In this document: one piece after another, positions 1 through 64,000 of the stretch
Layout of the letters: each line of letters opens with the position of its first letter
Numbering within the stretch: position 1 is the first letter of the stretch
DNA from: Lachnospiraceae bacterium
Lineage (GTDB): Bacteria > Bacillota > Clostridia > Lachnospirales > Lachnospiraceae
NCBI GenBank assembly: GCA_017617545.1
Contig: JAFZVZ010000017.1
Location: 1 to 64,000 of the forward strand
Reading direction: 5' to 3'
DNA length: 64,000 nt
The notes under the pieces: model-generated
The model's input: the letters and a program-made list of their open reading frames with translations, nothing else
The model's database searches: none
Told to the model about the DNA's origin: nothing
Translations under genes and position numbers: made by a program

Positions 1-69
1 CATACCAGTCAAAGCTGTCGAAATATAGAAACAGATCCACAGCGCCGAATAGATTATATCAGAGAATGA
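1..69 (+). CDS. possible 3' end of an upstream gene (partial)
   Basis: Frame 1 is open from the window edge for 22 codons and ends IDYIRE followed by TGA at 67-69. It could be the C-terminus of a gene that starts before the window. The stretch is too short to identify and a chance open frame is quite possible. The remaining bases up to the first lipoprotein show no feature I can name. Confidence 0.25.
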   Translation, partial: HTSQSCRNIETDPQRRIDYIRE

Positions 70-147
70 GTTGAAGAAACCGGAGAACCGGTAGAAAGGG
101 AAATAATCCAAGCATCATCCCTGATGATTGGATTATACGAGCAAAAT

Positions 148-873
148 ATGAAGTGTAGAAGGTTTTTGCTGCTTCTGTTCATAATGATATTTTTGGTGGC
201 CTGCAAGAAACAAGGGGTCGAAAACAAACAGGAAGATGAGCCCCAAACCGTTACAGAAACTCCGAGTGTTCCGGACAGTGCCGAAGATGATTCAGATAAT
301 ACGGACAACCGTATGGAGAATGGAATTTCGTTAAAGAACATTGAGTTTACTGTCAGCGCTTCCGGAGATCGAGTATTTGTTTCTGCGGAATGGGTGCTGG
401 GGCATATCGATTATGCTGAAAGCGATCCGGAAGGTGTTGCGGTTTGTCTTGTGACATTGATGGGAGCTGACACGGATGATTGTTCGGAAGATACAGCCCG
501 TCCTGTGGTTGTGAAAATCCGAATTGACAGGATTATCCGGAAGAACGCATCATTTTCCGAGGGCGAAGGAGAAATAATCGAGACATCGGATCTGTGCGGC
601 TGGCGAAAGCGTAAGGATGGATATGCTGTAGTTACTCAGGGCAACATTCCGGTTACGGAAACCGGTGCGCAGTACATTGTATATCTTTATGAAAAGCCTC
701 AATTGGGCGAAGACTTTTTCGGCAGAACGATAAAGTATCGAATGGAAGGATATACAATCCCAATCAGTAATACATTGGAACTTTCTGCTGAAGAAATATA
801 TGAGAGAATGAATCTTGAAGATGATTACAAAAAATGCTCTGAAGAGTTGATAAAACTGTATATAAATCAATAA
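148..873 (+). CDS. hypothetical lipoprotein
   Basis: This is a 241-residue predicted lipoprotein of unknown function. The start at 148 (MKCRRF) is preferred over the in-frame ATG at 124 because it directly opens a signal peptide: a basic n-region, a run of Leu, Ile and Phe, and the lipobox LVAC, so the Cys near residue 20 would be lipidated. An acidic, Asp/Glu/Thr-rich linker of about 40 residues follows, then a folded domain of roughly 180 residues with alternating beta-type hydrophobicity and no motif I recognise. The gene uses many AT-ending codons (AAT, GAT, ATA), unlike purD just downstream. That suggests more recent acquisition or weak expression. It ends 16 bp before purD, so read-through into purD is possible. 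Confidence 0.75.
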   Translation: MKCRRFLLLLFIMIFLVACKKQGVENKQEDEPQTVTETPSVPDSAEDDSDNTDNRMENGISLKNIEFTVSASGDRVFVSAEWVLGHIDYAESDPEGVAVCLVTLMGADTDDCSEDTARPVVVKIRIDRIIRKNASFSEGEGEIIETSDLCGWRKRKDGYAVVTQGNIPVTETGAQYIVYLYEKPQLGEDFFGRTIKYRMEGYTIPISNTLELSAEEIYERMNLEDDYKKCSEELIKLYINQ

Positions 874-889
874 TTGTGGAGGACAAAAA

Positions 890-2167
890 ATGAACATTCT
901 GGTAATCGGCGGCGGTGGAAGAGAGCATGCGATCGTATCCGCAATTGCAAAGAGCGAGAAGGCGACGAAGATCTACTGCGCGCCCGGCAATGCCGGAATT
1001 GCGGAGCTTGCCACGTGCGTTCCGATCGGCGTGATGGAGTTTGACAAGCTGGTGGCGTTCGCGAAGGACAATGCGATCGATCTCACGGTCGTCGGTCCCG
1101 ATGATCCGCTTGTGGGTGGTGTCGTGGATGCGTTCGAGGCAGCCGGTCTTCGTGTCTTCGGTCCTCGGAAGAACGCGGCGATCATCGAGGGAAGCAAAGC
1201 ATTTTCCAAGGAACTGATGAAGAAATACGGCATTCCCACGGCGGGGTATGAGACGTTCTCCGACGCTGAGGAGGCTGCGAAATATATTGTTGCCCAGGGC
1301 AAATACCCGGTTGTTCTCAAGGCGGACGGACTTGCACTCGGCAAGGGCGTTCTGATCTGCAACAACGAGTCGGAGGCACTCGCGGGCGTGAAGGAGATCA
1401 TGCTAGACAAGCATTTCGGAACGGCCGGCGATAAGATGGTCGTCGAGGAGTTTATGACCGGACGCGAGGTGTCGGCACTGTGTTTCTGTGATGGAAAAAA
1501 CGTACGCCCGATGACGAGCGCGCAGGACCACAAGCGCGCGGGCGACGGCGACACGGGCCTGAACACCGGCGGCATGGGAACATTTTCCCCGAGCCCGTTC
1601 TATACCGATGAGATCCACGAGTTCTGTGTGAAACACATTTATGAGCCGACGATGGCGGCGATGGCAGCTGAGGGACGTCCGTTCACGGGCGTGATGTTCG
1701 TCGGCCTGATGTTGACGCCCGAGGGACCGAAGGTTCTCGAGTACAACGCCCGCTTCGGCGATCCGGAGACGCAGGTCGTTCTCCCTCGTATGGAAAATGA
1801 TATTGTCGACGTGTTTGAAGCATGCATCGACGGTCGCCTTGATGAGGTGGAGCTTAGGTTCACGGACAACGCGGCTGTGTGTGTCGTGCTCGCCTCGGAG
1901 GGCTATCCGCAGCACTACGAGAAGGGACTTCCAATCACTGGCCTCGACGCGTTCAAGGGATGTGATGATAAGTTCGTGTTCCATGCGGGAACAAAGTTCG
2001 GACCGGACGGAGAGATACTCACGAACGGCGGACGCGTGCTCGGCGTGACGGCGCTTGGTGCGGACCTCAAGGAGGCGCGCGCGAACGCGTACAAGGCGAC
2101 GGAGCTGATCTCGTTTGCCAACAAATATATGCGCCATGACATCGGCAAGGCGATCGATGAGGCCTGA
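890..2167 (+). CDS. purD: phosphoribosylamine-glycine ligase (GAR synthetase)
   Basis: The enzyme joins 5-phosphoribosylamine and glycine using ATP, the second step of de novo purine synthesis in the cytosol. Its 425 residues match the usual family length. The N-terminus begins with the glycine-rich MNILVIGGGGREHA. The central ATP-grasp domain contains the segments PVVLKADGLALGKGV, NTGGMGT and EYNARFGDPETQ, which are hallmarks of GAR synthetase. The C-terminal beta-barrel domain is complete. A good Shine-Dalgarno sequence (GGAGGA) lies about 8 bases before the ATG. No other purine gene is adjacent; the neighbours are a lipoprotein and an esterase, so purD stands apart from a pur operon here. 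Confidence 0.97.
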   Translation: MNILVIGGGGREHAIVSAIAKSEKATKIYCAPGNAGIAELATCVPIGVMEFDKLVAFAKDNAIDLTVVGPDDPLVGGVVDAFEAAGLRVFGPRKNAAIIEGSKAFSKELMKKYGIPTAGYETFSDAEEAAKYIVAQGKYPVVLKADGLALGKGVLICNNESEALAGVKEIMLDKHFGTAGDKMVVEEFMTGREVSALCFCDGKNVRPMTSAQDHKRAGDGDTGLNTGGMGTFSPSPFYTDEIHEFCVKHIYEPTMAAMAAEGRPFTGVMFVGLMLTPEGPKVLEYNARFGDPETQVVLPRMENDIVDVFEACIDGRLDEVELRFTDNAAVCVVLASEGYPQHYEKGLPITGLDAFKGCDDKFVFHAGTKFGPDGEILTNGGRVLGVTALGADLKEARANAYKATELISFANKYMRHDIGKAIDEA

Positions 2168-2251
2168 CGATCGTAGTATTGTCGTTTGAATCTGCAGGCA
2201 TCCGGCCATGCAGACATTAATGATCACACGCAGAATTGGAGATACATTCAG

Positions 2252-3301
2252 ATGAAGAAGTTCATGACACTGGTCGGCGTAGTTGCGCTGGCTGCTGCAT
2301 GCGTCGGCTGCAGCGGAAATAATGAGGAGCCGCAGAAGCCTGCGGAGGCTACGGCAGTACCGTCTCCGACGGGCATCCCGGACACGGCAACACCTTCGCC
2401 TACGGAAGTTCCGGCAACACCCACGGAGGCTCCGACGAACACTCCCACACCGACTCCGGCTCCCGACGAGAACGGCATGTATGCAAAATGCCCGTCGAGC
2501 TATCTTGTAAAGCGAGCTGACGTGAAATACGGAACGTTTGTCCACGGCACGTACTATTCGGAGTACTGCGGACGTGAGCGCGGTTACACCGTGATGCTTC
2601 CTCCCGGATACACGGAGGAGAAGAAGTACCCGGTCATCTACCTGCTGCACGGCATCTTCGGCGATGAGAATTCGTTCGCGGGTGATGCAAGCAACCAGAT
2701 CCCTGCGCTGATCGGCAACATGATCGCGGACGGTCTGTGCGAGGAGTTTATCCTTGTCTGCCCTGCGATGTTTGCGGCTTCCGACGAGACGGCACAGGCT
2801 CCCGGCTTCACCGGCGAGGCGATGGTTCCGTATGACCGTTTCCCGAAGGAGCTTGTCGACTGCCTGATCCCGCACATCGACGCGACGTACTCGACGATCA
2901 CGGGGCGCGAGGGCACGGCGATCGCCGGGTTCTCCATGGGAGGACGTGAGACGCTGTACACGCTTCTTTCGTACCCTGATCGGTTCCGTTTCGTATGCGC
3001 GATCGCACCCGCTCCGGGCCTTGTTCCGGGCGTCGACATGTACATGACGCACCCCGGCTCCATGCAGGAGGATGAGGTTCGCATCGCGGACGGGGTGACG
3101 GTACCCGAGAAGGTGATCATCTGCTGCGGCACTTCGGACAGCGTCGTCGGAAAATTCCCGAAGAGCTACCATGAGCTGTTCGAGAAGAACGGGATCGCGC
3201 ACATCTGGTATGAGGTGCCGGGCGCGGACCACGACAACACGACGATCCGCTCCGGTCTGTTCAATCTGCTGAACAACGTGGATTTCAGCAGTCAGGAATA
3301 A
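2252..3301 (+). CDS. lipid-anchored alpha/beta-hydrolase, esterase D family
   Basis: This is a predicted extracytoplasmic esterase, tethered by a lipidated Cys. The start at 2252 (MKKFMTL) is chosen because the signal peptide begins there and GGAG lies upstream; the first residues end in a lipobox-like CVGC. A Pro/Thr-rich linker of about 45 residues follows, with many TPTP-type repeats. The catalytic domain (about residues 85-350) has the family landmarks: PVIYLLHG for the oxyanion region, GFSMGG for the nucleophile elbow, and a C-terminal GADHD that probably carries the His. In the esterase D/feruloyl-esterase group such enzymes often remove acyl groups from carbohydrates. A role in plant-polymer deacylation is therefore plausible here but not shown. 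Confidence 0.85.
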   Translation: MKKFMTLVGVVALAAACVGCSGNNEEPQKPAEATAVPSPTGIPDTATPSPTEVPATPTEAPTNTPTPTPAPDENGMYAKCPSSYLVKRADVKYGTFVHGTYYSEYCGRERGYTVMLPPGYTEEKKYPVIYLLHGIFGDENSFAGDASNQIPALIGNMIADGLCEEFILVCPAMFAASDETAQAPGFTGEAMVPYDRFPKELVDCLIPHIDATYSTITGREGTAIAGFSMGGRETLYTLLSYPDRFRFVCAIAPAPGLVPGVDMYMTHPGSMQEDEVRIADGVTVPEKVIICCGTSDSVVGKFPKSYHELFEKNGIAHIWYEVPGADHDNTTIRSGLFNLLNNVDFSSQE

Positions 3302-3365
3302 TGTTCGAAACACGCAAGTGTTCGATATAGAGGGTTTTACACATTTTCCGAAGGAGGTATTTCGT

Positions 3366-4121
3366 ATGAGCAGTATCAAAAAGTATGTTGCGGAGTTTAT
3401 CGGCACGATGGTTCTGGTTCTTGTCGGTTGCGGTACCGCAATGACGGTCGGTTGTGATTCCGTATACGGCGGCGGATACATTCTGACGGCGCTTGCATTC
3501 GGTCTTGTGATCGTTGCGATGGCGTACAGTGTCGGTAATATTTCCGGATGCCACATCAATCCCGCGGTATCTGTTGCGTTCTGGGTGAAAGGGGACCTCG
3601 ACACGAAGGACCTGCTTGGATACATCTGCGCGCAGGTGCTCGGTGCACTGGCAGGCGCAGGCATCCTGAAGGGAATTTTTGCTCTCGGTGATATCAAGGA
3701 TATGACCGGCGGACTGGGAAGCAACGGCCTTGCGGGTGTCGGCGGCAGCATCGTTGCCGGCCTGATCGTAGAGTGCCTGCTGACCTTCATCTTCATCTTC
3801 GCAATTCTCGGCGTTACTTGCAAGAAGGCCAATCACGGTAATGTAGCAGGTCTTGTGATCGGTTTTACGCTTGTTCTTGTTCATATCCTCGGCATCGGTC
3901 TGACGGGCACGTCCGTCAACCCGGCGAGAAGCCTCGGCCCGGCGATCGTAGCTGCGATCGCAGGCAACACGACGCCGATCGCGGATGTCTGGGTCTTCAT
4001 CGCTGGACCGCTTGCCGGTTCGCTGCTTGCATTTGCGGCATACCAGTTCCTGAGCGCTCCGGAAGTTGAGAAGAAGGCTGAGCCGGAAGTTAAGGAAGAG
4101 GAGACGAAGGAAGAAGAGTAA
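3366..4121 (+). CDS. aquaporin (MIP family, water-type selectivity filter)
   Basis: This is a membrane channel of 251 residues with six hydrophobic helices and both half-helix signatures, HINPAVS (Asn near residue 65) and SVNPARS (Asn near 185). The start at 3366 is set by an AAGGAGG ribosome site 8 bases upstream. By alignment in mind with E. coli AqpZ, the four selectivity-filter residues are kept: Phe in ALAFGL, His twelve residues before the second NPA Asn, Thr three residues before that Asn, and the following Arg. This points to water rather than glycerol transport. The C-terminus carries an unusual highly charged Glu/Lys tail of about 20 residues. It is followed by a terminator. Confidence 0.93.
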   Translation: MSSIKKYVAEFIGTMVLVLVGCGTAMTVGCDSVYGGGYILTALAFGLVIVAMAYSVGNISGCHINPAVSVAFWVKGDLDTKDLLGYICAQVLGALAGAGILKGIFALGDIKDMTGGLGSNGLAGVGGSIVAGLIVECLLTFIFIFAILGVTCKKANHGNVAGLVIGFTLVLVHILGIGLTGTSVNPARSLGPAIVAAIAGNTTPIADVWVFIAGPLAGSLLAFAAYQFLSAPEVEKKAEPEVKEEETKEEE

Positions 4122-4164
4122 CGGAAATCGTTTCATTTTCCGAATAATGACTTAGTAATCACAG

Positions 4165-4199
4165 GGCACGGGTTGCAAGGCGATCCGTGCCTTTTGCTT
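4165..4199 (+). terminator. Rho-independent terminator after the aquaporin gene
   Basis: A stem GGCACGG/CCGTGCC (4165-4171 with 4185-4191) is followed by a T-rich tract (TTTTGCTTT). Confidence 0.8.
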
Positions 4200-4287
4200 T
4201 ATGTATATACATTTGCTAAAACTGCATAAATACACAATTTTTGCGTAATTACGGCCGTTTTATACTGGATATAGTTTCCATTAACGG

Positions 4288-4316
4288 TTGCAGTGGCTTT
4301 TGAAGTTTGCTATAAT
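4288..4316 (+). promoter_or_regulatory. promoter of the LytTR two-component operon
   Basis: TTGCAG (4288-4293) and TATAAT (4311-4316) are separated by exactly 17 bases. They lie about 100 bases upstream of the response-regulator ATG. The predicted transcript would begin near 4323. Confidence 0.75.
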
Positions 4317-4322
4317 ATATCC

Positions 4323-4352
4323 GTGTGTGCGATGCCTTCTGGCGACACACAC
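4323..4352 (+). other. 5'-terminal mRNA hairpin of the LytTR operon
   Basis: GTGTGTG (4323-4329) pairs with CACACAC (4346-4352), with an inner GCC/GGC helix and a TTCT loop. It begins almost exactly at the transcript start predicted from the promoter, so it could protect the 5' end of the mRNA. No riboswitch class was recognised. Confidence 0.5.
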
Positions 4353-4412
4353 TGAGAGAACCCGGTTATATGTGAATCGAATGATTACTCAGAAACGGAA
4401 CGGAGAATTACA

Positions 4413-5141
4413 ATGCGCATCGCGATCGCGGATGACAGCATCCAGGATACTGAAAAACTGATGAAAGAACTCACGGATGTACTTTCGGAGTTCGGCTATG
4501 AGAACGAGAGGATCGAAACCTTTGAGAGCGGCGAGATCCTGCTGAAGAAATTCGAGTCGGGGCGGTATGACATCATTTTCCTTGACATTTTCCTCGGCGG
4601 GATGAACGGGATCGAGACGGCGAAGGAGATCCGCAGAAAAGACAAGGATGTCCGGCTTGTATTCCAGACGACAAGCAATGATTTTGCGGCGCAGAGCTAC
4701 CAGCTCAACGCGGATTACTATCTTCTGAAGCCGTGTACCTCCGAGGCTGTGCGCAGTATGCTGCAGCGGATCAACCTGGACAGATTTGAAGAGCAACGCA
4801 TGGTCGAGTTCCCGGACAAGAGCCGTTGCCGTGCGCACGACATTATTTATACGGAATACTCCAACCATAAGATCACGATCCATCTGGAGGACAATAAGGA
4901 ACACTATGTGTGGATGTCCCACACGGATCTTGAGCAGATCCTCGAGAGCAAGGGAGACTTCTTTACCTGTACCAAGGGAATTCTTTTGAATCTTGAGAAG
5001 ATCGTCAGCTTTACGGACGACAGCGTCAAGGTCAGCAACGGGGATTTTGTGCCGGTCAGCCGCGCAAGACGCTCCGATCTGCGGAAGGCACATGCGGATT
5101 ACGTAATGCGCATGCTTCAAAAGGGAGGGAGAACCGAATGA
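4413..5141 (+). CDS. LytTR-family response regulator
   Basis: This is a transcription regulator of 242 residues. The receiver domain (1-120) keeps the acidic pair Asp7-Asp8, the phospho-acceptor Asp58 in IIFLDIFL, Thr86/87 and Lys106 in YYLLKP. The C-terminal part (about 135-238) is a LytTR DNA-binding domain, as in AgrA, ComE and VirR, with the typical ending VPVSRARRSDLRKAH. It overlaps the following kinase gene by 4 bp (ATGA), so the two are translationally coupled. The family binds pairs of 9-bp direct repeats spaced by about 12 bp; matching repeats occur upstream of the surface-protein genes at 6758 and 32850, and a single copy of the motif lies at 4384, just before this gene. No peptide pheromone gene of the agr type is seen beside it. 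Confidence 0.93.
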   Translation: MRIAIADDSIQDTEKLMKELTDVLSEFGYENERIETFESGEILLKKFESGRYDIIFLDIFLGGMNGIETAKEIRRKDKDVRLVFQTTSNDFAAQSYQLNADYYLLKPCTSEAVRSMLQRINLDRFEEQRMVEFPDKSRCRAHDIIYTEYSNHKITIHLEDNKEHYVWMSHTDLEQILESKGDFFTCTKGILLNLEKIVSFTDDSVKVSNGDFVPVSRARRSDLRKAHADYVMRMLQKGGRTE

Positions 5142-6520
5142 AGGAATATTCGGTATGGGAGTTCCTGATCTATAACATACTGCGGAGTGCCTCCATCATT
5201 TTCATGGCATATCCGTTCATGCGAGACAGCGGGCGGTTCTCACGTCGGGTAACCGCCTCTCTTTTTGTTCTTATGGAAGTCCTTTGGGTTGCCATCGCGC
5301 AGATCGGACAGATGCCGTTCTTCCAGACCATGGGCTTTGCCATGAAGATCGAACTGGCACAGACCGTAATGCTTATCGCGATACTGTTTGTGGCGCTGAA
5401 GGAACGGCCGGGTAAGGTTCTGTTTGTTTTCTTCGTTTTATATACCCTCGGCAGTTTCATATCGCTTGTCGCCAAATTCATCGAAATCCAGTGGGACCGC
5501 GATATGGCATGGAACGGATACCGTTGGACGGCTTCCGTTACGATCCTGATCACCATCGTTGTCATCCTGATACCCGCGACGATCTTTATCCACAAGGATT
5601 TCCGTGCCGTCATGGGCAAGGAGGGCGATGACAGTCTGTGGAGATATCTCTGGTTTATTCCGTTCGCGTTCTACCTGTTCTGGATGCAGAGCTTCTACAG
5701 CAGCGAGAGTTCCACACTCGAGTACGCGAGCAAGCCCGCCAACATTCTGTTTATTTTTTCCATCGACGTATCTGTCGTGTTTATCTTCCATATGATAGTG
5801 CGCCTCGTCCTGGATCACAACAGCCTGATGAAGGAGAGGGCGGTGAACCATACGCTGGAAATGCAGGTCATGGAGTATGAGAACCTGAGCGCCAGAATTG
5901 CCGAGGTTCGCAGATCGAGACATGATCTTCGGCATCACATCGCCGTTTTGGAAACGATCGCGGAGAGCATGGACCGTCAGGAGCTTTTGAATTATATTGA
6001 TGAGTTCCGCGTCGTCCACCGCCTCGATGATCCGCTGATCTACTGCGAGAACATGACAGCCAACGCAGTCATCGCGTATTTCTCACAGGTTGCGGTAACA
6101 CAGAACACGAAGTATACGGTTGAGTTTTCGCTGCCGGACAAAGTCGGCATCAGCCGCAACGACATTTCCGTCTTGTTCGGTAATCTTTTGGAAAATGCGA
6201 TCGAGGCTGCGGTAAAGCTTCCGGAGGAAAAGCGCCTCGTCGAGATCAAGGGCGGCCTGATCAACGAAGGCGTTCTCGCGTTCACTGTGGAAAATACATT
6301 TCTCTCCGCCCCGAAGAGGAGGGAGAGAAGGTTCAACTCGACGAAACATGAGGGCCTCGGCATAGGAACGGAGTCCGTTCGCGACATTGTCGAGCGGTAT
6401 GACGGGAAAATTCTCTTTGAAACAAATGGAGACCGCTTCTGCGCATCCGTTATGATGTATATGAAGTCTTCCGCGGAAGACGAGACGGATGACAACGAGG
6501 CTGAACAGAACGATCAGTAA
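5138..6520 (+). CDS. AgrC-like sensor histidine kinase (GHKL type)
   Basis: This is a membrane sensor kinase of 460 residues, partner of the LytTR regulator that it overlaps by 4 bp. The first 230 residues hold about six hydrophobic helices and no extracellular sensor domain of note, as in peptide-sensing AgrC/BlpH kinases. The phospho-acceptor region reads RSRHDLRHH, with the likely His at residue 262. The ATPase part is the GHKL type with NLLENAIEA (N box, about 349) and GLGIGTESV (G box). The ligand is unknown: there is no linked propeptide, AgrB-like processing enzyme or ABC exporter. A signal tied to the cell surface is suggested by the target-like sites near two sortase substrates. Confidence 0.92.
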   Translation: MKEYSVWEFLIYNILRSASIIFMAYPFMRDSGRFSRRVTASLFVLMEVLWVAIAQIGQMPFFQTMGFAMKIELAQTVMLIAILFVALKERPGKVLFVFFVLYTLGSFISLVAKFIEIQWDRDMAWNGYRWTASVTILITIVVILIPATIFIHKDFRAVMGKEGDDSLWRYLWFIPFAFYLFWMQSFYSSESSTLEYASKPANILFIFSIDVSVVFIFHMIVRLVLDHNSLMKERAVNHTLEMQVMEYENLSARIAEVRRSRHDLRHHIAVLETIAESMDRQELLNYIDEFRVVHRLDDPLIYCENMTANAVIAYFSQVAVTQNTKYTVEFSLPDKVGISRNDISVLFGNLLENAIEAAVKLPEEKRLVEIKGGLINEGVLAFTVENTFLSAPKRRERRFNSTKHEGLGIGTESVRDIVERYDGKILFETNGDRFCASVMMYMKSSAEDETDDNEAEQNDQ

Positions 6521-6560
6521 TGCGCATGACAACTATTGCGTCAATAATTTGTAAAAATTT

Positions 6561-6589
6561 GCTTCCGAATTAACCCGGAAGCATTTTTT
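6561..6589 (+). terminator. Rho-independent terminator after the kinase gene
   Basis: GCTTCCG (6561-6567) pairs with CGGAAGC (6576-6582) and is followed by ATTTTTTA. Confidence 0.85.
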
Positions 6590-6609
6590 ACGCTGTTTTT
6601 TAACGAATA

Positions 6610-6643
6610 ATTACTCAAAATGTAAAGAATATTACTCAAAACG
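6610..6643 (+). promoter_or_regulatory. candidate LytTR direct-repeat binding site
   Basis: Two copies of ATTACTCAAAA(T/C)G start at 6610 and 6631, 21 bases apart. On the opposite strand they read CGTTTTGAG, 12 bases, CATTTTGAG: two 9-bp direct repeats two helical turns apart, the architecture used by AgrA/ComE-type regulators. The repeat ends a few bases before the predicted weak -35 box of the large surface protein, where an activator would sit. Confidence 0.6.
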
Positions 6644-6646
6644 ATG

Positions 6647-6675
6647 TTTTATTTTTTACTTTCTGATTCTATAAT
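6647..6675 (+). promoter_or_regulatory. promoter of the large surface protein, weak -35
   Basis: TATAAT at 6670-6675 is preceded at 17-base spacing by TTTTAT, a poor -35 box. That fits dependence on an activator bound to the repeats at 6610-6643. Confidence 0.6.
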
Positions 6676-6757
6676 GGCACTGTTGGTTTTTTTGCGGTAA
6701 AGCGTTAATGCGCAAGTAAACATGCCGCGAGGAATATGAGGAATGGAGGAAAATATT

Positions 6758-9700
6758 ATGAAGAAAGTGTTGAAACTTCGTTTGCCGAGTTTCATTGCAC
6801 TGTTTCTGTGCGTAGTTCTTGTCGCAGGAACAGTGGGAACGAAGACGGCAGCAGCTGCCGAGAGCAGCCATATCATTTCCATTGTGAATGATATGAAGGA
6901 CATCGAATGGATTGACGACGGTTCGAATACGATTACCGTTGCATTCCCGTTCAGCTACAAGGCAACGAAAAGTGTAAATTCCGTAACATTTACATGGGAG
7001 GAGAAGCACGCCGATAAGACAGAGTTTGAAACTTGTCCGTTAATGAACCGGCAGAAGAATCCTTCGACTGTTGATGTTTGGATGACCAATTCTACTGAGA
7101 AAAAGCTCACCATCAGCTCTGCGGAAGGCCTTCGCCTTTGCAAGGAAGGGATGTTGATCCATTGCAAGATTCAGTACAAGGAGAACGGCAAGACTGTTAC
7201 CATTTATACGAGAGATGCAAGACTGTACTACAAAGCTGTTGTGAAGTATGTTGTTAATAACAAGGAAGCTTCCCGTGAGAATGTTGCTTACGGTGAGAAG
7301 GCAACCAAGCCTGCGGATCCGGTTAACGGAACACAGAAGTTCCTCGGCTGGTATACGAAGGACAACAAGGAGTTCACGTTTGATACTGCGATCACGGCTC
7401 CTTTGACACTGTACGCTAAATTCGCAGATGTTCATACCGTAAGCTTTGACCTGAACGGCAAGGGTAACGCAGCTGATACGCCTGAGAGCCAGTCGGTCAT
7501 CGACGGTCAGAATGCGAAGAGACCCGATACGGTTCCGGAGGATGAGGATTACATTTTCCAGTATTGGTCTACTGATAAGAACGGTAGAACGGCTTTTGAT
7601 TTCAGCAAGACTCAGATCAAGAAGAACACTGTTCTGTATGCGATCTGGAAGGAAAAGCCGGTTGAGAAGGTAAGCGTGACGTTCGTATACGCACAGAATG
7701 GTCACAATCATGGTTATTATACGAATGCGACGTCCTACATTCCGAAGGGATCCAAGATCAGCAAACCTGCAGATCCTGACTGCCGCAATCACATTGCAGG
7801 ACATGCGTTCCTCGGATGGTATGCGGACAAGGATTGTAAGACGGAATTCGACTTTGATCAGGAGATCACTGAGAACACCGTAATTTACGCTAAGTGGTGC
7901 CTTGGACACAACAAGACGGAAACGAAGAACGAGAATCCTTTTGATCCTACCTGTACAGAGTACGGTCATCATGACGTTGTTGTCTACTGCAAGAACTGCG
8001 GTACCGAGCTGAGCAGAGTGACTGTCAACGATCTTCCTCTCGGTCATATTGACGGAGAAGTAATTGAGACAGTACTTGAAGCAGCAACCTGCACCGGTGA
8101 AGGCACGGTTGAGGTAGAGCATAAATGCGGCAGATGCGGTGAGACGATTTCTACTGAGACCACACATCCGGAAGCTCTCGGACATGATCTCAGCGGAGAA
8201 GCTGTTAAGACTATTACCAAGGAAGCAACCTGCACGGAAGAGGGCGCTTATGTCCTTGTGAAGTACTGCCAGAGAAAAGGCTGCGATCATTCTGAAGAAG
8301 TTGGCAGTGGTACCATCGGTAAGATTGCTCATAAGTATGGCGAGCCGGTTGAGGAAAATGTGAAAACTGCAACCTGCACGGAAGAGGGGTCCTACGATCT
8401 TTACAAGTACTGTGAGGCATGCGGCGATAAGGTATTTGTAGAGACTGTTACGGTTAAAATGCGTCCTCACGATCTCGGTGAGGCTGTTATTGAGAATGTT
8501 AAGGAAGCAGATTGCCACAATAAGGGTTCCTATGACCTTGTTAAGCACTGCAAGAACTGCGATTACTTCGAGATTGTTGATACGATCATCGTAGATGAGA
8601 AGGAGCACGTACCCGGCGAGGCTAAGCAGGAGGAGATCGTTGAAGCTACCTGCACGGCACCCGGTTCCTACAAGACTGTAATTTACTGCGTTGCATGTGG
8701 TGATAAGCTTTCCAGCGTTGAGGAAACAATCCCTGCAAAGGGTCATGTTCCCGGTGAGGCTAAGGAAGAGCAGCGCGTCGAGCCGACCTGTGATAAGCCC
8801 GGTTCCTATGAGTCGGTGATCTACTGCAAGGTCTGCGGCGAGAAGATGTCCAGCACGACGATCACGATCCCGGCTACCGGCGATCATGTGGCAAGCAAGG
8901 CAGTTGTTGAGAACGCGAAGGCTGCTACCTGCACGAAGGACGGTTCCTATGACTCCGTGATCTACTGCGCAGACTGCGGTGAGGTTATTTCCCGCGAGAC
9001 GATCACTGTTAAGGCTCACGGCCACAAGGAAAAGGCTGCCAAGACTGAGAATTTCAAGGATTCCACCTGCACGGAGACCGGATCCTACGATACTGTTATC
9101 TACTGTGAGATCTGCGGCGAGGAGCTTTCGCGCAAGACGAACACGATCGCTCTGAAGGATCACAAGCCCGGTGCTGCTACGCACGAGAATAAGGTTGATC
9201 CTACCTACACTTCCGCAGGAAGCTATGATGAAGTTGTAAAATGCACTGTATGCGGTAAGACCCTCTCCACGACGACGATTACCGTTGACAAGCTTGTCCC
9301 CGGTGTTCAGGAGATCACTCTCACCGGTCTTGACAAAGCTAAGAAGGATTACCTTGTAGGCGAGAAGATCAATCTTGACGGTGTTGAGGTTGTCACCAAG
9401 ATGACCGATGGCACTGAGAAGAGAGTTGCTGTTACGGAAGAGATGGTAACCGGTTTCGACAGCTCCAAGCCGATCGCAAGCCTCACGCTGACGATCAACG
9501 GCCAGGGCATTACCGGTAACTACAATATCGCCGTTAATCCGGCTCCTGTTTACACCGTTGAGGGTGACACCACCTGGGACGGTGAGAACGACATGAAGCT
9601 TACTGTTCATCGTTCCTACGATGATCAGATCACGTTCTCGCTCTTCATGAACCTTGTTTACAAGGATAAGGTTGTTGATACCAACGCTTACGACGCTGCT

Positions 9701-10033
9701 TCCGGTAGCTTGAAGCTCAACCTGCACAAGGATTACCTGAAGTCCCTCGGCGAAGGCACGCATGCGATCACCGTAAACTTCAAGGACGGTACCGTAACGG
9801 TTGACATCGTTGTTCCGAAGCTTGCTGAGGAGAAGAAGGAAGAGCCTAAGCAGGAAGAGAAGAAGGAAGAGCCTAAGAAGGAAGAGAACAAGACGGAAGA
9901 GAAGAAGGATGAATCCACTCCTAAGACTTCCGACACCGGTGCTGTTACCGTATGGTTCATCCTCCTGCTCCTTGCTATGATTGCTGCTTCCGCAGCAATG
10001 TACAGCAACAGAAAGCGCGAATCGGAGATCTGA
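6758..10033 (+). CDS. sortase-anchored multi-repeat surface protein
   Basis: This 1091-residue protein has a signal peptide (start at 6758 chosen by GGAGGA and the MKKVLK n-region; cleavage near AAAAE). After a beta-rich N-domain it holds three Listeria-Bacteroides repeats (about residues 155-380, with FLGWYTKD- and LYAKF-type motifs). Ten tandem repeats of about 45 residues follow (384-845), each with an initial His, a T-C and a Y-C-x2-C-G. Next come a group-3 bacterial Ig-like domain (about 848-930), a domain shared with the dockerin protein at 32850, a Lys/Glu-rich wall-spanning stretch and the sorting signal TPKTSD with a hydrophobic helix and basic tail. It lies just downstream of the two-component pair, with its own terminator and promoter. 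It is probably an adhesin or wall-associated scaffold; no catalytic domain is visible. Confidence 0.85.
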   Translation: MKKVLKLRLPSFIALFLCVVLVAGTVGTKTAAAAESSHIISIVNDMKDIEWIDDGSNTITVAFPFSYKATKSVNSVTFTWEEKHADKTEFETCPLMNRQKNPSTVDVWMTNSTEKKLTISSAEGLRLCKEGMLIHCKIQYKENGKTVTIYTRDARLYYKAVVKYVVNNKEASRENVAYGEKATKPADPVNGTQKFLGWYTKDNKEFTFDTAITAPLTLYAKFADVHTVSFDLNGKGNAADTPESQSVIDGQNAKRPDTVPEDEDYIFQYWSTDKNGRTAFDFSKTQIKKNTVLYAIWKEKPVEKVSVTFVYAQNGHNHGYYTNATSYIPKGSKISKPADPDCRNHIAGHAFLGWYADKDCKTEFDFDQEITENTVIYAKWCLGHNKTETKNENPFDPTCTEYGHHDVVVYCKNCGTELSRVTVNDLPLGHIDGEVIETVLEAATCTGEGTVEVEHKCGRCGETISTETTHPEALGHDLSGEAVKTITKEATCTEEGAYVLVKYCQRKGCDHSEEVGSGTIGKIAHKYGEPVEENVKTATCTEEGSYDLYKYCEACGDKVFVETVTVKMRPHDLGEAVIENVKEADCHNKGSYDLVKHCKNCDYFEIVDTIIVDEKEHVPGEAKQEEIVEATCTAPGSYKTVIYCVACGDKLSSVEETIPAKGHVPGEAKEEQRVEPTCDKPGSYESVIYCKVCGEKMSSTTITIPATGDHVASKAVVENAKAATCTKDGSYDSVIYCADCGEVISRETITVKAHGHKEKAAKTENFKDSTCTETGSYDTVIYCEICGEELSRKTNTIALKDHKPGAATHENKVDPTYTSAGSYDEVVKCTVCGKTLSTTTITVDKLVPGVQEITLTGLDKAKKDYLVGEKINLDGVEVVTKMTDGTEKRVAVTEEMVTGFDSSKPIASLTLTINGQGITGNYNIAVNPAPVYTVEGDTTWDGENDMKLTVHRSYDDQITFSLFMNLVYKDKVVDTNAYDAASGSLKLNLHKDYLKSLGEGTHAITVNFKDGTVTVDIVVPKLAEEKKEEPKQEEKKEEPKKEENKTEEKKDESTPKTSDTGAVTVWFILLLLAMIAASAAMYSNRKRESEI
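7909..9290 (+). repeat. ten tandem Cys-rich repeats inside the surface protein
   Basis: About ten units of 130-140 bases encode repeats of the form His, acidic stretch, T-C, GSYD-like turn, Y-C-x2-C-G, then Thr/Ile-rich strand. Units differ enough at DNA level (mostly at third positions) that recent duplication is unlikely. In the last unit the T-C is changed to T-Y and Y-C to K-C. Confidence 0.85.
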
Positions 10034-10067
10034 TCGCCAGTCTGTAGAGACAGGTAAATGAAATTAC

Positions 10068-10103
10068 AGAGAGTTGTCGCAATTTGCGGCAACTCTCTTT
10101 TTG
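10068..10103 (+). terminator. terminator after the surface protein
   Basis: AGAGAGTTG (10068-10076) pairs with CAACTCTCT (10090-10098), with an inner CGC/GCG, followed by TTTTTG. Confidence 0.9.
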
Positions 10104-10132
10104 TTCACGGGGCTTTGCGAGTGGGAAAATGC

Positions 10133-10161
10133 TTGCAATTCTACAGCAGTCGTATTAAAAT
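10133..10161 (+). promoter_or_regulatory. promoter of the SH3b-glucosaminidase gene
   Basis: TTGCAA (10133-10138) and TAAAAT (10156-10161) are 17 bases apart, about 45 bases before the start codon. Confidence 0.65.
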
Positions 10162-10204
10162 AGTAAATAATACAATGGGGTGATTGTATTCTGCGAGGGG
10201 TGCT

Positions 10205-12943
10205 ATGAGAAAGACGAGACGCATCGCGATCGTACTGGTGCTCGCACTTGTACTGCAGTCGCTGACGGGGTTCTGCGGAACGTCGTCTGTTTCTGTTGCC
10301 CTCGCAAAGGCCGCGGATTATCGGATCGAAGGAACGGTAACCGCGGATTATCTGAATCTGCGCTCCGGCGCCGGCTCCAAGTATTCATTGCTCGGCACTC
10401 TCACGAAGAATCAGTCGGTAACGATCATCGGTTCCGCCAAGGCCGGAAACGGTGAAGTCTGGTACCAGCTTGAGGCGACCGTCTCCGGCAAGAAGGTTAC
10501 CGGTTACGCGTGGTCGCATTATATCCATGCTTCGAAAAATGTACCCGGTGTAAGCGTTACGACAGCTCCTACAGCTAAGGTGACCGCAACGCCTACACCC
10601 ACGAAGAAAGCAACGGCAACAGCGACACCGACACCGGCTCCTGCATCCTCACAGAAGTCTTCCGACCGCGTTGCGGTTGTCAATGTAACACGCATGAATG
10701 TTCGAAAGAAACCCGGAACTTCAAGCGACGTCCTCGGAAAAGCATACCAGGGGGACCGTTTGCCTGTACTCGGAACGGAGAAGGATTCGGATGGATACAC
10801 GTGGTATCTCGTAGAAGTGACGATTGACGGCGCAGTCAAGAAGGGATACGTGTACGGCAATTTTGTCACGATCACATCAGCGTCAAGCAAACCTTCGGCG
10901 ACGCCTACTCCGACACTTACACCGAAGCCCGCGAATACGCCGACCAATGCGCCTACGAGCGCGCCTAAGGCAACTCCGACCGAAGCACCGAAGGCTACGC
11001 CGACACCGGCACCTTCCTCGGAAGGAAAGGTGGCCGTTGTCAATACGACGAGAATGAATGTGCGCAGCTCTGCATCCACCGCGAGTGAAGTTCTCGGCAA
11101 GGCGTATCAGGGAGAGAAATACAAGCTCCTCGGGTCCGCGAAGGATTCCTCCGGCCGGACATGGTATCAAGTGGAATATCCTGTGAACGGCGTCGTTAAA
11201 AAAGCATATCTGTACGGCAATTACGTAACGATAACGAGCGCTTCCTCAGCGCCTACGGCAACACCTACCGTTGCTCCTACAAGCGCACCGGATTCTTCTG
11301 CCAAGCCTACGGAGGCACCGAAGAAGGTGACGATCACTTCGGCGGATAACAAGGGAAGACCTGTTGTTGATGCGACTGTCACTTCCAAGACTTTGAACAT
11401 CCGCTCCGGTCCGGGAACCGAGTACGCGAAGATCGTAACGGTCGAGAAGGGTCAGCCGGTCACCGTGGTATCTTTTGCCTATGCGGAGGGCGGTGCCGTC
11501 TGGTATGAGGGCATCCTGATCGTTAACGGGCTCGAGTACCGTGGATACATGTACGGCAATTATATTACATTGTCCGAAAAATACCCGCTGACCGAGAGCA
11601 ATAACTCCGGTTCGCTTCACGGAAGCGGAACGGCAGCCAAGGCGTCCGACTCCTCGTACGCAAAGCAGCTTCGCGACGCCGGCTTCCCCGAGAGCTACAT
11701 TCCGTATCTCGTGAAGCTTCACGAGCAGCATCCGACGTGGAATTTTAAGGCATACAAGACCGGCCTCGACTGGAACGACGTGATCGAGGGAGAGAATACG
11801 CTCGGTAATAATCTGATCGAGAAGAATAAAGGCATTTCCTGGCTTTCGTACGCGGCCGGCTCCTACAACTGGAGAACGGGGCGTTTCCAGTCGTTTGACG
11901 GTAAGGAGTGGATGATGATCAACTCCGCGGGTCTGCAGTATTTCATGGATCCCAGAAACTGGCTGGACGAAACCTACATATATATGTTTGAGGATCTGAC
12001 CTATGATCCCAAGACGCAGACGGTAGAGGGCGTTGAGAAGATCCTGCGTGGTACCGTGATGGACGGCGCAGTATTTTCCTATACCGACGCGAACGGTAAG
12101 GAGAGGCAGGTAACGTACGCGCAGGCATTCATGGAAGCCGCGGCGTACTCCGACGTCAATCCGTACCATCTTGCGTCGCGTGTGAAGCAGGAGGTAACGT
12201 CGGGCGGCTCATTTTCCTTGAGCGCAACCGGAACGGTGGAAGGCTTCGAGGGGTATTACAACTTCTACAACATAGGTGCATACAACTCGACAGCAGCACT
12301 CGGCGCGATCCGTAACGGTCTCAAGTACGCAAAATACGGCAGCACCAACGCATCGCTCAACGAAAAATGCAAAATCCCGTGGAACAACCAATATGACGCG
12401 ATCGTCGGCGGCGCTTACTATATCGGAAGCACATATATCCGCAACGGACAGAACACGATCTATCTGCAGAAGTACAACGTGACGAGCAAGAACCGATACG
12501 CGCACCAGTACATGTCCAACGCGCAGGCCCCGAAGTCCGAGGCGTACAAGGTTGCTCAGGCGTACCTGAAGATGGGCGGGACGGATTCGATGGCGATCAC
12601 GTTCACCATCCCGGTGTACAACAATATGCCCGCCAGCGCATGCGCTGAGCCCGGCAAGACCGGAAGCCCGAACCCGTACCTGAGTACGCTCGTGGTCAAG
12701 ACATCGGACGGTAAGAGCGTGTCTCTGAGCACATCGTTCTCCTGTGATACGTTTGAATACACCGTGACGGTGCCTTCGGGCACGAAATCGTTGACCGTGG
12801 AAGCTTCAGCGGTTGTCTCGGCGACCAAGGTTACCGGCACCGGAAAGAAGACGCTGTCCGGCAACGGAGACGTGATCGTGGTGACAACGGTTGCGGAAAA
12901 TGGGTCCAAGACGAATTACAAGATAAAGGTGAAGTATAAATAA
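10205..12943 (+). CDS. secreted SH3b-domain beta-N-acetylglucosaminidase
   Basis: This is a predicted peptidoglycan hydrolase of 912 residues. The ATG at 10205 (MRKTRR) is preferred to the TTG at 10184 because it opens the signal peptide and follows AGGGG. Four bacterial SH3 domains (about residues 38-108, 155-224, 275-344 and 387-457), each with an LN(I/V)RS-type motif and a closing GNY/GNF, are joined by Pro/Thr/Ala linkers. A LytD/GH73-like glucosaminidase domain follows (about 572-768) with NPYHLASRVKQEV, where the Glu is the likely general acid. The C-terminus (about 817-912) resembles a cadherin-like beta-sandwich. It would cleave GlcNAc linkages in the wall during growth or separation. 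It stands as a single gene between its own promoter and terminator. Confidence 0.92.
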   Translation: MRKTRRIAIVLVLALVLQSLTGFCGTSSVSVALAKAADYRIEGTVTADYLNLRSGAGSKYSLLGTLTKNQSVTIIGSAKAGNGEVWYQLEATVSGKKVTGYAWSHYIHASKNVPGVSVTTAPTAKVTATPTPTKKATATATPTPAPASSQKSSDRVAVVNVTRMNVRKKPGTSSDVLGKAYQGDRLPVLGTEKDSDGYTWYLVEVTIDGAVKKGYVYGNFVTITSASSKPSATPTPTLTPKPANTPTNAPTSAPKATPTEAPKATPTPAPSSEGKVAVVNTTRMNVRSSASTASEVLGKAYQGEKYKLLGSAKDSSGRTWYQVEYPVNGVVKKAYLYGNYVTITSASSAPTATPTVAPTSAPDSSAKPTEAPKKVTITSADNKGRPVVDATVTSKTLNIRSGPGTEYAKIVTVEKGQPVTVVSFAYAEGGAVWYEGILIVNGLEYRGYMYGNYITLSEKYPLTESNNSGSLHGSGTAAKASDSSYAKQLRDAGFPESYIPYLVKLHEQHPTWNFKAYKTGLDWNDVIEGENTLGNNLIEKNKGISWLSYAAGSYNWRTGRFQSFDGKEWMMINSAGLQYFMDPRNWLDETYIYMFEDLTYDPKTQTVEGVEKILRGTVMDGAVFSYTDANGKERQVTYAQAFMEAAAYSDVNPYHLASRVKQEVTSGGSFSLSATGTVEGFEGYYNFYNIGAYNSTAALGAIRNGLKYAKYGSTNASLNEKCKIPWNNQYDAIVGGAYYIGSTYIRNGQNTIYLQKYNVTSKNRYAHQYMSNAQAPKSEAYKVAQAYLKMGGTDSMAITFTIPVYNNMPASACAEPGKTGSPNPYLSTLVVKTSDGKSVSLSTSFSCDTFEYTVTVPSGTKSLTVEASAVVSATKVTGTGKKTLSGNGDVIVVTTVAENGSKTNYKIKVKYK

Positions 12944-12955
12944 GTAAGTTTGAGA

Positions 12956-12986
12956 AGAGCGGCACTTAGGTGCCGTTCTTTTTTGC
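12956..12986 (+). terminator. terminator after the SH3b-glucosaminidase gene
   Basis: AGAGCGGCAC pairs with GTGCCGTTCT (one G-T pair) around a TTAG loop and is followed by a T run. Confidence 0.85.
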
Positions 12987-12999
12987 GGGAGGGGGGCTG

Positions 13000-13177
13000 A
13001 ACACAGTAACACACAGCGCTTCACCCATTCGCAAAAAAATAACTATGAATGAGAAATATTGTAGTTATTTTTTGCTCATGTGGTGGGGGCGGCAACACAG
13101 TAACACACAGCGCTTCACCCATTCGCAAAAAAATAACTATGAATGAGAAATATTGTAGTTATTTTTTTGCTCATGTG
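13000..13177. repeat. tandem direct repeat of an 84-bp hairpin unit
   Basis: Two copies (13000-13082 and 13094-13177) run from AACACAGTAACACACAGCGC to GCTCATGTG. They are identical except for one extra T in the second copy and are separated by a G-rich 11-base spacer. Each contains a perfect inverted repeat AAAAAATAACTA/TAGTTATTTTTT around a 16-base loop. The A-run on one side and T-run on the other make it a bidirectional terminator. Confidence 0.9.
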
Positions 13178-13181
13178 TGTC

Positions 13182-13208
13182 TGCGGTGACATCGTCACCG
13201 CATTTTTA
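13182..13208 (+). terminator. additional Rho-independent terminator
   Basis: TGCGGTGAC (13182-13190) pairs perfectly with GTCACCGCA (13194-13202) around a 3-base loop, followed by TTTTTATT. Confidence 0.8.
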
Positions 13209-13214
13209 TTATCG

Positions 13215-13261
13215 AAAACGCCCATGCTGCCGAAAGCGAGCTTTCGCGGCGTGGGCGTTTT
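13215..13261. terminator. long bidirectional hairpin
   Basis: AAAACGCCCA and GTGGGCGTTTT form the outer helix and CGAAAG/CTTTCG the inner one, giving a stem of about 20 bp. The A and T runs at the ends allow termination in either direction. Confidence 0.65.
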
Positions 13262-13292
13262 CAATAATAGCGCTGAGTGTTACCTTTGAATG

Positions 13293-13474
13293 CAAAAAGG
13301 CCGCTTCGTTAGAAGCGGTCTTTCCACGATAAAATTGAGAAGAGAGAAAATGAAAAAACAATCAATGTAATATATAATCCAGCTGCTGTTGCAGTTGGTT
13401 GAGAGAGGGCACGCCTTCTCGGGTTCGGTTACCCGGCGCCTTGAAGGCGTGCTCGGAGATTTTCTTCATTAACC
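13293..13474 (-). ncRNA. putative structured small RNA, minus strand
   Basis: A consensus minus-strand promoter (13481-13509) predicts a transcript starting near 13474. It ends at the hairpin 13296-13323, whose minus-strand copy GACCGCTTC/GAAGCGGCC runs into UUUUUGC; the length is about 180 nt. Near its 5' end lies a strong stem GCACGCCTTC/GAAGGCGTGC enclosing a CGGGT/ACCCG hairpin. A second hairpin CCAACTGC/GCAGCTGG and two CU-rich single-stranded tracts (CCUCUCUC and UUUUCUCUCUUCUC) follow, which could pair with Shine-Dalgarno sequences. AAUGAAGAAAA near the 5' end can also pair with UUUUUUCAUU further on. No protein frame fits. The class is not recognised; a trans-acting regulatory RNA is the simplest reading. 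Confidence 0.5.
13296..13323 (-). terminator. terminator of the minus-strand small RNA
   Basis: On the minus strand AAAGACCGCTTC pairs with GAAGCGGCCTTT around a TAAC loop and continues into a U run. The flanking A and T runs also allow termination on the plus strand. Confidence 0.65.
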
Positions 13475-13480
13475 TTGACA

Positions 13481-13509
13481 ATCTTACAACCCAAAGAAAA
13501 ATGTGTCAA
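13481..13509 (-). promoter_or_regulatory. minus-strand promoter of the small RNA
   Basis: On the minus strand TTGACA (complement of 13504-13509) and TAAGAT (complement of 13481-13486) are exactly 17 bases apart. Confidence 0.6.
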
Positions 13510-13773
13510 TGAATTTTAAAAGTGTCAAAAAGCATCAAAAACGTGAAATGCAAGATATTACGTCAGGAATTTTAAAAAATTAGCATGCCGAGCCGAAAGG
13601 GTGAAAAAACTTATTATTTTGTTCATTTTCCGATTGATTTCGAAAAAGATCGTTGCAAGGGCGATCCCGGATAAGCTCCCAAATCACGTTCAACGCTCGT
13701 GAAAATCCGTTTATCGAACGGTTAAAAAATATAAAATATCGTTTAAAATGGCGTCAAAATAAGCAGTTTTTTC

Positions 13774-13802
13774 TTGATTTCAATATGCTTAGGCAGTAAA
13801 AT
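13774..13802 (+). promoter_or_regulatory. promoter of nagB
   Basis: TTGATT (13774-13779) and TAAAAT (13797-13802) are 17 bases apart, about 50 bases before the ATG of nagB. Confidence 0.65.
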
Positions 13803-13850
13803 TATGCTTGTGCAAATGGTGCACGAAAAGACGACAACAAGGAGATTAAA

Positions 13851-14573
13851 ATGAAAGTAATTGTATGCAAGGATTACGCGGAGATGTCCGCTAAGTCGGC
13901 TGAGATCGTTGCCGATGTTATGAAGAAGAAACCCAACGCTGTTCTCGGTCTTGCAACCGGTTCCACCCCGGAGGGAATGTATGCGAAGCTTGCTGAGATG
14001 AACAAGGCCGGCGAGATTGATTTTTCGCAGGTGACGACGGTCAACCTTGACGAGTATTATCCGATCAGCCCCGACAACGATCAGAGCTATCGTTACTTCA
14101 TGAACAAGAATCTTTTTGATAAAGTAAACATTGACAAGACCCATACGCATGTTCCGCAGGGCAGCGCAGCTGACGGCGAGGCTGAGGCTAAGAGATACGA
14201 GGCATTTGTCCGTTCTCTCGGCGGCGCTGACATCCAGGTTCTCGGTATCGGCCGCAACGGTCATATCGCGTTCAACGAGCCCGATGCAGAGCTTGTTCCC
14301 GCTACGCACATCACCAGCTTGACCGAGGACACGATCGACGCGAACGCTCGTTTCTTCGCAAGTGCAGCTGATGTTCCTACCAAGGCTCTCACGATGGGTA
14401 TGGGCACGATCCTTTCCGCTAAGAAGATCATCATCCTTGCAAACGGCAAGGGCAAGCATGACGCTGTTATGCAGATGCTCAAGGGCACTGTGACCACGAG
14501 CTGCCCGGCTTCGTTCCTCAACCTGCACGACGACGTTGTGCTCGTATGCGACGAGGCTTGCTACAACGGTTAA
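13851..14573 (+). CDS. nagB: glucosamine-6-phosphate deaminase
   Basis: The enzyme converts glucosamine 6-phosphate to fructose 6-phosphate and ammonia, linking amino-sugar breakdown to glycolysis. The 240-residue protein has the family features LGLATGSTPEGMY (phosphate binding), NLDEYYP with the proton-relay Asp, and GIGRNGHIAFNEP with the catalytic His. The length is that of the short, Bacillus-type NagB rather than the allosteric 266-residue E. coli form. AAGGAG precedes the ATG. It is followed at 65 bp by glmM and then a NahK-like kinase, so the locus handles hexosamine phosphates. A glmS-type ribozyme was looked for upstream and not seen. Confidence 0.96.
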   Translation: MKVIVCKDYAEMSAKSAEIVADVMKKKPNAVLGLATGSTPEGMYAKLAEMNKAGEIDFSQVTTVNLDEYYPISPDNDQSYRYFMNKNLFDKVNIDKTHTHVPQGSAADGEAEAKRYEAFVRSLGGADIQVLGIGRNGHIAFNEPDAELVPATHITSLTEDTIDANARFFASAADVPTKALTMGMGTILSAKKIIILANGKGKHDAVMQMLKGTVTTSCPASFLNLHDDVVLVCDEACYNG

Positions 14574-14588
14574 TTAGTAACTAATCGG

Positions 14589-14624
14589 GATCCGGCGTGC
14601 CTTAAGCACGTCAGGACCCGGATC
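14589..14624 (+). other. intercistronic hairpin between nagB and glmM
   Basis: GATCCGG (14589-14595) pairs with CCGGATC (14618-14624), and GCGTGC pairs with GCACGT inside. There is no T run; the glmM ribosome site AGGAGG follows directly. It probably sets relative mRNA stability or expression of the two genes. Confidence 0.55.
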
Positions 14625-14638
14625 AGGAGGATAACACT

Positions 14639-15991
14639 ATGGGCAAGTATTTCGGAACCGACGGTTTTCGCGGTGAGTCCGGCGTTGTTTTGACGGCGGA
14701 GCATGCGTTCAAGATCGGTCGGTATCTCGGCTGGCATTACAGCCAAAACGGACAGGCACGTATCGTCATCGGCAAGGACACGAGACGTTCCTCGTACATG
14801 TATGAAAATGCGCTTGCTGCCGGTATCACGTCCTCGGGCGCGAATGCGTACCTGCTGCACGTGACGACGACTCCCTGCGTATCGTACATCACGAGAACCG
14901 ACGGATTTGACTGCGGCGTTATGATCAGTGCGAGCCACAACCCTTACACCGACAACGGCATCAAACTGATGAACGGTGACGGCGAGAAGATGGATGATGC
15001 GCTTCAGGATGAGATCGAGAAGTACATCGACGGCGAGCTCGAGGAGATCCCGTTCGCAACCGGCGAGAACATCGGATGCACGGTGGACTACTACACCGGA
15101 CGCAACCGTTACATCGGTTACCTCACCAACGTTGCGACCAAGTCGTTTGAGAACCGCAAGGTTGCGCTCGACTGCTCCAACGGCAGCTCCTGGATGATCG
15201 CGCGCTCCGTATTTGACGCTCTCGGCGCCAAGACGCTTGTGATCAACAACGAGCCCAACGGAACGAACATCAACCGCGGCTGCGGCTCCACGCACATCGA
15301 AGGTCTGCAGGATTTCGTGAAGGCAAACAGTGTTGATGTCGGCTTTGCATTCGACGGCGACGCTGACCGCTGCCTTGCCGTGGATGAGAACGGAAACGTC
15401 GTGAACGGCGACCAGATTATGTACATCTGCGCGAAGCACCTGAAGAAGAACGGCCAGCTTCCGAGCAACACGGTCGTTACGACGATCATGTCGAACTTCG
15501 GTCTGTACAAGGCACTCGACCGCATCGGTATCGGCTACGAGAAGACGGCAGTCGGTGACCGCTTCGTATACGAGAACATGAAGGAAAATGACCACCTGAT
15601 CGGCGGCGAGAACTCCGGCCATGTTATTTTCCGCAAATACGCCCGTACCGGCGACGGTATCCTCACGGCGATCATGGTCATGATGGTCATGATCGAGACG
15701 CAGCTTCCGCTCTCGGTGCTCGCGTCCGAGGTTGAGATGTTCCCTCAGGTTCTGAAGAACGTAGTTGTCGACGACAAGAAGGCTACGATGGACGATCCCG
15801 CTGTCAAGCTTCAGGTTGAGGCATGCACGGCAGAGCTCGGCGACTCCGGTCGCGTACTGCTTCGTCCGAGCGGCACGGAGCCTGTGCTCCGCGTTATGTC
15901 CGAGGCGCCCACCTACGAGATCTGCGAGAAGCATGTGGACGCGATCATCGAGTCCATGAAGAAGAACGGACACCTTGTAAAGATCAAGTAA
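14639..15991 (+). CDS. glmM: phosphoglucosamine mutase
   Basis: The enzyme interconverts glucosamine 6-phosphate and glucosamine 1-phosphate, feeding UDP-GlcNAc and hence wall synthesis. The 450 residues start with the GlmM signature FGTDGFRG. The phospho-serine loop is ISASHNPYTDNGIK (Ser near residue 99), the metal loop is DGDADRC, the sugar-binding loop contains GGENSGH, and the C-terminal phosphate site is RPSGTEP. All are intact. It shares the nagB transcript, so NagB and GlmM act on the same substrate in opposite metabolic directions. Confidence 0.96.
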   Translation: MGKYFGTDGFRGESGVVLTAEHAFKIGRYLGWHYSQNGQARIVIGKDTRRSSYMYENALAAGITSSGANAYLLHVTTTPCVSYITRTDGFDCGVMISASHNPYTDNGIKLMNGDGEKMDDALQDEIEKYIDGELEEIPFATGENIGCTVDYYTGRNRYIGYLTNVATKSFENRKVALDCSNGSSWMIARSVFDALGAKTLVINNEPNGTNINRGCGSTHIEGLQDFVKANSVDVGFAFDGDADRCLAVDENGNVVNGDQIMYICAKHLKKNGQLPSNTVVTTIMSNFGLYKALDRIGIGYEKTAVGDRFVYENMKENDHLIGGENSGHVIFRKYARTGDGILTAIMVMMVMIETQLPLSVLASEVEMFPQVLKNVVVDDKKATMDDPAVKLQVEACTAELGDSGRVLLRPSGTEPVLRVMSEAPTYEICEKHVDAIIESMKKNGHLVKIK

Positions 15992-16081
15992 GTTCCGTCG
16001 GAATTGAGTGAATTGACCGGAAACGCTGAGGAAATCGTTAGATGGAATCAGCGTTTCCTTATAGGGAAACGTTGGATTACA

Positions 16082-17257
16082 ATGGGATGGATTACGGAAA
16101 CAATTCTGCGTCGCTACGGCATCGCCGGCAGCATCGTAGCGGAGAAGGAGCTTGACGGCGGCAATGTCAACCGGACCTACCGCGTGAGCGTCCGTGACGG
16201 CGCGCGCCTGACGAACTATCTGGTGCAGAAACTAAACCCGGAGGCCGTGCGGCAGCCGCGGGTAATGCTCCGAAACATGGTCGTAGTGACGGACCATTTG
16301 CTCCGAAAGGGCATACGGACCGCAAAGCTGTACCCGGTCGGCGTGAGCGGGGAGCGCTTCCTGGAGATCCGCAGGCACGGCCACGCCGGTGCGCGGGTGA
16401 ATGGTTCGGAAAATACCCCTGAGCACACCGCAGCACACCGGGCAACGCAGGTCACGGAATACTGGCGCGTCGAGGAGTACCTTGAGGCGGCCGATGTCAC
16501 GCAGGAACAGCCGGGAGTGCTGTACGCGATGGCACGCGCGTTCGGGCAGTTTGACGCAGCGTTGTCAGATTTGCCTCCGAAGCGGCTGCGCGGGGCGGAA
16601 CGGGGCTTTCACGATACGCACACGAGGTACCGTCAGCTGTGGAACGCGGCTGCGGAGGATGTGTGCGGTCGAACCGTGGAAGTGCGGCGTGAGCTTAGCC
16701 TTCTGAAACTGCTGGAGGAGGAAGCCTGTGAGGTTTCCGTCCGCTATGCGGCAGGAGAGTACCCGGTGCGCGTGGTGCACAATGACACGAAGTTCAACAA
16801 CGTGCTTTTCACTTCGGAAAAGCCTCCGTACAGTGCTGTCGTCATCGACTTCGACACCGTGATGGAAGGCATGATCGCGTACGACTTTGCGGATTCCGTA
16901 AGGTCGACTGCGAAGATCACTGAAGGAAGCAAGAATGAGCCGGATGTGCGCATCGACACGGACAAGTTCCGGGTCATCGCGCAGGGGTATCTCGATGAGA
17001 CAAGAGATATGCTCTCCATCGAGGAGATCGCGGCGATGGCGCCATGCACGCTCGCGGTAACCGCGGAGCTGGCCGCGCGATACCTGACGGACTATCTGGA
17101 GGGCGACCGGTATTTTAAGATCGAGGAGCCGCTTCAAAACTTGCGGAAGGCGAAGTTGAACCTGTCCTTCGCACTCGACATCCGCAGACGGATGAAGGAG
17201 CTTGAGGCGATCATCGCGGAGCTTACGGATGCGACGGATACAAACAATAATACGTGA
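16082..17257 (+). CDS. N-acetylhexosamine 1-kinase-like phosphotransferase
   Basis: This is a kinase of the aminoglycoside-phosphotransferase fold, closest in motif layout to NahK of bifidobacteria, which makes GlcNAc-1-P or GalNAc-1-P from the free sugar. Landmarks are GGNVNRTYRV near the N-terminus, the catalytic VVHNDTKFNN, the Mg-binding VIDFDTVMEG and YDFADSVR, and ARYLTDYLEGDRYF near the C-terminus. The start at 16082 (MGWITE) is chosen because the fold begins there; an in-frame TTG at 16004 would add 26 non-conserved residues, and the ribosome site is weak either way. Its place after nagB and glmM supports a hexosamine substrate. The exact sugar cannot be told from sequence. Confidence 0.82.
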   Translation: MGWITETILRRYGIAGSIVAEKELDGGNVNRTYRVSVRDGARLTNYLVQKLNPEAVRQPRVMLRNMVVVTDHLLRKGIRTAKLYPVGVSGERFLEIRRHGHAGARVNGSENTPEHTAAHRATQVTEYWRVEEYLEAADVTQEQPGVLYAMARAFGQFDAALSDLPPKRLRGAERGFHDTHTRYRQLWNAAAEDVCGRTVEVRRELSLLKLLEEEACEVSVRYAAGEYPVRVVHNDTKFNNVLFTSEKPPYSAVVIDFDTVMEGMIAYDFADSVRSTAKITEGSKNEPDVRIDTDKFRVIAQGYLDETRDMLSIEEIAAMAPCTLAVTAELAARYLTDYLEGDRYFKIEEPLQNLRKAKLNLSFALDIRRRMKELEAIIAELTDATDTNNNT

Positions 17258-17301
17258 GGGAAATGCGATTGCCGGTGCGATCTGCGTTTCCCTTCCTTTG
17301 T
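17258..17301 (+). terminator. terminator after the amino-sugar genes
   Basis: GGGAAATGC (17258-17266) pairs with GCGTTTCCC (17284-17292), with one G-T pair, then TTCCTTTGTTTT. Confidence 0.7.
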
Positions 17302-17358
17302 TTTGTAAATGTAACCATCGTATAACAAAAAACAGTGGCGGTCTCAAACAATCTGTGG

Positions 17359-17364
17359 TAAACT
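17359..17364 (+). promoter_or_regulatory. extended -10 promoter of ald (weak)
   Basis: TGTGGTAAACT carries the TGn extension before a -10 TAAACT. No good -35 box is present. The same TGTGGTA form precedes thrC, degV and topB. Confidence 0.35.
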
Positions 17365-17468
17365 GTCTGACAAGGCACGGCGCATGCGGATGACGCGATC
17401 GGACGATGTGCGAATGCCTGCGGGAAGGGTTTATTTTCCGCGAAACAAAACAAAGGAGAAGGATTAAA

Positions 17469-18581
17469 ATGATTATCGGAACAACAAAAGAACTGAAGAA
17501 CCAGGAATTCCGCGTGGGTCTGACACCGGACAACGTGGCAGCTTTCGTAAGCGGCGGACACACCGTGCTTGTTGAGAACGGTGCCGGAGAGGGTGCCGGC
17601 TTCACCGATGACGAGTACGCGGAGGCGGGTGCGCAGCTGATCGCGAACGCTGAGGACGTATGGGCACAGGCTGACATGATCGTCAAGGTGAAGGAGCCCG
17701 AGGAGTGCGAGTACGATCGCATGCGCGAGGGACAGATCCTTTATACATATCTGCATCTTGCACCGAACCCGGCGCTCACGGACGCGCTTGTTTCGCGCAA
17801 GGTGAAGGCAGTCGCGTTCGAGACGATCACCGACGAAGCCGGAAACCTTCCGTGCCTTCGCCCGATGAGCCAGATCGCGGGTCGCCTCAGTATCCAGGAA
17901 GGCGCTAAGTATCTTGAGAAGAAGTTCGGCGGACGCGGCCTTCTCCTGAGCGGCGTTCCGGGCGTAGCTCCGGGCAATGTCGTCATCATCGGCGGCGGTA
18001 TCGCGGGAACGTACGCGGCGAAAGCGGCTGTCGGCGTAGGCGCCAACGTAACGCTTCTCGATGTCAACCTCAACCGTCTTTCGTATCTGTCGGATATCTT
18101 CGGTTCGTCCATCACAACGCTGATGAGCACCGAGGGCAACATCCGCAAATGCCTGAAGGACGCCGACCTCGTGATCGGTTCCGTTCTGATCCCCGGCGGC
18201 ACGACGCCGAAGCTTGTGCGCAGAGAGCACCTCAAGCTCATGAAGAAGGGCGCAGTCATCGTGGATATCGCGATCGACCAGGGCGGTTGCTGCGAGACCT
18301 CGCACGTGACGACGCACGACGATCCCGTATTTATCGAGGAGGGAATCGTTCACTACTGTGTCGGCAACATGCCCGGCGCCGTACCTTACACCTCGACGGT
18401 TGCGCTTGCGAACGCGACGTTCCGTTACGGGAAAATGATCGCCGACCTCGGTTTTGAGGCTGCGATGAAGAAAAACGCGGGCCTTGCGAACGGCGCGAAC
18501 GTATACGACAGCAAGATCGTCAACAAGAATGTTGCGACGAGCCTCGGCCGTGAGTATGTGGATCTGATGACGCTGATCTGA
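17469..18581 (+). CDS. ald: alanine dehydrogenase
   Basis: NAD-dependent alanine dehydrogenase, which interconverts L-alanine with pyruvate and ammonia. The 370 residues match the family. The start at 17469 (MIIGTTKE) follows AAAGGAGAAGG. Features include RVGLTPDNV near the N-terminus, the YTYLHLAPN loop with the catalytic His, the Rossmann motif VVIIGGGIAGTYAA, and the segment VDIAIDQGGC. The C-terminal PGAVPYTST segment is also typical. In an anaerobe it can work either for alanine use or as an ammonia- and electron-consuming step. A thioesterase gene follows at about 40 bp on the same strand. Confidence 0.96.
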   Translation: MIIGTTKELKNQEFRVGLTPDNVAAFVSGGHTVLVENGAGEGAGFTDDEYAEAGAQLIANAEDVWAQADMIVKVKEPEECEYDRMREGQILYTYLHLAPNPALTDALVSRKVKAVAFETITDEAGNLPCLRPMSQIAGRLSIQEGAKYLEKKFGGRGLLLSGVPGVAPGNVVIIGGGIAGTYAAKAAVGVGANVTLLDVNLNRLSYLSDIFGSSITTLMSTEGNIRKCLKDADLVIGSVLIPGGTTPKLVRREHLKLMKKGAVIVDIAIDQGGCCETSHVTTHDDPVFIEEGIVHYCVGNMPGAVPYTSTVALANATFRYGKMIADLGFEAAMKKNAGLANGANVYDSKIVNKNVATSLGREYVDLMTLI

Positions 18582-18623
18582 TGATCTTAAGAAAATTTAA
18601 TTCATGTGATAAGGAATTCATAC

Positions 18624-19022
18624 ATGGGCACATTTGCTACGACGGAAGAAGCGAGAGAGTATTTTACGGGAGACCGGTTCGCTACGGAGAACGGCATGGA
18701 GCTGCGAGAGCTCGGCGACAACTACGCGATCTGTGACATGACGCTCACGGACCGCCACAAAAACGCCAACGGCGGGATCATGGGAGGCGTGATGTTCACG
18801 CTGGCGGATTTCGCATTTGCCGTATGTGCGAACCAGATCCACAGGCCGACGGTGGCTCAGCAGGTGAGCATCAACTACCTCGGAGCGCCGAAGGGGACGA
18901 AGCTCTCGGCGAAGGCCGTATGCCGCAAGACAGGCCGCAGCACGACCGTCATCAACGTGGATGTGACCGATGATACCGGACGCGATATCGCGCAGTTTGT
19001 GGGTACAGGGTTTAAGCTCTGA
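18624..19022 (+). CDS. PaaI/hotdog-fold thioesterase
   Basis: A small predicted acyl-CoA thioesterase of 132 residues. The ATG at 18624 is preferred because AAGGA lies 9 bases upstream; an in-frame GTG at 18606 would add 6 residues. The hotdog core shows the PaaI-type helix motif NANGGIMGGVMFTLADFAFA, with Asn and Asp at the usual active-site positions, and the beta strands QVSINYLGAPKGTKL and STTVINVDV. It could hydrolyse short or aromatic acyl-CoA. It lies between ald and a terminator, so it may be co-transcribed with ald; no functional link between the two is known to me. Confidence 0.88.
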   Translation: MGTFATTEEAREYFTGDRFATENGMELRELGDNYAICDMTLTDRHKNANGGIMGGVMFTLADFAFAVCANQIHRPTVAQQVSINYLGAPKGTKLSAKAVCRKTGRSTTVINVDVTDDTGRDIAQFVGTGFKL

Positions 19023-19077
19023 TGAGCAAACCGATCCGTTCGAATGATCACTTTGGAAAATGAACCAAGACACGGAT

Positions 19078-19117
19078 AAAGCCATTCTTCGAAGGACTTT
19101 CGGAGAGTGGCTTTTTC
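19078..19117 (+). terminator. terminator after the thioesterase gene
   Basis: AAAGCCATTCT pairs with AGAGTGGCTTT (one G-T pair), followed by a T run. Confidence 0.8.
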
Positions 19118-19179
19118 TCAGGTGTCGTTATTGCCCATGAGGACGCGTTTCCGGGGGCGCGTTTTGGCTAAAATACCGA

Positions 19180-19208
19180 TTGTATCACTGTCGGGATTGT
19201 GGTATACT
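19180..19208 (+). promoter_or_regulatory. promoter of thrC
   Basis: TTGTAT (19180-19185), 17 bases, TATACT (19203-19208), with a TGTGG extension before the -10 box. Confidence 0.65.
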
Positions 19209-19262
19209 GACGGAGATTGTGCGGTCGGCGATGAAGGCCGGCGGCAACGGAGGTAGTATCGT

Positions 19263-20750
19263 ATGGAGATGCTGTATAAAAGTACAAGAGGAGATGCGGG
19301 TGAGGTTACCGCTTCACAGGCGATCCTGCAGGGTCTTGCCCCTGACGGCGGACTGTATGTTCCGGTGAAATTGCCGACGCTTGCGCGCACGATGCGCGAG
19401 ATGTCGCAGATGACGTACCGTGAGACCGCGTATGAGGTTCTCTCTCTGTTCCTCACGGATTATACCGAGGAGGAGCTGAAGCATTGCATCGATGCGGCCT
19501 ACGACGAGAAATTCGACACCGAGGTGATCGCTCCGCTCGTACAGGCGGACGGCGCTTACTACCTTGAGCTGTTCCACGGAGCGACGATCGCGTTCAAGGA
19601 TATGGCGCTCAGCATTTTACCGCACCTGATGACGACAGCAGCGAAGAAGAACGGGATCAAGGATGAGATCGTCATCCTGACGGCGACCTCCGGTGATACG
19701 GGTAAGGCGGCCCTTGCAGGTTTTGCCGATGTACCCGGAACGAAGATCATTGTATTTTACCCGAAGAACGGCGTGAGCGCGATCCAGGAGCGTCAGATGG
19801 TGACGCAGAAGGGTGACAACACCTCCGTGATCGGCATCACCGGCAACTTCGACGATGCCCAGACGGGTGTCAAAAAGATGTTCAACGACACAGAGCTGAA
19901 GAAGGAGCTTGCAGACAAAGGCTTCCGGTTCTCGTCGGCCAATTCCATCAACATCGGACGACTGGTCCCCCAGATCGTATACTATACATACGCGTATTGC
20001 AAACTCCTCGCGGAGGGTCATATCAAGGACGGCGAGAAGATCCATGTCACGGTTCCCACGGGCAACTTCGGAAACATTCTCGCAGCGTACTACGCGAAGA
20101 AGATCGGTGTGCCGATCGACAAGCTGATCTGCGCGTCCAACACGAACAAGGTTCTGTTTGATTTCTTCGAGACCGGACGGTACGACAGAAACCGCGAGTT
20201 TGTGCTGACAAGCTCGCCTTCGATGGATATTCTGATCTCCTCAAACCTCGAGAGACTGATCTACCATATCGCGGGAGATGACAGTGAAGTTACCGCGAAG
20301 CTGATGAAGAACCTCACGGACGGAGGTATCTACGATATCAGCGACTCCATGAAGGAAGGTCTTAAGGACTTCGCGTCCGGTTATGCGACCGAGGAGGACA
20401 CGGCGGATGCCATCCGCACGCTCTACGAGAAGACCGGTTATGTGATCGATCCTCATACTGCGGTGGCGAGCCATGTGTACCATGAGTTTGCCAAGGGAAC
20501 GCGCGACAATGTCCGCACAGTCATCGCTTCGACAGCAAGCCCGTTCAAGTTCGCGCGCAGCGTTATGTCCGCGATCGAGGGCAAGACGTCGAACGAGGAG
20601 GATTTTGCGCTGATCGACCGGCTTTCCGCGATTGCCAATGTGGCGCTTCCGCCCGCGATCACGGAGCTTCGCACGGCGCCTGTCCGTCATGACACCGTTT
20701 GCAAGACGGAAGATATGAAGCTTACCGTGAGCCGTATCCTCGGGCTTTGA
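19263..20750 (+). CDS. thrC: threonine synthase
   Basis: A PLP enzyme that converts O-phosphohomoserine to threonine. At 495 residues it is of the long type that folds on itself without a partner. The N-terminus reads LYKSTRGD, the PLP lysine is in IAFKDMALS (Lys near residue 112), the phosphate loop is TATSGDTGKAA, and VPTGNFGNI is present. GGAGG lies just upstream of the ATG. It has its own promoter. No hom, thrB or asd gene is nearby, so the threonine pathway is scattered. A small membrane protein gene follows at about 50 bp. Confidence 0.96.
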   Translation: MEMLYKSTRGDAGEVTASQAILQGLAPDGGLYVPVKLPTLARTMREMSQMTYRETAYEVLSLFLTDYTEEELKHCIDAAYDEKFDTEVIAPLVQADGAYYLELFHGATIAFKDMALSILPHLMTTAAKKNGIKDEIVILTATSGDTGKAALAGFADVPGTKIIVFYPKNGVSAIQERQMVTQKGDNTSVIGITGNFDDAQTGVKKMFNDTELKKELADKGFRFSSANSINIGRLVPQIVYYTYAYCKLLAEGHIKDGEKIHVTVPTGNFGNILAAYYAKKIGVPIDKLICASNTNKVLFDFFETGRYDRNREFVLTSSPSMDILISSNLERLIYHIAGDDSEVTAKLMKNLTDGGIYDISDSMKEGLKDFASGYATEEDTADAIRTLYEKTGYVIDPHTAVASHVYHEFAKGTRDNVRTVIASTASPFKFARSVMSAIEGKTSNEEDFALIDRLSAIANVALPPAITELRTAPVRHDTVCKTEDMKLTVSRILGL

Positions 20751-20799
20751 TGCTGTATCGGAAGGTCACGTGATGAAATCATAAGTGTGGAGGAGTTAC

Positions 20800-21300
20800 A
20801 TGGAAAGTGTAGCCAACTGGTACAACGCGAACCTGAGCAGCTGGTTGCCTAAGGAAGTGTTCATATTCCTTGTTTCGATGGTTCCGCTCATTGAACTCAG
20901 AGGCGGTATTGCCATTGCGAAGTTTCTTCAGATACCGTTACTGAAGGCGAACATTATCTGCATCATCGGCAACATCATACCGATCCCGTTCATCCTTTTG
21001 TTCATCAGGAGAATATTCGTGTACATGAAGGAGCACAACATCCTGAAGAACCTTGTTGAGAAACTGGAGGCACGGGCGAGCAAGAAATCGGAAGGCGCGG
21101 AGAAGGGACATTTTCTGTTCCTGTTGCTCTTTGTCGGAATTCCCCTGCCGGGAACCGGCGCGTGGACGGGGTCGCTGATCGCGTCGCTGTTCGAGTTTGA
21201 CATCAAGAAATCGTCTGTTGCCATTTTCCTCGGGATCCTGATGGCGGCGCTGCTCATTGATATCATTTTTTACGGTGTACTTGGCATCTTTCTGCACTGA
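20800..21300 (+). CDS. small-multidrug-export family membrane protein (COG2426 type)
   Basis: A polytopic membrane protein of 166 residues. The start at 20800 follows AGGAG; the GTG at 20785 would overlap that ribosome site. Hydrophobic segments lie at about residues 20-40, 50-72, 105-125 and 140-165. The motifs MVPLIELRGGIA and GIPLPGTGAWTG are typical of the Sm_multidrug_ex family. Despite the family name, the transported substrate is not established. The gene follows thrC closely and could be co-transcribed with it. Confidence 0.85.
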   Translation: MESVANWYNANLSSWLPKEVFIFLVSMVPLIELRGGIAIAKFLQIPLLKANIICIIGNIIPIPFILLFIRRIFVYMKEHNILKNLVEKLEARASKKSEGAEKGHFLFLLLFVGIPLPGTGAWTGSLIASLFEFDIKKSSVAIFLGILMAALLIDIIFYGVLGIFLH

Positions 21301-21343
21301 GTATCGGCAAGCAATTACATTTTTATAAACTTGCAAGTTCTTG

Positions 21344-21372
21344 TTTTCTTTTACAACAGTTTGTGGTATGAT
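21344..21372 (+). promoter_or_regulatory. extended -10 promoter of the DegV gene
   Basis: TGTGGTATGAT gives a TGn extension and -10 TATGAT (21367-21372); the -35 position holds only TTTTCT. Confidence 0.45.
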
Positions 21373-21455
21373 TCGTACGGTCTCGCGGGGCGGGGGCATA
21401 GCGTGTTCTGCGGGATATGAGTTGAGTATAGGAAGAATTGTTGCGGGAGACACGG

Positions 21456-22343
21456 ATGGATAATTACACATTGATCACTGACGTCACAGCGGATCTGGAC
21501 GCGAGCACCTACGAGGAGCTGGGAGTGGTATGCATTCCCATGGGGTTCATGTTCGGCGAGACGGAATATATGCACTACCCTGACGGGCGCGAGATGTCGG
21601 TCAAGACATTTTACGAACGTCTGGAAGCGGGAGAGATGCCGAAGACGGCACAGATCAACCCGCTCGTATATCACTCGTATTTTGAGGCAAGCCTGAAGGA
21701 AGGCAAGGACGTGCTTTACCTTTGCTTCTCGTCCGGCCTGAGCGGTTCGTACGCAACGGCGTCCATGATCGCGCGGGAGCTCGAGGAGGAATACCCCGGA
21801 AGAACGGTCCGCGTGATCGACACGCTTTGTGCCTCCGTCGGAGAGGGCTGGGTCGTCATCAACGCCGCGAAAGCGTATCGCGCCGGAGCAACCCTTGAGG
21901 AGCTCGAGGCCATCGTACGCAAGGATATCGCGCGTTGCTGCCAGTGGTTCACTGTGGAAAATCTGATGCACCTTCGCCGCGGCGGCCGCCTGAATTCGTT
22001 CGAGGCGATTGTCGGCAGCGCTCTCAAGATCCAGCCGGTGCTCACGATCGACCCGGAGGGCAAGCTCACGGTCGTATCCAAAGAGCGAGGCACGAGAAAC
22101 GCGCTTCTGTATCTGATGCGCAGACTTCGCGAGGAAGCGAAGGAACCTGAAACGCAGACACTTCTGATCGCGCATGCGGACTGCCCTGAGAAGGCGGAGA
22201 TGCTCCGCGCGATGGTGGCGGAGGAATACCCGCAGGCGGAACTTCACGTGTACGATATCGGACCGATCATCGGAAGCCATGTCGGCAACGGAATGTGTGC
22301 TTTGGTATTCGGCGGCGCGAGAAAGGATTTTCCGCAGGAGTAA
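21456..22343 (+). CDS. DegV/FakB-family fatty-acid binding protein
   Basis: The protein has 295 residues, starting at 21456 (MDNYTLITD) after GGGAG. DegV/FakB proteins hold a fatty acid for phosphorylation by the kinase FakA, allowing use of external fatty acids. Visible landmarks are ITDVTADL at the N-terminus, PKTAQINP, the YLCFSSGLSGSY loop that contacts the carboxylate, and MHLRRGGRLN. FakA is not in this window. The lipid it binds cannot be told from sequence. Confidence 0.92.
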   Translation: MDNYTLITDVTADLDASTYEELGVVCIPMGFMFGETEYMHYPDGREMSVKTFYERLEAGEMPKTAQINPLVYHSYFEASLKEGKDVLYLCFSSGLSGSYATASMIARELEEEYPGRTVRVIDTLCASVGEGWVVINAAKAYRAGATLEELEAIVRKDIARCCQWFTVENLMHLRRGGRLNSFEAIVGSALKIQPVLTIDPEGKLTVVSKERGTRNALLYLMRRLREEAKEPETQTLLIAHADCPEKAEMLRAMVAEEYPQAELHVYDIGPIIGSHVGNGMCALVFGGARKDFPQE

Positions 22344-22446
22344 ACTGCGAGGCGTGCGCGACGGAACGGTGATCCGGTTACGACGGCGCATGAAACATCG
22401 GAAACAAAGTTGTTTTATATAATTCAAAGGGAAAGGAAAACCATCT

Positions 22447-23694
22447 ATGTATTCTTTTGATGATGTGAAAATGGCGGATCCGGAACTTGCCGAGAGCATT
22501 GAGCTTGAGCTCGGCCGGCAGAGAGAGAACATCGAGCTGATCGCTTCCGAGAACCTTGTAAGCAAGGCTGTTATGGCGGCGATGGGCAGCGTACTTACGA
22601 ACAAGTACGCGGAAGGGTATCCCGGAAAGCGTTACTACGGTGGATGCCAGTGCGTGGATATCGCGGAAAATCTTGCGATCGAGCGCGCGAAGAAACTCTT
22701 CGGCTGCGAGTATGTCAATGTACAGCCGCACTCCGGTGCACAGGCCAACATGGCAGTGCAGTTTGCCCTTCTTAAGCCCGGCGACACCGTGATGGGCATG
22801 AACCTTGCACACGGCGGTCACCTGACCCACGGCAGCCCGGTGAATTTCTCGGGTTCGTATTTCAACATTGTTCCTTACGGCGTGAACGACGATGGTTTTA
22901 TCGATTATGATGAGGTTGAGCGTATCGCGAAGGAGTGCAGGCCGAAGCTGATCATCGCAGGCGCGAGCGCTTACGCGAGAAAGATCGATTTCAGGCGCTT
23001 CCGTGAGATCGCTGACGAAGTCGGCGCTTATCTGATGGTTGACATGGCGCACATCGCAGGCCTCGTTGCCGGCGGTTATCATGAGAGCCCGATCCCGTAC
23101 GCGCATGTAGTCACCACGACGACTCATAAGACGCTCCGCGGACCGAGAGGCGGTATGATCCTTTCGAGCCAGGCATTTGCCGATGAGCACAAGCTGAACA
23201 AGGCAGTGTTCCCGGGAATACAGGGCGGCCCGCTGATGCATGTGATCGCAGCGAAGGCAGTCTGCTTCAAGGAGGCTTTGGAGCCGTCCTTCAAAGAGTA
23301 CGCAGGCAACATCATCAAGAACGCACAGGCACTTTGCAAGGGATTGCAGAGCCGCGGCTTCAAGATCGTTTCTGACGGTACCGACAACCATCTGATGCTT
23401 GTTGACCTTATCAACATGAACATCACGGGTAAGGATGCTGAGAAGCTTCTTGATGAGGTACACATCACCTGCAACAAGAACACGATCCCGAACGATCCCG
23501 CATCGCCGTTCGTGACCAGCGGTATCCGCCTGGGAACCGCAGCAATTACGTCCCGCGGTATGAACGAGGACGATTGCGACAAGATCGCCGAGGCAATTGC
23601 CCTTGTCCTCAAGAACCCCGGCGATGAGGCGAAGAAGGCAGAGGCTTACGCAATCGTGAAGTCCCTGACCGACAAGTACCCGCTGTACGAGTAA
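22447..23694 (+). CDS. glyA: serine hydroxymethyltransferase
   Basis: A PLP enzyme that transfers a one-carbon unit between serine and tetrahydrofolate, giving glycine and methylene-THF. The 415 residues match the bacterial form. Landmarks are [11 protein letters not shown], the [15 protein letters not shown] segment, [11 protein letters not shown], and the PLP lysine in [12 protein letters not shown] (Lys near residue 228). The ribosome site GGGAAAGG precedes the ATG. It ends at a strong terminator and appears to be transcribed alone or from the degV promoter. No glycine riboswitch is visible in the 100-base leader. Confidence 0.97.
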
Positions 23695-23712
23695 GAATCA
23701 TATTGAACTGAC

Positions 23713-23746
23713 AAGTGCCGTTTCCTAAGGGAGACGGCACTTTTTG
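23713..23746 (+). terminator. terminator after glyA
   Basis: AAGTGCCGTTTCC pairs with GGAGACGGCACTT around TAAG (one imperfect position), followed by TTTTTG. Confidence 0.9.
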
Positions 23747-23846
23747 CCAAAGCGTTTTAAGTATTTAGTTGTAGTGTCAATAATTCTATGCTATGATTAA
23801 TACAATCACGAGAATGGATTGTTGTTGGCTTCGAAGAGGGATAAAA

Positions 23847-24202
23847 ATGAACAGATGTAGAATTCGCTTATGGGTTAATCAACAAAGTGTTACTAATTAC
23901 ATTTCAATGTTCACTGTATTATTCTTCGTTTTGTTTCCTTGCATTTTCCTCTTAACTACAGGAATTGTGAAAGCAGAAGATAACTATACAGTTATTCGTC
24001 TATTAATGGATACGTTATTAGTCGTTCAGATATGGAATATAATAACTATATAAAAACATGTTCACATGAAATTGGTCACGCTTTAGGGTGGAGAGGACAT
24101 CCATCAACGTATCAATCAACATGGATTATGCAACAGGGCAAATTGACGAATACAACCCTTACAGTTGAAGAAAAGAGACATTTAGCACAGGTGTATCAAT
24201 AA
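23847..24202 (+). pseudogene. remnant of a secreted matrixin-like metalloprotease
   Basis: Two reading frames together give the beginning and end of a secreted protease. The first (start 23847, MNRCRIRLW, after a purine-rich GAAGAGGG) encodes a long signal peptide ending near VKAED, then runs to a stop at 24053. In another frame, 24032-24202 encodes MEYNNYIKTCSHEIGHALGW followed by RGH and about 30 more residues to a TAA. HEIGH-x2-G is the zinc-binding signature of metzincin proteases. The frames meet around 23980, and most of the catalytic domain that should lie between them is absent, so this looks like a deletion plus frame change. The DNA is strikingly AT-rich against its neighbours, pointing to acquired sequence. 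Confidence 0.7.
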
Positions 24203-24239
24203 TCAGATAGCTTGAGGTTTTATTTTGGGGGATTAAATA

Positions 24240-25100
24240 ATGTTATGTAAGAAAATGATGAAGTCTTTATACTTGGCATTTTTGTTCCTTCTTATCTTTG
24301 CAACGGGATGCGGTAATCGCTCGGGATCTTCCAAACGCAATACAACGTGGTCAATATCTGATCATGAGAGTATTACGCAAGAAGAGGCAATGACAAGGGC
24401 GACGCATGTTGTGACAGCAACGCTAATAGAATCTGTTAAACATAACGGCGCGATCGAGTATTGTTTTCAGCCGAATCAGGTGTTGAAGGGCAACCTCGCC
24501 GAAGAAGATAACGATACAATACATGTACAGATTGAAGACGATGAAGACGGTTCTCTGAAAGAATGGTTTGTGAAAAATGAAATATACCTGTTGTGTTTGG
24601 AAAAGTATGTTTCCGTATACTACGAACACAACGTGTATGTCAGTATTGGCCCGGTTGTATCATCTATGGATGGAAATTGGAGAGAATTACTGGTGCTTGC
24701 CAATCGTATATCTTCACAGGCAGTTGATGACCTTCCGACACAATACGGTAATCCTTATATCAAATCATCGGAACCATCAGATCTGATTGAATTTGCCGAT
24801 AATATTTTCATGGTTACAGTTGACGGTATTTATGCTGAGGGAAGTCAAAACTGTCCTACAAACGTGTATCAGTGTACTGTAAACCGTGCAATTCGAAGTG
24901 ATCGGAATACTGTACAGAGCATTCTTCTGACCGCATGGAAGGATTCGGTACTTGTTGGCGAACAGTATATAGTATTCCTGGCAGACTCAACTAAGACGAC
25001 GCCCGTTTATACACTTGCCTCTAAAGAAGGAAGCATCTATTCCCTTGACGATGCAAAACAGATCGAATACATTGCTAAGGTGATTGAAGGCGAAAACTGA
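24240..25100 (+). CDS. hypothetical lipoprotein with a duplicated domain
   Basis: A predicted lipoprotein of 286 residues; the signal peptide ends in FATGC, so the Cys near residue 24 is the lipid site. The mature part seems to contain two related halves (about 45-150 and 175-285). Each has an early alpha segment (ATHVVTATL; ADNIFMVTV), a Tyr-x-Cys strand (YCF; YQC), a later VKNEIYLLCL or VGEQYIVFL strand and a glycine-rich end. No family is recognised. It lies 38 bp after the broken metalloprotease and shares its AT-rich composition, so both may have arrived together. Confidence 0.72.
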   Translation: MLCKKMMKSLYLAFLFLLIFATGCGNRSGSSKRNTTWSISDHESITQEEAMTRATHVVTATLIESVKHNGAIEYCFQPNQVLKGNLAEEDNDTIHVQIEDDEDGSLKEWFVKNEIYLLCLEKYVSVYYEHNVYVSIGPVVSSMDGNWRELLVLANRISSQAVDDLPTQYGNPYIKSSEPSDLIEFADNIFMVTVDGIYAEGSQNCPTNVYQCTVNRAIRSDRNTVQSILLTAWKDSVLVGEQYIVFLADSTKTTPVYTLASKEGSIYSLDDAKQIEYIAKVIEGEN

Positions 25101-25125
25101 ATATGAACAATAAAAACCGAATCAT

Positions 25126-25160
25126 AGCATCTCCTCGGCTTTTTGCTGAGGGGATGCTTG
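25126..25160. terminator. hairpin between the lipoprotein gene and topB
   Basis: AGCATCTCCTCGGC (25126-25139) pairs with GCTGAGGGGATGCT (25145-25158) allowing two G-T pairs. The T run lies in the loop, so termination may be partial. Confidence 0.55.
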
Positions 25161-25161
25161 C

Positions 25162-25190
25162 TTGCGTTCAGGGGACTGCTGTGGTAAAAT
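25162..25190 (+). promoter_or_regulatory. promoter of topB
   Basis: TTGCGT (25162-25167), 17 bases, TAAAAT (25185-25190), with TGTGG before the -10 box. Confidence 0.65.
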
Positions 25191-25221
25191 AGTGGCACTC
25201 GGGGAAAGGGAAAGGACAGAC

Positions 25222-27480
25222 ATGAAGAATCTGTATATAGCGGAGAAACCGAGTGTGGCGCAGGAGTTCGCGAAGGCGCTGCATGAGGATTTTTCGAGAA
25301 AGGACGGGTATCTGGAGAGCGGCGAAAGCGTCGTGACGTGGTGCGTGGGGCATCTGATCACAATGAGTTACCCGGAAGTGTATGATCCCGCTCTCAAACA
25401 ATGGAAGGCGGACACACTGCCTTTTTTGCCGAAGACCTGGAAGTACGAGGTCATCGGCAATGTGAAGAAGCAGTTTGACATTGTAAAAGGCCTTCTCAAC
25501 CGCGACGATGTGGAACGCATCTATGTGTGTACCGACTCGGGGCGCGAAGGAGAGTATATCTACAGGTTGGTAGATCAGATGGCGAAAGTTCCGGCGACCA
25601 AAGACAAGCGTCGTGTGTGGATCGATTCGCAGACCGAGGAGGAAATCCTGCGAGGCATTCGTGAGGCGAAACCGCTGTCCGCATACGACAATCTTTCCGA
25701 TGCCGCGTACCTGCGGGCGAAGGAAGACTATCTGATGGGAATCAATTTCTCACGCGCATTGACGATCAATTACGGCACTCTTCTTAGAAGCCATATGCAG
25801 ATGGATCGTCTCGGGGCAATCTCGGTCGGCCGAGTGATGACGTGTGTTCTCGGCATGGTCGTGCGCCGGGAGCAGGATATCCGAAACTTCGTAAAGACGC
25901 CGTTTTATCGCGTGATGGGCGCGTACACGCTGGGTGGTGAGCAGTTCCACGGCGAGTGGCGTGCTGTGAAGGGCTCGAAGTACTTCGAGTCGCCGCTTCT
26001 GTATAAGGAAAATGGCTTCCGCAAGCGTGAGGACGCGGAGGCTTTGATCGAGATGCTCGGCGGCGTGAAGGCGCCGGCAGTGCCGGAGGAAATGCCGGAG
26101 GCAGCCAAGCCGGTGAATACAGAGGGAGAGATGTCAGAGGCAACAACTCCTGAAACAGCGGAAGTCACGGATGCAACCGACGCAACGACATCGCCAGCAG
26201 CGACTGACGCCCCGAAAGAGACACCCGCGGAGCCCGATAACCACTACATCGTTGATGGCAGCGACCCGGAGTGCATGCAGGCGACGCTTGCCAACATTGA
26301 GAAGAAGAAAGAGAAGAAGAATCCTCCGCTGTTGTTCAACCTTGCGGAGCTTCAGAATGAGTGCTCGAGACTGTTCAAAATAAGCCCTGATGAGACACTC
26401 AAGATCGTGCAGATGCTGTACGAGCGAAAGCTTGTTACGTACCCGAGAACCGACGCGCGTGTGCTCTCGACGGCGGTTGCGAAGGAGATCACGAAGAACC
26501 TCGCGGGTCTGTCGAAGAACAGCGATTATCTGCCGTATACGCGCCAGGTGAAGGAGTACGGCCTGTATACGACGATTGCGAAGACCAAATATGTCAATGA
26601 CAAGCAGATCACGGACCACTACGCGATCATCCCCACCGGCGACGGTCAGAATGAGCTTGCGTCGGTCGGTGAACTGGCAAGAAAAGTATACGACCGCATC
26701 GTGAGACGGTTCCTCGCGATTTTCTATCCGCCTGCGGAGTACCAGAAGATTGCGATGGAGCTCGAGCTCCGGTCGGAGCACTTCTTCAGCAGCTTCAAGG
26801 TTCTGGAGAACCCCGGTTACCTTGCCCTGTACGGAACGGACGAGGCGAAGCGCGCCGGCGCGGATGAAACCGCGAAGGAAGCGAAGAAGGGTAAGGACAA
26901 GGAGGACGGCAAGGACTCCGACAAGCCCGAAGAAGAGCCCGAGGAGGTGCTTGACACCGCGCTGTTCGACCGCATCAAGGCGCTGAAGAAGGGCGCGATG
27001 ATCGACGTTGCAGGGTACGAACTCCGCGAGGGCGAGACGAAGCCTCCGAAGAGGTATACCTCCGGTTCATTGATCCTTGCGATGGAAAATGCAGGACAGC
27101 TGATCGAGGACGAGGAGCTTCGCGCACAGATCAAGGGAAGCGGCATCGGCACAAGCGCAACGCGCGCCGAGATCCTGAACAAGCTGATCAAGATCAACTA
27201 CTTAAACCTCAACAAGAAGACGCAGGTGATCACGCCGAAGAAGCTCGGCGAGCTTGTATTTTACGTGGTATACGTATCCATCCGTTCGCTCCTCAACCCG
27301 GAGCTGACCGCGAGCTGGGAGAAGGGCCTTACACAGGTGGCGGAGGGTACGACTACGGAGAAAGAGTATCTTGAGAAACTTGAGGCGTACGTCACCAAAT
27401 GGACCGACTACGCGAAGACCAAGAAAGACCATGACACGCTGAGAAATCAGTTCCGCGTTGTCGATTCCTATTACCGCTGA
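25222..27480 (+). CDS. topB: DNA topoisomerase III (type IA)
   Basis: A 752-residue type IA topoisomerase that passes single DNA strands, used to relax or decatenate DNA. The start at 25222 (MKNLYIAEKPSVAQ) is fixed by the conserved Toprim beginning. CTDSGREGEYIYR carries the acidic metal residues, and the active-site tyrosine is in YPRTDAR (about residue 407). Two low-complexity insertions are unusual: about residues 280-350, rich in Ala, Thr, Pro and Glu (many TP, TD, AT steps), and about 545-580, Lys/Glu/Asp-rich. Both lie between conserved blocks and should be surface loops. Topoisomerase III genes of this form occur on chromosomes and on conjugative elements; no transfer genes are nearby. 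Confidence 0.95.
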   Translation: MKNLYIAEKPSVAQEFAKALHEDFSRKDGYLESGESVVTWCVGHLITMSYPEVYDPALKQWKADTLPFLPKTWKYEVIGNVKKQFDIVKGLLNRDDVERIYVCTDSGREGEYIYRLVDQMAKVPATKDKRRVWIDSQTEEEILRGIREAKPLSAYDNLSDAAYLRAKEDYLMGINFSRALTINYGTLLRSHMQMDRLGAISVGRVMTCVLGMVVRREQDIRNFVKTPFYRVMGAYTLGGEQFHGEWRAVKGSKYFESPLLYKENGFRKREDAEALIEMLGGVKAPAVPEEMPEAAKPVNTEGEMSEATTPETAEVTDATDATTSPAATDAPKETPAEPDNHYIVDGSDPECMQATLANIEKKKEKKNPPLLFNLAELQNECSRLFKISPDETLKIVQMLYERKLVTYPRTDARVLSTAVAKEITKNLAGLSKNSDYLPYTRQVKEYGLYTTIAKTKYVNDKQITDHYAIIPTGDGQNELASVGELARKVYDRIVRRFLAIFYPPAEYQKIAMELELRSEHFFSSFKVLENPGYLALYGTDEAKRAGADETAKEAKKGKDKEDGKDSDKPEEEPEEVLDTALFDRIKALKKGAMIDVAGYELREGETKPPKRYTSGSLILAMENAGQLIEDEELRAQIKGSGIGTSATRAEILNKLIKINYLNLNKKTQVITPKKLGELVFYVVYVSIRSLLNPELTASWEKGLTQVAEGTTTEKEYLEKLEAYVTKWTDYAKTKKDHDTLRNQFRVVDSYYR

Positions 27481-27496
27481 CGGATCGGAGAAAACT

Positions 27497-28198
27497 ATGA
27501 GTTATGTGGAATTCCATGATGTGACGAAGATCTACCGTGTGGGCGAGGTGACCATCCCCGCCCTGAACGGCGTGTCCTTCGAGATCGAGAAGGGTGAGAT
27601 CTGTGTCGTTGTCGGAGCTTCCGGCGCCGGCAAGACAACCATCCTGAATATACTCGGCGGAATGGATGTCGCGACGGACGGGACGATCCTGCTGGATGGG
27701 GTGACTATTTCCTCGTACGACCGCAAGCAGCTGACGGAGTACCGCCGTTCGGACATCGGCTTTGTGTTTCAGTTTTACAACCTGATACAGAACCTTACCG
27801 CAGTGGAAAATGTGGAGCTTGCCTCCCAGATCTGCCGTGAACCGCTGGACGCGTCGGAAGTGATCGCGGCAGTGGGGCTTGCGGACAGAGCGAAGAATTT
27901 TCCGGCGCAGCTGTCGGGAGGCGAGCAGCAGCGAGTTGCGATCGCGAGGGCGCTTGCGAAGAAGCCGAAGCTTCTGCTGTGTGATGAACCCACGGGAGCG
28001 CTTGACTACCGCACAGGAAAGGCAATCCTCGCGCTTCTGGCGGAGACAGCGAAGAAGTATGATATGACAGTCGTGATCATCACGCACAACCAGGCCATCG
28101 CGAAGATGGCGGACCGCGTGATCGAAGTGAGCAGCGGCAGGATCAAGAACATGTACAAAAACGAGACGGTTCTGCCGGTGGAAGAGATCGAGTGGTAA
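27497..28198 (+). CDS. ABC transporter ATP-binding protein (MacB/LolD type)
   Basis: An ATPase subunit of 233 residues, starting at 27497 (MSYVEF) after CGGAG, 16 bp past topB. It has Walker [10 protein letters not shown]-loop FVFQFYN, signature LSGGEQQR, Walker [13 protein letters not shown] and the H-loop His in ITHNQA. The FQxYNL and DEPTGALD forms are those of the MacB/LolD/FtsE group, which work with FtsX-type permeases in export or envelope signalling rather than in nutrient uptake. The permease gene follows after 93 bp. Confidence 0.95.
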
Positions 28199-28291
28199 TA
28201 ATGACGCGGACAGACACCGCAGACGCGGATGACCGTGAATTGAGCGTAATATAAGACGAAAACGTAACAGAAGGAACAAGAAGGAAGACCC

Positions 28292-30838
28292 ATGACGAGA
28301 GGTATGCGTACAACGACAGTGCGGGAAATCCGCGCCAGTCTCGGCCGGTATCTGGCGATAGCGGCGATCATAGCTCTCGGAGTGGGCTTTTTTGCGGGTT
28401 TGCGGATCACGACAGCGGACATGATCGCGACGACGGACGAGTATCTGGAGGAGCGAAAGCTGTTCGACTACCGGCTTGCATCTACCATCGGCTTTACCGA
28501 CGCGGAGCTTGAGCTGCTGCGCAAGGACGGTTTAGTTGTTTCGGCGGACGGAGAGATCCGGCACGAGATCCTCTGCCACGTCGATTCGGACAGCGATGAC
28601 TGTGTCATGGCGTTCCATTCGATCACTCACGGCGTGAATGAACTTGAGCTTGTCGAGGGCCGCATGCCGGAGAAACCGGACGAGTGTGTTGTGGATTCCC
28701 GAGGCGGCGCCGCGGGCCATATCGGTGAGAAGATCCTTATCTCTGCGAAAAATGAAAACACCTCCGAGGATGCGGACACGAATTCGGAACATTTGAAATA
28801 CAACGAATACACGATCGTAGGAGAAGTATTTTCCCCGATCTACTTAAACTACGAGCGCGGCACAACGGAACTGTTGGACGGCTCGATCGCAGGCTTCGTC
28901 TGCATCAACCGTGAGGGGTTCGCGAGCGACATCTATACCTCTTTGTATGCCGTGACGAACAACGGGGAGACGATCTACAGCGACGAGTACGACGCGATGC
29001 TTACGCGCACGAAGGAACCCATGGAGGCGCTGTGCGAAAAGCTCTGTGCGGCGCGCCGGGAGTCGCTCTCGGAGGAGATCCGTCAGAAGGTTCGCGATAG
29101 GGTAGCGGAAGAATTCGCAAAATACGGCATGGAGGTGCCGGCGGATTACGACTACCCGTACGATGAGTACGACAACGTAGAGTACGAATGGTACTGCCTG
29201 GACCGGAACACGAATGTGGGCTACGTATGTTTTGACAACGATGCGCATATTGTGGAAGGCCTTGCGACGGTATTTCCCGCATTTTTCATACTGGTTGCCG
29301 CGCTTGTGTGCATGACGACCATGAGCCGCATGATCGAGGAGCAGCGCACACAGATCGGCGTGATGAAGGCGCTTGGCTATACGGCGCGTTCCATCTCCGC
29401 AAAATACATCATCTACTCCGGAAGCGCCGCGATCGTCGGAGGCGTCGTGGGCTTCTTCCTCGGTTGCCGCATGTTCCCGTTTACGATATGGAAGGTGTAC
29501 GACATCATGTACGGCTTCACGGACAAGCTGATCTACGTGTTTGACCCGTGGCTGTTCGTGTTCTGTATGGCAGTCGGCGTGATCTGCCCCGTGGGCGTCA
29601 CGATACTGAGCATTTTACGGGCGATGAGAGAGGTGCCGGCGGAATTGATCCGTCCCCGTGCACCCAAGACAGGAAAACGGATCCTGCTGGAGCGAGTACC
29701 GTTTTTGTGGAACCGGCTCTCGTTCCTTGCGAAGGTTTCCGTGCGCAATGTGGTGCGATACAGAAGACGCTTCTTCATGATGGTGATCGGGATTGCGGGC
29801 TGCATGGCGCTGCTGATCGCCGGACACGGGATCCGCGATTCGATGACGACGGTGACGGGCGTCCAGTACGGAAAGATCGAGCGTTACGACTATTCGGTGC
29901 TTCTCGATGACATGACACATGAGGAGTTTATCGAGGAGACGAAGGATTATATTGACAGTACCGTGTTCCTTATGGAAATCCCGGTGACCGTTGTCACGGA
30001 ACAGTCCTCGAAGGACACGTACGTCTATGTTCCCGAGTCGGAGGAGGAGTTCGCGGGAGTTGTCACAAGGACGGATGTGGACGGTAAGGAGCTTCCCATT
30101 CCGGCCTTCGGCGAGTGCTACGTCAATGATAAGTACGCCGACCAGATGTCAATCCAAGTCGGCGATACCGTGACGCTCCGGCGGGAAGGCAAGGCGGATG
30201 TGACCGTGCGTGTCGGCGGGATCATGCTCAACTATGTCGGAAACTGCATGTATATGACGAGGGAGACGTTCCTGGAGATCACAGGGGAGGAGCCGGTGTT
30301 TGACACCTGCTTCGCGGTGAGGAAGGACGGCACGGACGCGTTTGAGATCGGCGCGAAGATCAGACTGATCGAAGGAGTTTCGTATGTGAACGTTGTCGCC
30401 GAGTTTGAGCGTCGTATCGCCAACATGCTCGAGCGGCTCGATGTCATCGTCGTCCTCGTGATCGTATGCTCTGCGGCGCTGGCATTTATCGTATTGTACA
30501 ATCTGACAAATATCACGATCACGGAGCGGCTTCGGGAGATCGCAACAATCAAGGTGCTCGGCTTCCGAAGCATGGAGACCGCGATCTACGTGTTCCGCGA
30601 AAACCTGATGCTGACAATGATCGGCGCCGTTGCGGGAATACCGCTCGGACTGCTGCTGCTTCGTTTCCTGATGTCCAAGATCAAGGTGGACCTTGTGTCC
30701 TTCCGCACCCACGTCGAGTGGCAGAGCTATCTGTACAGTTTCCTGTTTACGCTGTTGTTCGCTCTGTTTGTCGACTGCGTCATGTACCGCCGTCTGGAAA
30801 ATATAGACATGGCAGAGTCGCTGAAGAGTATCGAGTAA
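28292..30838 (+). CDS. FtsX-family ABC transporter permease
   Basis: A membrane protein of 848 residues that partners the preceding ATPase. An N-terminal helix (about 18-38, RYLAIAAIIALGVGFFAGL) leads to a large extracellular domain (about 45-325). A first FtsX module of three helices follows (about 330-430, with MMTTMSRM-like and GVMKALGYT motifs). A further helix near 500, a second extracellular domain (about 520-710) and a second FtsX module (about 720-840, with ITERLREIATIKVLGF) complete it. This double-FtsX layout is common in Firmicutes efflux or antimicrobial-peptide response systems. The substrate is unknown; there is no adjacent BceRS-like sensor pair. Confidence 0.93.
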   Translation: MTRGMRTTTVREIRASLGRYLAIAAIIALGVGFFAGLRITTADMIATTDEYLEERKLFDYRLASTIGFTDAELELLRKDGLVVSADGEIRHEILCHVDSDSDDCVMAFHSITHGVNELELVEGRMPEKPDECVVDSRGGAAGHIGEKILISAKNENTSEDADTNSEHLKYNEYTIVGEVFSPIYLNYERGTTELLDGSIAGFVCINREGFASDIYTSLYAVTNNGETIYSDEYDAMLTRTKEPMEALCEKLCAARRESLSEEIRQKVRDRVAEEFAKYGMEVPADYDYPYDEYDNVEYEWYCLDRNTNVGYVCFDNDAHIVEGLATVFPAFFILVAALVCMTTMSRMIEEQRTQIGVMKALGYTARSISAKYIIYSGSAAIVGGVVGFFLGCRMFPFTIWKVYDIMYGFTDKLIYVFDPWLFVFCMAVGVICPVGVTILSILRAMREVPAELIRPRAPKTGKRILLERVPFLWNRLSFLAKVSVRNVVRYRRRFFMMVIGIAGCMALLIAGHGIRDSMTTVTGVQYGKIERYDYSVLLDDMTHEEFIEETKDYIDSTVFLMEIPVTVVTEQSSKDTYVYVPESEEEFAGVVTRTDVDGKELPIPAFGECYVNDKYADQMSIQVGDTVTLRREGKADVTVRVGGIMLNYVGNCMYMTRETFLEITGEEPVFDTCFAVRKDGTDAFEIGAKIRLIEGVSYVNVVAEFERRIANMLERLDVIVVLVIVCSAALAFIVLYNLTNITITERLREIATIKVLGFRSMETAIYVFRENLMLTMIGAVAGIPLGLLLLRFLMSKIKVDLVSFRTHVEWQSYLYSFLFTLLFALFVDCVMYRRLENIDMAESLKSIE

Positions 30839-30899
30839 ACACATTTTACATATCTCGTAAATATTTTAATGTAAAATAGGCGAGCCAAACGGAAAATAG

Positions 30900-30928
30900 T
30901 TGCATTTTCCGAAGAATTCATGTATACT
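30900..30928 (+). promoter_or_regulatory. promoter of the lipoprotein gene at 31031
   Basis: TTGCAT (30900-30905), 17 bases, TATACT (30923-30928). The spacer holds a copy of the recurrent ATTTTCC heptamer. Confidence 0.7.
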
Positions 30929-31030
30929 GTGAAAGTAACTACGGTTTACCTTTTGTAGATCATATTTGTGATCACAAGGCGCGGGGATAGCCGTAAGGTG
31001 AATAATACCCGTCAGGGGAGGGGGTACAAT

Positions 31031-32614
31031 ATGCGAAAAATAAGAAAAGTTCTTGCCTTCATTTTACTTCTTGCGCTGTCAGTTACGGCACTGACGGCAT
31101 GCGGATCGAAGGATGACGAGAAGGAACAGGAAAAGAAACCGAAGATCGTGAAGGGCAGTCTCAAGGATATGATGGATGAGATCCAGAAGACGGAGTCCGG
31201 CACGCTTCACATGGAGATTACGTTTGACACGCCTTCCAAGTCCGGAGAGGACCAGGGCGGAAAAATGGAACTCGACTATGAGTTTGACAAGAAGAACAGC
31301 GAGTCTTCCATGTCGCTCAAACTCAGCATAAATGCCGGCAATGAGAAGATAAACTTCGGCCCGGTGGATCTGCTCAGAGAGAAGAACGAGAAGCTGTATT
31401 TCAACCTCGGGATCATCAATGAGATCGCAAAGGCCGCAAAAAGCGAAAACAGACTCGGCGACAGGCTCAGCGATCTGGACGGCTGGTTCATGCTTCCGCT
31501 TCCGTCTGATCTGCCTGAGTACAAGGCACCGGCAGAAGATGAGCTGCTCGGTTCATTTGTGACGGATCTGTTCAAGGAACTGCCGCAGGAGAGCGTGGAC
31601 GGCAACTACCGGATCTCACTCAAGACCAAGGACAATTACATTGCGCTTGTAAACGCGTTTAAGAGCCTTGTGCAGGGCGATTACAAGTCTGTTATCCTGA
31701 AGTCCTATGAGCGCGACAATGTGCTTACGCAGATTGATATTAACAAGTATGTCGCAGACCTGATCGACACGTACATCGATGACATCCGCGAAGTTGTCCG
31801 CGAGTACGGGGAAACGATGGATGTTACGGAGAGCCAGCTGGAAGAGCTTCTCCGCGAGGCGAAGAAGCAGGATTACGCGAAGCTGCTCGACGAGTTTATG
31901 CAGAAAGAGAGAGGCGTCTCGATCTTTGAGAAGCCCACGAGCGAGGAGATTGAAGAAAGCCTCAACGAATATGTGAATTCGCTCGATGAGATGATCGAGT
32001 CACTGTCCCGCGACGAGGATGGGGATTATCCGGACACCGAGATCCGTTTCTATGCGGACGACAGTGCGTACAATGTAGAGATTTCTTCGTCTGCAGTACA
32101 GAATGACGGCGGCAACATTGTGATCAAGGTGAGTCTCGAGCCCGGCAAAGTCAGTGTGAAGGCTCCGGACAAGAACGTAACGATCAAGCAGATTGCCGAT
32201 GTGCTCTTCGATTCGTATTCTTCGTATGTTGACAAGAGCCGTATGGCACAGGACGTAGCCAGCGTTGATGAGATCATGATGGCTGCCGAGAAGGTTGCGT
32301 GTGATGTGGAAGTGAACGCGCAGGTAGGTGAGCAGTTCATCGTCACGTTTGATAAGGGTTCCGTAAGTATTTCAGCAATCGATACTTCAGGGAATAAGGA
32401 TCAGATTGCGTGTGATATCTGGAAGGAAATCACGTTCTACGGTTCTGACAGTTACGCCGCAAGGTCTGAAGTCCTCAAGAAGGCTTCCGGACAGTTGGTC
32501 GGTACGGTACAGGAAAATGGTTCCCTTGAGTGGAAGATTACAGAAGCGGACGAGAACCTGAGGGAGTTTCTGAAGTATTCCAAAGACTTTGCGTACAAGT
32601 ATGATCTGAAGTGA
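31031..32614 (+). CDS. hypothetical lipoprotein
   Basis: A predicted lipoprotein of 527 residues. The start at 31031 (MRKIRK) follows GGGGAGGGGG and opens a signal peptide with lipobox LTAC (Cys near 25). A Lys/Glu-rich linker leads to an N-domain with a Thr/Ser beta pattern (HMEITFDTPS; YEFDKKNSE) reminiscent of LppX/LolA-like folds, then a long acidic helical region (about 240-345). A C-terminal part (about 400-527) includes SRMAQDVASVDEIMMAAEK; that helix resembles those in pilin-like extracellular proteins, but the likeness is weak. No family is claimed. It is a single gene between a promoter and a terminator. Confidence 0.78.
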   Translation: MRKIRKVLAFILLLALSVTALTACGSKDDEKEQEKKPKIVKGSLKDMMDEIQKTESGTLHMEITFDTPSKSGEDQGGKMELDYEFDKKNSESSMSLKLSINAGNEKINFGPVDLLREKNEKLYFNLGIINEIAKAAKSENRLGDRLSDLDGWFMLPLPSDLPEYKAPAEDELLGSFVTDLFKELPQESVDGNYRISLKTKDNYIALVNAFKSLVQGDYKSVILKSYERDNVLTQIDINKYVADLIDTYIDDIREVVREYGETMDVTESQLEELLREAKKQDYAKLLDEFMQKERGVSIFEKPTSEEIEESLNEYVNSLDEMIESLSRDEDGDYPDTEIRFYADDSAYNVEISSSAVQNDGGNIVIKVSLEPGKVSVKAPDKNVTIKQIADVLFDSYSSYVDKSRMAQDVASVDEIMMAAEKVACDVEVNAQVGEQFIVTFDKGSVSISAIDTSGNKDQIACDIWKEITFYGSDSYAARSEVLKKASGQLVGTVQENGSLEWKITEADENLREFLKYSKDFAYKYDLK

Positions 32615-32669
32615 TCAATGATACAGATAATGCGGAATTGACATTGTTTCCGTGACAACGGTAAGAGAC

Positions 32670-32700
32670 CGGGTGCGGCATAGGCTGCACCCGATTTTTT
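32670..32700 (+). terminator. terminator after the lipoprotein gene
   Basis: CGGGTGC (32670-32676) pairs with GCACCCG (32687-32693), followed by ATTTTTTT. Confidence 0.85.
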
Positions 32701-32713
32701 GTGTTCGTAAATG

Positions 32714-32745
32714 ATTACTCAAACGGCATATTTATTACTTGTTTG
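32714..32745 (+). promoter_or_regulatory. candidate LytTR binding site, second copy
   Basis: ATTACTCAAACGG starts at 32714 and a weaker ATTACTTGTTTG at 32734, 20 bases apart. The second repeat begins 49 bases before the -10 box, against 39 bases for the site at 6610-6643, a difference of one helical turn. Both sites would therefore lie on the same DNA face relative to the polymerase. Confidence 0.5.
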
Positions 32746-32759
32746 ACTAAGGTTTTTAT

Positions 32760-32788
32760 TTTACATGGCTTAGAAGTTCTGCTATAAT
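32760..32788 (+). promoter_or_regulatory. promoter of the dockerin surface protein
   Basis: TTTACA (32760-32765), 17 bases, TATAAT (32783-32788), about 60 bases before the start codon. Confidence 0.7.
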
Positions 32789-32849
32789 GAAAGTTGATGA
32801 ATTGCGGGCAGCCTGCACGAATAAAGTGTTAAAACAGGAGGTTGAGGTA

Positions 32850-35800
32850 ATGAAGAAACAAAGGTTGAATCGAATTGTGGCTTTTCTGACGGCATTTCTG
32901 CTTGTTGTTGGAATGCTCGGTCCGCGTGCGTATGCCGCAGAGGAGCAGACGCTGCTTAAGGGCGACGCCAACGGAGATAACATGCTTGATGTGCGAGATG
33001 CAGCTGCTATTTTGAAAGAGTACGCATATCTCTCTACCGTATCGGGAGATGTAATAAACCCTACGTTGACTCGGGAACAGACGATCGCTGCCGACATAAA
33101 TAAGGATTCCCATGTTGATTCTGTTGATGCCACTATTGTTTTGCGGTATCTTGCAAACGATCCCTCGCTGAACACTGCCACGCCGGATCCGAATCTTACC
33201 ATAACGTCCGGCCATAAGGACGAGGGGGACAATTCTGATGTCAAACTTTCCTTTTTATGTGACGGAAAGGATGAGGTAACGGTTGTTTCCGGGACGAGTG
33301 TCACGCTGAGTGTTTCCGTACCGCTTGCGTGTACTGCTAATGTCGGTTCGTTAGATGTTCAGTTTGCCTGCTCGGATTCTTCAAACATAATAAAAATATC
33401 CGATATTTCAATCAATAGTGCGTTGTCTCGATTATCTAAATTTGTGAATCTTGATGAACTGCGTTATGTTGGCGCTGCAAGCGATACTAAGGTGCGTAAC
33501 GGAAATGCTTTTGCACTTACGGTTACTGTTCCCGCAGATACGCCGGCGGGAACGTATACGCTCGGTCTCAGCGATCGCTATATGGCCTTTGGCGAGCCGA
33601 CTGAAGACATGCTTTCCATGTCGTTCACGCCGCTGACCATAAAGGTGTTAAAGCCGAAGGCTGAGATTGCAACAGAGCCGGAAGAAAAGCTGCTTTTGCA
33701 CGAAGATACTCCTCAGAAGCTCGTTGAGCCGGGAACTGCATCGGGGGGAACGATGCAGTACGCCCTCGGTGAGGACAATATCGACGAACCTGAATCCGGA
33801 TGGAGCACCGATATCCCGACGGGCGACGAAGCGGGCAGCTATTATGTGTGGGCTAAGGCTGCGGGCGATCAGGATCACAGGGATTCGGATGCTGTATGTA
33901 AGGTTTCCAAGATCGTTCATAAGGTTACGTTCAAGGTTGCAGGCGGCAGCTGGAATGATAAGACCGCAGAGGATGTTGTCCTGCCGCTCTCACGTTATGA
34001 GAATGAGGATCTGGCACTTGTCGTCAATGAGGATGACCTTCCGGCAGTAGGAGCTGAACCGGCGAAAGGTTTTCTGCCTTCAGGAAGCTGGGACGGAACC
34101 TTTAACAAGATGATCACACAGGATACGGTCTACACCTATACCTATGACGAAGACCCGGATTATGTTCCTGATGACGTAACGGGAGATATTACATTCTCGG
34201 GTAAGTTGTCACTGAATGGCCGCGACCTGACGGAGAGTGACATTTTCCACTTTGAGATTACCGACGGAACTGAACTGATTGCGACTGCTGCTTCGGATAA
34301 GACCGGTAAGATTTCATTCCCGAAGATCAGTTACGATGTTAATGACATTGGGGAGCATACCTATTATGTGAAGCAGGCCGCGACGGATATCGCAGGTGTT
34401 ACCATAGATGAGACTGAGTATAAGGTATCTGTATGGGTATTCTATACCAAAGGCGATACCGGACTTACGGTCAACCCGTCCGAGGAGTTCAGCGCTCTGT
34501 ACTTTACCAACACCTTCAGTCCGGTGAAACCGGATTATACTGTTCCGACCGGACTTACCGCAACCTACGGTCAGACCTTGGCGGATGTTACACTGCCGAG
34601 CGGCTGGACCTGGGACGATGAGTCTGCAACGAGTGTCGGAGATATCGGGGAAAATACTTTCTCTGCAACGTTTACACCTGATGACACGGTGACTTACACC
34701 ACAGCAACGGAAAAGCTTACGATTACGGTCAAGAAGATCGCAGCTCCGAAGGAACTGACAGATGCACAGAAACCTACAGCCATTGATGGCCTGAAAGAGA
34801 ACAGTGCAGACCAGACCCTTCTGACTGCACCGAAAGAACTTCCCGATGGTTATACCATCGAGTACAGTCTGGATGGAACCAATTGGAGTGCGACAATCCC
34901 AACCGGTAAGGACGCGGGCGAGTACAATATTCAGACACGCTACGTCGGCGATAAGAACCACGAGGATTTCGCAGGAGAGACCATCAAGGTGACCATCGCT
35001 GAGAAGGAAAAGGAGAAAGAAACCTATACCGTAATCTGGCTCGACGGCGACGGAAAGGAACTGGATAAGAAGACGTACCTTGAGGGTGAAGTGGAACCGA
35101 CCACGGATAAGAAAGCGACCAAAGCTGAGGATGCTGCCAATACCTACGTTTTCGATAAGTGGGATGACGGCTCCGTAAGCGGAACCACCAAGACCTACAA
35201 GCCTCTGTTCAAGGCGACTGCCAAGACCACCTATACCATCATCTGGCTTGATGGTGACGGCAAGGAGCTGGACACGAAGACGTGTGTTGAGGGCAGTACC
35301 GAGCCTACCACGGACAAGAAAGCAACCAAGGCAGAGGATGATACCAATACCTACGTATTCGACAAGTGGGATGAGGGAACCTTGAGCGGGACCACCAAGA
35401 CCTACAAGCCTCTGTTCAAGGCAACCGCCAAGACCGTTTATACCGTGATCTGGCTTGACGGCGACGGCAAGGAACTGGATAAGAAGACGTACACGGAAGG
35501 AAAGACCGAACCGACGACGGATAAGAAACCTTCCAAGGCAATTGAGAATTCCTTCTACTTCGAATTTGACAAATGGGACAACGGTACCGTGAGCGGAACT
35601 ACGAAGACCTACACGCCTTCCTTCACAAAGAAGCCTCTGTATACCTCCGAGATCGAAACCCTCGAGCATACCATGGGCGACACGAAAGAGAAGACCGTAC
35701 GGATCGTCGGCAACCAGAACAACACCGGCATGGTAGGCCGCGTGAAGATCATCGGTACTACAGCGAAGAACGCTGAGTTCGGCAAGGATGTAACGCTTGC

Positions 35801-36047
35801 GGAAGGCAGCCTGCTGATCACCTTCGCACCTTCGTATCTCGACTCCCTGGGTGTTGGTGAGCATCAGCTCCGTGTCGCATTTGACGATGGCGAGGTAACG
35901 TTCCGGATCATCATCAAAGCAGCTGAGATCGTACCGACTCCGAAGACATCGGACAATGCACCGCTTGTCGTGTGGATGATCCTTATGGTGACATCCCTTG
36001 CAGGCATCGGCGGAATGTTCGTATGGAGAAAGAAGCAGCGCGCTTAA
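32850..36047 (+). CDS. sortase-anchored dockerin/pilin-like surface protein
   Basis: A 1065-residue surface protein, start 32850 (MKKQRL) after AGGAGG, with a signal peptide ending near AYAAE. Residues about 35-110 form a type I dockerin: two calcium loops, DANGDNMLDVRD and DINKDSHVDSVD. A cohesin-like Ig domain may follow (about 120-270, ending in PADTPAGTYTL). After MBG-like segments comes a Spy0128/FctA-type pilin domain (about 440-560, KVSVWVFYTKG) that in relatives carries internal isopeptide bonds. Then come another MBG unit, three near-identical 65-residue repeats (about 722-930; TVIWLDGDGKELD and FDKWD), a domain shared with the protein at 6758, and the sorting signal PTPKTSD plus helix and basic tail. 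It is probably a wall-bound scaffold or adhesin. Confidence 0.85.
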   Translation: MKKQRLNRIVAFLTAFLLVVGMLGPRAYAAEEQTLLKGDANGDNMLDVRDAAAILKEYAYLSTVSGDVINPTLTREQTIAADINKDSHVDSVDATIVLRYLANDPSLNTATPDPNLTITSGHKDEGDNSDVKLSFLCDGKDEVTVVSGTSVTLSVSVPLACTANVGSLDVQFACSDSSNIIKISDISINSALSRLSKFVNLDELRYVGAASDTKVRNGNAFALTVTVPADTPAGTYTLGLSDRYMAFGEPTEDMLSMSFTPLTIKVLKPKAEIATEPEEKLLLHEDTPQKLVEPGTASGGTMQYALGEDNIDEPESGWSTDIPTGDEAGSYYVWAKAAGDQDHRDSDAVCKVSKIVHKVTFKVAGGSWNDKTAEDVVLPLSRYENEDLALVVNEDDLPAVGAEPAKGFLPSGSWDGTFNKMITQDTVYTYTYDEDPDYVPDDVTGDITFSGKLSLNGRDLTESDIFHFEITDGTELIATAASDKTGKISFPKISYDVNDIGEHTYYVKQAATDIAGVTIDETEYKVSVWVFYTKGDTGLTVNPSEEFSALYFTNTFSPVKPDYTVPTGLTATYGQTLADVTLPSGWTWDDESATSVGDIGENTFSATFTPDDTVTYTTATEKLTITVKKIAAPKELTDAQKPTAIDGLKENSADQTLLTAPKELPDGYTIEYSLDGTNWSATIPTGKDAGEYNIQTRYVGDKNHEDFAGETIKVTIAEKEKEKETYTVIWLDGDGKELDKKTYLEGEVEPTTDKKATKAEDAANTYVFDKWDDGSVSGTTKTYKPLFKATAKTTYTIIWLDGDGKELDTKTCVEGSTEPTTDKKATKAEDDTNTYVFDKWDEGTLSGTTKTYKPLFKATAKTVYTVIWLDGDGKELDKKTYTEGKTEPTTDKKPSKAIENSFYFEFDKWDNGTVSGTTKTYTPSFTKKPLYTSEIETLEHTMGDTKEKTVRIVGNQNNTGMVGRVKIIGTTAKNAEFGKDVTLAEGSLLITFAPSYLDSLGVGEHQLRVAFDDGEVTFRIIIKAAEIVPTPKTSDNAPLVVWMILMVTSLAGIGGMFVWRKKQRA

Positions 36048-36121
36048 GGAAGCAGCGAGCATAAGGAATATGTGATCTTGAAATAGATCATATGATCCCC
36101 AAAACTGAATAACAACAGCTC

Positions 36122-36156
36122 AAAGCGGCGAGAGGTCAGCCTTTCGCCGCTTCTTT
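36122..36156 (+). terminator. terminator after the dockerin protein
   Basis: AAAGCGGCGA pairs with TCGCCGCTT, with an inner GAGG/CCTT, followed by CTTT. The T run is short. Confidence 0.75.
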
Positions 36157-36221
36157 ACGCATATGAAGCAGAGAAAACGAGAATAACTGCGGGAAACTGC
36201 CGAAGCGAGGAGCATTTTCCC

Positions 36222-36250
36222 TTGACAAAGGCGGCAAGTGCCGCTATAAT
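36222..36250 (+). promoter_or_regulatory. consensus promoter of yicC-rpoZ
   Basis: TTGACA (36222-36227), 17 bases, TATAAT (36245-36250): a full sigma-A consensus. A GGCGGCA/TGCCGC inverted repeat lies inside the spacer and might be an operator. Confidence 0.85.
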
Positions 36251-36354
36251 TCCATGTTAGTGTGAAATAGTATGCGGTTTTGGAAGCCGTGATGACGGTT
36301 CGTTCGTCAGATGCGGGGATAAACCGGGTACGTTGCGGAAAGGATGAAACGCCA

Positions 36355-37233
36355 ATGGTTCGCAGTATGACGGGGTTCGGCCGGTTCGAACTGAACGAGG
36401 ACGGAAAGAAACTCTGCGTTGAGATGAAGTCGGTCAACCACAGATATTGTGAGATCGGCGTTCGTCTTCCGAAGAAACTCAGCTTCTTTGAGACAGCCAT
36501 CCGGAACATAGTCAAGAAGTACGCTTCCCGCGGCAAGATCGACATGTATCTGTACTACGAGGAGGAATCCGACAGTACCGAGAGTGTTCGATACAACCAC
36601 GCGATCGCAGCGGAGTACATCCGCTACATGAAGCAGATGGCGGAAGAGTTCCAGCTCTCGTCGGACATCTCCGTGACGAGCCTCGCGCGAATGCAGGACG
36701 TGCTTGTCGCAGAGGATTCGGAGCCGGATGAGGATGCGCTGATGCCTTTCGTGGAGCGTGCCGTGCGCGGCGCTTGCGAGCGTTTCGTTGCGACGAGAAC
36801 ATCGGAGGGCGCAGAGCTTCGGAAGGACCTTGAGGATAAGCTCGATTCGATCCTCGCGGGAGTTGACGAGATCGTCAAGCGCTCGCCGGACATCGTTTCG
36901 GCTTACCGCGCAAAGCTTCTGGCGAAGGTTCAGGAAGTCCTCGGTGAGACACCGGTGGATGAGCAGGCGCTCGCTACCGAGATCGTGCAGTACGCGGACC
37001 GCATCTGCACCGACGAGGAGACCGTTCGTCTTCGCGCTCACGTGAAGAATATGCGTGACACGCTTGACGCGACCGACAATGTCGGACGCAAGCTTGACTT
37101 CATCGCACAGGAGATGAACCGGGAAGCCAACACGATCCTTTCCAAGGCCAACGATCTGATCGTCTCGGATATCGCGATCAACTTGAAGACCGATATCGAG
37201 AAGATCCGTGAGCAGATCCAGAACATCGAGTGA
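36355..37233 (+). CDS. yicC: YicC/YloC-family endoribonuclease
   Basis: A 292-residue protein starting MVRSMTGFGR, the invariant family N-terminus, which fixes the start at 36355. Further signatures are EMKSVNHRYCEIGVRLP, the acidic central helices and the C-terminal GRKLDFIAQEMNREANTI. E. coli YicC is an RNA-cleaving enzyme involved in small-RNA decay; the B. subtilis relative is YloC. In most Firmicutes the order is yloC, remA, gmk, rpoZ. Here rpoZ follows directly after 112 bp and neither remA nor gmk is present. Confidence 0.93.
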   Translation: MVRSMTGFGRFELNEDGKKLCVEMKSVNHRYCEIGVRLPKKLSFFETAIRNIVKKYASRGKIDMYLYYEEESDSTESVRYNHAIAAEYIRYMKQMAEEFQLSSDISVTSLARMQDVLVAEDSEPDEDALMPFVERAVRGACERFVATRTSEGAELRKDLEDKLDSILAGVDEIVKRSPDIVSAYRAKLLAKVQEVLGETPVDEQALATEIVQYADRICTDEETVRLRAHVKNMRDTLDATDNVGRKLDFIAQEMNREANTILSKANDLIVSDIAINLKTDIEKIREQIQNIE

Positions 37234-37345
37234 TCTTCACAGCTGGTATTCAAAACAACAGTAAACAATATAAAGAAAACCGTACGGCACGGCTGCAATC
37301 CGTTGCGCTACGCCTGCCGACAACAACGAACAAAGGAGAAATGTT

Positions 37346-37675
37346 ATGATTCATCCGTCTTACAAAGATTTGCTTGAGGTTATCAACACGGGAGCGGAAG
37401 AGGGCGACCCGATCGTTTCGAGCCGTTACTCCGTAGTGCTTGCTACCGCTAAGCGCGCGCGCCAGATCATCAAGGGCTCGCATCCGTTGGTAACGCCGAA
37501 ATGCGAGAAGCCTCTTTCCATCGCCGTTCAGGAGGTTTGGGAAGGCAAGGTAAAGATCCTCGGCGCGGGTGATGAGTACGAGGATGATGCTCCGGAGAAG
37601 GATTCCGACAGAGAACCGCTCGACTGGGAAGCCGCGCTTGCGGAATCCGGCGAGGACAACGGCGAGCAGAACTGA
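37346..37675 (+). CDS. rpoZ: RNA polymerase omega subunit
   Basis: The omega subunit helps assemble and stabilise RNA polymerase through the beta-prime subunit. The first 75 residues fit the family (IHPSYKDLLEV, SRYSVVLATAKRARQI, KPLSIAVQEVWEGK). The protein is longer than usual, 109 residues, because of an acidic tail of about 35 residues rich in Glu, Asp and Ser. AAAGGAG precedes the ATG. It shares the yicC promoter and ends at a good terminator, with no following gmk or priA gene. Confidence 0.92.
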   Translation: MIHPSYKDLLEVINTGAEEGDPIVSSRYSVVLATAKRARQIIKGSHPLVTPKCEKPLSIAVQEVWEGKVKILGAGDEYEDDAPEKDSDREPLDWEAALAESGEDNGEQN

Positions 37676-37699
37676 TCCGCGAAGCTGAAGAGTACATCG

Positions 37700-37735
37700 G
37701 GACAGGTGCGCAAAGAGTGCATCTGTCCTTTTTTA
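37700..37735 (+). terminator. terminator after rpoZ
   Basis: GGACAG(G)TGC pairs with GCA(T)CTGTCC, followed by TTTTTTA. Confidence 0.88.
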
Positions 37736-37829
37736 TTGCTCGATCAATAGTAAAATGAACAAAAATTTACTGCATTTTTACAGTGTTTTGGGGAAAATGC
37801 CATTATCCTTAAAAATACGGAAATTGGAC

Positions 37830-37858
37830 TTGCATTTTTCACAATCTTTCAGTACAAT
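37830..37858 (+). promoter_or_regulatory. promoter of the glycolytic operon
   Basis: TTGCAT (37830-37835), 17 bases, TACAAT (37853-37858). The preceding 90 bases are AT-rich, which could act as an UP-like element for a strongly expressed operon. No CggR-like operator was recognised. Confidence 0.75.
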
Positions 37859-37919
37859 GATTGAGGATTTTTAGGAACCAAAAACTCTAAAAATATTATT
37901 TTCCAGGAGGAACAAAATC

Positions 37920-38948
37920 ATGGCAGTAAAAGTAGCTATCAATGGTTTTGGTCGTATCGGCCGTCTGGCTTTCCGTCAGATGTTCGGTGCTGAAGGATAT
38001 GAGATTGTTGCTATCAACGATCTTACGACTCCTTCCATGCTTGCTCACCTTTTGAAGTATGACTCTTCGCAGGGTCGTTACATCAACCTCGGTGAGGAGG
38101 ATACCGTAACCGCTAACGACGAGGAAGGAACCATCACTGTAAAGGGCAAGACGATCAAGATCTACAAAGAGCCCGATGCAAACAATTGCCCTTGGGGCCA
38201 GCTTGATGTTGACGTAGTTCTGGAGTGCTCCGGCTTCTACGCTTCGAAGGCTAAGGCTCAGGCACACATCAACGCAGGCGCTAAGAAGGTTGTTATCTCC
38301 GCTCCGGCAGGCAACGATCTTCCTACCATCGTTTACAACGTTAACCACACCACGCTGACGAAGGATGACACCATCATCTCCGCAGCTTCCTGCACCACGA
38401 ACTGCCTCGCTCCTATGGCTAAGGCTCTCAACGACCTTGCTCCGATCGAGTCCGGTATCATGTGCACGATCCACGCTTACACCGGTGACCAGATGATCCT
38501 TGACGGTCCTCAGAGAAAGGGCGACAAGAGACGTAGCCGTGCAGGCGCTGTCAACATCGTTCCGAACAGCACCGGTGCTGCTAAGGCTATCGGCCTTGTT
38601 ATCCCTGAGCTTAACGGCAAGCTGATCGGCGCTGCTCAGCGTGTTCCTACGCCGACCGGTTCCACGACGCTTCTGTTCGCAGTTGTTAACAAGGAAGTTA
38701 CCAAGGACGAGATCAATGCTGCTATGAAGGCTGCTGCTAACGAGTCCTTCGGTTACAACACCGAGGAGATCGTTTCCTCCGATATCATCGGTATGAGATT
38801 CGGTTCTCTCTTCGATGCTACCCAGACCATGGTTAGCCCTCTTCCGGATGGCAAGACCCAGGTTGAGGTTGTTTCGTGGTATGACAACGAGAACTCCTAC
38901 ACGAGCCAGATGGTTCGTACCATCAAGTACTTCGCAGAGCTTGCATAA
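37920..38948 (+). CDS. gap: glyceraldehyde-3-phosphate dehydrogenase
   Basis: The enzyme oxidises glyceraldehyde 3-phosphate to 1,3-bisphosphoglycerate with NAD. Its 342 residues begin with [15 protein letters not shown], the NAD-binding fold; the catalytic Cys is in SAASCTTNC (Cys near 158) and the substrate loop is GRRSRA-like at [13 protein letters not shown]. An excellent AGGAGG lies before the ATG. The gene uses a narrow set of codons (GCT, AAG, GAG, GTT), as expected for very high expression. It heads the run gap-pgk-tpiA-gpmI. No cggR regulator is present upstream, unlike Bacillus. Confidence 0.98.
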
Positions 38949-38982
38949 GTTACTGCCAAGCGCATAAGACGTATGGACGATG

Positions 38983-39010
38983 AGGTCCGGTCCAAAATTG
39001 GACCGGACCT
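38983..39010 (+). other. perfect hairpin between gap and pgk
   Basis: AGGTCCGGTCCA (38983-38994) pairs perfectly with TGGACCGGACCT (38999-39010) around a 4-base loop. It is followed by TCATTTATTT and then the pgk ribosome site. It could stop part of transcription, or block 3' nucleases so that gap mRNA is more abundant. Confidence 0.75.
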
Positions 39011-39041
39011 TCATTTATTTTCCAGGAAAGGAATTGATATT

Positions 39042-40268
39042 ATGTCTCTGAACAAAAAGTCTGTTGACGATTTCAATGCGAAGGGCAAGAGAGTCCTTGT
39101 TCGCTGCGACTTCAATGTTCCTCTCAAGAACGGTGTCATCACCGACGAGACCCGTATTGTTGCGGCTCTTCCTACCATCAACAAGCTTCTGAATGACGGT
39201 GCTAAGGTTATCCTTTGCTCGCATCTCGGCAAGGTAAAGAACGGCCCCAACGAGGGTGAGAGCCTTGCTCCCGTAGCTGAGCGCCTCTCCGAGAAGCTCG
39301 GCAAGAAGGTTACCTTCGTTGCTGATTACAATGTTACCGGCGCAGACGCAACGGCAGCAGTAGCAGCTATGAACGAGGGTGATGTTGTTCTTCTTCAGAA
39401 CACGCGTTTCCGCGGTGCTGAGGAGACCAAGAACGGCGAGGCATTTTCCAAGGAACTCGCTGACCTCTGCGACGACTATGTATGCGACGCGTTCGGTTCC
39501 TCCCACAGAGCTCACGCTTCCGTAGCAGGTGTTACGGATGTCGTTCGCGCTAAGGGCGGCAACTGCGCGGTTGGTTACCTGATGCAGAAGGAGATCAACT
39601 TCCTCGGCAATGCTGTTGAGAACCCGGTACGTCCTTTCGTAGCGATCCTCGGCGGCGCTAAGGTAGCTGACAAGCTCAACGTTATCAACAACCTTCTCGA
39701 GAAGTGCGATACGCTCATCATCGGCGGCGGTATGGCATACACCTTCCTCAAGGCTAAGGGCTATGAGATCGGTACCTCCCTCTGCGATGACGAGAAGATC
39801 GATTACTGCAAGGAGATGATGGACAAGGCTGAGGCTCTCGGCAAGAAGCTCCTTCTCCCTGTAGATACCGTTGTTACGGCTTCCTTCCCGGATCCGATCG
39901 ATGCTCCGATCGAGACCGAAGTTTTCGACTCCGACAAGCTTCCGGCTGACAAGATGGGCATGGATATCGGACCGAAGACGCAGGCTCTCTACGCTGAGGC
40001 TGTTAAGACTGCTAAGACGGTTGTCTGGAACGGACCTATGGGTGTGTTCGAGAACCCGATCCTTGCAAAGGGTACCATCGCTGTAGCAGCAGCTCTCGCT
40101 GAGACCGACGCTACGACGATCATCGGCGGCGGCGACTCCGCTGCAGCTGTTAACCAGCTCGGCTTCGCTGACAAGATGTCCCACATCTCGACCGGTGGCG
40201 GCGCTTCCCTTGAGTTCCTTGAGGGTAAGGAGCTTCCGGGCGTTGCAGCTGCGGACGACCTTCAGTAA
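39042..40268 (+). CDS. pgk: phosphoglycerate kinase
   Basis: The enzyme makes ATP and 3-phosphoglycerate from 1,3-bisphosphoglycerate. The start at 39042 ([10 protein letters not shown]) follows CCAGGAAAGG. The 408 residues show [12 protein letters not shown] near the N-terminus, the ILCSHLGK and NTRFRGAEE substrate loops, [22 protein letters not shown] and the GGGDSAAAV nucleotide loop. Codon use is as biased as in gap. It lies second in the glycolytic run, behind a hairpin that may lower its level relative to gap. Confidence 0.98.
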
Positions 40269-40331
40269 GAACAGATACTAAATCGCCGGAGCGAAAGCAA
40301 GGGCGAATAAACGAACAATTTGGAGGCTATT

Positions 40332-41084
40332 ATGGCTAGAAAGAAGATTATTGCCGGCAACTGGAAGATGAACATGACTCCCACGCAGGCAGTTGAGCTT
40401 TGCGCGACCCTCAAGGATCTCGTAAAGAACGATGATGTTGATGTTGTGTACTGCGTACCGGCAATCGACATCGTGCCTGTTGTTGCAGCCGTTAAGGGCA
40501 GCAATGTTAAGGTAGGCGCTGAGAACTTCTACATCGAGGACAAGGGCGCGTTCACGGGCGAGATTTCCGCTCCGATGCTCATCGACGCAGGTGTAGAGTA
40601 CATCATCATCGGACATTCCGAGAGAAGAGATATCTTCGGTGAGAACGATATCCTGATCAACGCTAAGGTTAAGAAGGCATTTGCTGCAGGTCTCAAGCCC
40701 ATCCTTTGCTGTGGTGAGTCCCTTGCTCTTCGCAAGGCAGGCACCTACAAGGAGTGGATCAGCCGTCAGATCAAGTGGGATCTGAGCGGTATCACTGCAG
40801 ACCAGGTTAAGAACCTTGTTATCGCATACGAGCCTATCTGGGCAATCGGTACCGGCGAGACCGCTACGGCGGAGCAGGCACAGGAAGTATGCAAGCTCAT
40901 CCGCGATTACATCGCAGAGCTGTACGATGCTGAGACGGCTGAGGCTGTTCGCATCCAGTACGGCGGTTCCATGAACGCAGGCAATGCGGCAGAGCTTCTT
41001 GCAATGCCCGACATCGACGGTGGTCTGATCGGCGGAGCAAGCCTTAAGGCTGACTTCGGCAAGATCGTGAACTACAACAAGTAA
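40332..41084 (+). CDS. tpiA: triosephosphate isomerase
   Basis: The enzyme interconverts dihydroxyacetone phosphate and glyceraldehyde 3-phosphate. The 250 residues start at 40332 ([14 protein letters not shown]) after TTGGAGG. The catalytic residues are present: Lys in NWKMN, His95 in IIGHSERR and Glu167 in [11 protein letters not shown]; the phosphate loop YGGSM and GLIGGASL close the barrel. The segment after CCGESL (about 126-150) departs somewhat from the common TPI sequence but keeps the length. It is third in the glycolytic run. Confidence 0.98.
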
Positions 41085-41105
41085 TTATTTTGCTAAGGTA
41101 GCTGA

Positions 41106-41131
41106 GAAAACGCTGAGCGATCAGCGTTTTC
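41106..41131 (+). other. perfect hairpin between tpiA and gpmI
   Basis: GAAAACGCTGA pairs with TCAGCGTTTTC around GCGA. Only TTAG follows, so it is probably an mRNA processing or stability element rather than a full terminator. Confidence 0.65.
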
Positions 41132-41214
41132 TTAGTGCCGGCGGCAACCTTGGATTGTCGCAATTCATTTTCCACATTATCGAAGCGGAGTAGTCCGCAC
41201 AGGAGGAAACAAGC

Positions 41215-42783
41215 ATGGCGAAGAAGCCTGTAGTATTATTGATCTTAGACGGTTACGGCTTGAATGATAAGGTAGAAGGCAACGCGGTGGCTCAGGCTAA
41301 GACACCGGTTATGGATAAATTGATGGCGGAATGCCCGTTCGTTAAGGGCAACGCTTCCGGCATGGCGGTAGGTCTGCCGGACGGTCAGATGGGCAACTCG
41401 GAGGTTGGTCATCTGAACATGGGCGCGGGACGTATCGTGTACCAGGAGCTCACGCGCATCACGAAGGAGATCATGGACGGAGATTTCTTCCGCAACGAGG
41501 AGCTTCTCCGCGCGGTTGAGAACTGCAAGAAGAATGACAGTGCCCTTCATCTGTGGGGACTTCTTTCGGACGGCGGCGTTCATTCGCACAATACGCACCT
41601 CTACGCACTCCTTGAGCTTGCGAAGAAGAGCGGTCTGACGAAGGTTTACGTTCACTGCTTCCTTGACGGACGTGACACGCCTCCGGCATCGGGCAAGGAC
41701 TACGTTGCGGCACTTGAGGATGAGATGAAGAAGATCGGCGTCGGCGAGGTTGCAACGATCAGCGGCCGTTACTATGCGATGGACCGTGATAAGAACTGGG
41801 ATCGTGTTGAGAAGGCTTACGCAGCGCTCGTGTACGGCGAGGGCAATACGGCGGACAGCGCCGAGGCTGCCATGACGAAGACGTATGCGGACGGCGTTAC
41901 CGACGAGTTCATGGTTCCTACGGTGATCATGAAGAACGGTGCTCCGACGGCTACCGTGAAGGCCAATGATTCCGTTATTTTCTTCAACTTCCGTCCTGAC
42001 CGCGCAAGAGAGATCACGCGCGCGTTCTGCTGCGAGGATTTTGAGGATTACGGATTTACGAGAAGAAACGGCTTCCTGCCGCTTACCTATGTATGCTTCT
42101 CCGAGTATGACGTGACGATCCCGAACAAGACGATCGCTTTCAAGAAGGTTGAGGTTACCAACACCTTCGGTGAGTGGCTTGCGGCACAGGGTATGCGTCA
42201 GGCACGTATCGCCGAGACCGAGAAGTACGCGCATGTCACGTTCTTCTTCAACGGTGGCGTGGAGGCTCCGAACGCGAATGAGGACAGAATTCTCGTCGAC
42301 TCGCCAAAGTATGTTCCGACGTACGATAAGAAGCCGCGTATGAGCGCGTACACGGTTTGCGACCGTCTGAGCGAGGCGATCACGAAGAAGGATGAGGACG
42401 GCAACGCTTACTATGATGTCATCATCTGCAACTTCGCTAACCCTGACATGGTCGGTCACACCGGCGTTCTGGAGGCAGCTACGGAAGCGATCGAAGTCAT
42501 CGACAAGTGTGTCGGCGAGATCGTAAACTTCGTGAAGGAAGTTGACGGCGTGATGTTCATCTGCGCTGACCACGGCAACGCTGAGCAGCTTGTTGATTAC
42601 GAGACCGGCGCTCCGTTCACGGCGCACACGACGAACCCTGTTCCGTTCATTCTCGTGAACGCTGCTGAGGGCACGAAGCTCCGCGAGGGCGGCTGCCTTG
42701 CAGACATCATTCCCACGCTGATCGAGCTCATGGGCAAGGATCAGCCGAAGGAAATGACAGGAAAGAGCCTGATCGTAAAATAA
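41215..42783 (+). CDS. gpmI: 2,3-bisphosphoglycerate-independent phosphoglycerate mutase
   Basis: A manganese enzyme that converts 3-phosphoglycerate to 2-phosphoglycerate. The 522 residues include LLILDGYGL with the first metal Asp, the phospho-serine in GQMGNSEVGH (Ser near 62), HCFLDGRDTPP, NFRPDRAREI, and the C-terminal metal sites NPDMVGHTG and CADHGNAEQL. AGGAGG precedes the ATG. It closes the glycolytic run; enolase is not in the window. The next promoter starts 3 bases after its stop codon. Confidence 0.97.
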   Translation: MAKKPVVLLILDGYGLNDKVEGNAVAQAKTPVMDKLMAECPFVKGNASGMAVGLPDGQMGNSEVGHLNMGAGRIVYQELTRITKEIMDGDFFRNEELLRAVENCKKNDSALHLWGLLSDGGVHSHNTHLYALLELAKKSGLTKVYVHCFLDGRDTPPASGKDYVAALEDEMKKIGVGEVATISGRYYAMDRDKNWDRVEKAYAALVYGEGNTADSAEAAMTKTYADGVTDEFMVPTVIMKNGAPTATVKANDSVIFFNFRPDRAREITRAFCCEDFEDYGFTRRNGFLPLTYVCFSEYDVTIPNKTIAFKKVEVTNTFGEWLAAQGMRQARIAETEKYAHVTFFFNGGVEAPNANEDRILVDSPKYVPTYDKKPRMSAYTVCDRLSEAITKKDEDGNAYYDVIICNFANPDMVGHTGVLEAATEAIEVIDKCVGEIVNFVKEVDGVMFICADHGNAEQLVDYETGAPFTAHTTNPVPFILVNAAEGTKLREGGCLADIIPTLIELMGKDQPKEMTGKSLIVK

Positions 42784-42786
42784 TCC

Positions 42787-42815
42787 TTGCATTTCGTTTC
42801 GTTTTGTGTTAATAT
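42787..42815 (+). promoter_or_regulatory. promoter of secG-rnr-smpB
   Basis: TTGCAT (42787-42792), 17 bases, TAATAT (42810-42815), immediately after the gpmI stop codon. Confidence 0.65.
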
Positions 42816-42864
42816 CTGCGTGTTGCGTATCGAAACGCTACATATTCAGCAGGTGGAGGACGTT

Positions 42865-43113
42865 ATGAGTACGTTATTTACAATCGTAAAAGTGATATAT
42901 ATTTTGATCTGTGTCGTATTGACGGCGATCGTTTTGATGCAGGAAGGCAAGAATGCCGGGTTGACCGGTTCCATCAGCGGAGCTGCGGAAACCTACTGGG
43001 GCAAGAACAAGGGACGTTCGATGGAGGGCACGCTGGTATGGCTCACGCGAGTTCTGGCGGCAGCGTTCATCATTCTTTCGGTTGTCCTGAACATGTCTTT
43101 CTGGACAAAATAA
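42865..43113 (+). CDS. secG: preprotein translocase subunit SecG
   Basis: A small subunit of the SecYEG channel, 82 residues. The start at 42865 (MSTLFTIVKV) follows GGTGGAGG. There are two membrane helices (about 5-25 and 58-78). Between them lies the conserved cytoplasmic loop with VLMQEGKNAGLTGSISG. It lies upstream of rnr and smpB, an order seen widely in Firmicutes, though a terminator separates it from rnr here. Confidence 0.93.
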   Translation: MSTLFTIVKVIYILICVVLTAIVLMQEGKNAGLTGSISGAAETYWGKNKGRSMEGTLVWLTRVLAAAFIILSVVLNMSFWTK

Positions 43114-43128
43114 TCGAAACGAAATCAT

Positions 43129-43159
43129 GCGGCACTCTGATAAAGAGTGCCGCTTTTTC
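43129..43159 (+). terminator. terminator after secG
   Basis: GCGGCACTCT (43129-43138) pairs perfectly with AGAGTGCCGC (43144-43153), followed by TTTTTCA. rnr begins 60 bases later, so expression of rnr needs read-through or a promoter I did not find. Confidence 0.88.
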
Positions 43160-43217
43160 ACACCGGAAGCGAAATTCGCAAGGTTGGTATTTCGAGGATT
43201 TGAGGGGTTAGTTTAGT

Positions 43218-45500
43218 TTGATTGATGTTAGAAAAAAAGAGATGGTGCTCGCGCTTTTGAAGGATAAGCAGTACCGGCCGATGCGGTTTCGGGAAATGGC
43301 CGGCCTTCTGCAGGTTCCGAGATCCGAGCGCGGCGAACTGAATGAGATACTCGATCTACTGATCCGCGAGGACAAGGTTTCCGTAGACATTGAGGGACGA
43401 TACGTTCCGGTTGTGTCCATGGTTGCAGTCGGCGTTTTTCAGGCGACGGACCGCGGTTACGGCTTCGTCAGTGTCGAGGGAGAGGATGAAGACTGGTTTA
43501 TACCGGCTGCGTACACGCTAGGCGCGATGCACGGAGACAAGGTGCGAGTGTCAATGGTCCGCAGAAGCGCTGCATCAGATACGTATGGCAGCAATGCCGG
43601 CTCGGCGTTTGGCAGGTTTGTCAAGCAGGGACGAAGAGGGAGAAACGACCGCACCTACAGAGACAGCGCGTCACAGGCGAACGGTCCGCGCACGGAGGGG
43701 CGTATTGTTGCCATCCTGGAGCGGAACACTACGGATCTGGTGGGCATTTTCCGAAAGAATAAGGTAGGCGGCAGGGTCATCCCGGACCGCAGCAAATGCG
43801 ACTTCGACGTGATCGTCGGTCCGAAGGATACTCTCGGAGCTGTCAGCGGGCAGAAGGTGTGCGTCACGATCACGCAGTATGACGGACCCCACGGGCCGTC
43901 CGGAAGGATCACGGAGATCCTCGGACATGTGAACGATCCCGGCGTGGACATTCTCTCCGTTGTCCGTGACAGCGGCATTCCTTCGGAGTGGCCGGAGGAG
44001 GTTAAGCAGGAGATCTCGTCGATCCCGGAGACGGTTTCCGAGGAGGAGATGAGCGGTCGGACAGACTTGCGGGAGCTGCTTACCGTGACCATTGACGGTG
44101 AGGATACAAAGGATATCGACGACGCGATCTCGCTCACCCGTGAGGACGGCGTGTGGCATCTCGGCGTTCATATCGCGGATGTCAGCCATTACGTGCGCGA
44201 GGGGCAGCCGCTTGACAAGGAAGCGATCAACCGCGGCACGAGCGTGTATCTCGCGGACCGCGTGATCCCGATGCTTCCGCACAAGCTTTCCAACGGTATA
44301 TGCTCGCTAAATCAGGGCGAGGACCGGCTGGCGCTCAGCTGTCTCATGGACATCGATGACAACGGTAATATCGTCGGACACTCCATCGCGGAGACCGTGG
44401 TGCGTGTAAACCGCAGGCTCACGTACACGTGGGTCCAGAGCGTGTTCGACGCTAATGGCAATTCCTCAGATGAAAATATCGGTGTCAATGGCAATGCCTC
44501 AGAGGAAAATGAGGACACTAACGGAAATGCCGAAGAGGAAATCACGGTTCGCGAAATGCTCCTTGCGATGAGAACGCTCGCCGCGACCATTCGAAAGAAA
44601 CGGGATGCGCGAGGCGCGATCGATTTTGATTTTCCGGAGAGTAAGATCATACTGGATGAGCGGGGCAGAGTGAGCTCGATCGAGCCGTACCCGCGCAACG
44701 AGGCGACACGTCTGATCGAGGATTTCATGGTTACGGCCAATGAGACCGTCGCGGAGGAGTTTTTCTGGCTCTCCTCGCCGTTTGTATACCGCGTGCATGA
44801 GACGCCCTCGCCGGAGAAAATGAGGGAGCTCGCGGGCTATGTGTCGCACTTTGGGTATCATCTGCATCTTGGCAACGGCGAAGTGCATTCGATGGATATC
44901 CAGAAGTTCCTCCGGCAGCTTCGCGGGAAGCAGGAGGAGGCTTTGCTGAGCCGTCTGACGCTCCGTTCGATGCGTCAGGCAAGATATTCGACGGACTGCC
45001 TCGGACATTTCGGTCTGGCGCTCAAGTACTATTGTCATTTTACGTCGCCCATCCGGAGATACCCCGATCTGCAGATCCACCGCATCATCAAGGAGCAGCT
45101 GAGGGGAAGCCTCAACAGCCACCGACTGAAGCAGTATTCGGCAATCCTCGGGGAGATCGCTGCGCGAACAAGCATGACGGAGCGCCGGAGCGAGGACGCG
45201 GAGCGCGAGGTTGAGAGGATGAAGAAGGCGGAGTACATGCGCGGTTTCCTCGGCGAGGAGTACGACGGGGTGATCTCCGGCGTGACTTCGTGGGGACTGT
45301 ATGTCGAGCTGCCGAACACCGTGGAGGGGCTTGTACGACTCACGGATCTGCGCGGCGACTACTATATCTATGACGCGGCTACAATGTCGCTCACAGGTGA
45401 GCGTTCCGGGAGGCGCTACGCGATCGGAGACCCGATGCGCGTGATGGTTTCCGCAGCGGACAAGGTATCGAGAACGGTTGAGTTTATACCTGTGAGATAA
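43218..45500 (+). CDS. rnr: ribonuclease R
   Basis: A processive 3'-5' exoribonuclease of 760 residues that degrades structured RNA and takes part in trans-translation clean-up with SmpB. The TTG start at 43218 matches the expected N-terminal helix; the next in-frame Met (43242) would trim it. A winged-helix N-part, cold-shock domains (with GYGFVSVE and GRIVAILER), the RNB domain (DGEDTKDIDDAIS with the metal Asps) and a C-terminal S1 domain (YDGVISGVTSWGLYVEL) are complete. An Asn/Gly/Glu-rich insertion with three NGN repeats lies at about residues 413-440 in the RNB domain, near 44450-44545. smpB follows after 15 bp. Confidence 0.96.
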   Translation: MIDVRKKEMVLALLKDKQYRPMRFREMAGLLQVPRSERGELNEILDLLIREDKVSVDIEGRYVPVVSMVAVGVFQATDRGYGFVSVEGEDEDWFIPAAYTLGAMHGDKVRVSMVRRSAASDTYGSNAGSAFGRFVKQGRRGRNDRTYRDSASQANGPRTEGRIVAILERNTTDLVGIFRKNKVGGRVIPDRSKCDFDVIVGPKDTLGAVSGQKVCVTITQYDGPHGPSGRITEILGHVNDPGVDILSVVRDSGIPSEWPEEVKQEISSIPETVSEEEMSGRTDLRELLTVTIDGEDTKDIDDAISLTREDGVWHLGVHIADVSHYVREGQPLDKEAINRGTSVYLADRVIPMLPHKLSNGICSLNQGEDRLALSCLMDIDDNGNIVGHSIAETVVRVNRRLTYTWVQSVFDANGNSSDENIGVNGNASEENEDTNGNAEEEITVREMLLAMRTLAATIRKKRDARGAIDFDFPESKIILDERGRVSSIEPYPRNEATRLIEDFMVTANETVAEEFFWLSSPFVYRVHETPSPEKMRELAGYVSHFGYHLHLGNGEVHSMDIQKFLRQLRGKQEEALLSRLTLRSMRQARYSTDCLGHFGLALKYYCHFTSPIRRYPDLQIHRIIKEQLRGSLNSHRLKQYSAILGEIAARTSMTERRSEDAEREVERMKKAEYMRGFLGEEYDGVISGVTSWGLYVELPNTVEGLVRLTDLRGDYYIYDAATMSLTGERSGRRYAIGDPMRVMVSAADKVSRTVEFIPVR

Positions 45501-45515
45501 AGAATCGAGGGGCTT

Positions 45516-45983
45516 ATGGGAAAGGACAGTATCCGCCTGATTGCGAGCAACAAGAAGGCGTATCATGATTATTTCATCGAGGATAAGTACGAGGCGGGGA
45601 TCGCGCTGCACGGCACGGAGGTCAAATCCATCCGCATGGGGCAGGTTTCCGTCAAGGAATCGTACATCCGCATCGAGAAGGGTGAGGCGTTTCTGTACGG
45701 CATGCACATCTCGCCGTACGAGAAGGGCAACATTTTCAACCGCGATCCGCTCCGTGTGAAGAAGCTTCTGCTTCGCCGCGCGGAGATCAACAAGATCAGC
45801 GGAAAGCTGCAGGAACAGGGCTACACGCTCGTTCCGCTGTCCGTCTACCTGAAAGGCAATCTCGTCAAGGTGGAGATCGGCATCGCCAAGGGCAAGAAGC
45901 TCTACGACAAGCGCGAGAGCATCGCCAAGAAGGATATGCAGCGCGAGGCGGAGAGAGAGTTCAAGGTACGAAATCTCAAATAA
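45516..45983 (+). CDS. smpB: SsrA-binding protein SmpB
   Basis: A tmRNA-binding protein that delivers SsrA RNA to stalled ribosomes. The 155 residues match the family. The beta-barrel has [32 protein letters not shown] and the basic C-terminal tail with [11 protein letters not shown] and AEREFKVRN, which enters the mRNA channel. GAGGGG precedes the ATG. It follows rnr closely. The tmRNA gene often found next to smpB is not here; the downstream bases form a terminator. Confidence 0.97.
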
Positions 45984-46003
45984 CGGAAAATAAAGTAAAT
46001 CAG

Positions 46004-46069
46004 GCATGGATCTGCACAATTTTCGGACATTCTCAAGGGGTGCCGGAAAGCGCGGATCCATGCTTTTTT
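46004..46069 (+). terminator. terminator after smpB
   Basis: GCATGGATCTGC (46004-46015) pairs with GCGGATCCATGC (46052-46063), one G-T pair, around a 36-base loop, and is followed by TTTTTT. Confidence 0.8.
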
Positions 46070-46073
46070 GCGA

Positions 46074-46102
46074 TTGACAAATCCAGTGGCAATTGTTACA
46101 CT
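46074..46102 (+). promoter_or_regulatory. promoter of the GntR-clpC operon
   Basis: TTGACA (46074-46079), 17 bases, TACACT (46097-46102), starting only 5 bases after the preceding terminator. Confidence 0.8.
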
Positions 46103-46117
46103 GTTCATATAACAATT
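46091..46117 (+). promoter_or_regulatory. inverted-repeat operator over the -10 box
   Basis: AATTGTTA (46091-46098) and TAACAATT (46110-46117) are perfect inverted repeats with an 11-base spacer and cover the -10 region and transcript start. The GntR protein encoded just downstream is the natural candidate for an autorepressor binding here. Confidence 0.6.
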
Positions 46118-46215
46118 ATAACGGAATAGTATAATTTTATGCCGGCGAACGCTAACGTTGCGCCGGTAGTAAGGGGATTACGGAAAGTGTCCGGAAGGAC
46201 GGCGAGGAGAAAGAG

Positions 46216-46584
46216 ATGCTGATCAGCATAGATTTTAACAGCGACGAAGCATTTTACGTACAGTTGCGCAATCAGATCATCATGGGAATTGCGACTTCGG
46301 AGATCCGGGAGGGCGAGAGTCTGCCGAGCGTTCGTGAACTTGCGGATTCCGTGGGCATCAACATGCACACGGTGAACAAGGCATACGCGATCCTTCGGCA
46401 GGAAGGGTACCTGAAACTGGATCGTCGGCGCGGCGCCGTTGTGTCCGTGGATATCGACCGGCAGAGAGCCATCGATGAGCTGCGGGCTTCGCTTCGAGAT
46501 GCCGTCGCGAGGGCAGTGTGCCGCAATGTGTCCGGACAGGATATCCGGGCGATCCTGAATGAAGTCGTGGAGGAGTTTCGATGA
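46216..46584 (+). CDS. GntR-family regulator, YtrA subfamily
   Basis: A DNA-binding protein of 122 residues. The winged helix-turn-helix (about 10-78) shows FYVQLRNQI, SLPSVRELADSVGINMHTVNKAY and LRQEGYLKLDRRRG, typical of GntR. The C-terminal part is only about 45 residues of helix, as in the short YtrA/YhcF subfamily, which lacks a ligand-binding domain. It overlaps clpC by 4 bp (ATGA). In relatives it usually controls an adjacent ABC transporter; here it leads a Clp ATPase gene, where CtsR would be expected. A palindrome over its own promoter suggests autorepression. Confidence 0.9.
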   Translation: MLISIDFNSDEAFYVQLRNQIIMGIATSEIREGESLPSVRELADSVGINMHTVNKAYAILRQEGYLKLDRRRGAVVSVDIDRQRAIDELRASLRDAVARAVCRNVSGQDIRAILNEVVEEFR

Positions 46585-49004
46585 TCAAAACGCATGAGGC
46601 AATGGATGCCTATATATTGGCTTCGGATATCGCCGTGCGGTTCGGCGCGGGGTATGTCGGCACGGAGCATCTTGTGTTCGCGCTGATGACCGGCGACTGC
46701 ATGACCGCGCGGATCTTTACCGAGGAGGAGGTCGCGTCCTACGAGGCACTTCTGCAGGAGATGAGCTCCGACCTGAACAGCGACGCGCTTTCCGATGACC
46801 GCACGCCCGCATTATCGCCGCGACTTGCTCTCGCGGAGGAAAATGCTGAGGTCTTCGCCAAGATGCTCGGTGACGACCGCATCGGTACCGGACACCTGCT
46901 GCTCGGGATCTTGCGCGAGTCGGAGTGCGTCGGGTGCAGGCTTCTCCGAAATGTCCGCCAGGACACTTCGCTGTACGCGCTCGCGGTGCTCCATGACATG
47001 GGACTTTCCACCGAGCAGGCGAAGGATTACATCCGCTTTTTACGGGACGGAGGACGCGATCCGGAGAACGGAGCGTCGTATCTTGAGACATATTGCCGTT
47101 GCCTCTCCGATGATGTTGAGGACGGGCTCACGGAGCCTGTGATCGGCAGACGGGAGGAGACGGACAGCATTTTACGCATCATGAGCAGGAGGACCAAGAA
47201 CAACCCCTGCCTGATCGGAGAGCCCGGCGTCGGCAAGACTGCCGTCGTTGAGGCGTTTGTGAAGAGAATTCTCGACGGCGATGTTCCCTCAGCGCTCGCG
47301 GGGCTTCGCGTGTATTCGCTCGATGTCGCTTCACTTGTGGCCGGAACACGCTATCGCGGCGATTTTGAGGAGCGTATGAAGAAACTGATGCAGGAGCTTG
47401 AGCAGAGCGACACCGCGGTGTTGTTCATCGACGAGCTTCACACGGTGATCGGCGCCGGCGGAGCGGAAGGCACGCTAGATGCCGCCAACATTATGAAGAC
47501 ATCACTCTCCGGGAACCGTCTGCGTGTGATCGGCGCGACGACGGCGGATGAGTACAGGAAATACATCTCCAAGGATCCCGCGCTTGAACGGAGATTTCAG
47601 CCGCTCACGATCGAGGAGCCGACGCCGCAGCAGGCGTATGAGATCCTCAGCGGGATTGCTTCGAGGTACGAGACGTTTCACGGCGTGAAATTTACCGAGG
47701 AGGCGCTGCACGCGTGTGTGGATCTCTCGGTGAGATATCTCGGGGACCGCAGGCTTCCCGATAAGGCGATCGATGTGCTCGATGAGACAGGAAGCGCGGT
47801 GAAACTCGGCAAGGACCGCGGTAACGAGGAGGAACTCTCGAAGATCCTCTCCGAGAGGGAAGCGGCGATCATCAAGGGCGATTTTCCGCTTGCCGCATCG
47901 CTCGGAGGAACATACAGAAGCAAGATGAAGAGCCGGAAGGAGCATCTTCTTCCGACGAATCACGCGGAGGAACCCGTAGTTGTTACGGAGGAGGCTGTAC
48001 GCGAGGTTGTCGCGCGCATGACCGGCATTCCCGTGGCGCGGCTGTCGCAGTCCGAGGGAGAGCGTCTGCTCGGCCTTGAGGAGGAGCTGCACCGCATGGT
48101 GATCGGGCAGAATGAGGCCGTGTCCGCGCTGGCGAAGTCGGTGCGGAGGGGACGCGTCGGATTGACGGACCCGAACCGGCCCGTCGGATCGTTTTTGTTC
48201 CTCGGCCCGACCGGTGTCGGCAAGACGGAGCTTTGCAGGGCGCTTGCGCAGGCTCTGTTCGGTGATCCCGAGGCGATGATCCGGATCGACATGTCGGAGT
48301 ACATGGAGCAGCACAGCGTCTCGAAGCTGATCGGAAGCCCTCCCGGATACGTCGGGTTTGAGGACGGCGGCCAGCTGTGCGAGAGAGTGCGCAGAAAGCC
48401 GTACTCGGTGCTTTTGTTCGACGAGATCGAGAAGGCACACCCGGATGTGTTCAACATTTTGCTGCAGGTACTGGACGACGGCAGGATCACGGATTCGCAG
48501 GGCCGCGTCGTCAACATGAAGAATACGGTTATCGTTATGACTTCGAACGCAGGTGCGGACCGGATCATGAATCCGAAGACGCTCGGGTTTGCTTCGGACA
48601 ATGACGCTGCCGCCGACTACCGTCGCATGAAGGAAGGCGTCATGGATGAGGTCAAGCGCATGTTTCGCCCGGAGTTTTTGAACCGTATCGATGATATCTT
48701 AGTGTTCCATTCGCTCACGAAGGAGGAGATCCGCGGGATCGCGGACCTGCTGCTCGGGCGGTTTGTAAAGAGCTGCGCGGATACGTTGCGACTGAATGTG
48801 TCCTACACGGAGGCGCTGGCGGATATGGTCGCGGAGAAGGGCTACAATCCGCAGTACGGCGCGAGACCGGTGCGCAGACTGATCGCGGATACCGTGGAGG
48901 ATGCCGTCACGGAGAGCTTCCTGCGCGGCAGTATTATAGAGGGGGATACCGTGCGCATTGATTTCAAAGACGGGAATGTGACCGTCGAGGAAGTCGGCGC
49001 ATGA
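46581..49004 (+). CDS. clpC: ClpC-type AAA+ protease ATPase
   Basis: A double-AAA+ unfoldase of 807 residues that feeds proteins to ClpP. An N-domain with two Clp repeats (about 1-150) is followed by D1 with GEPGVGKT and FIDELHTVIGAG. A linker with a degenerate UVR-like motif (ILSEREAAIIKGDFPLAASL) follows, then D2 with GPTGVGKT and LLFDEIEKAHPD, and a C-terminal small domain. The UVR-like linker marks ClpC rather than ClpB or ClpE. In D1 the second-site arginine region DPALERRFQP is intact. The usual operon mates ctsR, mcsA and mcsB are missing and a GntR gene takes their place; radA follows by 6 bp, as in the classical order. Confidence 0.93.
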   Translation: MIKTHEAMDAYILASDIAVRFGAGYVGTEHLVFALMTGDCMTARIFTEEEVASYEALLQEMSSDLNSDALSDDRTPALSPRLALAEENAEVFAKMLGDDRIGTGHLLLGILRESECVGCRLLRNVRQDTSLYALAVLHDMGLSTEQAKDYIRFLRDGGRDPENGASYLETYCRCLSDDVEDGLTEPVIGRREETDSILRIMSRRTKNNPCLIGEPGVGKTAVVEAFVKRILDGDVPSALAGLRVYSLDVASLVAGTRYRGDFEERMKKLMQELEQSDTAVLFIDELHTVIGAGGAEGTLDAANIMKTSLSGNRLRVIGATTADEYRKYISKDPALERRFQPLTIEEPTPQQAYEILSGIASRYETFHGVKFTEEALHACVDLSVRYLGDRRLPDKAIDVLDETGSAVKLGKDRGNEEELSKILSEREAAIIKGDFPLAASLGGTYRSKMKSRKEHLLPTNHAEEPVVVTEEAVREVVARMTGIPVARLSQSEGERLLGLEEELHRMVIGQNEAVSALAKSVRRGRVGLTDPNRPVGSFLFLGPTGVGKTELCRALAQALFGDPEAMIRIDMSEYMEQHSVSKLIGSPPGYVGFEDGGQLCERVRRKPYSVLLFDEIEKAHPDVFNILLQVLDDGRITDSQGRVVNMKNTVIVMTSNAGADRIMNPKTLGFASDNDAAADYRRMKEGVMDEVKRMFRPEFLNRIDDILVFHSLTKEEIRGIADLLLGRFVKSCADTLRLNVSYTEALADMVAEKGYNPQYGARPVRRLIADTVEDAVTESFLRGSIIEGDTVRIDFKDGNVTVEEVGA

Positions 49005-49010
49005 CATACT

Positions 49011-50390
49011 ATGGCTAAGGAAAAGACTTTATTTTTCTGCACGGAATGCGGCGCGGAGACGCCGAAGTGGGCCGGGCGGTGCGCAAGCTGCGGCGCGTGG
49101 AACACGATCGCGGAAGCGCCGAAGGAAAAGCGTGTCAAGGCGGCAGGAACAGCGGTCGTAAGAAACCGTGACACGGTCGGTCCCGTAAGTCTGAAGGGGA
49201 TCGACGCGCACGAGGAAGCGCGCATGTCGACGGGAATGGAAGAGCTGGACCGCGTGCTCGGCGGCGGTATCGTCGACGGCTCGCTTGTGCTTGCCTCCGG
49301 TGATCCCGGCATCGGCAAATCCACGCTGTTGCTGCAGATGGCCCGCAATCTCGCGTCCCGCGGCATCAAGGTGCTGTACGTTTCCGGAGAGGAGTCGCTG
49401 TCGCAGATCAAGCTTCGCGCGCTCCGTATCGGAGAATGCTCGGACGACCTTCTGTTCATGGCAGAGACGGACATGTCGGAGATCCATGAGCAGGCGCTGG
49501 CGATCCGTCCGAAGGTGATGATCGTCGACTCGGTGCAGACGATGGTTCTGCCTGAGGTTGAGAGCGCTCCGGGCAATATGACGCAGGTGCGTGAGAACAC
49601 ATCGTTTCTGATGCGCTTCGCGAAGACCGAGAACATCGCGGTCTTCCTGGTCGGTCATGTGACCAAGGAAGGCAACGTAGCGGGACCGAAAATGCTTGAG
49701 CACATGGTCGATACCGTGCTGTATTTTGAGGGCGATACAACGACGACATACCGTATTTTACGAGCTGTCAAGAACCGTTTCGGATCGACGAACGAGATCG
49801 GTGTGTTTGAGATGAGCGGGACGGGCCTTGCGGAGGTCACGAACCCTTCAGAGCACATGCTCCGCGGCATGCCGGAATCGGAGCCCGGTTCCGTGGTTGC
49901 CGTGACGATGGAGGGGACACGGCCGATCCTCGTCGAGGTTCAGGCGCTGATCAGCAAGACAAGTTTTAATCTGCCGCGGCGCACGGCTGCCGGAACGGAT
50001 TTCAACCGGATGAACCTGCTGCTCGCGGTTTTGGAGAAGCGTGTCGGAGCATCCCTGTCGGGGTGTGACGCGTACCTCAATGTCGCAGGCGGACTGCGTG
50101 TGACGGAGCCTGCGCTGGATCTGCCGATCCTTCTGGCAGTGCTGTCCGGGTATCGCAACCAGCCGCTTCCGGACCATACGGTTGCGTTCGGTGAAGTCGG
50201 TTTGACCGGAGAACTCCGCGCGGTGTCACAGGCACTTGCAAGAGTGCGTGAGGCCGCCAAGCTCGGCTACCGGACATGCGTGCTCGCGGAGGCAGACCGC
50301 GAGAAGATCGGAAAGGATGCGCCCAAGGGGATCAAACTGATCGGCCTTAGGAACATCCGGGAGATCCCGAAGGATCTTTCATTTTCCTGA
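49011..50390 (+). CDS. radA: DNA repair protein RadA
   Basis: A RecA-related ATPase that helps branch migration in recombination and repair. The 459 residues open with the zinc finger CTECGAETPKWAGRCASC. Walker A is GDPGIGKST, the RadA-specific motif KNRFGSTNEIG is present, and the C-terminal Lon-like domain (about 290-455) contains LNVAGGLRVTEPA and FGEVGLTGELR. It starts 6 bp after clpC and is surely co-transcribed. disA, the usual next gene, is absent; a lipoprotein gene with an M14-like domain follows. Confidence 0.96.
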   Translation: MAKEKTLFFCTECGAETPKWAGRCASCGAWNTIAEAPKEKRVKAAGTAVVRNRDTVGPVSLKGIDAHEEARMSTGMEELDRVLGGGIVDGSLVLASGDPGIGKSTLLLQMARNLASRGIKVLYVSGEESLSQIKLRALRIGECSDDLLFMAETDMSEIHEQALAIRPKVMIVDSVQTMVLPEVESAPGNMTQVRENTSFLMRFAKTENIAVFLVGHVTKEGNVAGPKMLEHMVDTVLYFEGDTTTTYRILRAVKNRFGSTNEIGVFEMSGTGLAEVTNPSEHMLRGMPESEPGSVVAVTMEGTRPILVEVQALISKTSFNLPRRTAAGTDFNRMNLLLAVLEKRVGASLSGCDAYLNVAGGLRVTEPALDLPILLAVLSGYRNQPLPDHTVAFGEVGLTGELRAVSQALARVREAAKLGYRTCVLAEADREKIGKDAPKGIKLIGLRNIREIPKDLSFS

Positions 50391-50428
50391 CAAAGGGAAT
50401 TTGATACTGTAAGGGGAGTGTTATTGCT

Positions 50429-51820
50429 ATGAAGAGACGGATCTTGGCCGTTTTAAGCGTGTTGGCCCTGCTGCTTACCGCGTGCGGGGAAAAGGAAAAT
50501 TCTTCCAACGTGACGCTTGTACAGATGACGAAGTACGAGCATGTTGTGACCGGAAATACCTCGGAGGAATCCGGCGAGGTTACGCTGATCAAGGACAACG
50601 ACGGATACTACGTGACGAACGACACAGTGTACGTGACGGCGAACACGCTCAACATCCGGCGTCTTCCCGGTGCCGACGAAGAGGTGATCGGAACGGTGCC
50701 TTACGGAACGGCGCTGACGCGCACGGGTATTGGAGAGAATGGATGGGACCGCATCGACGTCGACAATATGCCTGCGTACGTGAGTAACAGCCTGATCACG
50801 ACGCTGACGATCTCCGAGAACAGAACGTTCGTATACTCGAGCGCGCTGCTCACGGTAGTCGACACGTCGCGCCAGCTGTACAGCTACGATTCGATGTGCG
50901 AGGATCTGCAGGAGCTGCGCAATCTGTACGGCGACCGGATGAAACTGAATTGCATCGGATCCACCAAGGACAACAGAAGCATTTTCGAGATCGTCATCGG
51001 CGATCCCGTGAAGGCGAAGAAACATATCTTTTTCTGTGCCGGCGTGTGCGGCGCGGAATACATGAGCACACTGATGTGCATGAAGCAGGCGGAGTACTGC
51101 CTGTGCTACTATGAGACCGGTAATTACAACGGATTTTCCTACCAGGAGTTGAGTGAGAATGTCGCGATCCACGTGATCCCGATGCTCAACCCCGACGGCA
51201 TCATGATCAGCGAGGAGCATCTCGCGTGTGTCCGCAACGCCGATATCGTCAGCGACCTGAAGAAATGGTACGAAAGAGACAGCAGGCAGGGCGGCACGAG
51301 CCTTGATATGGACAATTATCTGATGTTTTACTACGCGAACGCGAACGGTGTCGATCTGAGACGCAACTTTGACTATCAGTGGTCGCAGATCTCCTACGCG
51401 GAGGAGGAGCCCGCACCGTCCTCAAAGGACTATCGAGGCAAGGAGGCGGGATCTGAGCCGGAGACGAGAGCGCTTCTTGCACAGCTCACCGGCTGCACGC
51501 CCGATCTTGTGATCGTGTACCATACGACAGGCTCCAAGATCGAGTACAAGTACGGGCAGGAGGAAGAAGTCAAGACTGCCGCAAAAAGCTATGCGGAAAA
51601 GCTTGCGGACATCATGAACTATGAGGTCAACAAGGAGAGCGTGGGACCTGCCGGATACGGCAGCTACGAAGGCTACTGCAATCAGGTCAAGGGCATCCCG
51701 GCGCTCGGAGTGTACCTGGGCAACGGCTCGACGCCGCTGTCGCTCAACGAGTTTAACGCTATCTGGAACGCGTGCCGCGAGTCATGGGCTGTGCTGCAGA
51801 TCGCGGTGATCAACAAGTAA
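50429..51820 (+). CDS. SH3b-M14 lipoprotein with altered active site
   Basis: A predicted lipoprotein of 463 residues: signal peptide ending LLTAC, a bacterial SH3 domain (about 68-128, TLNIRRLPG) and a zinc-carboxypeptidase M14 fold (about 150-460). In M14 enzymes acting on wall peptides, zinc is held by H-x2-E and a later His, and a Glu near the end is catalytic. Here the first motif reads CGAE, so the His is replaced by Cys. The NRN-type substrate site reads LRRNF and VYHTTG keeps the third ligand, but the segment expected to be T-(I/V)-E-L is GVYL, with Tyr for Glu. It is therefore probably inactive or changed in chemistry, perhaps a wall-binding sensor. The start follows AGGGGAG. Confidence 0.82.
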   Translation: MKRRILAVLSVLALLLTACGEKENSSNVTLVQMTKYEHVVTGNTSEESGEVTLIKDNDGYYVTNDTVYVTANTLNIRRLPGADEEVIGTVPYGTALTRTGIGENGWDRIDVDNMPAYVSNSLITTLTISENRTFVYSSALLTVVDTSRQLYSYDSMCEDLQELRNLYGDRMKLNCIGSTKDNRSIFEIVIGDPVKAKKHIFFCAGVCGAEYMSTLMCMKQAEYCLCYYETGNYNGFSYQELSENVAIHVIPMLNPDGIMISEEHLACVRNADIVSDLKKWYERDSRQGGTSLDMDNYLMFYYANANGVDLRRNFDYQWSQISYAEEEPAPSSKDYRGKEAGSEPETRALLAQLTGCTPDLVIVYHTTGSKIEYKYGQEEEVKTAAKSYAEKLADIMNYEVNKESVGPAGYGSYEGYCNQVKGIPALGVYLGNGSTPLSLNEFNAIWNACRESWAVLQIAVINK

Positions 51821-51846
51821 GGATCAACAGGCAAGGAGTTTACAGG

Positions 51847-53001
51847 ATGAAGGTAATTTTGCTTCTGATCGTGGTCGTCATCTCGTATTTTGTGATGAGA
51901 TGGTACTACCGCAAATACTGGAAGAGACATCTCACGGTTTCCTTACAGTTCAGCCAGGAGACCGCGCATGAGGGAGAGTGGGTGTCCCTCGAGGAGGTCA
52001 TCACCAACAACAAGGCGATGCCGCTTCCCGCTCTCAAGGTTAAATTCCAGCTGTCCCGATTCATGGTTATCGAGAACACCGATACGAAGCATGTGACGGA
52101 CCACTACTACCGCAATGACCTTTTCTCCATCGGCGGATACAAGAAGGTTATCCGAAGACTGCCGCTGATGGCGACCAAGCGCGGACCGTACCGCGTGGAA
52201 GGTGTCCAGGTAGTCGCGAACGACATTTTCTTCTCAAAGCAGTACGCCCTGATCACCGACTCGGCGACGGAGCTTCTTGTTACTCCGTTCAACTATGAGA
52301 TCGGCACGGGTGACCTGCCGTTCCGAACCATGTGGGGCGAGGTTGTATCGAAGCTGAAGCTCTACGAGGACTATTCGGCGTTCGCGGGTCTCCGCGATTA
52401 CCAGCCGGGTGACCCGATCCAGCGTATCAACTGGAAGGCATCCGCGAGATCCGGCGACTGGCAGGTCAACTATTACGACACGACGATGGATAAGCGTCTG
52501 CACATCGTATTGCACGCTGAGCGCGGACCGATGCCTCATGAGGAGGATATGCGCGAGGAGCTGCTGCGTTTAGGCGTAAGCTTTGCGTCCTCTGCACTCG
52601 CGATCGGGCAGAGCGTCTCGATGGAGTGCAACGTGTCCGGTTCGGACGGAGGCGCACCTCTCATGATCTCCGAGGGAAGCTCGATGGGCCACCTGACCAG
52701 TATCGAGATCGGACTCGCGAAGATCGATTACGAGACCATTTTCGACGCGAAGCGCATGAAGCAGGCGATGCGTGAGAAGATGGAACTCGGCGACGGCAAT
52801 GATTTTTCGGCGGAAGAGGAAAATCACAACACAAGTGTGTTGTATGTTACGTATTCGCTCCGTCCGGAGTTTGAGAAGCGTGTGAGCGCCCGTATCCGCA
52901 TGGGAGCGCCGTGCTGCCTTGTCATCATCGGTGACAAGCTTCCGGAGCTGCCGCAGGAGATGAGCGGCTGTACGGCTCTGTGGAAGCCCAGAAATCTGTA
53001 A
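51847..53001 (+). CDS. DUF58-domain membrane-anchored protein
   Basis: A protein of 384 residues with one N-terminal helix (LLLIVVVISYFVMRWYY) and a DUF58 domain carrying the signature YQPGDPIQRINWKASAR at about residues 194-210. The start at 51847 follows AAGGAG. DUF58 proteins usually occur with a MoxR-type AAA+ ATPase, a von Willebrand-type protein and a transglutaminase-like protein. Only a possible DUF4129-type partner follows here, and no moxR lies upstream. The biochemical role is unknown; the context in other bacteria suggests envelope assembly or stress. Confidence 0.88.
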   Translation: MKVILLLIVVVISYFVMRWYYRKYWKRHLTVSLQFSQETAHEGEWVSLEEVITNNKAMPLPALKVKFQLSRFMVIENTDTKHVTDHYYRNDLFSIGGYKKVIRRLPLMATKRGPYRVEGVQVVANDIFFSKQYALITDSATELLVTPFNYEIGTGDLPFRTMWGEVVSKLKLYEDYSAFAGLRDYQPGDPIQRINWKASARSGDWQVNYYDTTMDKRLHIVLHAERGPMPHEEDMREELLRLGVSFASSALAIGQSVSMECNVSGSDGGAPLMISEGSSMGHLTSIEIGLAKIDYETIFDAKRMKQAMREKMELGDGNDFSAEEENHNTSVLYVTYSLRPEFEKRVSARIRMGAPCCLVIIGDKLPELPQEMSGCTALWKPRNL

Positions 53002-53013
53002 AGGAGGTAAGCG

Positions 53014-54114
53014 ATGAGAGATCAATTTCGTTTGGAACGATATGAAATGCAGCTGTTCACGATGCGCCATATCTGTGTCTTTCTGATCCTGTACTCGATC
53101 GCGCTCCTTGCAGTATTGCACCGGGTGTTCGGTGACAGTCTGTGGCTGATGCTGTTAGGCGCAGTCGTTGTGGTTGTGATCGCGCGTCTGTGGGCTGGCT
53201 TTTTCTCTGGAATGTTCTTAAAGAAGAACAGGAAGGGTCACGAGGTTATATTCCTTCCACTCGGTGTTATTCCGTTCGGCTGCTACGCGTACGCGGCGAT
53301 GAAGGACTATGAAATGCTTTCGTGGGTTGAGCTGATCCTGCTTGTGCTATTCCTCGGCCTTAACGTATACGCGATCTATCTTGCGCACTATGTGCGTTTC
53401 GTGGAATCAAACCGCGATGCCGATTACATGGCGGTTTATCATGTAACGATCGGTAACCTTCGAGCATATCGTCTTTGGTATCTGTCGACGATCCTGCTTG
53501 TTCTTTCGGTAGCCATCCTTCCGATCTGGGGACCGTTCAACCGGTTCTGGACGAACTGGATCAGTAAAATGTCAGAGCGCCTGCAGGCGGCCAACCAGGG
53601 AGGCGGAGGCGCGATCACGCCGTCGCCCGTCGATGTGACACCGACGCCGATCGACATGTCCGGTGCGGTTACGGAGGCTGCTTCGTCAGGCTCCAACCAG
53701 TGGATCGTGACGGTCATCTACATCGTGCTCGGCGCATTCATCATTTTCGCGACCGTACAGATGGCCCGCATCATGCTGACGAAGATCACGGACGCGAAGA
53801 CCAGTATGGAGACCGACCGTATCATCGACCTGAAGAAGACGATCATGCCGATCCAGGATGAGGTTATCCGTGTACGCGACGATTCCGTCATCGACGAAAA
53901 CGCGTATGCGAGAAGGATCCGCAGAACCTTCAAGCGTGCAGTATTTGACCGGTTCGGGGACGTGGATATTCCGGAGAAGACTCCGGAGGAGCTGCTCGGA
54001 ACCGGAAGACCGCAGGAGACCGACGACATTCTCCTCGAGAAATACGAGAAGGCACGCTACTCGAACATCCCCTGTACGCAGGACGATGTCAAGGCGATCC
54101 GTCCGCAGAAGTAA
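53014..54114 (+). CDS. membrane protein with DUF4129-like C-terminus
   Basis: A 366-residue membrane protein with about five helices (around 20-38, 43-62, 75-92, 100-122, 152-172), then a Pro/Thr-rich outer segment (about 200-230) and a last helix near 235-255. The cytosolic tail (about 290-366), with RRIRRTFKRAVFDRFG, KTPEELL and EKARYSN, resembles the DUF4129 domain found next to DUF58 and transglutaminase genes. AAAGGAGG precedes the ATG, 13 bp after the DUF58 gene, so they form a pair. Function unknown; the DUF4129 match is moderate. Confidence 0.75.
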   Translation: MRDQFRLERYEMQLFTMRHICVFLILYSIALLAVLHRVFGDSLWLMLLGAVVVVVIARLWAGFFSGMFLKKNRKGHEVIFLPLGVIPFGCYAYAAMKDYEMLSWVELILLVLFLGLNVYAIYLAHYVRFVESNRDADYMAVYHVTIGNLRAYRLWYLSTILLVLSVAILPIWGPFNRFWTNWISKMSERLQAANQGGGGAITPSPVDVTPTPIDMSGAVTEAASSGSNQWIVTVIYIVLGAFIIFATVQMARIMLTKITDAKTSMETDRIIDLKKTIMPIQDEVIRVRDDSVIDENAYARRIRRTFKRAVFDRFGDVDIPEKTPEELLGTGRPQETDDILLEKYEKARYSNIPCTQDDVKAIRPQK

Positions 54115-54140
54115 TTTCGCAGCTTCAGTGAAATTTTTTG

Positions 54141-54169
54141 TTGACAATTGCCGTATCATGTTGTACTAT
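54141..54169 (+). promoter_or_regulatory. promoter of the T-box leader
   Basis: TTGACA (54141-54146), 17 bases, TACTAT (54164-54169). The predicted transcript start is near 54176, at the beginning of the T-box. Confidence 0.8.
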
Positions 54170-54175
54170 AACGCG

Positions 54176-54472
54176 CAACGGGGCTTTTGTCCCGCGTTAA
54201 ATGCTAGGAGCAGGATTAGTAACTGTGCGTCCGGTTCAGAAAGCTGTCGGTTGATGCGAGACAGTCGACGATACACGGTGAACTCACCTGGGAGCTGCCG
54301 ATTGAAGACCGAAATCAGTAGGTTGTGTAGATTGAGCCGGGAGCCCGCCGTTACAAGGGCAGAACATCGACTGCGGTCCGTGTTCGCTGAGTGCATGAGA
54401 GATCATGAAGTAGAGTGGTACCACGCATATTGCGCCTCTACTGTCCGAAAGGGCAGTAGAGGCGTTTACGAT
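54176..54472 (+). ncRNA. T-box leader, leucine specifier (CUC)
   Basis: A leader RNA of about 300 nt that senses uncharged tRNA. Stem I has the helix CAGG/CCTG, then AGTA facing GAA (the loop E motif), then ACTGTG/CACGGT. The bases just after GAA are CUC followed by A, in the specifier loop; CUC is a leucine codon. The distal part has the usual CAGAAAGCTGTCGGTTG and GCGAGACAG segments. The linker CGCCGTTACA and the T-box sequence AGAGTGGTACCACGC (54413-54427) follow. Its UGGU would pair with an acceptor end ACCA, as in tRNA-Leu. AGTAGAG can pair with CTCTACT (antiterminator), or CGCCTCTACTG with CAGTAGAGGCG (terminator, ending near 54465 with a short T run). The alternatives exclude each other. 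Confidence 0.93.
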
Positions 54473-54528
54473 TCCATACACCTGCCTCACTGCCGATCAA
54501 TACTTGGATGAAATGAAAGGAAGACATC

Positions 54529-57054
54529 ATGAAGATCAGTTTCTCCACATTGGGATGTCCGGATTATTCTTGGACCGACATTTACACGATGGCAAAAGAC
54601 CTCGGTTACCACGGTATCGAGATCCGCGGTCTCGGGAATGACATTTTGGCGACGAGAGCGAAGCCATTTTCCGAAGCACAGCTTCCGAACACGGTCGCAA
54701 AGCTTCGTGAGATCGGGATCGAGGTATCCTGCCTTTCTTCCGGCATCGCATTGAAGTATCAGGCGAAGCTTCCGAAGATCATGGAGGAGTTGACGGCGTA
54801 CGCCAAGCTTGCAAACGCGCTTGGAACCGCGTATATCCGTGTTCTTGCCGATGAGCATCCCGCACCCGAGGGCGAGGTTGACGATGAGGCGATCATCGCG
54901 ACACTGAAGCAGCTCGTGCCGATCGCGGAGGAGTACAACGTAACGATGCTTGTTGAGACGAACGGCGTATACTCCGACACGGCGCGCCTGAAGAAGATCC
55001 TCGACGCAGTCGGAAGCCGCAAGATCGCAGCTCTTTGGGATATTCATCATCCGTACCGCAACTTCGGTGAGACGCCGGAGCAGACGGTAGCGAACCTCGG
55101 CGAGTACATCAAGTATGTCCATGTGAAGGACTCCGTGTGCCGCGACGGCCGCATTTCCTATCGCATGATGGGTGACGGCGACATGCCTCTGAAGGACGCA
55201 TTTGCCGCGCTGCAGAGCATGCACTACACCGGCTACGTATCGCTTGAGTGGGTGAAGCGCTGGTCGGCGGAGCTTGCGGACGCTTGGGTCGTGTTCCCGC
55301 AGTTCGCGAACTACATGCGTCCTTACAAGACGAAGCATAAGCACGCGCTGCAGACGGACAACCGCGGCACGGGCAACTATATCTGGCCGAAGGAGCGTCT
55401 GATCGACTATACGTTCCCGGATATCCTGGACCGTATCTGCGAGGCTTTTCCGACGCAGTACGCGTTCCGCTACACGGAGCTTGATTACACGAGAACGTAT
55501 CCTGAGTTCCGCGACGACGTTGACAATTTTGCGAGAGCACTGATCGCGATGGACGTGAAGAAGGGAGATCATGTTGCCATCTGGGCAACGAACGTGCCCG
55601 CATGGTACATCACGTTCTGGGCAACGACGAAGATCGGCGCTGTCCTTGTTACGGTCAATACCGCATACAAGATCCACGAGATCGAGTACCTGCTCCGCCA
55701 GTCCGATACGCACACGCTCGTCATGATCGACGGCTTCAAGGATTGCGACTATGTCGGAACGATCAAGGAGCTCTGCCCTGAGCTGGAGACGTGCGAGCCC
55801 GGCAAGCTGGAGAGCGAAAGACTGCCGTATCTGAAGAATATCATCACCGTTGACAGCCGTCAACCCGGTTGCTTTACCTGGGAGGAGGCGTTCAAGCTCG
55901 GTGAGACCGTGCCGCTGACGGAGGTTGAGAAGCGCCGTGCGGCAGTTGACAAGCACGATGTGTGCAACATGCAGTACACCTCGGGTACCACAGGTTTCCC
56001 GAAGGGCGTTATGCTCACGCACTACAACGTTGTCAACAACGGTAAGGCGATCGGCGACTGCATGGATCTGTCCACGGCGGACCGCATGATGATCCAGGTT
56101 CCGATGTTCCACTGCTTCGGTATGGTGCTTGCGATGACCGCGTCCGTGACGCACGGCGTTACGATGTCCCCGATCTCGGCATTTTCCCCGAGAAAAAGTC
56201 TGGACTGCATCAACCGCGAGAAGATCACGTGCTTCCACGGCGTTCCGACGATGTTCATCGCGATGCTCGGACACGAGAATTTCCCGAAGACCGATTTCTC
56301 GCATATGAGAACCGGTATCATGGCAGGTTCGCCTTGCCCGATCAAGACGATGGAAGAGGTCATCGAGAAGATGCACATGCCCGAGATCGTTATCACCTAC
56401 GGTCAGACCGAGGCATCGCCCGCAACGACGATGAGCAAGACGAGCGATACGATCGAGCAGCGTGTCAACACCGTAGGACCTTCGATCTTCGGCGTCGAGA
56501 CCAAGATCGTGGATCCCGAGACCGGCGAGGAGCTTCCGGACGGCGTACCGGGCGAGTTCTGCGCGCGCGGGTACAACATTATGAAGGGCTACTACAAGAT
56601 GCCTGAGGCAACTGCTGCGGCGATCGATGAGGACGGCTGGCTCCACTCCGGAGACCTGGCGCTTCGTCGCCCTGAGGACGGATACTACAAGATCACCGGC
56701 CGTATCAAGGATATGATCATCCGCGGCGGTGAGAACATCTATCCGAAGGAGATCGAGGACTTCCTTTACACGTACGACAAGGTGAAGGACGTTCAGGTCA
56801 TCGGTGTTCCGGATGCGGATTACGGCGAGGAGATCATGGCCTGCGTGATCCTGCAGGACGGTGCAGAGTGTACCGAGGAAGAGATCAAGGATTACGTCCG
56901 CACGCACATGGCAAAGCACAAGGTGCCGAGATACGTGGATTTTGTGTCGGAGTTCCCGATGAACGCGGCCGGCAAGATCCTGAAGTACAAGATGCGCGAG
57001 GAGGCTGTGGAGCGCCATAACCTTCATACCGCCAACAAGATCGAAACAGCGTAA
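54529..57054 (+). CDS. fusion of a TIM-barrel isomerase-like domain and an acyl-CoA synthetase
   Basis: An 841-residue two-domain protein under the leucine T-box. Residues about 1-275 form a sugar-phosphate isomerase/epimerase-like TIM barrel (AP endonuclease 2 family) with likely metal residues in LVETNG, LWDIHHP, YVHVKD and SLEWVK. Residues about 290-835 form a complete AMP-dependent acyl-CoA synthetase: the phosphate loop YTSGTTGFPKG, YGQTEAS, GWLHSGDLA, GRIKDMIIRGGENIYP and the catalytic Lys in AAGKILKY. It should activate a carboxylic acid to its CoA ester; the acid is unknown. Control by leucine starvation suggests a branched short acid such as isovalerate, or a role in leucine supply, but this is inference. 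GAAAGGAAG precedes the ATG and a strong terminator follows, so it is a single-gene unit. Confidence 0.9.
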   Translation: MKISFSTLGCPDYSWTDIYTMAKDLGYHGIEIRGLGNDILATRAKPFSEAQLPNTVAKLREIGIEVSCLSSGIALKYQAKLPKIMEELTAYAKLANALGTAYIRVLADEHPAPEGEVDDEAIIATLKQLVPIAEEYNVTMLVETNGVYSDTARLKKILDAVGSRKIAALWDIHHPYRNFGETPEQTVANLGEYIKYVHVKDSVCRDGRISYRMMGDGDMPLKDAFAALQSMHYTGYVSLEWVKRWSAELADAWVVFPQFANYMRPYKTKHKHALQTDNRGTGNYIWPKERLIDYTFPDILDRICEAFPTQYAFRYTELDYTRTYPEFRDDVDNFARALIAMDVKKGDHVAIWATNVPAWYITFWATTKIGAVLVTVNTAYKIHEIEYLLRQSDTHTLVMIDGFKDCDYVGTIKELCPELETCEPGKLESERLPYLKNIITVDSRQPGCFTWEEAFKLGETVPLTEVEKRRAAVDKHDVCNMQYTSGTTGFPKGVMLTHYNVVNNGKAIGDCMDLSTADRMMIQVPMFHCFGMVLAMTASVTHGVTMSPISAFSPRKSLDCINREKITCFHGVPTMFIAMLGHENFPKTDFSHMRTGIMAGSPCPIKTMEEVIEKMHMPEIVITYGQTEASPATTMSKTSDTIEQRVNTVGPSIFGVETKIVDPETGEELPDGVPGEFCARGYNIMKGYYKMPEATAAAIDEDGWLHSGDLALRRPEDGYYKITGRIKDMIIRGGENIYPKEIEDFLYTYDKVKDVQVIGVPDADYGEEIMACVILQDGAECTEEEIKDYVRTHMAKHKVPRYVDFVSEFPMNAAGKILKYKMREEAVERHNLHTANKIETA

Positions 57055-57063
57055 AATAAGCCT

Positions 57064-57102
57064 GCGAGCGGTGGTGCACAACATGCCCGCCGCTCGCTTT
57101 TG
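57064..57102 (+). terminator. terminator after the fusion gene
   Basis: GCGAGCGGTGG pairs with the complementary CCGCCGCTCGC (one G-T pair), followed by TTTTG. Confidence 0.82.
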
Positions 57103-57126
57103 CAGTAAAGTTATTGAATTCACCTG

Positions 57127-57155
57127 TTGACAATTTTGCTTGTCTGTAGTAATAT
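57127..57155 (+). promoter_or_regulatory. promoter of tRNA-Trp
   Basis: TTGACA (57127-57132), 17 bases, TAATAT (57150-57155), 30 bases before the tRNA. Confidence 0.8.
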
Positions 57156-57184
57156 GTGAAACGGTTCGCGAGAACCGAACAAAT

Positions 57185-57257
57185 AGGGGTATAGTTCAGC
57201 TGGTAGAATAACGGTCTCCAAAACCGCAGGTCGTGGGTTCGAATCCTACTGCCCCTG
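57185..57257 (+). tRNA. tRNA-Trp (anticodon CCA)
   Basis: A 73-base cloverleaf. Acceptor AGGGGTA pairs with TGCCCCT and the discriminator is G, as usual for bacterial tRNA-Trp. The D arm contains TTCAGCTGGTAGA, the anticodon loop is CTCCAAA with CCA, and the T arm is GTGGG/CCTAC with the TTCGAAT loop. The 3' CCA is not encoded. No terminator is seen before the next gene, so both may share a transcript. Confidence 0.97.
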
Positions 57258-57375
57258 TCGAAGGACCAATGTCGGGTTGCCGGTCGGCAATGCGCCGTTG
57301 GTCTTTCGTGTTATATGGGATATATTGGGTCGGAGAAGGAACCAGGGAAGTTTTTTCCCGGAAAGGATCGTTACT

Positions 57376-58011
57376 ATGGGTTACGCGGAAGAGTTTATGT
57401 GTGTCAAGCAGTTTCCTGAGCTTTATGAAGCATGCATGGCAGCCGGAGACGCATTTGAGAACAGCAGAAAGGATGAAGTTCTGCCGAATGTAAACAAGGC
57501 ATTCGATGAGATGAAGAACATTCTCGAGGAACGGTCCGGAGTCAAGGCACATATTCTGATCGGCGAGGAGGGAAATTTCCTGTCGGATCTCTCCAAGCGG
57601 AATTATCAGATGTATTCGACGGTGGCAGCGATCGATGAGAAGGATCCGTGGACGGTTCTTAAGGAATCGGAAATGCAGAGCGCCACGTCATCGGATCAGG
57701 CAAACAACGCATTTTACGCGCTTCAGGAAGAAGTAACCAAGTTCGCAAGATATTATGTGCGCGGCGCGCGCCCGAACTCCATTGAGGAGGCTGACACCGT
57801 CGCGAACGACGGGTTCTATTTAAGCCGCAGGGACCGCAACCGCTCGGACGACGCGTTCGGTATCATCGCGTCGGGCGGAATGCTTATCACGGGCATCATA
57901 CTTCTCATCATTTCCGCGATTGGAGGCCGTTCCAATCTGATGATGATCGGTCTCGTGTTCATCGTGTTCGCGGCTGTGCTTGTAGGACTGAGGTTTGTCA
58001 AGAAGAACTAG
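57376..58011 (+). CDS. hypothetical membrane protein
   Basis: A protein of 211 residues, start 57376 (MGYAEEF) after GAAAGGA. About 150 N-terminal residues are soluble and mostly helical, with several acidic helices and no recognised motif. They are followed by two closely spaced membrane helices (about 168-185 and 190-206) and a short basic end. It could be a membrane-tethered cytosolic domain. It lies between tRNA-Trp and tgt, 18 bp upstream of tgt, so it may be part of the tgt-yajC transcript. Function unknown. Confidence 0.75.
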   Translation: MGYAEEFMCVKQFPELYEACMAAGDAFENSRKDEVLPNVNKAFDEMKNILEERSGVKAHILIGEEGNFLSDLSKRNYQMYSTVAAIDEKDPWTVLKESEMQSATSSDQANNAFYALQEEVTKFARYYVRGARPNSIEEADTVANDGFYLSRRDRNRSDDAFGIIASGGMLITGIILLIISAIGGRSNLMMIGLVFIVFAAVLVGLRFVKKN

Positions 58012-58029
58012 TTTTTGAGCAGGTATCCT

Positions 58030-59166
58030 ATGTATCGTATCATAAAAACAGACGGCTGCGCGAAGCGCGGTGAGCTGACGACGGTGCACGGTGTCATTCA
58101 GACGCCGGTGTTCATGAACGTCGGCACGGTCGCTGCGATCAAGGGCGCGGTATCTTCGCCGGACCTCGAGGGGATCGGCACTCAGGTTGAGCTGTGCAAC
58201 ACGTATCACCTCCACGTGCGTCCCGGCGACGAGATCGTGCGCGCGTGCGGCGGACTTCATCGCTTTATGAACTGGAAACGGCCGATCCTGACCGATTCCG
58301 GCGGCTTCCAGGTGTTTTCCCTGGCGGGTCTTCGGAAAATAAAGGAGGAGGGCGTGTCCTTCCACTCTCATGTCGACGGAAGACTGATCTTCATGGGTCC
58401 TGAGGAGAGCATGCGCATCCAGTCGAACCTCGGCTCGACGATCGCCATGGCATTTGACGAGTGTCCTCCCAGCACGGCGGAGAAGGAATATATTCAAAAG
58501 TCTGTCGACCGGACGACAAGGTGGCTTGAGCGCTGCAAGGCAGAGATGGATCGCTTGAATTCACTGCCCGACACGGTCAATCCCCATCAGCTTTTGTTCG
58601 GTATCAACCAGGGCGGTATCTACGAGGACATCCGGATCGAGCACGCGAAGCGGATCACGGAGCTGGACCTGCCCGGATACGCGGTAGGCGGCCTTGCGGT
58701 AGGCGAATCACACGAGGAGATGTACCGGATCCTCGATGCCGTTGTACCGTATCTGCCGCAGAATAAACCCGTGTACCTGATGGGAGTCGGAACTCCCGCA
58801 AACATTCTTGAGGCAGTGTCGCGCGGCGTCGATTTCTTTGACTGCGTGTATCCGACGAGAAACGGTCGCCACGGCCATGCGTACACGAACCGCGGAAGGC
58901 TGAACTTAAAGAACGAGCGCTACAAGACGGACGAGCGCCCGATCGAGGAAGGCTGTGACTGTCCCGCGTGTAGAAACCATTCGCGCGCGTACATTCGACA
59001 CCTGCTCGTCGCGGGGGAAATGCTCGGACTTCGCCTTATGGTCTTGCATAATTTGCGTTTTTATAATAGAATGATGGAAGAAATCCGCGACGCGATCGAG
59101 GCAGGACGGTACGAAGAGTACAAGCGCGAAAAGCTTCATGGTTTTGAACTCGGCGTGGAAGACTGA
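58030..59166 (+). CDS. tgt: queuine tRNA-ribosyltransferase (tRNA-guanine transglycosylase)
   Basis: The enzyme exchanges guanine 34 for preQ1 in tRNAs with GUN anticodons. The 378 residues include TPVFMNVGTVAAIKG, NTYHLHVRPG, LTDSGGFQVFSL with the catalytic Asp region, FGINQGGIYED, GVDFFDCVYPTRNGRHG with the nucleophilic Asp, and the zinc site CDCPAC with a later His. The ATG at 58030 is used rather than the TTG at 58015, which would overlap the ribosome site. yajC follows at 77 bp, a classical pairing. Confidence 0.97.
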   Translation: MYRIIKTDGCAKRGELTTVHGVIQTPVFMNVGTVAAIKGAVSSPDLEGIGTQVELCNTYHLHVRPGDEIVRACGGLHRFMNWKRPILTDSGGFQVFSLAGLRKIKEEGVSFHSHVDGRLIFMGPEESMRIQSNLGSTIAMAFDECPPSTAEKEYIQKSVDRTTRWLERCKAEMDRLNSLPDTVNPHQLLFGINQGGIYEDIRIEHAKRITELDLPGYAVGGLAVGESHEEMYRILDAVVPYLPQNKPVYLMGVGTPANILEAVSRGVDFFDCVYPTRNGRHGHAYTNRGRLNLKNERYKTDERPIEEGCDCPACRNHSRAYIRHLLVAGEMLGLRLMVLHNLRFYNRMMEEIRDAIEAGRYEEYKREKLHGFELGVED

Positions 59167-59243
59167 GACAGAATATGGGAATATCAATCCCGTTTCTCGC
59201 AGATATATAAGACGCGGACGGAACGAAAGGAATTAAAAAAATT

Positions 59244-59576
59244 ATGAACGGTTTTTTGACACTTCTCACTCAGACAGGCGCGACCGGCGACACAGGATCG
59301 TTCCTGCCGCTGGTGATCATGATCGTAGTATTTGTCGCAGTATTTTACTTCTTCATCATGCGGCCGCAGGCCAACCAGGAGAAGAAGCAGAAGGCGCTTC
59401 TCGCATCCCTGGAGATCGGTGACAGCGTTCTGACCACCGCAGGATTTTACGGCGTGATCATCGACATGGTGGAAGGACAGGACATCATCATCGTAGAGTT
59501 CGGCAACAACAAGAACTGCCGTATCCCGATGCGGAAGAGCTCCGTGATCGAAGTTGAGAAGGCGAACGCTGAGTAA
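59244..59576 (+). CDS. yajC: preprotein translocase accessory subunit YajC
   Basis: A small membrane protein of 110 residues. One N-terminal helix (about 19-40) ends in FIMRPQANQEKKQK, the family signature, followed by a beta-rich cytosolic domain (IGDSVLTTAGFYGVI). It is associated with SecDF in protein export. GAAAGGAA precedes the ATG. It forms the usual pair with tgt; secD and secF, often next, are absent, and the 6S RNA gene follows. Confidence 0.95.
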   Translation: MNGFLTLLTQTGATGDTGSFLPLVIMIVVFVAVFYFFIMRPQANQEKKQKALLASLEIGDSVLTTAGFYGVIIDMVEGQDIIIVEFGNNKNCRIPMRKSSVIEVEKANAE

Positions 59577-59596
59577 TCGGCAAGAGTAAGATAACA

Positions 59597-59810
59597 GTTT
59601 CCTGGGGTGTTCGATACCTCCGTCATTTTTGAACCTACAAATCGACATAAGGGATTCCAATATTTGTATGCGGATGTCAGGCCTCCTTTGCAGTGGAAGG
59701 CAGAAGTATACGTGAGGTCACCCACCTGGCTACTGGCTGGGAGTCAAAAAGCGGAGCCGGCATCCCGGGATTTCAGCAAACATTTGTTCGAACAAATGTT
59801 TGCTTTTTTC
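59597..59810 (+). ncRNA. ssrS: 6S RNA
   Basis: The 5' part TTTCCTGGGGTGTTCG and the 3' part GCCGGCATCCCGGGATTTC pair to make the closing stem (CCTGGGGTG with CATCCCGGG). Both correspond in position and sequence to the E. coli 6S ends CTGAGATGTTCG and GGCATCTCGGAGATTC. A purine/pyrimidine-rich central region of about 140 bases would give the open bubble that imitates a melted promoter and sequesters the housekeeping RNA polymerase. A TAAGAT -10-like box lies at 59587-59592. The transcript ends at a perfect hairpin AGCAAACATTTGTT/AACAAATGTTTGCT (59775-59804) and a T run. The region has no protein frame. Confidence 0.82.
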
Positions 59811-59828
59811 TTTTTTATGTGCTATACT
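59800..59828 (+). promoter_or_regulatory. promoter of addBA, overlapping the 6S terminator
   Basis: TTGCTT (59800-59805), 17 bases, TATACT (59823-59828). The -35 box is made by the last bases of the 6S terminator stem. Confidence 0.6.
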
Positions 59829-59927
59829 TAGAAAAATGCTTTCTATGCCGGTTTGTTGAGTTACGAGATGATATTTCAGACCGGTGCAGTTTGTCGGTAT
59901 GCGCTTTTACGGAAGGGATGGAAGAAT

Positions 59928-62900
59928 ATGTCTCTTACTTTTATCATAGGCAATTCTGTGAAGAAAAACCGCAGCGCGCTTCTTACGATGATGAACGATC
60001 TCTGCGCGAGGAACAATGCGGAGAAGAAGCGCTCGAGGGTATTCTTTTTTGTGCCTGAGCAGGCCAATCTTGAGGCGGAGCAGGAGCTGACCGCGATGCG
60101 AAGCGGCGGCTGTGTGACGGATGTCGACATCGTTAGCTTCCGCCGTCTGTTGCATCATCTTCTGGATGAACTCGGCGACAGGATTCCCACGGTACTCGAT
60201 GACATCGGCAAGAGCCTGGTGCTTCGGCGAGTTCTCTCCGAGCATGCGGGAGAGCTGCCGAGATTCGGGAGTAAGGCCGGGAAACCCGGATTTGTTGAGG
60301 AAGTAAAGTCACTTCTTTCGGAGTTTGTGCGATACGAGGTTACCGCCGACGTGCTTGCCGATGTATCCTGCAGAACCGAGGATACGCTTCTTTCCGATAA
60401 GCTTTGGGAGCTTTCCGTCGTGTACCGTCAGTTCCGCGAGAAATGCGGTAAGACGAAGATCACGGAGGACGACATCTACAACGCGATGTGTCCGCTTGTC
60501 AGGGAATCCGCACGTATGAAAGGAAGCGTACTGTTTTTCGACGGATATACCGGCTTTACGCCCACGCAGTACAATCTTGTCGGAGAGCTGATGAAGACGT
60601 GCCGAGATGTCGTGATCACGGTTACGATCGACCCTGAGGAGTTGGATAAAAAGACCGGTAAGACAGAGTGCTTCCGCATGAGCCGTGAGACGATGACGAT
60701 GATGAGCAAACTCGCCGAGGAAAGCGGTCATACGGTGTCGGAGACGATCGTTTCGGCGAGGGATACGGATTGTGCCCCCGAGCTTGCGTATCTCGCGACC
60801 TCGGTGTTCCGCCGCGGCAAGCTGCCGTACTCAGGCAAGACGACGGATGCGATCCGTCTTGCTTCCGCGCCTGACCGCGAAGCAGAGGTACGGTATGTCG
60901 CAGGCGAGATCGTGAAGCTTGTTCGCGGATACAGCGATGAGACAGAGAAAGGCTGTTGCGACAGCGAAACGAAGGATGATGCTTGCAAAGAGCGTTCCGG
61001 CAAGGGAGTATTGTACCGTGAGATCGGCATCATCTGCGGCGATGTGAAGGGGTATTCCGAACTGTTCCGCAGGGCATTTTCCGAGGCGGGGATCCCGTTC
61101 TTCCTCGACCGCACGACGGAGATCACGGACAACTGTCTTGTTGACTATATACGAAACCTGCTCGGAATGATCTATACAGACATGCGGTCTGACATCTGCA
61201 TGCGCTGGCTGAAGAACCCGATCAACCGGTATGACACGGATCAGCTGAATTATCTGGAAAATTTCCTGATCGCGAGAGGCACACGCGGGTTATCGGCGTG
61301 GAAGCGCGGACTGCAGGGCGATTACGGCGGAAAGCGTGTCACGAAGGCCGCGGAGAGCATCGCTCTTGCAGAGGAGATCGCGAAGGTCATCGTACCGCTT
61401 GCGGAGGTGCTCGGAAGCGCGACAACGGGCGTGCGCGAGAAGACGGAGGCACTGTATCATTTTCTGACGCAGCAAAATGTATACAACACCATGCTTAAGC
61501 TCTCAGATGAGATCGCAGAGGAACCGGTACCGTGGAGCCTGAGAAGAGCCGCGGAGTGCCACGCGATCTACAAGGCGGTCACGGAGCTGTTTGACCGTCT
61601 GTACACGCTGCTGCCGGAGACGCAGATCTCGCTACGGGATTACATTGAACTGCTGGAGGCGGGATTTGCCGAGATGAAGCTCGGCGTGATCCCTCCGGAG
61701 CCGGATTGCGTCATGATCGGTGACTGCAAGAGATCGCGTATCCCGACGGTGAAATACCTGTTCTTCATCGGCTTGAACGAGGGGCTTGTGCCCGGCTCCG
61801 GCCACGGCAGCGAGCTGTTGAACAGTAAGGAGCGTGAATTCTTAAAGAGTGAGTTCAGCCTCTCGCTCGCGGATACCGAGAAGGAATCCGTGGACGGCGA
61901 GGAATTCAATATACTCCATGTGCTTCAGAAGCCTACCAAGAGGCTGATCCTCACCTGGTCGATGTCCGACAGTGAGGGTAAGAAGCTTTCCGAGTCGTAT
62001 GTGGTGAGAAGAATACAACGGCTGTTCCCGTATCTGACGGTGACGGGAACCAAAAGCAGGAAGAAGACATTTTTTGAGCGGATCGCCGTGGACGGAGGTC
62101 TTGAGGAGTTCCTTACACGGTATCACGAGGCGGTCGACGCGGCGAAGAATGCCGGCGTAGCTTCGTCCGCGGAAGGAACGGGTGACGGGGACAGCGACCG
62201 CATGGCGGAGGATGCGGCGTCCCTTCGCACGCTCTATGAGTGGTATTGTTCGGATGATCCGTCCGTACGGGCGATGCGCTCCGCTCACGAAGAGAGGATG
62301 CGTAAACTGCTTGATGAGGCAGAGACAGGTGTGTTCCGCAATCCGGAGCTGTCCGCAGAGGTGGCACAGGAGCTGTATCCGGAGGATACGGAGTATTCCG
62401 TGACGCGGCTTGAGTCGTATGCGGGGTGTCCGTTCCGTCATTTTCTTGAGTATGGCCTGACCGCACAGACGCGGCGAACTCATGAACCGACCCAGCTGGA
62501 GACCGGTTCTGTTTACCATGCGATCCTTGACTACGCGGGCAAGCGTGCCGCAGAGATCGGAAGAAGCGGCAGAACGCCGGGAGCCGAGGAGATGGTAGCG
62601 CTGATCCGGGAGGGAGCAGATCACGCGCGTCAGATGCCTGAGTTTGACTGCTTTTCGGAGGATAACCGAAGCCGCTTCCTGTTTGACACACTTGTTGACA
62701 ATCTTGTTTCGCTGGCGCCCGCATTATCCGCACAGCTTCTTCAGGGACGGTACGATGTGAGCCTCACGGAGAAGAGCTTCAGTGAGAAACTCGGCGATGT
62801 CCGGTATTGCGGTAAGATCGACCGGATTGACTGCAGTGAGAGAGACGGCACAATGTGCTTTAAGATCCTTGATTACAAGTCGAGCTCGAAGGTGTTCCGA

Positions 62901-63518
62901 CCGTCGCTCGCTCTTGACGGTATCGATATCCAGTTGCCGATCTATATGCGCATCGCGGAGCAGATGTACCGCGAGAAGGGAACCGACGCTGTCCCCGCGG
63001 CCGCCATGTATGTTCCGCTGACAGTCGATTACAAGGACGGTGAGCCTGTCTCACCGGAGCAGTCGGCTTCCGTCAGCATGTATTCGCCGAACGGTGTCAT
63101 GCTTGTTGAGAACTCTGTCGGCTTTGATACTTCGGACAGATATCTGGAACGATTGGATGTCAATTTCGAGTCTGTTGAGTCCGGTTCGGCATATGCTTCC
63201 GACGTTGTTTCCGTAAGCGTACAGAAGGACGGTAAGTTCGGAAAGGGAAGTGTCTTTTCTTCCGGTGAACTGAAGAGGTTCCTGGATGAGATCGAGGCAC
63301 TGACGGCTGAAGAAGTCAAGGGTATAAGAAACGGCAATATAGCGATACACCCGTATCGAAGCGGTCGAAGCACGAGCGCGCTGGACAGCTGTAAGTATTG
63401 CGTATACAAGGGCCTGTGCCGCAGGGAGAACGGCGCTGCGATCGAATACCGTGAACCTGCCGGAGCAGGCACCGGTTCTGACGGCGACACAGCGGATCAT
63501 CGGGAGGAGGATAACTAA
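59928..63518 (+). CDS. addB: ATP-dependent helicase/deoxyribonuclease subunit B
   Basis: The AddB subunit of the AddAB complex, which processes double-strand breaks up to a Chi site for recombination. It has 1196 residues, start 59928 (MSLTFIIGNS) after GGAAGGGATGG. The N-part is an inactivated helicase fold with FFVPEQANLEAEQ. The C-terminal nuclease domain contains YSVTRLESYAGCPFRHF, ETGSVYHAILDY, CGKIDRIDC and ILDYKSS with the catalytic Asp and Lys. The four iron-sulfur cysteines are in AGCPF and in the C-terminal CKYCVYKGLC. addA starts directly at the next base after the stop codon. Confidence 0.96.
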   Translation: MSLTFIIGNSVKKNRSALLTMMNDLCARNNAEKKRSRVFFFVPEQANLEAEQELTAMRSGGCVTDVDIVSFRRLLHHLLDELGDRIPTVLDDIGKSLVLRRVLSEHAGELPRFGSKAGKPGFVEEVKSLLSEFVRYEVTADVLADVSCRTEDTLLSDKLWELSVVYRQFREKCGKTKITEDDIYNAMCPLVRESARMKGSVLFFDGYTGFTPTQYNLVGELMKTCRDVVITVTIDPEELDKKTGKTECFRMSRETMTMMSKLAEESGHTVSETIVSARDTDCAPELAYLATSVFRRGKLPYSGKTTDAIRLASAPDREAEVRYVAGEIVKLVRGYSDETEKGCCDSETKDDACKERSGKGVLYREIGIICGDVKGYSELFRRAFSEAGIPFFLDRTTEITDNCLVDYIRNLLGMIYTDMRSDICMRWLKNPINRYDTDQLNYLENFLIARGTRGLSAWKRGLQGDYGGKRVTKAAESIALAEEIAKVIVPLAEVLGSATTGVREKTEALYHFLTQQNVYNTMLKLSDEIAEEPVPWSLRRAAECHAIYKAVTELFDRLYTLLPETQISLRDYIELLEAGFAEMKLGVIPPEPDCVMIGDCKRSRIPTVKYLFFIGLNEGLVPGSGHGSELLNSKEREFLKSEFSLSLADTEKESVDGEEFNILHVLQKPTKRLILTWSMSDSEGKKLSESYVVRRIQRLFPYLTVTGTKSRKKTFFERIAVDGGLEEFLTRYHEAVDAAKNAGVASSAEGTGDGDSDRMAEDAASLRTLYEWYCSDDPSVRAMRSAHEERMRKLLDEAETGVFRNPELSAEVAQELYPEDTEYSVTRLESYAGCPFRHFLEYGLTAQTRRTHEPTQLETGSVYHAILDYAGKRAAEIGRSGRTPGAEEMVALIREGADHARQMPEFDCFSEDNRSRFLFDTLVDNLVSLAPALSAQLLQGRYDVSLTEKSFSEKLGDVRYCGKIDRIDCSERDGTMCFKILDYKSSSKVFRPSLALDGIDIQLPIYMRIAEQMYREKGTDAVPAAAMYVPLTVDYKDGEPVSPEQSASVSMYSPNGVMLVENSVGFDTSDRYLERLDVNFESVESGSAYASDVVSVSVQKDGKFGKGSVFSSGELKRFLDEIEALTAEEVKGIRNGNIAIHPYRSGRSTSALDSCKYCVYKGLCRRENGAAIEYREPAGAGTGSDGDTADHREEDN

Positions 63519-64000
63519 ATGAAACCTACCGAACAACAGTTGAGAGTTATAGAAGACCCGATCGGTAATCTTTTGGTATCGGCAGCTGCGGGATCCGGCA
63601 AAACGACGGTTCTTGTCGAACGCATCATGAAGATGATCACCGATGAGCAGAATCCCGCTGATATCGATGAGATACTGATCGTTACGTTTACACGCAACGC
63701 TGCCTCCGAAATGAGGGATAAGATCGAGAGGGCAATCGAAAATGCGCTCGAGGATGACCCTGACAACGAGAGGCTGCAGCGACAGGCGCGGAACATTCAT
63801 TTTGCAAAGATATCGACGATCGACAGCTTCTGCCAGTCGGTCGTGAGAAGATATTGTCATCTCCTTGACATTGACCCCGGATTTCGCATGGCGGACGGAA
63901 GCGAGACGGAGTCAATCCTTACCGAGGCCATCGATGAGGCTTTGGAGGAGGCGCACACCGCAGCGACACCGGGCTTTTACGAGCTGACCGAGAAATACGG
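63519..64000 (+). CDS. addA: ATP-dependent helicase/nuclease subunit A (5' part)
   Basis: The first 160 residues of AddA, cut by the window edge. The stop of addB and this ATG touch (TAAATG), so translation is coupled. The UvrD-type helicase start is clear: PTEQQLRVI, then Walker A VSAAAGSGKTTVL, motif Ia LIVTFTRNAASEM and ISTIDSFCQSVVRRY. AddA supplies the motor and one nuclease of the AddAB complex. Up to the edge the frame is intact. Confidence 0.96.
   Translation, partial: MKPTEQQLRVIEDPIGNLLVSAAAGSGKTTVLVERIMKMITDEQNPADIDEILIVTFTRNAASEMRDKIERAIENALEDDPDNERLQRQARNIHFAKISTIDSFCQSVVRRYCHLLDIDPGFRMADGSETESILTEAIDEALEEAHTAATPGFYELTEKY

Follow-up and report, generated by a model that had tools for sequence, protein, structure and literature searches.

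The locus lies on the forward strand of a 64,000-nucleotide stretch from a Lachnospiraceae bacterium (contig JAFZVZ010000017.1), hereafter the window, and comprises a T-box leader followed by a gene in which a xylose-isomerase-like TIM barrel is fused to an acyl-CoA synthetase:

54141..54169, + strand, sigma-70-like promoter TTGACA-17-TACTAT (consensus match only, 10/12 positions)
54197..54442, + strand, complete T-box leader (RF00230, 103.1 bits) with stem I, specifier loop and antiterminator bulge
54283..54285, + strand, specifier codon CUC (Leu) in the specifier loop, from sequence reading and model alignment; the specifier script gives CTC (locus L002)
54410..54441, + strand, antiterminator helix (-9.1 kcal/mol alone, z -1.4)
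54416..54419, + strand, acceptor-pairing UGGU (TGGT in DNA) in the T-box bulge, from sequence reading, aligned to the model
54432..54465, + strand, terminator hairpin overlapping the antiterminator 3' arm (-29.9 kcal/mol, z -6.7)
54529..57054, + strand, fusion gene, TIM barrel plus AMP-forming acyl-CoA synthetase, 841 aa (Pfam domains)
54592..55263, + strand, AP_endonuc_2, aa 22-245 (Pfam), with putative metal ligands E143, D171, H198 and E240 (residue conservation)
55432..56595, + strand, AMP-binding, aa 302-689 (Pfam, 314.6 bits), with YTSGTTGFPKG, residues invariant in the alignment
56749..56976, + strand, AMP-binding_C, aa 741-816 (Pfam, 66.8 bits), with invariant K816

A covariance search (cmscan) matched the leader to the full RF00230 model (1-219) above the cut-off of 93 bits (E 1.2e-21), and it ranks second by score among the 12 T-boxes matched genome-wide. 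The specifier CTC stands immediately 3' of GAA (54280-54282), and the cmscan alignment has a one-base gap at this site, which is compatible with the CTC reading; judged by its specifier codon, the T-box is leucine-specific. The segment CCTCTAC (54435-54441) is common to the terminator hairpin and to the weaker antiterminator helix. The U-run 3' of the hairpin is poor (GTTTACGATT), and a terminator scan of the leader does not list the hairpin at 54432-54465. Since the next same-strand feature after the fusion gene is a tRNA at 57185, no protein gene other than the fusion directly follows the T-box. An earlier note on this DNA had described a complete T-box, a CUC specifier after the loop-E GAA, an acceptor-pairing UGGU and the fusion at 54529 as the sole gene behind them, all of which was borne out.

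Both AMP-binding and AMP-binding_C exceed their Pfam cut-offs, which assigns the fusion to the AMP-forming acyl-CoA synthetases, and K816, presumably the catalytic Lys of these enzymes, is unchanged across 41 aligned sequences. The best NCBIfam match, PRK12583, scores 703.7 bits under a cut-off of 832, which leaves the protein outside that family. The TIM barrel has weak sequence matches to solved structures (AsbF, E 5.5e-5), and its metal ligands E143, D171, H198 and E240 are those that we assume by analogy. E143, D171, E240, K200 and D201 are invariant in all 89 fusions without a LeuA relic, and H198 is kept in 69 of them and replaced by Gln in the other 20, so that in these proteins the barrel would resemble an active metal enzyme. 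Metal-site residues of the barrel are often altered in the 35 loci with a LeuA relic, where the ligase is retained.

The comparison across Clostridia covered 148 synthetase loci, with T-boxes counted among those having at least 350 nt upstream. T-box cores precede the synthetase in 54 loci and all read Leu, the specifier being CTC or CTG by script in 50 and CTC by eye in four (L046, L084, L095 and L297); the synthetase behind them occurs as a fusion, alone or after a LeuA relic. In three genomes (G081, G120 and G096), Rfam T-boxes with CTC by eye precede the operon of the LeuA-like gene and the fusion. Among stand-alone fusions, 62 of 87 are without a T-box core, a count based on a core motif and specifier script in place of a Leu T-box covariance model, so that degenerate T-boxes may escape detection; five fusion loci of R. 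flavefaciens likewise showed no core upstream. Comparison of neighbourhoods found no gene common to many stand-alone fusions, and the idea of a generally conserved neighbour was dropped. Run on the genome of the window, the script gave CTC or CTG for none of the remaining 11 T-boxes: it read ValS, TyrS, ThrS and MetG as expected, miscalled or was off by one for PheS, IleS, TrpE, TrpB2, PaaK and ProS, and was ambiguous for one further T-box.

A LeuA-like protein is encoded upstream of the ligase in 35 of the 148 loci. None of the 32 aligned LeuA-like proteins keeps any of the Asp, His, His and Asn that we take to be the LeuA metal site, which all seven reference LeuA proteins keep entire; because these residues are gone, we rejected this partner as a working isopropylmalate synthase. 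The 35 partners are matched by LeuA_dimer sequence, and the three members scanned with Pfam carry LeuA_dimer (E 1.9e-31 to 2.9e-28). In one locus (L079), TIM barrel, ligase and LeuA_dimer lie on a single chain. The LeuA relic, or a LeuA_dimer fused to the ligase, probably gives feedback control in many lineages.

Counted up to 6 kb from the synthetase, VorBAC (2-oxoacid:ferredoxin oxidoreductase) occurs in 5 of the 148 loci, an operon NifJ in 6, IlvE in 5, an MbcS-like ligase in 17 and PaaK in 3. A complete VorBAC or NifJ-type gene is found this close in just 11; a twelfth oxidoreductase locus (L298) has its VorB cut at the end of the stretch, 5.97 kb away. Four of the five VorBAC relatives also have a branched-chain aminotransferase, and two loci (L248 and L250) place LeuA relic, fusion, IlvE, VorB, VorA, VorC, an HTH-cupin and a ligase on a single strand. 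Of the neighbouring proteins, VorB and IlvE exceed their NCBIfam cut-offs, which VorA and VorC do not reach. In a NifJ tree, five of the operon copies group together (support 100/100), separate from 14 others. The window's genome has one NifJ match and one IorA-like POR_N match, and VorB was not found in it. Its sister G189 has a VorB and an Ile-controlled ligase, both of which the window's genome appears to lack.

The window's genome has IlvE and retains an apparently intact LeuA. IlvC gave no match in it, and neither a LeuB above the cut-off nor a LeuC-sized protein was found there or in the closest relatives that carry the fusion (G189, G039 and G134). LeuB exceeds the cut-off in 1 of 14 Lachnospiraceae fusion genomes, a set including two (G097 and G115) with TIM-less matches reaching or nearing a contig end; among the other Lachnospiraceae genomes it does so in 177 of 186 (p 7.5e-14). 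This had pointed to the fusion as a plain substitute for LeuBCD, an idea rejected as a general rule because the class as a whole shows no association: LeuB is above the cut-off in 66 of 104 genomes with the fusion, counting the TIM-bearing G624, and in 173 of the 289 without it (p 0.56). LeuB is likewise above the cut-off in 35 of the 50 fusion genomes reached via fetched loci, and R. flavefaciens 007c, for instance, carries both the fusion and LeuB. The LeuB-loss signal belongs to the LeuA-relic genomes, which have LeuB in 4 of 28 cases against 235 of 365 others (p 2e-7); as genomes share ancestry, all these p values overstate independence, and LeuB status was sorted by hand from E-values, genomes missing from the listed LeuB matches counting as without it.

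Related ligases stand behind T-boxes of other specificities. In relatives, 17 T-boxes read as Ile and 2 read as Val stand ahead of HTH-cupin ligases that resemble MbcS. MbcS is the best NCBIfam match of the two that were scanned, but their scores (445.1 and 454.3 bits), like those of three ligases without HTH-cupin (439.5, 424 and 400.7 bits), fall under the NF047394 cut-off of 850, which limits the name to MbcS-like. In the window's genome, a T-box read by eye as UUC (Phe) precedes a PaaK-type ligase (C43:25426; 542 bits, below the PaaK cut-off of 646), with an ACT-domain-like protein encoded after it. Given the script's errors on known T-boxes, the Ile, Val and Phe readings rest on pattern and eye, and in several Ile leaders (e.g. 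L320, L321 and L323) another possible triplet was set aside.

We propose, with a probability of roughly 0.8, that the Leu T-box-controlled ligase activates isovalerate for reductive carboxylation to leucine, as the leucine arm of a salvage of isoacids to amino acids. The T-box would sense uncharged tRNA-Leu, and on leucine shortage transcription would read through into the ligase gene. The ligase would convert isovalerate (3-methylbutyrate) to isovaleryl-CoA, which a VorBAC or NifJ-type oxidoreductase, in relatives, would carboxylate reductively to 4-methyl-2-oxopentanoate, and the branched-chain aminotransferase would then form leucine. The LeuA relic or the fused leucine-binding domain would exert leucine feedback on the ligase; substrate, direction and feedback are what we infer. 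The MbcS-like ligases under Ile and Val T-boxes would serve as the 2-methylbutyrate and isobutyrate arms in relatives, and the Phe-controlled PaaK-type ligase as a further arm in the window's genome. Several observations stand against this route: it assigns no step to the TIM barrel, most stand-alone fusions are T-box-less, LeuB coexists in most fusion genomes, and few loci have an oxidoreductase nearby; the window's genome itself keeps an apparently intact LeuA and has no VorB match, and the terminator U-run is weak. The earlier note had already suggested activation of isovalerate on leucine shortage followed by reductive carboxylation, and the context supports it through the recurrent Leu specifiers, the clusters with VorBAC, aminotransferase and MbcS-like ligases, the LeuA domain and the missing LeuB and LeuC. 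The Leu specifier by which it wished to be judged is present in the window, as in all 54 T-box loci. Its expectation that orthologues share T-box and neighbours was only partly confirmed, given the T-box-less fusions and the want of a common neighbour, and the lack of leu genes about which it asked is seen, for LeuB, in Lachnospiraceae but not at class level.

An alternative that we regard as unlikely is that the ligase does activate isovalerate but its product serves, when leucine as the usual source runs short, as primer for iso-branched fatty acids, and that no leucine is made. Such a role would recall MbcS of S. aureus, which serves fatty acids with 2-methylbutyrate and isobutyrate (PMC10026030), and the majority of the 148 loci indeed have no nearby oxidoreductase. 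For fatty acids, however, the VorBAC and IlvE genes clustered with the ligase would be superfluous, and the recruitment of a LeuA feedback domain and the scarcity of LeuB in LeuA-relic genomes also argue against it. Furthermore, the other ligases sit behind Ile, Val and Phe T-boxes, and Phe is not known to have such a role in fatty acids.

It is also quite unlikely that the ligase uses a different acid, for instance a product tied to the TIM barrel or to LeuA, in an undescribed leucine route. The seemingly active TIM site of the 89 relic-free fusions and the intact LeuA without LeuB, LeuC or IlvC matches in the window's genome would fit such a route, but the TIM site has decayed in many LeuA-relic loci where the ligase stays, and stand-alone ligases with a Leu T-box exist, so that the ligase seems independent of the barrel. 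Oxidation of leucine to isovaleryl-CoA and isovalerate for energy is very unlikely: while such enzymes could also operate oxidatively, the leucine T-box means induction on leucine shortage, the AMP-forming ligase favours activation and the LeuA feedback domain implies biosynthesis. Isovalerate salvage remains our preferred reading, and beyond it we find it somewhat probable that gut and rumen Clostridia possess a T-box isoacid regulon, in which each of the acids isovalerate, 2-methylbutyrate, isobutyrate and phenylacetate has a ligase under a T-box for the corresponding amino acid (Leu, Ile, Val and Phe, respectively); the activated acids would pass to oxidoreductases of the VorBAC, IOR or NifJ type and on to an aminotransferase, and a dead isopropylmalate synthase or its fused domain would act as the ligase's leucine feedback sensor.

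The work of Allison, Bryant and Doetsch (1962) and of Allison et al. (1966) is reportedly physiological; like the proposed route, the pathway described there reportedly adds one carboxyl to the acid to give leucine in rumen anaerobes including ruminococci, and R. flavefaciens carries the fusion. In PMC7356843, carboxylation of isovalerate to leucine in the rumen is credited to Allison 1962/1966. The ligase gene, the T-box and the LeuA-derived domain are added here. MbcS of Staphylococcus aureus (PMC10026030) activates short branched acids for fatty acid synthesis, with isovalerate a poor substrate; the sister ligases resemble it below its cut-off, whereas the Leu-controlled fusion is nearest to PRK12583, also below cut-off. 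The PaaK-type ligase shares with the fusion a T-box ahead of a ligase for the amino acid's corresponding acid, but belongs to another ligase family and has an ACT-like protein instead of the LeuA domain. Known leucine T-boxes (PMC2494555) control biosynthesis, tRNA-ligase and transporter genes; sensor and specifier class are the same here, but the target is an acyl-CoA ligase. Among the matches listed from the open literature, no paper joins T-boxes to acid ligases, and an earlier listing may exist.

What is new is a set of gene candidates for the ligase, reductase and aminotransferase of a route known physiologically since 1962. The T-box specifier names the amino acid that each ligase serves and is thus an aid to annotating vaguely described acyl-CoA synthetases. 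The proposed route would change which Clostridia are predicted to be auxotrophic for branched-chain amino acids, would bear on the benefit of isoacids to fibre-degrading rumen bacteria, and would exemplify the reuse of a dead enzyme as a feedback sensor.

The fusion of the window is preceded on its own strand by a promoter and a leader RNA, as follows.

54141-54169, + strand: sigma-70-like promoter (consensus match), 5' of the T-box
54197-54442, + strand: complete T-box (Rfam match)

Sequence reading gives this T-box the specifier CUC, immediately 3' of GAA, and the acceptor-pairing bulge UGGU; its antiterminator is overlapped by a terminator hairpin, whose U-run is poor and which the terminator scan missed. 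The product of the sole protein gene directly downstream combines a xylose-isomerase-like TIM barrel with an AMP-forming acyl-CoA synthetase, hereafter the ligase. A tRNA (57185-57257, + strand) lies directly 3' of the fusion, as a tRNA does in loci L029, L030, and L031, and a 6S RNA (59596-59775, + strand, 75 bits) occurs in the window and in L029 and L030.

The fusion is found in at least 80 further loci from Lachnospiraceae, Ruminococcus, and further Clostridia, among them R. flavefaciens 007c. In a class sample of 393 Clostridia genomes with a completeness of at least 90%, 151 match the fusion at E 1e-150, and 60 stretches were picked from these for the neighborhood study. Among the matches listed, those bearing the TIM barrel come from 103 genomes by count, plus genome G624 on reading, and the remaining ones start within the ligase part. 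Furthermore, the fusion has a split form, since the ligase stands alone and the TIM barrel is an adjoining separate gene in L288, L289, L296, and L301.

The leucine specifier recurs in front of the ligase. Of 156 ligase loci (L013-L108, L242-L301), 148 were caught by an open-frame script, which dropped among others the window's own locus (L013), where an antisense frame masked the ligase. Where at least 350 nt of upstream sequence were available (17 loci had too little), a T-box core precedes the stand-alone fusion in 25 of 87 cases, the operon with a LeuA relic in 20 of 27, and the ligase without TIM barrel in 9 of 17; these counts are not fully independent, as some loci represent one genome (L015 and L068). 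The specifier is CTC or CTG in 50 of these 54 T-boxes by script and CTC by eye in the other four; it is CTC as well in three Lachnospiraceae operons whose T-box was confirmed by Rfam. No T-box core was found in the five R. flavefaciens loci (L037, L040, L042, L047, and L059), L040 having only 310 nt upstream. A Clostridiales-1 RNA (L179:15882-16047, 117.6 bits) lies near the operon of genome G120.

The window's genome (G000) holds 12 T-box matches including that of the fusion, and the specifier script read CTC or CTG in none of the remaining 11. The genes that follow these, recognized from their frames, are presumably valS, proS, tyrS, pheS, thrS, metG, ileS, a trpE-like and a trpB-like gene, a PaaK-type ligase gene, and one gene less clearly assigned. 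The T-box 5' of the PaaK-type ligase (contig C43:25426; L004, L172:5753-7749) reads UUC (Phe) by eye, and the ligase is followed by a 147 aa protein resembling the ACT-domain protein of L063; this pair appears from its sequence to be a phenylalanine counterpart. Another T-box (contig C32:18608-18819, L005), with the specifier ACC by script, precedes an open frame that may encode a 2'-5' RNA ligase.

A LeuA-like gene matching the LeuA_dimer domain lies directly 5' of the ligase in 35 of 148 loci. The Asp, His, His, and Asn of the metal site are all present in seven of seven reference LeuA proteins, and none is kept in the alignable relics (0/32). In one locus, a single protein (L079:5001-8078) unites TIM barrel, ligase, and a C-terminal LeuA_dimer domain, and no LeuB over cut-off was found in its genome. 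We infer that the relic, or its LeuA_dimer domain, acts as a leucine feedback sensor. Among relic-free fusions, the putative metal site of the TIM barrel is intact in 89 of 89, H198 being Gln in 20; many of the 35 relic-bearing loci show it decayed (D171 replaced by Asn in 21, E240 lost in 21).

Genes within 6 kb of the ligase in 148 loci, many stretches stopping short of 6 kb
Complete VorBAC: 5/148 (L242, L243, L248, L250, L272)
Branched-chain aminotransferase (IlvE): 5/148 (L242, L243, L245, L248, L250)
NifJ-type enzyme: 6/148
MbcS-like ligase: 17/148
PaaK: 3/148

The scanned VorB and IlvE exceed the NCBIfam cut-offs, and the scanned VorA and VorC fall short of the cut-offs of the beta and gamma subunit families that they match. 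L248 and L250 carry on one strand the LeuA relic, the fusion, IlvE, a P-loop protein, VorB, VorA, VorC, an HTH-cupin protein, and an MbcS-like ligase; the L248 cluster is headed by a leucine T-box, and none was found in front of that of L250. The five operon NifJ proteins tested group in one clade (100/100) that excludes 14 further NifJ-type proteins from the Lachnospiraceae genomes covered by the search. The P-loop protein (about 225-240 aa) accompanies VorBAC in L242, L243, L248, L250, and L272, and the one scanned had no NCBIfam match at E 1e-20. Another protein, presumably an amidohydrolase, occurs within 6 kb of the ligase in 12 loci (e.g., L255:9521-10324).

Sister switches precede HTH-cupin-ligase proteins, two of which, when scanned, best matched MbcS, below its cut-off. 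Their T-boxes, read by pattern and eye, specify ATC (Ile, n = 17) or GTA (Val, n = 2); two of the proteins are partial (L243, first 115 residues only; L261, truncated by the contig end). In L317, a valine T-box is followed by ligase, IlvE, P-loop, VorB, and VorA genes. G189, a genome of the same genus as the window, has in L314 an isoleucine T-box 5' of a ligase-matched stretch with an internal stop, then a P-loop gene and VorB. HTH-cupin-ligase genes of this sister genome (C6:73776-76037 and C1:145948-148209) have in-frame stops, reflecting either decay or assembly errors. According to PMC10026030, the preferred substrates of S. aureus MbcS are 2-methylbutyrate and isobutyrate, with isovalerate a poor one, which agrees with a distinct ligase for leucine.

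T-boxes respond to uncharged cognate tRNA by switching on, and VOR enzymes are able to reductively carboxylate branched acyl-CoA. The T-box, its specifier, the domain make-up, the gene order, and the missing pathway matches are direct observations; in the proposed mechanism, the ligase under the leucine T-box would activate isovalerate, the pathway would run toward leucine, and the LeuA domain would provide feedback. The route from isovalerate to leucine is stated in PMC7356843, and its physiology is long known. We found no description of its genes and control in the open-access literature searched; key T-box surveys fell outside this search and a first report is not claimed.

In the window's genome, 97.6% complete, no LeuB over cut-off, no LeuC-sized protein (the single aconitase-family match lies in an 826 aa frame), and no IlvC match were found, although an apparently intact PRK03739 LeuA is present (L171:8033-9790, contig C19); IlvE, a NifJ, and an IorA-like protein are also encoded. 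Of the class sample's 28 genomes with the LeuA relic, 24 show neither a LeuB over cut-off nor an IlvC match better than 1e-8. In G081, G115, and G193, the need looks leucine-specific, because IlvC is kept while neither a LeuB over cut-off nor a LeuC-sized protein was found. LeuB coexists with the relic-free fusion in 61 of 75 genomes and is present in 35 of 50 fusion genomes reached via fetched loci. Judged from gene content, the system is an addition in fusion genomes with LeuB and may be a replacement in those without.
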